IMG/VR virus record: IMGVR_UViG_3300031918_000171
Coordinates: 1 to 20,198 of that record
Length of the DNA stretch: 20,198 nt
From: a virus
Strand: one strand, 5' to 3'
The notes below the pieces were generated by a model, which saw only the letters and a program-made list of their open reading frames with translations, ran no database searches and was not told the DNA's origin. Positions 1 through 20,198 of the stretch are shown piece by piece (positions within the stretch are counted from its first letter, which is position 1; the number at the start of each line of letters is the position of its first letter). The translations under genes and the position numbers were made by a program.

Positions 1-161
1 TCTATATGACTACTTGTTCCATTTAATCCTGCACCTTGATAAACTTTTCCATTTCCAGTTGAATATGTAACAGAAGTATCAGCTCCATTATTAGAACCTA
101 CACTATCATTAGAATTTCCATCTAATTTATAATATGAAATTAAGTTATCTGTAAGTGCCAT
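1..161 (-). CDS. LamG-like (concanavalin A fold) virion protein, N-terminal part only
   Basis: This is a partial gene that starts at 161 and runs off the left edge, leaving 53 codons. The translation begins MALTDNLISYYKLDGNSNDS and continues with a GSNNGADTS stretch and a GLNGTSSHI stretch. This is the usual opening of LamG/concanavalin A-like domains in phage tail and adhesin proteins: a 'YYKLDGN..DS.G.N.G' strand, then a 'G..GxAGxxNG' strand. The start codon lies in the TAATATG junction with the upstream tail-fibre gene, whose TAA ends one base before it. The protein is probably a host-surface or glycan-binding tail component in the same transcript as the two fibre genes. The remaining domains cannot be seen. 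Confidence 0.7.
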   Translation of the reverse strand, partial: MALTDNLISYYKLDGNSNDSVGSNNGADTSVTYSTGNGKVYQGAGLNGTSSHI

Positions 162-162
162 A

Positions 163-1158
163 TTAACAATTCTGTCCAATTATAAAGCCATCATATGTGT
201 TAGCTCCTGTTCTAATAAATCCAAATGTATCTCTTTTATTTAATGTTGCTGTAAGTATCGGAACTGAACCTCCTGCCCATCTAATAGTTGCAAACCATCC
301 TGATATAGTTGAAACTGTTGTTCCTCCTTGAAGAATAGAAACTATAAATGGTTGAGAATTTGTAGCATTTGCTATTGTAAATGTTATTGCTGTTCCTGAA
401 GCATGTCCAGAAACTACATGAATATTATTTACAGAACAATCTAATGCAACTGTTTGAGAACCTGTTGCTGGTGTATAAGTTTTAGCTACTTCATCGTGTC
501 CTGCTAATGTTTCTTTACCTGTCATTGTTCCACCAGTTTTAGGTAAAGCATTATCAGCCTTAGTTCCTTGTGTTGATGTAGCATAAGAACCAACTGGTTG
601 TTTACCATCTAATTCAGTCCTTAATGCTTTTTCAGAAGGAACATTTAAGTCAGAACCAGGACTAGATATTGTTGTAACAACAGTTGCACCAGTTCCATTA
701 GTACCATTTGTTCCAGGAGTTCCTGGGTTTCCTTGGTCTCCTTTTGGTAATGTAAAATTAAATACTGCATTAACTGGAGTACCACTATTTGTAACAATAG
801 CTGTTGGTCCACCTGTAACAGTTCCAATAGTTATATTAGGAGCAACTGCATTATCATTTAGTTCTTTCCAATGCTCTGCTGTAATATTCATTCTTGCTTC
901 TTCTCCTATTGTATGTGTTTGTGCATTTGTTCCACCAACACCTCTATCAGAAATATTACTTATAGTAATAAAATCACCATAAGTATTTGTTCCTGTAGCA
1001 GAAAATTTAACTATTTCTCTTAGTGTTGAGTTATTAGGAGATACTGTTATCCATCCTGAAGTTGTTGTAGGTTTAACAGACACATTAAAGTCTCCTGTTG
1101 TAGCAGACCAGTTACGTGTTATCTTTGCTATGTAAAAATTTTGTATTTGTGTAACCAT
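163..1158 (-). CDS. Tail fibre/adhesin with collagen-like segment (331 aa)
   Basis: Residues 1 to about 100 match the N-terminus of the neighbouring upstream gene (shared features include QN-Y/F-Y near residue 6, ISPNN/VSPNN, EIVKF, RGVGGT, QTHTIGE and MNITAE-WKE). This is probably the module that anchors the protein to the tail. Residues 139-157 form a short Gly-X-Y collagen-like stretch (KGDQGNPGTPGTNGTNGTG). Residues 169-215 carry tail-fibre repeats (NVPSEKALRTELDGKQPVG and NALPKTGGTMTG). The C-terminal 110 residues are beta-rich and likely form the receptor-binding tip. The start at 1158 lies 4 bases after the previous stop, in an ATTATATG context with no Shine-Dalgarno site. The exact receptor cannot be inferred. 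Confidence 0.75.
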   Translation of the reverse strand: MVTQIQNFYIAKITRNWSATTGDFNVSVKPTTTSGWITVSPNNSTLREIVKFSATGTNTYGDFITISNISDRGVGGTNAQTHTIGEEARMNITAEHWKELNDNAVAPNITIGTVTGGPTAIVTNSGTPVNAVFNFTLPKGDQGNPGTPGTNGTNGTGATVVTTISSPGSDLNVPSEKALRTELDGKQPVGSYATSTQGTKADNALPKTGGTMTGKETLAGHDEVAKTYTPATGSQTVALDCSVNNIHVVSGHASGTAITFTIANATNSQPFIVSILQGGTTVSTISGWFATIRWAGGSVPILTATLNKRDTFGFIRTGANTYDGFIIGQNC

Positions 1159-1162
1159 ATAA

Positions 1163-2074
1163 TTATTTTATTATATTATAATCAGTATCATCTATTAAAT
1201 CATATGAAATATTCATATTTCTTACATAAGCTCCATAACCTCCAGATTCTAAAGCATATATTTGAACTAAATCAAAAGCATTAACTGTTATATCTTCAGC
1301 AGTTTGAGTAACATATGAAGTTGAAGATGTACTTCTATTTGTTCCAACAGCAACTCCATTTACATAAATTCTACCTGAAGCAGACCAAATTCCATTTCCA
1401 GCTTTTAAATCAAATACTATTCTAATTACTCCACTATGATATACCATTACTTCTTTTAATTTTTCAAGTCCAGTAGTAGAAGTATGTTGTTCAGTAGTAT
1501 TATTTATTTTTAAATTATTAGAAGCAACACTTTTTCTAAATCTACTACTACTAATCCAATCTGTACCATTAGATGATATTATATTTTCCGAAGTTCCAGG
1601 AACTACAAAAGGAATATTATGTGCATCATTTAATAATTTTGGATTTATAAATAATTCTGCACCAGTTGAACCATTTTGTGTTCCAGCATCTATTTCAGAA
1701 GCAGTAGCTTCTTCTACTCCTCCCATTGTTGTTGTATTTGCATTAGGAACACCACTTGCTACAATATTAGTAATATCATCTGTCATTTCTTTCCAGTATT
1801 CAGCAGTAATGTTCATACGAATAGGTTCTCCTATTGTATGTGTTTGTTCTATAGTTCCTCCTACTCCTCTTTGACTAACATAAATATAATCTCCATTTAT
1901 ATCAGTTCCAGTAGAAGTAAATTTTACTATTTCAACTATATTAGGATTATTAGGAGATATAACTAACCAACCATCACTAACTGTTGGTTTTGTTGTAACA
2001 TAAAATATACCAGTCCCTATAGACCAGTCTAGAGATAATTTTTGAACATAGTAATTTTGAATTATTTTTGACAT
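1163..2074 (-). CDS. Tail fibre/adhesin paralogue (303 aa)
   Basis: The N-terminal ~98 residues are paralogous to those of the next gene downstream, while the rest diverges. Residues about 115-150 read as a typical tail-fibre linker (TTTMGGVEEATASEIDAGTQ). The C-terminal part (from about residue 195) is a beta-rich domain with GRIYVNGVAVGT and YALESGGYGAYVRNM strands, a plausible receptor-binding or trimerising head. The gene has its own perfect promoter immediately upstream, with the -10 element only about 8 bases before the ATG, so its mRNA is nearly leaderless. Function is inferred from context and repeat style; no enzymatic motif is visible. Confidence 0.7.
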   Translation of the reverse strand: MSKIIQNYYVQKLSLDWSIGTGIFYVTTKPTVSDGWLVISPNNPNIVEIVKFTSTGTDINGDYIYVSQRGVGGTIEQTHTIGEPIRMNITAEYWKEMTDDITNIVASGVPNANTTTMGGVEEATASEIDAGTQNGSTGAELFINPKLLNDAHNIPFVVPGTSENIISSNGTDWISSSRFRKSVASNNLKINNTTEQHTSTTGLEKLKEVMVYHSGVIRIVFDLKAGNGIWSASGRIYVNGVAVGTNRSTSSTSYVTQTAEDITVNAFDLVQIYALESGGYGAYVRNMNISYDLIDDTDYNIIK

Positions 2075-2082
2075 CTTATTGT

Positions 2083-2111
2083 ATTATAACATATTTTATT
2101 AATAATGTCAA
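2083..2111 (-). promoter_or_regulatory. Consensus sigma-70 promoter for tail-fibre genes (near-leaderless)
   Basis: On the minus strand TTGACA (plus 2106-2111) is followed by 17 bases and TATAAT (plus 2083-2088). Transcription should begin near 2076, two bases before the ATG at 2074. The -35 abuts the TAG stop of the preceding gene. This gives the fibre genes separate transcription from the rest of the morphogenesis operon. Confidence 0.8.
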
Positions 2112-3665
2112 CTATTTAACACTTACAATTCCATCAGGACTAAATGTTTCTTTTGTTTCTTTCATTCCTGTAACTGCGAATTGACATATTGTAAATACAT
2201 CATTTAATCCACTATTTGAAAGTTGTACTGTAATTGATTGAGCTTTAGATAAGAATGATACACGTCTTTTAATAAATGGTGAAGATTCTGGATTTTGTCC
2301 AAATCCATCACCAACTAGGTTTTCTCCAAATGGTACTTGTCCAGTTGTAGCTAACATATCATTTGTACCAAGTCCAATATAAAATACTTTACCCATTGTA
2401 GTTCTTAAATCAGCTTTATCTTGGTAAATTGTGATTGTAATTTTAGCTTGTAGATTCTTAAACATTAAGTCTAAGTATCTATAAATATTAAATAAGTTAA
2501 AGTCCTTATCTTCTATTTTTTTAAATGTAACTTGTGATGAAATAGCAACTCCATTATCATTTATTAATGAATCATTCCATTTAATAACAGAAAAAGGAGT
2601 AACATTTTTTACTGAATACATTACATTATTTATTGAGAATAGTTCTGAACATTTACTTTTATCTCTATCTAGATATTTTGTCCAAGAATTATTATAAAGA
2701 GTATGACACACAAATAACGTATCATTTGTTGTAGTTGAACTTGATATTCCAACAGATAAATAAAATCTACGATTATTATACCAACATACTACATTTGAAA
2801 AATTAGATTGATTTATATTAGTTAATGATTCTTTTATTTGTTCTGATAAAACAGATGAATTAATACCAAGAACTCCTGTTTGTTGGTCTTTAAATCCAAA
2901 AGCTCTTACTTCTTTTCCTGTAAAGAACCAAATATCATTTTCTACCCAAGATACTGCTTTAGTTGAACAAGCTCCATAATTACCAGATTGAAGTTCTTGT
3001 TTATTATAGTAAGTTCCAAGTGTATCTTGTACTCTTGATACTTTCCAAATAGATTTTTCTTTAAATACAATTAAGAAACCATAATAGTTTTTTAATGAAG
3101 TTATTTTATCTGTTCCTAATGGTTTAAATACATCAGTACCTGTAAATGTTGTAAGTACTCCTGAATTAGAATAGTAAACACTTCTTGGTTCAGTTGTAAC
3201 ACCAGCTACATATAATTTATCTTCAAATATTTCTAAAATATTTCCTTTTGGAGATGATGCATAATCAGTAAATGTTGTACCATCAAATTTCCACATAGAA
3301 TCTACTGCATTACAAGCATACATAACATCTCCAGCACTATCAGTTATATAACCAAACTTTGCTCCAGCTGTAACAGTTTTACTTGTATTTTCCCATAGAT
3401 TTGTACTAGTATTAAATTTTTGTAAATAATTATCTTTAACTCTTAAGAAGAATGATGTACCATCTTTTTTTTCAAAATTAAATAATGAGTGTATTGAAGT
3501 AGTTTCAGTAGTTCCAGATAAAGAAAAACCAGTATCTTTTGTAAGATACCCATTTTCAATGAAGTTCATATTTATAGGTATACTTCTACCTTTATTGTCA
3601 TTAATATCTATGGCATTAACCATATTATCTTGAACAATAGAAAATTTTTTCTTTTTTAATGGCAT
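2112..3665 (-). CDS. Large beta-rich tail protein, podovirus tail-tube/stabilisation type (517 aa)
   Basis: The sequence is a series of short beta-strand units with aromatic and FDG/FNG turns (MWKFDGTTF, IWKVSRVQD, WYNNRRFYLSVG, IKWNDSL). It resembles the propeller-like tail tubular B / packaged-DNA stabilisation proteins of podoviruses (T7 gp12 and P22 gp10 type). Its place directly downstream of the adaptor-like gene and upstream of the fibres fits a protein of the short tail hub. The first residues are strongly basic (PLKKKKF). The start at 3665 sits in TAATATG, one base from the upstream gene's stop. It ends in TAG, showing that amber is a stop here. Homology is judged from composition and order, not alignment. 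Confidence 0.6.
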   Translation of the reverse strand: MPLKKKKFSIVQDNMVNAIDINDNKGRSIPINMNFIENGYLTKDTGFSLSGTTETTSIHSLFNFEKKDGTSFFLRVKDNYLQKFNTSTNLWENTSKTVTAGAKFGYITDSAGDVMYACNAVDSMWKFDGTTFTDYASSPKGNILEIFEDKLYVAGVTTEPRSVYYSNSGVLTTFTGTDVFKPLGTDKITSLKNYYGFLIVFKEKSIWKVSRVQDTLGTYYNKQELQSGNYGACSTKAVSWVENDIWFFTGKEVRAFGFKDQQTGVLGINSSVLSEQIKESLTNINQSNFSNVVCWYNNRRFYLSVGISSSTTTNDTLFVCHTLYNNSWTKYLDRDKSKCSELFSINNVMYSVKNVTPFSVIKWNDSLINDNGVAISSQVTFKKIEDKDFNLFNIYRYLDLMFKNLQAKITITIYQDKADLRTTMGKVFYIGLGTNDMLATTGQVPFGENLVGDGFGQNPESSPFIKRRVSFLSKAQSITVQLSNSGLNDVFTICQFAVTGMKETKETFSPDGIVSVK

Positions 3666-3666
3666 A

Positions 3667-4272
3667 TTAAATTAATTTTTGGTATGAAAACATTACTCCA
3701 CCTCTTTGATTTACTTCCTCATAATTACTTTGAATTGATGTTTTTTTTGTAATCATTGATTCATATTTTGCATCGTAAAAAGATGCTAACTCTTGGTCTT
3801 GTAAATCTTCAAAAGCTCTAGCTAGAATACCATAAACTATTGCTTCGTGGAAGTATTCATTTATTGATGGATTACTACCAGAAGTAAGAGTAGCGAATGT
3901 TGGATAATATTTAATATTTACAGATGATGTTGTATTTGGATATATTTTAATATTTCCACCTTCAACTGTAATCATATTATATTGAACTTTATTATCAAAA
4001 TCTTCTATAGATACTTCTTCAAAAATATTATTACTAGAATCTTGTCCTGAACCATATAGTGTTCCAAATAATGTTGGTGTTGGTGATACTCCATTAGTAA
4101 AAGTTAATGTAGCAGAAAGTATTTTATCATTAGTGAATATTCTTTTTTGTAAATCTGAATAAGCTAAATTAGTATAAATTAAAATAGTATCATCTGAAAT
4201 AATTTCACTTGTTGCTTCAAGTAATTTAATTCTAGCTAAGTTTAAAATTTGTATTGTTGTTAATGCTGACAT
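3667..4272 (-). CDS. Head-tail adaptor-like protein (201 aa)
   Basis: The protein opens with a helical segment (TIQILNLARIKLLEATSEIISDD), then ILIYTNLAYSDLQKRIF, a beta section in the middle (VEGGNIKIYPNTTSSVNIKYYP) and a helical end that includes HEAIVYGILARAFEDLQDQE. This pattern of mixed helices, a central 'YYP' strand and late 'A..YGIL.RA.EDL.D' helices is typical of podovirus adaptor/gatekeeper proteins (T7 gp11 or P22 gp4 type) that sit under the portal. Position between the capsid gene and the large tail protein supports this. A TATAAT lies 6 bases before the ATG, but I see no matching -35, so an own promoter is doubtful. Confidence 0.6.
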   Translation of the reverse strand: MSALTTIQILNLARIKLLEATSEIISDDTILIYTNLAYSDLQKRIFTNDKILSATLTFTNGVSPTPTLFGTLYGSGQDSSNNIFEEVSIEDFDNKVQYNMITVEGGNIKIYPNTTSSVNIKYYPTFATLTSGSNPSINEYFHEAIVYGILARAFEDLQDQELASFYDAKYESMITKKTSIQSNYEEVNQRGGVMFSYQKLI

Positions 4273-4306
4273 TTTATTATTATACTAATTATCTAATAAT
4301 CCTATT

Positions 4307-4334
4307 CCTACCCACCTCCTAAGAGATGAGTAGA
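4307..4334 (-). other. Strong RNA hairpin between capsid and adaptor genes
   Basis: The minus-strand RNA can form a 12-bp stem (three G-U pairs) with a TTAG tetraloop; the plus-strand arms are 4307-4318 and 4323-4334. It lies about 20 bases after the capsid stop and 35 bases before the next start. No U-run follows, so it is not a classical terminator; mRNA processing or 3'-end protection of the abundant capsid message is more likely. The 3' arm contains AGGAGGTG, a perfect Shine-Dalgarno sequence, but no start codon lies within range. Confidence 0.6.
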
Positions 4335-4351
4335 GTAGAACTATTGGTTTA

Positions 4352-5443
4352 TTAAGCCAATGTTGCACGTAGAACTGCACCGTAACCACGATTTCCTTCG
4401 AAAATCTTTGAACCCCATACTAGAAGTCCTTTACATGTAGATACGAATGATGTTGGGTCTGCTTCAGAAGGGATAACAGAAACTTTGTTGATTTGCATTG
4501 CAAATGAACAGTATTCTGTTGTACCAGCTAAGAACCAGTAACCATTTGTATTATCACCAGGAACAAGTTCACTTGTGTAAACATCGAATCCTGCTATTCT
4601 ACCGATAGTTCCTCCTACAACTACTTTATTATAAGAATCACCTACTGCTGGAATAAATTCTGGAGCTTGCATTAGTAAACCTTCGAATTGAGAGTTTATA
4701 ACCAAGAAACGACCTGCTTTTGGTGTTAGAGACTTACCTAGAGCTGTACGAAGAGCAACTATATTTGCATATACGTTAGACTTTGTAAGAGCAATAGCTA
4801 CCGCACCTGCGATTGAGTAAGTTGTTGCTGAAACTGCACCTCCTGTATAAGCAACTCCATCAAGGTCTTTGATAGTTATACTTGTACCTGATGTGTATGC
4901 AGTAACTAGGTAAGATTTTGACAAACCTGTTATTGTAAATGTTCCACCAACCATACTTGCTGTGAAAGTTGTACCAGTACCTGTAACAACACCTGTTGTT
5001 GCTGCTACTGCGGCTGTACCTGTTGCATAAGCTGTACCAACTACGTTTGAAGCGTTGACACCTTTTGCCATCTTTCCTAGAAGAGCTGCGTCAAGGTATT
5101 CAGAGATTACTCCCTTTGAACTTTGAGCATATTCATTAATAGCACTTATATCGTTTTGAATCTTATCTACATCGTCAACTCCGAAGTCGAAGTATTTCAT
5201 TGTATCAATTATCAAATCTTCATAAGTTGGGTTAAGGTCTTGCTTAACTAGAGTCATACCTTTAGTATAATCGTTAAGAGTTACTTTACCTGCTGTACGA
5301 ACACGAACTCTATCTCCACTTTCCTTAATAGTACCTTCGTACTTTGTGTTTGTTATTTTTGTATAAATAGTCTCATTATATAGAATTTCTATAAGTTTAA
5401 GAGAATATTTTGTGGGCGTAAAAGCCGCTAAATTGTTTGCCAT
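4352..5443 (-). CDS. Major capsid protein with beta-rich insertion (363 aa)
   Basis: This is a probable HK97-fold coat protein. The opening (FTPTKYSLKLIEILYNETIY...ITN..YEGTIKESGD) and the following RVRVRTAGKVTLNDY strand match P22-coat-like and related major capsid proteins, and the length is typical. Residues about 135-213 are a Thr/Gly/Val-rich beta segment (VVTGTGTTFTASMVGG, YLVTAYTSGTSITIKD) that looks like an Ig-like or surface insertion. The closing part (FEGLLMQAPEFIPAVGDS, VVGGTIGRIAGFDVYTSELVP, FAMQINKVSVI) is the usual capsid C-terminal domain. It has more G and C in third codon positions than its neighbours, as expected for a very highly expressed gene. The start context is CAATATG without a Shine-Dalgarno site. 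Confidence 0.88.
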   Translation of the reverse strand: MANNLAAFTPTKYSLKLIEILYNETIYTKITNTKYEGTIKESGDRVRVRTAGKVTLNDYTKGMTLVKQDLNPTYEDLIIDTMKYFDFGVDDVDKIQNDISAINEYAQSSKGVISEYLDAALLGKMAKGVNASNVVGTAYATGTAAVAATTGVVTGTGTTFTASMVGGTFTITGLSKSYLVTAYTSGTSITIKDLDGVAYTGGAVSATTYSIAGAVAIALTKSNVYANIVALRTALGKSLTPKAGRFLVINSQFEGLLMQAPEFIPAVGDSYNKVVVGGTIGRIAGFDVYTSELVPGDNTNGYWFLAGTTEYCSFAMQINKVSVIPSEADPTSFVSTCKGLLVWGSKIFEGNRGYGAVLRATLA

Positions 5444-5490
5444 ATTGTTAAATTAAATTAATATTTATTAATGACACAAATAACTTAGCC

Positions 5491-5682
5491 TTAGATTTTA
5501 CCAGATGCCATATCTTCATTGAACTCTTTTGAAAGTGAAAGGAATTTTTGAGGTTCCATTTGTTGCATACGTGTCCAATCTTCAAGTGAACGATTTACCT
5601 TTGGTTCTTTAGGACCAGCAGTATTACGTTCAATTTCAATACGAGAATTTTTATCTGATTCATCCTTAGCTCCTATTTCCAT
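5491..5682 (-). CDS. Small charged protein between scaffold and capsid genes (63 aa)
   Basis: This is a short, highly charged reading frame, rich in E, K, D and R, with a possible helix near the end (MQQMEPQKFLSLSKEFNEDM). No family is recognised. It lies between the scaffold-like gene and the capsid gene and reads in the same direction, so it could be a small capsid or assembly factor, but that is position-based only. The ATG at 5682 is the first usual start after an upstream in-frame TGA. Its context (TTCTATG) differs from the AT-ATG pattern of most other genes. Confidence 0.5.
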   Translation of the reverse strand: MEIGAKDESDKNSRIEIERNTAGPKEPKVNRSLEDWTRMQQMEPQKFLSLSKEFNEDMASGKI

Positions 5683-5717
5683 AGAAGAATCGAATAGATG
5701 TATTTTAGCAACATCAA

Positions 5718-6221
5718 TTAAGATATTATCAATATTTCATCTTTAGATTCAGCTAATTTAGGATATTTAAGAATAGCATTATTTAGTGCAGTTTCCCATT
5801 TCTGAGTATTAAATTGCTTTCTTGCGAAGGCAATAGCAGGGTCTTTATTAATTTCTTGAGTAGCCTTAGAAACTATCCCATTAGTATAATTAATAAACTG
5901 CTCTTTTGCACTATCATCTAATTCTTCAAATCCTGGAAAAGGATTATCTGTGTTTGGTTCAAAATCATTTGAACCTTTGCCTTTTGTAAGTAATTCATTT
6001 TCGATTATCAATCTTTCGATTTCAATATCTTTCTCCTTTTGTACATCTAGGAGACGTAGAGCTTCTTTAGAAGACTCACTAAATTTCTTTTCATAATCAA
6101 TAGCTGGGACTGTAGCTATTTCTGGATTTATAGTATCCACTACTTGCGTTCCGTTATTTAAAACAGAGTTTGCTTCTTCTTGTGTCATAATGTTTGTGCC
6201 GTCTCTTTCGAGGTTTGGCAT
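5718..6221 (-). CDS. Scaffold-like protein (167 aa)
   Basis: This acidic, helical, Gln/Glu/Lys-rich protein has a long coiled-coil candidate at about residues 44-80 (EKKFSESSKEALRLLD, KEKDIEIERLIIENELL). A proline-rich break (NTDNPFPGFEELDD) and a basic helical end (FARKQFNTQKWETALNNAILKYPKLAESKDE) follow. This layout, and the place between portal and capsid genes, is typical of capsid scaffolding proteins, whose basic C-terminal helix binds the coat. Sequence identity in such proteins is low, so the call rests on composition and synteny. Met12 is an alternative start, but the TAATATG context at 6221 favours the annotated one. Confidence 0.65.
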   Translation of the reverse strand: MPNLERDGTNIMTQEEANSVLNNGTQVVDTINPEIATVPAIDYEKKFSESSKEALRLLDVQKEKDIEIERLIIENELLTKGKGSNDFEPNTDNPFPGFEELDDSAKEQFINYTNGIVSKATQEINKDPAIAFARKQFNTQKWETALNNAILKYPKLAESKDEILIIS

Positions 6222-6277
6222 ATTACTTATTAATAGCTTTTTTAAGGGGTACTATAACCCACATAGAACTTAAATAG

Positions 6278-6319
6278 TTAACACTTCTTTCCTCCTTTTT
6301 TCATTGGTTTCTTTGCCAT
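6278..6319 (-). CDS. 13-residue basic microprotein (MAKKPMKKGGKKC)
   Basis: A 13-codon frame starts at 6319, four bases after the TAA of the preceding gene, in an ATTATATG context identical to that of other genes here. The product has seven lysines, two glycines and a terminal cysteine. Similar short K/G-rich products occur between portal and capsid genes of podoviruses, as I recall. It would act, if translated, as a nucleic-acid or scaffold-binding peptide; no function can be claimed. The GGAGG inside it encodes Gly-Gly-Lys and precedes no obvious start. Confidence 0.4.
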   Translation of the reverse strand: MAKKPMKKGGKKC

Positions 6320-6323
6320 ATAA

Positions 6324-6635
6324 TTAATCTATTAATTGTTTAATTGATTTCTCAGCAAATTGTTGAGCAACCTTTGGACTACTAATAAAGTTTAAAATTT
6401 TTTTAATGAAGCGTATTTCGACCTGTCTGAATGTTATCACATCTTTATCTAAACCTTCTTCACAAATTCTAGAAGTAGCTATATCATATTCTGCGTTTAA
6501 CCAATCTTCTACTTCTTTATCTGTCAATTTTTTACCACTTAATGCTTCTTCCCATTCACGAAATGTTTTCTTTTCTTCTTCATTTAAGTCAGAGAATGAA
6601 CTAAGTCCTAATTTTTTTAAATATTTTTGTAACAT
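6324..6635 (-). CDS. Small helical protein downstream of portal (103 aa)
   Basis: The start at 6635 is preferred over an in-frame ATG 24 bases upstream because it creates the recurrent TAATATG junction: the portal's TAA ends one base before it and no overlap is needed. The product is mostly helical and charged (LKKLGLSSFSDLNEEEKKTFREWEEAL, then DKEVEDWLNAEYDIA, then RQVEIRFIKKILNFI). It may be a portal-associated or internal virion protein, given its place after the portal, but I do not recognise a family. No membrane segment or catalytic motif is visible. Confidence 0.65.
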   Translation of the reverse strand: MLQKYLKKLGLSSFSDLNEEEKKTFREWEEALSGKKLTDKEVEDWLNAEYDIATSRICEEGLDKDVITFRQVEIRFIKKILNFISSPKVAQQFAEKSIKQLID

Positions 6636-6636
6636 A

Positions 6637-8325
6637 TTATATATTTCCTGGTAGTGCATTTGTATTTGCTACACTATCCTGTGGGTTATTAACTTTACTA
6701 GGTGCGTCTTGTTGAGTATTAAGAGGTGCTTGAGGATTTTCTTGAGCCATTACTGATGCAATTTCATCATCTGTCCAATCCATTAATTCTAATTCTTTCT
6801 TCTTTGCAATCATTAATGCTACTGGATTTGTTGCGAAAGAATTTTTAATGTATTGAATCTTCTTTAGGTCAAAGTCATCAGCTGCACTTGCTTCAGATTC
6901 TACTTCTACTTTAATTTCATATCCTTGAGGAGTTAAGAAATCACTTGTAAATATATCTTTAGCATTATAGTTTCCATCTGAACTCTTTTTAAATAGAGTT
7001 ACAACACCTGTTTTATTATTTTTTAGAAGTTCATAAAATAAGAATCCAAGTTCTTTCCAAGCTTTACGATAATTTTTTGAAACAACACTATTTCTTTGAC
7101 TTGAATTTTGTAAAGAAAGTTGTACTTGTCCTAAAGTTTGTTCACCAGCTTGTTTAACACCTCTTTCTAAAGCTGTTTGAGATACTGAAGATTGAACTAA
7201 ATCCTTTAAGAAAGAAATTTGATTATTAGTATCATTAAGAGCTGGAATTTCTAGTTGTTTAACAATATCTGATGGATTTCCTGGTACACCATACATTCCA
7301 AATGGCTTTGGGTCAAATGCTCTAGGTTGGAATGTTCCATTCATTGTATTAAAGAAATACATTCCGAAGTTTCTATATGTTCTACTTTCAAGGTCTTGAG
7401 AGAAGTACATATTGATAACTTTATTAATAGTTCTAACTGAATCAGCTATACCATCACTCCAGAAATCTACAGCATCAGGGTCAGAAGCCCAAGTTACTAT
7501 TGGTATATTTTTAATACCTATAGCTTCTTTTAAAGGCATATCCAATAAAAGTACTGAGTCAGTTGCTATAACTCTAATATGACGAATAAATCTTTTAACA
7601 TCATCATGCCAAACTAAATCATAAGATTCATTTAGTTCAACCATAATATCAGAAGATTGATATTGGTCAAAGTTTGATACTCCAAGATTTTCTAATCTTT
7701 CCTTACGTAATTGATATGATTGGTCATCTGTAGCTGCTTTTATTAATCCAGCTTTTGAGTCTAAATAAATCTTTAAATCTCTTTTAGCATCTCCATTATA
7801 TTTAGGATTAGATAAAATTTCACGAAGAGAACGGTAAATATGTGTTTGTTTAACATAAGTAGCTGTTTCAATATCTAATGGGTTTACACGTGGGTCTATT
7901 TCAATATCATAAGGGTCAATCAAATCTATGAATACTTCACCATTTGATATACCAATCTTTTTAAATCCTCTACCTTGTAAACCTACTATTTTCTTTTCTG
8001 CATTATCTAAAATATCTAATTTTAGTCTATCAAAATAATATGAATATAATTCATTCATTACTATTTCTGCATCCTTATCTTTATTGCTTTTATCGCGAGT
8101 TTCAAATTTAAGTTTTGGAGCTTCGTCAATCTTAGATAACCAAGTTTGAATTGTTTCACGAATAACAGGAATATTTATAGGTTGACGTTGTGTCAATCTA
8201 TTTATATTTATCTTATCTCTATATAAAGAATAAGATTCATTCCATTGTTGGAATCTACGTTCCTTAAATTTAATGGAATCTTCCTTATCTTTAATATGTT
8301 GAGCTACGATTTGTTGTTTATCCAT
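6637..8325 (-). CDS. Portal protein (562 aa)
   Basis: The dodecameric portal forms the DNA entry vertex and docks the terminase. The length (562 aa), place directly after the terminase genes, early helical region (KDKEDSIKFKERRFQQWNE) and the 'IPVIRETIQTWLSKIDEAPKL' segment fit podovirus-type portals. So does the helical part around residues 370-440 (PALNDTNNQISFLKDLVQSS, GEQTLGQVQLSLQNSSQRN), which is typical of the portal stem and wing. The Pro/Gln/Asn-rich tail (from about residue 525) looks disordered. It has its own consensus promoter, leader of about 29 nt, and an ATG at 8325 in an AAATAATG context without a Shine-Dalgarno site. Confidence 0.85.
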   Translation of the reverse strand: MDKQQIVAQHIKDKEDSIKFKERRFQQWNESYSLYRDKININRLTQRQPINIPVIRETIQTWLSKIDEAPKLKFETRDKSNKDKDAEIVMNELYSYYFDRLKLDILDNAEKKIVGLQGRGFKKIGISNGEVFIDLIDPYDIEIDPRVNPLDIETATYVKQTHIYRSLREILSNPKYNGDAKRDLKIYLDSKAGLIKAATDDQSYQLRKERLENLGVSNFDQYQSSDIMVELNESYDLVWHDDVKRFIRHIRVIATDSVLLLDMPLKEAIGIKNIPIVTWASDPDAVDFWSDGIADSVRTINKVINMYFSQDLESRTYRNFGMYFFNTMNGTFQPRAFDPKPFGMYGVPGNPSDIVKQLEIPALNDTNNQISFLKDLVQSSVSQTALERGVKQAGEQTLGQVQLSLQNSSQRNSVVSKNYRKAWKELGFLFYELLKNNKTGVVTLFKKSSDGNYNAKDIFTSDFLTPQGYEIKVEVESEASAADDFDLKKIQYIKNSFATNPVALMIAKKKELELMDWTDDEIASVMAQENPQAPLNTQQDAPSKVNNPQDSVANTNALPGNI

Positions 8326-8350
8326 TATTTAGATTAATTAAAAATTTAAT

Positions 8351-8359
8351 TTGTACACA
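8351..8359 (+). promoter_or_regulatory. DnaA-like box at the portal transcription start
   Basis: TTGTACACA at 8351-8359 differs from the DnaA consensus TTATNCACA by one base and is identical to a box upstream of rtcB at 17033-17041. It overlaps the predicted transcription start of the portal promoter (near 8354), so a protein bound there would block initiation. Confidence 0.45.
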
Positions 8360-8360
8360 C

Positions 8361-8389
8361 ATTATACCACAAAACAAATTATTTGTCAA
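8361..8389 (-). promoter_or_regulatory. Consensus sigma-70 promoter for portal and head genes
   Basis: On the minus strand TTGACA (plus 8384-8389), 17 bases, TATAAT (plus 8361-8366). Transcription should begin near 8354, giving a short leader of about 29 nt before the portal ATG. It lies immediately after the broken HNH gene, so it may keep the head genes expressed independently of the terminase transcript. Confidence 0.82.
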
Positions 8390-8392
8390 GTA

Positions 8393-8929
8393 TTAGAGTC
8401 CTAACTCTGGGTTTTTTGATTTATTCGCATAATTATCTGTTAATTTATGGCAGTCTTTACAGAGTGTTAAACCATTATTAATATCCCACAATTCATCACA
8501 AGTTAGTGCTTCTTTTGTTGATTTTATATCATATTCACTTATAATTTTTGAATAAGCTTTAATATGATGACATTCTAATTTTCCACCTTTTATGTTGCAT
8601 TTTTGACAAGTAAAATCATCTCTATGATAAACATCAGACCTCCATTGTCTATATTCAAATAAATTTATTATTTATCTTCTTAAGTTTGATTTTCCTCCTT
8701 CCCAGAAATAGTTATTACTACCACTAACTAATAATCTTCTCTTGGCTAAACCTTCTTCTGATAAATTTAATTTTTTACCCTTATTAATACCATGAACTAA
8801 ATTTTGTGATGTCTTTATGTGTTGACATTTCATTGAGCAATATTTCCTAGTATTCCAATATTTTTTTGATTCTGAAGATTTTTTGTAAAATTTTTTATTA
8901 CATTCTATACATTTTTTATTTTCTTTCAT
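8393..8929 (-). pseudogene. HNH endonuclease split by an in-frame TAA stop
   Basis: Read in one frame, 8929-8393 encodes 178 residues interrupted only by a TAA at codon 86 (plus 8672-8674). Before the stop there is a zinc-finger pair (C7-x2-C10 and C31-x3-C35) and a NUMOD-like DNA-binding segment (LNLSEEGLAKRR, NNYFWEGG). After it comes a classic HNH core: FEYRQWRSDVYHRDD, C108-x2-C111, H121-H122 and NNGLTLCKDCH (C157, C160, H161). Both halves are intact in sequence and frame, so a single-base change (for example from AAA) would account for the break. Such genes are free-standing homing endonucleases; this one sits in the terminase-portal junction. Its start (8929) is in TAATATG after the terminase stop. 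Confidence 0.85.
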
Positions 8930-8930
8930 A

Positions 8931-10217
8931 TTACATAATCCCAAGTTCTGGGTACATTGGTTCTACACCTCCATAAACTGATTGATTTGAGTATTGATTT
9001 ATTCTTATTGGTTGAGTTGGTATTTGCCAAACAGATAATGCTAATGACATAATTCTATCATCATGTTTACCGTCTGGAACCTGAATAGAAGTAGTACCAT
9101 TTTCATTAAGATTATATGACATAGACTTAAGTTCAGTTATAAGAACATCATCATTTGGTATTTTTATCTTATCTTGTTCTAATAATATTTGTAGATTACG
9201 TAATAAGTCAGTTCTACTTGTTTTATTAAACCTAAATGGTGTTATGTTCATTCCTCTTGAATATAAATCATCAAATATTGGTTCACCAACTCCAGTAGAG
9301 TCAATTACTATCATTCCTTTATTATGTTTTAGATATGCATTCTCAATTCTAGCCTTTTGTAGGTTATAATCCATTTGATTAAATGAATCTTGTTTTAAAA
9401 GATGGAAATCATTAAGGTTAAATGGAGAAATAACAGTAAAGTCATTATATTTAGCTAAGTCAACACCAAGTTGAAACATAGCAAGTTCACTTGATTTATA
9501 TTCTTCTATTTTATATGTATTTTCATCTATACGTTTAAAGAATCCAAGTCCATTATCTAAGAAAGTACAATAATACTCTTGTTTAAATAAGTCAGATGGC
9601 ATTTCTTTACGAGCATCTTCTAATTGTTCTGGTGTTAATGCTCTTGTTTTATCAACAGTAAGAACTTCACAGAACCATTTAGGGTCATGTTCTATTGTTT
9701 TCATTAGGTCCCATGCGTGATTGATTCCACGGGGAGTCATAATGAAGATAGCCCATCCTCCGTTTTCACGTAGAATAGGTGATATGAAGTTCCATACGTC
9801 AGGTTTCATAAGAGAGTACTCCGAGAATACTACTCCAATAGGATTTGTTCCAACGATACGGTCAATGTTATCAGCTCCAACCATCTGAAGAATAGAACCA
9901 TTAATAAGTTCTATAATCATATCTGATTGGTTGATTGATTTAACTATTTCTTTAGGAAAATGGTCTAGAAATTTGAATCCATCTTTGTCGGCACCTGTCC
10001 AGATAACCTTTTTAGCCTGTGCATAAGTAGGTAAGAAGTAATAATAAGTTCCTTTACGTTCCATCATCTTCTTTGGAAGATTTGCAAATATAGTTTTATC
10101 TTTACCAGAACGTCTATGTGCAACCCAATAGAGTCTATCAATACCAGAGTCCCAAGCTTTTAGGATTGGTAACTGATAATCACGTGGTTTAAAGTGGTAC
10201 GGTAGAGTTATCTCCAT
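8931..10217 (-). CDS. terL: Terminase large subunit (428 aa)
   Basis: This is the packaging motor ATPase and nuclease. Walker A is at residues 34-41 (HRRSGKDK), Walker B at 128-134 (GVVFSEY, with catalytic Glu133), and a motif III-like coupling segment at 159-164 (IMTPRG). The RNase H-like nuclease domain carries acidic residues D253 (LGVDLAKYNDF), D306 (GMIVIDSTGVGEP) and D386/D387 (DGKHDDRIMSLALS). Length and order are standard and the protein looks intact. The start at 10217 follows the small-terminase TAA by one base (TAATATG), suggesting coupled translation. It cuts and translocates concatemeric DNA through the portal; the packaging mode (cos or pac) cannot be told from this sequence. 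Confidence 0.95.
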   Translation of the reverse strand: MEITLPYHFKPRDYQLPILKAWDSGIDRLYWVAHRRSGKDKTIFANLPKKMMERKGTYYYFLPTYAQAKKVIWTGADKDGFKFLDHFPKEIVKSINQSDMIIELINGSILQMVGADNIDRIVGTNPIGVVFSEYSLMKPDVWNFISPILRENGGWAIFIMTPRGINHAWDLMKTIEHDPKWFCEVLTVDKTRALTPEQLEDARKEMPSDLFKQEYYCTFLDNGLGFFKRIDENTYKIEEYKSSELAMFQLGVDLAKYNDFTVISPFNLNDFHLLKQDSFNQMDYNLQKARIENAYLKHNKGMIVIDSTGVGEPIFDDLYSRGMNITPFRFNKTSRTDLLRNLQILLEQDKIKIPNDDVLITELKSMSYNLNENGTTSIQVPDGKHDDRIMSLALSVWQIPTQPIRINQYSNQSVYGGVEPMYPELGIM

Positions 10218-10218
10218 A

Positions 10219-10899
10219 TTATTTTTCTTCTATTACTGCTTCTAATATTTTATCTTCAACAATCTTAATTGTTTCATCAATAACTTGATTTTCAATTTGC
10301 ACTGGTGTATCTGCATAATTTACAGAATTAATTTTTATCTCACCTTGCATATTACCTTTTACTTCTGTCTTAGTAGAATAACCTTCATCTTTTCCTAATG
10401 TAGTCATAATAGTTTTAGAAGCAGATTCAACAACACGTAATAAATCTACATCTACTTCTTCTTGTTGTTCCATTACTGGTTTACCATCATTATCTTTTCC
10501 TACTTCAACTAATTTCATCTTAGTCCAAGGTAAATTAAGTATTTTGGAATAATTACGTTCAGCATTAGACATCATACTAGAACGTCTAAGTTTATCTTTC
10601 TTTTCCTTAAACCATTTTTGATTACCAATATTAATAGAAGTATTTTCAGAAAAACCTGCTTTCATAGCAGCACCTTTAGCATTAGGATTACCACTCCTCC
10701 AAGACTTAACATATAGGTCCCAACATAGTTGTCTACGTGAGTAATCCTGATTCTTATTTCTTTCAGATGGAGGAGTAACAATATTACCTACCTTAGATAT
10801 ATATACTTCTTCTTCAGTACCATCATCAAGAGTTATAGTTCTAGTTTCACCATGTTCAAGAGGTTCAACTAAATCAATTTTCTTTGGTAATTCTGACAT
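10219..10899 (-). CDS. terS: Terminase small subunit-like protein (226 aa)
   Basis: The protein lies one base upstream of the large terminase. A central segment (residues about 55-95: YSRRQLCWDLYVKSWRSGNP, then AAMKAGFSENTSINIGNQ) looks like the helix-turn-helix with the 'A..AGFS..TA...G..W' pattern seen in small terminases, which recognise the packaging site. A helical oligomerisation section (LLRVVESASKTIMTTLG) and an acidic C-terminal tail follow. Its N-terminal 50 residues are an extra acidic region. The start at 10899 is in TAATATG, one base from the stop of the preceding gene. The assignment rests on this motif and synteny. Confidence 0.75.
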   Translation of the reverse strand: MSELPKKIDLVEPLEHGETRTITLDDGTEEEVYISKVGNIVTPPSERNKNQDYSRRQLCWDLYVKSWRSGNPNAKGAAMKAGFSENTSINIGNQKWFKEKKDKLRRSSMMSNAERNYSKILNLPWTKMKLVEVGKDNDGKPVMEQQEEVDVDLLRVVESASKTIMTTLGKDEGYSTKTEVKGNMQGEIKINSVNYADTPVQIENQVIDETIKIVEDKILEAVIEEK

Positions 10900-10900
10900 A

Positions 10901-11191
10901 TTAGAATCCTTTATTTTGTTCTTCTATTAAATTCTTTTGAATAGTATCCTTACTTGGTTTAAGTTTAGATGCTTCCTTAATAATTTCTAGTATATGTTTT
11001 TTAAAATCAGGAACATTTTCTAATGGAATATTAGCTTCAACTAAGCGACCATCATACATCATAGAAATAGATAACATGGCAATCATCTTACCTGTTTCCT
11101 CTGCTTCTGAATCCTTAACTACTAAACCGACTACTGGAACCTTGTTTTTAAATTCTTCTCCTATAGAGAAATGCTTTATTAATTTTTTCAT
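10901..11191 (-). CDS. Hypothetical first gene of the packaging operon (96 aa)
   Basis: This small soluble protein has alternating beta and helix (VPVVGLVVKDSEAEE, MIAMLSISMMYDG, FKKHILEIIKEASKL) and a basic-acidic C-terminus. No family is recognised. It is the promoter-proximal gene of the terminase operon. The promoter's -10 element is only 7 bases from its ATG, so its mRNA should begin at or next to the start codon. Translation then cannot use a Shine-Dalgarno site. A role in packaging or in switching the operon is possible but has no direct support. Confidence 0.7.
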   Translation of the reverse strand: MKKLIKHFSIGEEFKNKVPVVGLVVKDSEAEETGKMIAMLSISMMYDGRLVEANIPLENVPDFKKHILEIIKEASKLKPSKDTIQKNLIEEQNKGF

Positions 11192-11198
11192 ATTCTAT

Positions 11199-11227
11199 AT
11201 TATAGCATATATTAAATGATTTGTCAA
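11199..11227 (-). promoter_or_regulatory. Consensus leftward promoter of terminase operon (leaderless)
   Basis: On the minus strand TTGACA (plus 11222-11227), 17 bases, TATAAT (plus 11199-11204). The expected transcription start is about 11192, one base from the ATG at 11191. It is divergent from the rightward promoter at 11281 and shares the DnaA-box array between them. Confidence 0.85.
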
Positions 11228-11237
11228 GTTATATACA

Positions 11238-11269
11238 TTATCCACATAGTTATCCACAGTTTATACACA
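11238..11269 (+). promoter_or_regulatory. Three perfect DnaA-box sequences between divergent promoters
   Basis: TTATCCACA at 11238-11246 and 11250-11258 and TTATACACA at 11261-11269 all match the DnaA consensus TTATNCACA, in the same orientation and 11-12 bases apart, roughly one helix turn. A weaker copy (TTATCAACT) starts at 11273 and leads into the rightward -35. The array could be a replication origin element, a DnaA-controlled promoter switch, or an operator for a phage protein that recognises the same sequence. AT-rich DNA lies to both sides. Confidence 0.8.
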
Positions 11270-11280
11270 TAGTTATCAAC

Positions 11281-11309
11281 TTGACATTAAGTATAAATTA
11301 TGCTATAAT
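11281..11309 (+). promoter_or_regulatory. Consensus rightward promoter of RNA-endonuclease unit
   Basis: TTGACA 11281-11286, 17 bases, TATAAT 11304-11309. Transcription should start near 11316, giving a leader of about 280 nt before the endonuclease ATG at 11596. Confidence 0.87.
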
Positions 11310-11391
11310 GGGTATACTGGAATAAAGGTGGGCGAATCAATGAGCCTTATTCTGGAAGCCAACTTAAATCATTGAGTTGTTCCACTCTAAA

Positions 11392-11408
11392 ACCTAGGGG
11401 AGGAGTAA
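11392..11408 (+). repeat. Direct repeat of ribosome-site region, upstream copy
   Basis: The 17 bases beginning ACCTAGGGGAGGAG match 11573-11589 (ACCTAAAGGAGGAG...) at 14 of 17 positions, 181 bases apart. The downstream copy is the endonuclease's Shine-Dalgarno site; this copy has no start codon in range. It may be a decoy, a relic of an insertion between the two copies, or an RNA structural repeat. Confidence 0.55.
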
Positions 11409-11572
11409 CACTAATAATAACATTCAACTATAAGTTAATCTTGTGTTATTATATTACGGATTGTACGGCTTAAGCTATGTGAATCTAGAGAAGATTAAAA
11501 TATCTACCAAGAGAAAATGGATAAAATAGATATTGAGTTTTATAGCCACACCATAGGCTATTATTCTCTCTT

Positions 11573-11589
11573 ACCTAAAGGAGGAGCAA
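11573..11589 (+). promoter_or_regulatory. Strong Shine-Dalgarno site of DUF559 gene (downstream repeat copy)
   Basis: AAAGGAGGAG (11577-11586) precedes the ATG at 11596 at workable spacing. It is the only strong ribosome binding site placed before a gene in the window. It belongs to the second copy of the ACCTA-RR-GGAGGAG repeat. Confidence 0.75.
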
Positions 11590-11595
11590 AAAATC

Positions 11596-11943
11596 ATGAA
11601 TAAAGAAATACAAAGAAATAACTCTAAATATAGAATAACACTTATTAAAAAAGCAACTAAAGAAGAACTTATATTTAAGCAATATCTAAATGATAATCAT
11701 ATTAAGTTTAACTTTCAGAAAGGATTCTTTAAACCATTTCACAGAATTTGTGATTTTTATATTAAGAAATACAGATTAATTATTGAAATAGATGGAGGTT
11801 ATCATAAAGAAACCAAAGCAAAAGATGATTTAAAAGATAAACTATGGAGCCGATTTAAAACATTAAGAATACTAAACGAGCAAATAAATGATGGTAGTTA
11901 TAAAACTATATTTGAATCATTTATAAAAAATAACACTCATTAA
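11596..11943 (+). CDS. DUF559-type endonuclease (115 aa)
   Basis: This small PD-(D/E)XK-like nuclease of the DUF559/Vsr-related group has an N-terminal helix with E24 (TKEELIFKQYLND), then FKPFHRICDFYIKKYRLIIEIDGGYH. In this motif D53, E64 and D66 are the likely metal ligands and H70 is conserved in the family. The C-terminal 'RFKTLRILNEQI' strand and helix are also typical. The length is near-complete for the family's catalytic domain alone, so it is a minimal, stand-alone nuclease, probably a homing or defence-type enzyme. It has a strong Shine-Dalgarno site, unlike every other gene here, which points to recent acquisition together with its structured leader. The stop codon lies inside the terminator stem. 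Confidence 0.8.
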   Translation: MNKEIQRNNSKYRITLIKKATKEELIFKQYLNDNHIKFNFQKGFFKPFHRICDFYIKKYRLIIEIDGGYHKETKAKDDLKDKLWSRFKTLRILNEQINDGSYKTIFESFIKNNTH

Positions 11944-11960
11944 TTGGGTGTTATTTTTTA
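11926..11960 (+). terminator. Intrinsic terminator of endonuclease unit
   Basis: An 11-bp stem (11928-11938 with 11946-11956, one G-U pair) with a 7-base loop is followed by a T-run. It is preceded by an A-run, so it may stop transcription in both directions. It overlaps the last codons of the endonuclease and closes the unit that begins at the 11281 promoter. Confidence 0.85.
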
Positions 11961-12072
11961 TTTATCTTTGTAATACAATAGTTGTCTAAAATATGATGGT
12001 GGTATATTTACCGTATTTCGACACACAGGTTTTTTTCTTCCCCCCTAGTCGTCAACCATTTCCGTTTCAATT

Positions 12073-12094
12073 GACATACACTTGTATGTTTGTC
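12073..12094 (+). promoter_or_regulatory. 22-bp dyad, candidate operator 1
   Basis: The spaced palindrome reads GACA-ta-CACT-tg-TATG-tt-TGTC. The outer half-sites are perfect inverted repeats and the inner ones partial. It overlaps the -35 region of the promoter at 12082-12110, the expected place for a repressor. The layout matches the dyad at 12181. Confidence 0.6.
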
Positions 12095-12110
12095 AAGTAT
12101 GTGTTATAAT
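12082..12110 (+). promoter_or_regulatory. Rightward promoter overlapping operator 1
   Basis: TTGTAT (12082-12087), 17 bases, TATAAT (12105-12110) with an extended -10 (TGTTATAAT). An isolated TTGACA lies at 12071 as part of the dyad. No gene lies on this strand until 12651, so it would give a long leader or an untranslated RNA. Confidence 0.55.
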
Positions 12111-12180
12111 ATTGTTGCCATACATAAATGATAACAACACACTTAACCCATTATGTCAAATAGTGAAGCGACATAGAGTT

Positions 12181-12202
12181 GACAGTCATAGTTATGTATG
12201 TC
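12181..12202 (+). promoter_or_regulatory. 22-bp dyad, candidate operator 2
   Basis: GACA-gt-CATA-gt-TATG-ta-TGTC is a perfect spaced palindrome in both half-site pairs and shares spacing and outer bases with the dyad at 12073. It starts 108 bases downstream of that site, about ten helix turns, so two repressor dimers could interact by looping. Confidence 0.6.
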
Positions 12203-12477
12203 ATAGTATTCGATTGACAAATATTTATTGTTGTGTTGTAGTGAGTGTTTGCCATTGACATGAGAGACAGAATGTGCAGTTAACCCCATACTATGACACA
12301 CAACATAATTATGTCCATAGCCCTTAAATGCTCCTATAAACAATAAAAAACATAAAAATGTCTTATGTATCAATGCATATCATAAACTTATTATAACTCA
12401 TTATACGAACATATAAGACTATATATACATAATTACAATAATGTGTTATAATAAAATGATAATATACATAATATCTA

Positions 12478-12504
12478 TTGACAATACAATTATTATGTTA
12501 TAAT
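12478..12504 (+). promoter_or_regulatory. Probable promoter of rightward accessory operon
   Basis: TTGACA (12478-12483) and TATAAT (12499-12504) are 15 bases apart, shorter than optimal, but the -10 is extended (TGTTATAAT), which can compensate. A further TATAAT lies at 12594. Either would place the start of the accessory-gene mRNA shortly upstream of the ATG at 12651. Confidence 0.5.
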
Positions 12505-12650
12505 GCTTAAAATAATGCTTATAATATAATATTAGTTTTGAATAACATAAAATAAACTTTTGTCAAATATTAGGTATTATTTTTATATAGGTGTATAATC
12601 TTAGTAAGAGTTAAGCAATAATATTATAAATAAAAAGCTACTCTAATAAT

Positions 12651-12830
12651 ATGAACATAGAAGAGAAAGTGAAAAGTGTTAAAAGTATTGAAAAAAATAT
12701 AGAATCTATAAGTAATGCACTGAGTACAATTTGTACCTATGAAGAATATGACAGTAGAGATATAAAAAGAACCCTACGCAAAGAGGTAGAAAGACTAGAA
12801 AAATTATTAGATACAATACTAAAAGACTAA
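12651..12830 (+). CDS. Small helical protein (59 aa)
   Basis: This charged, wholly helical product (MNIEEKVKSVKSIEKNIESI, then a C-terminal REVERLEKLLDTILKD-like helix) probably forms a coiled coil or helical hairpin. The ATG is in a TAATAATATG context. It is the first gene after the regulatory region. Similar short coiled-coil proteins are common early phage products, but no function is recognised. Confidence 0.65.
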   Translation: MNIEEKVKSVKSIEKNIESISNALSTICTYEEYDSRDIKRTLRKEVERLEKLLDTILKD

Positions 12831-12837
12831 TAATAAT

Positions 12838-12951
12838 ATGCATAAAGATTATAATATAAAAATGGTTGCTATAGTGTTCTTATGGGGTGTTGGGTTATGT
12901 AGCTTTGCTTATGGTTCTCTATGGGTATTAGTAAAATTATCAGTTAAGTAG
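12838..12951 (+). CDS. Single-pass membrane microprotein (37 aa)
   Basis: A short polar start (MHKDYNIK) is followed by a hydrophobic span (MVAIVFLWGVGLCSFAYGSL, then WVLVKL) and ends in VK with a TAG stop. It fits an inner-membrane microprotein. The ATG again sits in TAATAATATG, 7 bases after the previous stop. Possible roles include superinfection exclusion or holin-like activity; none is shown. Confidence 0.55.
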   Translation: MHKDYNIKMVAIVFLWGVGLCSFAYGSLWVLVKLSVK

Positions 12952-12963
12952 TATAATAAATAT

Positions 12964-13170
12964 ATGATATTTAACATATTAGACAAAGACGACAATGATA
13001 AAATAATAGGGACTTTTATTTGTAATATAGACCCATTAGAAATAGAAAAAGAATTAGTTATCTATACAGAAGAAAATCCTGAATTATACAATGTGGAAGA
13101 CTTCATTGAATACCTGGGACACAAGGGTTATCAAATAGAAAGTGTAGAAACATTTAACTTGTATATGTAA
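12964..13170 (+). CDS. Small acidic hypothetical protein (68 aa)
   Basis: This strongly acidic, soluble product has beta-type segments (MIFNILDKDDNDKIIGTFIC) followed by a helical end (VEDFIEYLGHKGYQIESVE). The ATG is in AAATATATG, 12 bases after the previous stop. Acidic small early proteins often mimic DNA or bind host enzymes, but nothing in the sequence proves this. A 6-bp inverted repeat (TATCAA-AGC-TTGATA, 13177-13191) lies just after it without a T-run. Confidence 0.6.
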   Translation: MIFNILDKDDNDKIIGTFICNIDPLEIEKELVIYTEENPELYNVEDFIEYLGHKGYQIESVETFNLYM

Positions 13171-13210
13171 TTAGTATATCAAAGCTTGATAATCATTATA
13201 AATGGTTGTC

Positions 13211-13239
13211 TTGCTTGGGTAAGCTAAACACATTATAAA
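13211..13239 (+). promoter_or_regulatory. Weak possible promoter
   Basis: TTGCTT (13211-13216), 17 bases, TATAAA (13234-13239). It would start transcription near 13246, upstream of the ATG at 13290. The -35 is a poor match. TTATAAATRG words recur near 13197, 13233 and 13594. Confidence 0.3.
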
Positions 13240-13289
13240 TAGTGGCTTGTCCTAGTGTAAATGGTGCTAGTACATTAAAAAATAAATAT

Positions 13290-13562
13290 ATGAAAGTTAG
13301 ACAATTTGAAGGTAAAAATGGCAGTGTAAAGAATCAATTTATCTTAAATGACAATGAAGGTTACGAATATTTTCAAAGCTATAACAGTATAATTGTTAAG
13401 CGTACAAAATTTGACGCAAGTATAAAGACGCAATTAGATGAAACATATTGGAACTATAGCACTACAACAAGTAAGTACAGAAATCAATTTTTAGGCGAAA
13501 CAACAGAACAAATTAAAAAGAAGATTAAAGATGGTATATACGAACTTGTAAACTTAAACTAA
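13290..13562 (+). CDS. Short phage protein with NQF/YFQSYNSII motif (90 aa)
   Basis: A GTG further upstream (13242) is possible, but the ATG at 13290 lies in the usual AAATATATG context and gives a sensible N-terminus (MKVRQFEGKNGSVKNQFIL). The 'NQFIL....YEYFQSYNSIIVKR' core is seen in a widespread group of short phage and bacterial proteins of unknown function (I recall it as DUF8033-like, from memory). The rest contains YWNYSTTTSKYRNQFLGE and a basic helical end. The gene is followed by an intrinsic terminator at 13613. Confidence 0.7.
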   Translation: MKVRQFEGKNGSVKNQFILNDNEGYEYFQSYNSIIVKRTKFDASIKTQLDETYWNYSTTTSKYRNQFLGETTEQIKKKIKDGIYELVNLN

Positions 13563-13612
13563 AGCAAATGAACGGATACGCACATATAATGCGTTATAAA
13601 TAGAATCCAAAT

Positions 13613-13650
13613 AAAAGCAGTTTATCACTAGCACGATAAGCTGTTTTTTT
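13613..13650 (+). terminator. Intrinsic terminator
   Basis: CAG-TTTATC (13618-13626) pairs with GATAA-GCTG (13635-13643), with one G-U pair and an 8-base loop, and seven T follow. It ends the first block of small rightward genes. Confidence 0.85.
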
Positions 13651-13754
13651 GTATTTCATACTTTTATATACAAAGAAATCTCACCTTAGATACAAATACA
13701 CTAGCATAAAGATAAAATAAAAATAGTATAGATAGATAGCTTCTATACCGAAAT

Positions 13755-13784
13755 TTGACAAAGATAAATAATTTGTGTTGTAAT
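13755..13784 (+). promoter_or_regulatory. Promoter with -35 TTGACA and DnaA box downstream
   Basis: TTGACA (13755-13760) with a -10 at 13779-13784 (TGTAAT, 18-base spacing) is the best fit. An alternative -10, TATGAT at 13815, lacks a good -35. A perfect DnaA-type box follows at 13787. Confidence 0.5.
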
Positions 13785-13786
13785 AG

Positions 13787-13795
13787 TTATCCACA
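13787..13795 (+). promoter_or_regulatory. DnaA-box sequence TTATCCACA
   Basis: A perfect match to the DnaA consensus lies just after the -10, around the predicted start point. The flanks (tag before, gt after) are the same as those of the boxes at 11250, so this is the same element used at a third promoter. Confidence 0.65.
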
Positions 13796-13879
13796 GTTGC
13801 ATTATTTTAATAGGTATGATAGTATATAAATAGAGTTAAGTTAGATTATTATTAATTGTTTAATTATAAAAAATATAAT

Positions 13880-14131
13880 ATGAAATTATTTAAAATGGAA
13901 GCAGTAGATAAGGTTTATGAGTTTTATCAATCAAAAGGTGGCGAAGTTATTATTTTAGAAGAAGGTTCATTGTTAGATGGTTTAGTAGTGTGTATAGCAC
14001 CAGGGTTTAGAAGTTGTGTTATTAGAGAAGTGTTTTTAAATGAATGGTCTAGTGGTTATAAGGTAAGAACATATAGGAAGTTACCTAAAAACTACGAAAA
14101 ATTATTAGAAGAATATTATAACAAAGAATAA
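13880..14131 (+). CDS. Hypothetical protein (83 aa)
   Basis: The ATG at 13880 (context TATAATATG) is preferred to an upstream TTG. The product (MKLFKMEAVDKVYEFYQSKG) starts with a helix and continues with a beta section (GGEVIILEEGSLLDGLVVCI) and a basic-aromatic end (KLPKNYEKLLEEYYNKE). No family is recognised. It is the first gene behind the 13755 promoter and reads into the next genes with short gaps. Confidence 0.7.
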   Translation: MKLFKMEAVDKVYEFYQSKGGEVIILEEGSLLDGLVVCIAPGFRSCVIREVFLNEWSSGYKVRTYRKLPKNYEKLLEEYYNKE

Positions 14132-14136
14132 AATAT

Positions 14137-14646
14137 ATGTCAACAAATAATTTTAAGTGGAAAAATGTTTTGGTAGTCGTTCCAGATTTTAAATTAGATA
14201 ATCGTTGTATGGATGAAGAATGTCCACATTTTGAAGAAGAAGGCGAACATTGTGAGCATGTTAATAATTTTTATGAATATGACACAGAAGGTTTTAATGA
14301 ATATGTTAAAGAGATACAAGAAAAGTTAGAAGTGTTAGGTTTTGAAAGTTGTGATATAATGGATGGGGAAAGAAATTATGAAGGTAACATAATATCACAA
14401 TTATCTTACATAGATATGCATGACAATACTATTGCCACAATACAAGTTGTTATAAGAAATGGATACTATGACGGGATGAACATAGATTATACCCTAGAGT
14501 ATTTTATGGACACAACAAAGATAAACAAGCAAAAGATAAAGACATTATGTAATAAAGTAGGTAAGATTTTAAAATCAAGTGGCACACAGCTTATACAATT
14601 AGGAACTATGTCGAATGGTGAAGGAGTTTATAAATTAAATAAATAA
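14137..14646 (+). CDS. Hypothetical protein with Cys/His cluster (169 aa)
   Basis: Residues about 24-40 hold a cluster of Cys and His (CMDEECPHFEEEGEHCEHV) that could bind a metal ion. The remainder is a mixed alpha/beta domain with a strand of note (NTIATIQVVIRNGYYDGMN) and a lysine-rich C-terminal helix. The ATG is in AAAATATATG, 5 bases after the upstream stop, consistent with co-translation. I do not recognise a family. Confidence 0.7.
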   Translation: MSTNNFKWKNVLVVVPDFKLDNRCMDEECPHFEEEGEHCEHVNNFYEYDTEGFNEYVKEIQEKLEVLGFESCDIMDGERNYEGNIISQLSYIDMHDNTIATIQVVIRNGYYDGMNIDYTLEYFMDTTKINKQKIKTLCNKVGKILKSSGTQLIQLGTMSNGEGVYKLNK

Positions 14647-14655
14647 TTATATTAT

Positions 14656-15111
14656 ATGTCAATGTATATAAAAAATGGTAGATATAATGCAAGTAGTAAT
14701 ATGTTCATCTATTATGAGAAATCAAATAAGAATTTTTGGGCTTCAATAGATGATAAAAAAATAGAAGTTTGTTATGGTCCTTGTTCTGGTGATTGTGATT
14801 ATTGGGATTTAGATATTAAACATAAAGATGAACTACTAAAGATAGTTGATAATTATGGATTTGATACTAGAAAGTTATTAAAGTATGTTAAATACAATAA
14901 TTTAAACAAAAAAGAAGAAGTTAAAAATGGACTAGGTGTTAAACTTAATTTAGTTGGTAAAGATGGAAATTCTTTCTCTTTACTATCTTTATTCTCAAGA
15001 ACTGCATTAAAACAAGGGTTTACAGTAGAACAGATTAATCCAATTTTAGAAGAAGCAAGAAGTGGTGATTATTCACACTTACTTTGTACATTATTAGATA
15101 ATTGTAATTAA
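14656..15111 (+). CDS. Hypothetical phage protein with SGDY-HLL end motif (151 aa)
   Basis: The N-terminal half is aromatic and beta-rich (MFIYYEKSNKNFWASIDDKK) with a C-x3-C-x3-C cluster (YGPCSGDCDYWDLDI; the first Cys lies just before it). The C-terminal 40 residues are helical (RTALKQGFTVEQINPILEEA) and end in RSGDYSHLLCTLLDNC. That last element resembles a short motif common in phage proteins of unknown function. ATG context is ATTATATG. Confidence 0.65.
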   Translation: MSMYIKNGRYNASSNMFIYYEKSNKNFWASIDDKKIEVCYGPCSGDCDYWDLDIKHKDELLKIVDNYGFDTRKLLKYVKYNNLNKKEEVKNGLGVKLNLVGKDGNSFSLLSLFSRTALKQGFTVEQINPILEEARSGDYSHLLCTLLDNCN

Positions 15112-15116
15112 TAATT

Positions 15117-15497
15117 ATGGAAACAGATTTTAAAAAACAACCCAGAGAATTTTATCGTATTGAATATAAGGATGGTTATGGTTTACATAATGCTGTTGAT
15201 GAAGATGGATGTTATTTTATAAATGAATTACCATTATTAAGAGATAGACACAACAGATTATTACCTAACATGATTTCTGATACTATTATTGCACAAACTT
15301 ATTTAGATAATTCTGTATGGAGATTTTGTTTTAATAGTATGGATGATTTACATAGATTAGTACTTGATAATGAAATTGAAGATTTAAAAAAGTATGGTTT
15401 TAAGGTTTATAAAATAGTTGCAGATTGTTATGTAATTAGTCCTTACCAAGCAATCATAAATATTAATAATATTATTAGTAAAGAAGAAATATTATGA
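15117..15497 (+). CDS. Hypothetical protein (126 aa)
   Basis: This soluble, mixed alpha/beta protein contains FYRIEYKDGYGLHN, LLRDRHNRLLPNM, a tryptophan-containing segment (SVWRFCFNSMDDLHRLV) and a C-terminal YVISPYQAIININN strand. The GYGLHN/VYKI/SPYQAI pattern is like that of short phage accessory proteins, but I assign no function. The stop TGA overlaps the ATG of the next microprotein (ATGA), so the two are translationally coupled. Confidence 0.7.
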   Translation: METDFKKQPREFYRIEYKDGYGLHNAVDEDGCYFINELPLLRDRHNRLLPNMISDTIIAQTYLDNSVWRFCFNSMDDLHRLVLDNEIEDLKKYGFKVYKIVADCYVISPYQAIININNIISKEEIL

Positions 15498-15592
15498 AGA
15501 TAGTCGTAACATTATTATTAGTTTTTGGAATCCCTATGTTAGTATCCTTAATAATTGGAATTAAGAGTAATAATGGTGGGTTTGATATATGA
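15494..15592 (+). CDS. Single-pass membrane microprotein (32 aa)
   Basis: The product starts MKIVVTLLLVFGIPMLVSLI and ends in a short polar tail (KSNNGGFDI). It is essentially one transmembrane helix. It is joined by ATGA overlaps both to the gene before and to the gene after, strong support for it being a real, coupled gene. Function is unknown. Confidence 0.6.
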   Translation: MKIVVTLLLVFGIPMLVSLIIGIKSNNGGFDI

Positions 15593-15759
15593 AGAAGACA
15601 TTGATGACGATAATTAAGTTTACAATATTGTGTTTATTGTTTGCTTGGATATATGGATTGTTTGCAGATTACAGTGATATAAAAGTCGAGCCAGTACAAA
15701 ATAATTGTACAATGAACAGTCAAGTTAATAACTGTATTATAATAAGTACAGAAAGATAA
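15589..15759 (+). CDS. Membrane-anchored small protein with two cysteines (56 aa)
   Basis: A basic start (MKKTLMTIIK) and a hydrophobic span (FTILCLLFAWIYGLF) are followed by an acidic outer part with two cysteines 9 residues apart (NNCTMNSQVNNC) that could form a disulfide outside the membrane. It is a signal-anchor or secreted peptide. It overlaps the previous gene by ATGA, and the following ATG comes one base after its stop. Confidence 0.6.
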   Translation: MKKTLMTIIKFTILCLLFAWIYGLFADYSDIKVEPVQNNCTMNSQVNNCIIISTER

Positions 15760-15760
15760 G

Positions 15761-15913
15761 ATGAGAGATTATAATAAAGATAGGGCATGGGATGAGTTGA
15801 TAGATAGTTATAAAAGAGATGATAGTAATATTATATGGTTATATGTAAGTATTACATTTTTTCTTTTATCAATAAGTTTATTAGTATTAGGACAATTATT
15901 AAAAGTTATTTAA
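15761..15913 (+). CDS. C-tail-anchored membrane protein (50 aa)
   Basis: A charged N-terminus (MRDYNKDRAWDELIDSYKRD) precedes a strong transmembrane segment (WLYVSITFFLLSISLLVLGQ). The charged half would face the cytoplasm. It is one of four adjacent membrane microproteins or small membrane proteins, suggesting a set acting on the cell envelope. No family is recognised. Confidence 0.6.
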   Translation: MRDYNKDRAWDELIDSYKRDDSNIIWLYVSITFFLLSISLLVLGQLLKVI

Positions 15914-15941
15914 AAAGCTCACAACTTACTGTGGAATTAAA

Positions 15942-16625
15942 ATGATTAAGTCAATAGAAAATACTTGTGTAAAAGTTAAGACAGAAAAAGAATGGGATAT
16001 GTTAGTAAAATATATTACAGATAATGGAGATAATAAAGGTGATTTATCTAAATGTTGGTATTCATACGAAAAAGAAAGTTGTATTTGGGTAGATGATATA
16101 GAATCTTTATCATATGGAAACACTAAGTATGCAATAGAGCATAATACAAAAATTATTACTATAAAGCAATTTATGAGTAGTAAATTTCCTAAACAAAAAA
16201 TTATTAAACAAATACCACCAAAGTTTATCTTACAATATGAGATAGATGAAGACCCATTTGAGTTATTTAATACACTAAATGAAGTTAAGAATCGTATTAA
16301 AGAGTTGATGGCAGATGGAGGACACTCTTATAAAGTTTATGAGATTAAGAAGATGTGGACACCAGTAGTCGAAAAAAGGAAGTTATTACTATTAAAGGAT
16401 TATAATTATATGAAAGAATTATTTGGAGCTTTTGCCTTAGGATTACTAATATTTACTGTTTCTTTAATCGTTATAAGTGTACCAGTACTTTTTATGGATA
16501 GTAAAGTATGTATTTCTACTTATAGTGATTATAAACCTAAATGGTCAATATTAGGTGGATGTAAGATAGATTATAATGGTAAACTTACACCAGTAGGTAT
16601 GATTAAAAACATTAATTTAAAATAA
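15942..16625 (+). CDS. Hypothetical membrane protein with N-terminal soluble domain (227 aa)
   Basis: Residues 1 to about 75 resemble a short phage domain (TEKEWDMLVKYITDNGD, WYSYEKESCIWVDD, NTKIITIKQFMSSK) found alone or fused in many phage proteins of unknown role. A helical linker follows, then a transmembrane segment at about residues 160-180 (FGAFALGLLIFTVSLIVISV). The C-terminal 40 residues contain two cysteines and would lie across the membrane. The start context is GAATTAAAATG. Confidence 0.7.
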   Translation: MIKSIENTCVKVKTEKEWDMLVKYITDNGDNKGDLSKCWYSYEKESCIWVDDIESLSYGNTKYAIEHNTKIITIKQFMSSKFPKQKIIKQIPPKFILQYEIDEDPFELFNTLNEVKNRIKELMADGGHSYKVYEIKKMWTPVVEKRKLLLLKDYNYMKELFGAFALGLLIFTVSLIVISVPVLFMDSKVCISTYSDYKPKWSILGGCKIDYNGKLTPVGMIKNINLK

Positions 16626-16629
16626 TATT

Positions 16630-16803
16630 ATGATTATACATATAATAGGATGGTTAATGATAGGATTATTTTTACCTATTGTTATAGGGATACAAAAATG
16701 TGATGATAAAGGAAAATATTTTATAAGTGCTTTTATGGCAACTGTAATAACAGAGATAATAATAGCTTTACCAATAGTCGGATTTATTTTAATTATAAAA
16801 TAA
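16630..16803 (+). CDS. Two-span membrane protein (57 aa)
   Basis: Two hydrophobic spans (IIHIIGWLMIGLFLPIVIGI and ATVITEIIIALPIVGFILII) flank a short charged turn (QKCDDKGKY). It is separated by 4 bases from the previous stop. The small size and two-helix hairpin resemble holin-like or pore proteins, but so do many small membrane proteins; no lysis enzyme is nearby, so this stays a guess. Confidence 0.6.
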   Translation: MIIHIIGWLMIGLFLPIVIGIQKCDDKGKYFISAFMATVITEIIIALPIVGFILIIK

Positions 16804-16804
16804 T

Positions 16805-17011
16805 ATGAAAATAGAAAACCTAAAAAAGAATAAGTGTCCTGAATGTGGAGCTGAGATGAATTGGAATGCTATTGAAGAACTATTGGTTTGTGAAAAATGT
16901 GCTTTCTCTTTAACAGAAGACCAATTCACAGACTATCTTGATGAAGTAGAAGATAGAGAATATCATATTCCTACTTATGAAGAGAACCTTGACAGTTTAA
17001 ATAAACTATAA
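16805..17011 (+). CDS. Zinc-ribbon protein (68 aa)
   Basis: Two CxxC knuckles (KCPECG near residue 12, and CEKC near residue 31) flank about 15 residues, the layout of a zinc ribbon; the second half (LTEDQFTDYLDEVEDREYHI) is acidic. Such small proteins often bind nucleic acid or RNA polymerase. It is joined to the preceding gene by TAATATG. It closes the block before the rtcB promoter. Confidence 0.75.
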   Translation: MKIENLKKNKCPECGAEMNWNAIEELLVCEKCAFSLTEDQFTDYLDEVEDREYHIPTYEENLDSLNKL

Positions 17012-17020
17012 TATAATAAG

Positions 17021-17050
17021 TTATACACATAGTTGTACACAGTATACACT
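17021..17050 (+). promoter_or_regulatory. DnaA-like boxes upstream of the rtcB promoter
   Basis: TTATACACA (17021-17029), TTGTACACA (17033-17041) and a degenerate GTATACACT (17042-17050) precede TTGACA directly. The layout (box, tag, box, then a third box running into the -35) copies that at 11238-11281, so the two look like duplicated promoter modules. Confidence 0.7.
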
Positions 17051-17078
17051 TGACAAATAATTTTAAATATGATAGGAT
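17050..17078 (+). promoter_or_regulatory. Promoter of rtcB operon
   Basis: TTGACA (17050-17055), 17 bases, TAGGAT (17073-17078). Transcription should begin near 17085, leaving a leader of about 148 nt before the rtcB ATG. Confidence 0.75.
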
Positions 17079-17084
17079 ATAAGT

Positions 17085-17232
17085 ATAACATAGTGGTAGA
17101 TTTAAGAAGGGGTATAGATATTATAGTCCTCTCAATATAATATTCTTTGGTAGTGATTGGGTGTCGACAGCTACATCACTAGTATCCCACCTTAAGTCTA
17201 TCACTAGAAACTTATTAATTAATGTAATACAC
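17085..17232 (+). ncRNA. Structured 5' leader of rtcB
   Basis: The leader contains a hairpin (AGGGG-TATA around 17108 pairing with TATA-GT-CCTCT around 17122-17132, with a 2-nt bulge). It also contains TAGTGAT (17151-17157), which can pair with ATCACTA at 17175-17181 or with its second copy at 17200-17206. TGGG (17158) can pair with CCCA (17186), which would make a pseudoknot with the first choice. The two ATCACTA copies are 25 bases apart, so a switch between alternative folds is possible. No start codon with good context lies inside it. Confidence 0.45.
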
Positions 17233-18393
17233 ATGAAAATAATTACAACAGAAAAAAAAGAAATAAAAATGTGGCTAGATGAAATCGAAGATGGAGCAAT
17301 GGAACAAATAAAACACCTTGCAAACCTACCTTTTACTTTCAAACACGTGGCTATAATGCCAGACAGTCATCAAGGTTATGGTATGCCTATTGGTGGAGTA
17401 CTAGCTACACAAGGAGTAATCATTCCAAACGCAGTAGGTGTTGACATAGGTTGTGGAATGTGTGCAGTGAAGACTTCATTAAAGATAGAAGACTTAAACC
17501 CTCACTTAAAAACAATCATGTCAGAAATTAGAAAAGTTATTCCTGTTGGATTTAATAAACATGAAGACATGCAAGACGAAGATTTAATGCCAAAGGGTTA
17601 TACTTATCTTGAAGTTTCATTTAGTGAATATGAAAATGCTAGACGTTCACTTGGTACTCTAGGTGGTGGCAATCACTTCATAGAGATACAAAAAGATACA
17701 GAAGGTTTTGTATGGATAATGATACATAGTGGTTCCCGTAACCTTGGAAAACAAGTTGCAGACTACTACAATAAGATTGCTATTGAGTTAAATAAAAAAT
17801 GGCATAGTTCAGTTCCAGAAGAATATGAGTTAGCTTTTTTACCAGAAGATTCAAAAGAAGGAAAAGCTTACTTAAATGAAATGCAATATTGTGTTGACTT
17901 TGCTTTAACAAACAGAAAGTTAATGATGGAAAGAGTAATGATTATTATTAGTAAAGAAACTAACGCTGTAGTTATCGGAGATATTATAAACATAGCTCAC
18001 AATTATGCTTCAAAAGAAAAACATTTCGGAAAAGAAGTTTGGGTACACCGCAAAGGAGCTACACTTGCTTACAAAGATACGATTGGAATCATCCCAGGTT
18101 CACAGGGAACTAAAAGCTATATCGTCAGAGGGAAAGGAAATATTTTTAGTTTTAAGTCCTGCTCACATGGAGCTGGTCGTAAAATGGGTAGAAAACAAGC
18201 TGAAAGGGAACTTAATCTCGAAGAAGAAATTAAACTCCTTAATGACAAAGGGATATTACATGGCATCAGAGGAATAAGTCAATTAGATGAAGCTACAGGA
18301 GCATATAAAGATATAGATATAGTTATGAAGAACCAAGAAGACTTAGTGGAAGTATTAGTCGAACTAACACCATTAGCTGTTATAAAAGGATAA
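17233..18393 (+). CDS. rtcB: RtcB-family RNA 3'-phosphate/5'-OH ligase (386 aa)
   Basis: RtcB joins RNA 3'-phosphate or 2',3'-cyclic phosphate ends to 5'-OH ends using GTP and Mn2+, through an enzyme-histidine-GMP intermediate. The sequence keeps the family's signature blocks: PDSHQGYGMP (H46), GVDIGCGM (D71, C74), LGGGNHFIE (H148), HSGSRNLG (H165), NIAHNYA (H256), HRKGAT (H272), GSQGTKSYIVRG and SCSHGAGR (H312, the guanylated histidine by family analogy). The ATG at 17233 is chosen because a GTG at 17161 would add 24 unrelated residues from the structured leader. In phages the enzyme most plausibly repairs tRNAs cleaved by host anticodon nucleases. It is followed by a one-base overlap (TAATG) with the next gene. 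Confidence 0.93.
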   Translation: MKIITTEKKEIKMWLDEIEDGAMEQIKHLANLPFTFKHVAIMPDSHQGYGMPIGGVLATQGVIIPNAVGVDIGCGMCAVKTSLKIEDLNPHLKTIMSEIRKVIPVGFNKHEDMQDEDLMPKGYTYLEVSFSEYENARRSLGTLGGGNHFIEIQKDTEGFVWIMIHSGSRNLGKQVADYYNKIAIELNKKWHSSVPEEYELAFLPEDSKEGKAYLNEMQYCVDFALTNRKLMMERVMIIISKETNAVVIGDIINIAHNYASKEKHFGKEVWVHRKGATLAYKDTIGIIPGSQGTKSYIVRGKGNIFSFKSCSHGAGRKMGRKQAERELNLEEEIKLLNDKGILHGIRGISQLDEATGAYKDIDIVMKNQEDLVEVLVELTPLAVIKG

Positions 18394-19115
18394 TGAAATA
18401 TAAAAAAGGAACATTTACTTTGGTACCAAACATAAACTATCTAAAGGGTAAGTCTCCTTTCTTACAGACATTATTCATGTGGATATGTCAGCATACAGAT
18501 GAGAATGGTATATGCTATCCATCACGTGAACGACTAGCACAAGAATGTGGATGTGAGATAAGAAGTGTAGATAGACACATGAAGGTCCTTGAGGAAGATG
18601 GAGTAATTGTTAAGACAAAGAGAAAGAAATTAAAGTCAAAAGAGAATGCTTCAAATGTTTATCAGATAATTTTATTGGATAAATATAATATTAAATTGGA
18701 TTTAAAGTCGCTACCAAGTGATTCCTATAATGAGAATGAACAAGACTTAAATGTAGTTGACCCTAGCGACTCAAAGGCTACTGTAACTATATCCAATATA
18801 ACTAAACCCAATATACCAGCTAAAGCTGAAGAGATTCCTTTTATTTTTAAGGATGCATTAAACAAACTTAAAGATAGTAAATGGAAACCTCATAAAATTA
18901 TTGCGTTATTATTTTCACGTAAAGGATGGAGTTTCGAAAATAAAAAACAGTTTGATTCAAATGTTAGTCGTTTCATTAAAGATGCTATTGCTTTGGAAGG
19001 ATATACAGGACAACAAATATCTGATACAATGGACTTCTGTGATGAGAAATATAAAGATGTAGATTGGAAGCTTTCAACAGTGCTTAAATCAATTGCTAGT
19101 GTAACTAAAAAATAA
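18393..19115 (+). CDS. Winged-helix replication/regulatory protein (240 aa)
   Basis: Residues 20-90 form a helix-turn-helix domain of the kind found in phage and plasmid replication initiators (FLQTLFMWICQHTDENGICY, PSRERLAQECGCEIRSVDRH, MKVLEEDGVIVKTKRKK). A linker rich in Asp, Asn and Ser and a second helical domain (from about residue 150: KDALNKLKDSKWKPHKIIAL, FDSNVSRFIKDAIALEGY) follow. This layout resembles phage helix-turn-helix replication proteins of the HTH_36 and DnaD-like kind. The start overlaps the rtcB stop by one base (TAATG). It may act at the DnaA-like boxes or at an origin, but that link is inference. Confidence 0.7.
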   Translation: MKYKKGTFTLVPNINYLKGKSPFLQTLFMWICQHTDENGICYPSRERLAQECGCEIRSVDRHMKVLEEDGVIVKTKRKKLKSKENASNVYQIILLDKYNIKLDLKSLPSDSYNENEQDLNVVDPSDSKATVTISNITKPNIPAKAEEIPFIFKDALNKLKDSKWKPHKIIALLFSRKGWSFENKKQFDSNVSRFIKDAIALEGYTGQQISDTMDFCDEKYKDVDWKLSTVLKSIASVTKK

Positions 19116-19137
19116 TTAATAATAAGTAGAAAAATAT

Positions 19138-19563
19138 ATGGAAAAATTAAAAGTAGGAGATAGAGTTCAATGGATTAAGGGTATTACTAAAGGTGATATT
19201 GAAAATGTTATAGGATTAGATATCGAAGGAGACCCTATATTAAATAAATCAGGAGTTTGGACCATGAGTTTTATTAATAATAATTTTAAACTAGTATCAA
19301 TAAAATCCTTTGATAACCCACAAATAGGAGATGAATATAAAGATATAGATGGAAACAGTCGTTTTGTTTTAGGAGTTTGTGGCAGAGTTATATTTTTAAG
19401 TTCATTTTTAAATAAAAATCATGCAGGAAATACTTATACTAAAGAAGAACTTATTAAAGATGGATTTACTATCGTCCAAGACAAAGTAGAAGAAGAAATA
19501 CCAGAGTATACAATGGAGGAAGTCTGCAAGATGGTTGGTAAAGAAATTAAGATTAAGAAGTAA
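19138..19563 (+). CDS. Hypothetical protein with repeated beta units (141 aa)
   Basis: The product has an SH3/KOW-like opening (KVGDRVQWIKGITKGDIENV) followed by a second similar unit (PQIGDEYKDIDGNSRFVLG), with a helical end that includes IPEYTMEEVCKMVGKEIKI. The ending resembles short phage proteins with an 'YTMEEL...LG..F' tail. The start context is AAAAATATATG. It is downstream of the winged-helix gene and probably in the same transcript. Function unknown. Confidence 0.65.
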   Translation: MEKLKVGDRVQWIKGITKGDIENVIGLDIEGDPILNKSGVWTMSFINNNFKLVSIKSFDNPQIGDEYKDIDGNSRFVLGVCGRVIFLSSFLNKNHAGNTYTKEELIKDGFTIVQDKVEEEIPEYTMEEVCKMVGKEIKIKK

Positions 19564-19580
19564 TTATTAATTAACTAATT

Positions 19581-19880
19581 ATGACCCAAAACATTAAAAA
19601 CTTTATAGAGGAAGGTGAGAAGGAATTTGAGGGATTTGGAAAAACTAAAATAAATGGTGCTACTTTTGACTATACAAATTTATATTCTAAACTAAAAGAC
19701 TGGCACTCCTCTCGTCAAATTTCACTCATAAAGATGATTGTGGATGATACTATTTTAGAATTAGGTAAAATAAACTTTCTTGAAGATATTACAGGAGAAG
19801 AAAACAGGAAGTTAACACTAGAAAGATACAGAAAATTTAGAGACACCATTTCATCAAAATTAAAAGAAGTAGCCAACTAA
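19581..19880 (+). CDS. Hypothetical helical protein (99 aa)
   Basis: This charged, helical protein (NIKNFIEEGEKEFEGFGKTK, SRQISLIKMIVDDTILELGK, EENRKLTLERYRKFRDTISS) has no membrane span. The ATG is 17 bases after the previous stop in an AACTAATTATG context. No family is recognised; it reads like an accessory cytoplasmic protein. Confidence 0.6.
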   Translation: MTQNIKNFIEEGEKEFEGFGKTKINGATFDYTNLYSKLKDWHSSRQISLIKMIVDDTILELGKINFLEDITGEENRKLTLERYRKFRDTISSKLKEVAN

Positions 19881-19884
19881 ATAT

Positions 19885-20124
19885 ATGGAAAACATAAAAA
19901 GTAAAATTAAATGGAAATATAAAGATAAAGAAGGAATATATGATGATACTTTTGGTTTTTTATATAAAGATGAATTTGGAGAAATTAACGATTATTGGTG
20001 GACAGAAGGTAATGGTGCTTGTGATTGCAATAGAGGAAGTATGTTCTTAGGACTAGAATTACCCTGTGGAGATACTATAGAAATATTAGAAATAGAACCT
20101 TATCAACTTACCGATGGTAAATAG
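19885..20124 (+). CDS. Hypothetical small protein (79 aa)
   Basis: This aromatic and acidic protein (IKWKYKDKEGIYDDTFGFLY, then YWWTEGNGACDCNRGSMFLG) has a C-x-C pair near residue 49, and its end (LPCGDTIEILEIEPYQ) is beta-like. The 'WWTEGNGACDCNRG' pattern is like that of short phage proteins that share a 'W.TEGN.SCDCNR' core, which I recall as common but of unknown function. The start is in AAATATATG, 4 bases after the previous stop. Confidence 0.65.
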   Translation: MENIKSKIKWKYKDKEGIYDDTFGFLYKDEFGEINDYWWTEGNGACDCNRGSMFLGLELPCGDTIEILEIEPYQLTDGK

Positions 20125-20138
20125 CCATCTAAAACATT

Positions 20139-20198
20139 ATGAAAATATATAAAACAAATGAAGACGTTATTAAAGACATTAAAAATGGAGTATTAGCA
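20139..20198 (+). CDS. Start of a further gene, cut by window edge (20 aa visible)
   Basis: A frame opening MKIYKTNEDVIKDIKNGVLA begins in a CATTATG context, 14 bases after the previous stop, and runs off the right edge. The start follows the pattern of its neighbours. Too little is visible to name it. Confidence 0.5.
   Translation, partial: MKIYKTNEDVIKDIKNGVLA

Follow-up and report, generated by a model that had tools for sequence, protein, structure and literature searches.

A structured RNA conserved among unrelated phages, a candidate replication-origin transcript

Results

Layout of the locus

The window, by which we mean the whole stretch of DNA analysed, is the 20,198-base record of an uncultured phage. 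According to its list of open reading frames, gene direction switches at ~11.2 kb, with leftward genes below this point (structural genes, TerL, a TerS-like gene and a 96-aa ORF) and rightward genes above it, and a divergent pair of perfect sigma-70 promoters occupies this point (Table 1). An earlier note, made from the letters of the sequence, had described the rightward promoter, a gene-free stretch of about 280 nt behind it and, after a nuclease gene, a terminator; all three were confirmed, the promoter by a 12/12 score, the stretch by the finding of no ORF of at least 60 aa covering 11316-11595 and the terminator by prediction. The intervening segment encodes the structured non-coding RNA described here.

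Table 1. Features of the early/late border in the window
Feature	Position	Strand	Basis or remark
TerL	8931-10217	leftward	matches phrog_2
TerS-like gene	10219-10899	leftward	called by position
Late-operon promoter (small ORF-TerS-TerL), divergent	11199..11227	-	12/12 consensus; promoter score
DnaA-box array	11238..11280	+	11-12 bp phasing; abuts -35 of RNA promoter
Exact DnaA box TTATCCACA	11238	+	
Exact DnaA box TTATCCACA	11250	+	
Near-consensus DnaA box TTATACACA	11261	+	
Degenerate DnaA box TTATCAAC	11273	+	touches -35 of rightward promoter
RNA promoter TTGACA-N17-TATAAT	11281..11309	+	12/12 consensus; promoter score
Structured non-coding RNA, ~275-280 nt	11316..11590	+	conserved in L026, L008 and ~16 further lineages
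Hairpin P1 (arms 11317-11328 / 11345-11355)	11317..11355	+	covariation
GGCGAA motif in P1 loop	11331-11336	+	
Loop-1 pairing element TCAATGA	11337-11343	+	covariation
GCC	11358-11360	+	can pair with loop GGC 11331-11333
Branch-specific P2 (CAAC 11360-11363 / GTTG 11376-11379)	11358..11379 region	+	
Partner element TCATTGA	11369-11375	+	7/7 complementary to TCAATGA
Hairpin P4 (arms 11414-11423 / 11443-11452)	11414..11452	+	compensatory changes, window/L026/L008
Hairpin P5	11459..11485	+	window/L026/L008 comparison
Hairpin P6 (outer stem, CCA-AGAGAAAA-TGG, 3′ bulge ATAAAA)	11499..11534	+	covariation
Hairpin P7 (ATAGCC-ACACCATA-GGCTAT)	11542..11561	+	window/L026/L008 comparison
3′ hairpin P8	11568..11586	+	3′ arm is GGAGGAG 11580-11586
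DUF559 (PD-(D/E)XK / EDxHD-like) nuclease, 115 aa	11596..11943	+	Pfam PF04480
Rho-independent terminator	11923..11961	+	terminator prediction

The region beside this unit, from 11945 to 12965, comprises ~1 kb without convincing genes and carries several long imperfect inverted repeats together with repeated TTGACA/TGTCAA motifs. In this phage family a run of at least six C, with GTC no more than a few bases behind it, recurs 3′ of the RNA slot, in the window (~12040) and in lineages L006, L007, L010, L011, L014 and L017, and is perhaps a cos/pac or termination site. Further to the right, positions 17161-18393 encode an RtcB RNA ligase (PF01139, 3e-115).

A structured RNA family with a covarying 5′ pseudoknot

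Judged as a single sequence, the fold of the window RNA is unexceptional (z -1.5), so that the reality of the structure rests on its relatives. The first homologues (L026, L008/L009) were reached through TerL relatives and the remaining ones by scanning viral contigs for patterns and by applying a covariance model of 65 positions. Altogether ~19 phage lineages carry the RNA, namely the window and ~18 others (L026, L008, L010, L037, L038, L039, L041, L047, L050, L055, L056, L092, L096, L104, L107, L131, L151 and, more weakly, L162; the L047 copy is truncated), and the RNA is common to phages whose proteins are mostly unrelated.

The complementarity of the two window loops, as first noticed, was confirmed at 7/7 positions, and the homologue search proposed at that time bore it out. 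The L026 locus has 72% identity to the window over 325 nt, and its loops (GTGATAA/TTATCAC), like those of L008 (GTATGA/TCATAC), differ from the window's and are still complementary. Over 17 segmented members, in which the loop sequence is different every time, pairing is kept perfectly in nearly all (122 of 124 cells Watson-Crick, 1 G-U, 1 mismatch), and seven of the eight loop-pair positions switch pair type, most of them through all four types; loops taken from different members pair with each other over a mean of 3.1 bp (maximum 6). When membership was set by conserved sequence alone, 14 of 16 candidates had perfect loop pairing of 6-8 bp, and the L092 loops paired over 8 bp with one G-U; L109, which matches the sequence motif, was rejected as its loops do not pair.

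Further support came from the stems. Counted from the loop, the third P1 pair occurs in A-T, T-A, C-G and G-C forms, and P6, with the form NNN-AGAGAAAA-type loop-NNN plus a 3′ bulge, was found in 18 lineages, its 3-bp stem showing nine different pairing versions around the loop. Among window, L026 and L008, double-sided changes affect 22 of 60 predicted pairs, and P7 is unchanged apart from one C-G to U-G replacement. The matches of a first P6-loop pattern in L028-L031, L033 and L034 were discarded as chance. As far as comparison of sequences can show it, this is a real structured RNA family with a covarying 5′ pseudoknot and a P6 hairpin, and the claim of a structured RNA with its own promoter is thus supported.

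The earlier note had taken the two loops for a kissing hairpin pair. A separate hairpin 2 (CAAC/GTTG, CGAT/ATTG) is credible only in the window branch and in L107; in most other members it is absent and the partner strand lies directly 3′ of GGATGCCRATTAAA, and there the predicted pairing is that of a hairpin-type pseudoknot, between loop 1 and a downstream single strand. The spacer before GGCGAA rises with pairing length (1 nt for 6 bp, 2 for 7 and 3 for 8, with L038 and L104 as exceptions), as expected of a pseudoknot formed inside one molecule. A further possible pairing is that of the loop GGC/GGU with the GCC, which is invariant.

Searches against known RNAs

Rfam 15, searched at the gathering cut-off and at permissive E-values, returned chance matches only, with no match to the models for group I/II introns, tmRNA, riboswitches, ROOL/GOLLD or HEARO. 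No match was obtained by blastn of the RNA against the 50,697 phage records of an isolated-phage collection, or of one member against 72,556 plasmids. A covariance search of 398 genomes of Pseudomonadota, the phylum to which L048 is assigned, found none, a limited negative given that no positive control genome is known, and the two matches from a pattern scan of 84,980 genomes were both due to chance. No description of the RNA was found in the literature covered, which took in only a minority of subscription papers, and the family is apparently undescribed.

These searches bear on the possibility that we are dealing with a free, trans-acting ornate phage RNA or a host/phage regulator that merely happens to sit at the early/late boundary. 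ROOL and GOLLD are abundant RNAs that self-assemble. Kissing loops hold both of these phage RNAs together (PMC12286853), and the present RNA resembles them in being phage-encoded, structured and built on kissing or pseudoknot pairing. Its elaborate pseudoknot fold, its nature as a discrete unit with a promoter and, in L008, a P8 hairpin followed by nine T (T9), and the varying orientation of the RNA relative to its neighbours would all suit such a role. Unlike ROOL and GOLLD, however, it has no Rfam match to either, is about half as long (~280 nt vs their ~600-800) and was not seen in tRNA islands; the spacer rule favours intramolecular pairing, and a free RNA would leave the DnaA-box enrichment and the recurrent nuclease neighbours described below unexplained. 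We regard this reading as unlikely.

The gene behind the RNA is exchangeable

The small protein called a PD-(D/E)XK-like nuclease at the outset matches Pfam PF04480 well above the curated cut-off of 20.6 (2.7e-10, 40.5 bits), confirming that call; its single-sequence AlphaFold model was unusable (pLDDT 41), and a scan of viral contigs for close relatives gave no match. A DUF559 gene also lies directly 3′ of the RNA in the otherwise unrelated phage L131 (59.2 bits against PF04480; 38% identity to the window protein, E 2e-10), and no other protein of the window has a match in L131. The window protein shares Pfam DUF559 with the EDxHD / DUF559 (Vsr-like) nucleases, and its L131 homologue shows weak matches to 3hrl and 3r3p. 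The latter is I-Bth0305I, a mobile intron protein, unlike which the window nuclease is small and free-standing.

Other lineages carry other genes at this position. A small RNase HI gene lies directly 3′ of the RNA in L010 (4200-4622) and L050 (2760-3347), the only two of 26 records searched in which RNase HI matches were found, and, broken into two frames and called by reading, in L107 (~4640-5025). In L055 a 111-aa PD-(D/E)XK-like protein with weak, below-cut-off HSDR_N/NERD matches sits at the RNA 3′ end; TerS-like proteins (by reading) start there in L092 and L047, and proteins without an assigned family in L037 and L151. No ORF of at least 45 aa was found at the RNA 3′ end of L026, L008, L038 and L056. 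A nuclease gene therefore directly follows the RNA in six lineages (window, L131, L010, L050, L107 and L055), and since members were found through RNA patterns, this raw count is not biased towards nucleases.

The proposed link between the RNA and DUF559 thus holds in so far as it recurs in L131, with other nucleases taking the place in L010, L050, L107 and L055, but it is not a fixed pair. DUF559 is absent from the L026 and L008 loci, although these belong to the same phage family and locus as the window; L026, L008/L009 and most members have the RNA without DUF559, and three DUF559 relatives from phage records lack such an RNA. Because the neighbour varies in this way, the nuclease is, on the loci compared, best described as an exchangeable neighbour of the RNA and not as its fixed partner.

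These results weaken the idea of an RNA-nuclease module, in which the RNA would be scaffold or guide for the nuclease or both would move together. It gains from the three kinds of nuclease that start at the RNA 3′ end and from the fact that, in the comparison made, the window and L131 phages were found to share nothing beyond the RNA and DUF559. Yet several members have no gene at all in this place, the nuclease fold changes between lineages, DUF559 and the RNA each occur alone, and neither a guide-like segment nor a flanking boundary was found, which makes the module quite unlikely. The analogy drawn at first with HEARO and the IscB omega RNA, likewise structured RNAs adjoining a nuclease gene, did not hold, given that there is no Rfam match and that the nuclease is DUF559, of a different and exchangeable fold, and not IscB. 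Nor did the suggestion of a guide-like RNA: no guide segment is evident, the variable loop being taken up entirely by pairing within the RNA itself.

Start codons lie close to the RNA 3′ end, at offsets of 249-354 nt from the GGC motif. The strong ribosome site reported before the nuclease gene, GGAGGAG, is indeed present, but it is not free-standing, being at the same time the 3′ arm of P8, the last hairpin. Both observations would suit a cis-regulatory leader of the next gene, with P8 hiding the nuclease ribosome site; against this stand the four lineages with no ORF of at least 45 aa behind the RNA and the lack of any relationship among the downstream genes, and we consider a leader most improbable.

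Proximity to terminase genes

An HMM-confirmed TerL lies within ~1.6 kb of the RNA in ten lineages, and these TerLs span different families (phrog_2, phrog_979, Terminase_3, GpA); in L041 and L162 a TerL-like protein was recognised by reading, without a Pfam match. In L107, L038 and L092 blocks of late genes enclose the RNA, which adjoins terminase genes there, and the L038 RNA (~1831-1500) sits between TerL and portal on the strand opposite to both. A packaging RNA acting with terminase, in the manner of phi29 pRNA, would account for this proximity and for the position of the RNA directly upstream of the TerS-like genes of L092 and L047, and seemed a strong candidate until some members proved to be remote from terminase: the distance is 9-24 kb in L037, L056 and L151/L187. 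Moreover, some of the ten lineages come from a single phage family, a TerL (phrog_2 in the window) and not a phi29-type enzyme serves as packaging ATPase, no Rfam match was found, and the DnaA boxes would be unexplained. A packaging function is accordingly very unlikely, and we read the proximity to terminase as both elements lying at the early/late border.

DnaA boxes and gene divergence

The window contains a DnaA-box cluster, with two exact boxes and one near-consensus box in phase, next to the RNA promoter. Among 18 lineages, nine have an exact TTATCCACA in the 300 nt that precede the RNA and the other nine have none there; dinucleotide shuffles gave a mean of 0.07 lineages with a box and a maximum of 3 (2000 trials). 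The density of TTATCCACA is 2.08/kb upstream of the RNA vs 0.084/kb elsewhere in the same loci, and the enrichment extends to L056 and L151, whose terminase genes are far away. In four lineages of the window's phage family (L003, L004, L007 and L021) boxes and promoter are kept and the RNA that follows is unrelated. The DnaA boxes and the early/late divergence are the strongest associations of the RNA, and they point to a replication origin.

The cumulative GC skew of the window has its minimum at 11-12.5 kb, at the gene divergence, and a minimum at the same switch is also seen in L026 and L010. Since these minima coincide with switches in gene direction, transcription alone could explain them, and GC skew here cannot separate replication from transcription.

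The slot also holds other RNAs. In L003, L004 and L021, and partly in L006 and L017, the same promoter slot is occupied by a short RNA of another kind, which carries TTGGATGGTCC...TTGGATRCC-like repeats. Two TerL relatives, L015 (~8650-8230, minus strand) and L016 (~3450-3040, minus strand), have in it an unrelated RNA of ~420 nt, whose first elements hold TTATCTGA and TCAGATAA, 8/8 complementary, and which has a terminator at its end; this may be another origin RNA of the kissing or pseudoknot kind.

Discussion

Taken with due reserve, the explanation that we prefer, and to which we would give somewhat less than an even chance, is that the stand-alone ~280-nt RNA is made at a phage replication origin, as an origin transcript that serves to prime or to open replication. 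We infer this function; the enrichment of DnaA boxes, the independence from DUF559, the replacement by unrelated RNAs in the same slot and the nuclease neighbours can be read directly from the loci compared. Host DnaA would bind the box array and promote both opening and transcription from the abutting promoter; the RNA would fold co-transcriptionally, and the origin transcript would then prime leading-strand synthesis or hold the origin open, as may be compared with c2 PE1-T, ColE1 RNA II and T4 oriF. In such a scheme it would fall to the folded 5′ pseudoknot and P6 to retain or display the transcript, and a downstream nuclease, where there is one (RNase HI or a PD-(D/E)XK protein), may trim the RNA or an R-loop. 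A more specific version, in which one pseudoknot RNA is used at a phage origin by interchangeable nucleases (RNase HI, DUF559, other PD-(D/E)XK) of unrelated folds that have replaced one another, appears unlikely.

Several observations count against the origin-transcript reading. Exact boxes are missing in half of the lineages, RNase H was found in only three, and the RNA lies inside late-gene blocks in L107, L038 and L092, on the opposite strand in L038. Nor is any phage carrying this RNA known in culture. What is hardest to reconcile with priming in cis is the L008 hairpin with T9, which would release the transcript instead of leaving a hybrid, and which keeps the model of a free RNA alive. 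As for processing, host RNase H could be the partner.

ColE1 replication starts from a structured pre-primer. In T4, R-loops serve in priming, with a viral RNase H (PMC3016281). Our proposal shares with ColE1 RNA II and T4 oriF a transcript-initiated replication and an involvement of RNase H, both putative here; it differs in having no RNA I-like antisense, a different fold and the L008 terminator hairpin, and its R-loop is only proposed. In the lactococcal Ceduovirus (c2) the origin is intergenic, with the early and late modules diverging from it, and produces the non-coding PE1 transcript; it exists in three mutually unrelated types, each able to drive a plasmid (PMC7150918). To judge from sequence arrangement only, our locus is alike in its intergenic place, with early and late modules leading away on either side and a promoter predicted to drive a non-coding transcript, and also in that related phages (L003, L004, L007, L021) carry unrelated transcripts in the same slot. 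Unlike c2, the window has a DnaA-box array and one RNA fold is conserved over many unrelated phages, and there is no known sequence link between the two.

Origin transcripts and ornate phage RNAs are already known; what is new is an origin-linked RNA, conserved in fold and common to unrelated phages. It adds a family absent from Rfam and shared by ~19 lineages with mostly unrelated proteins. The nucleases of different folds that are swapped behind one RNA offer a natural experiment on the processing of such transcripts. If the link to the origin is true, this would be, to our knowledge, the first widely shared and structurally conserved origin RNA in phages, and transcript-initiated phage replication would become directly testable with a short cloned fragment.
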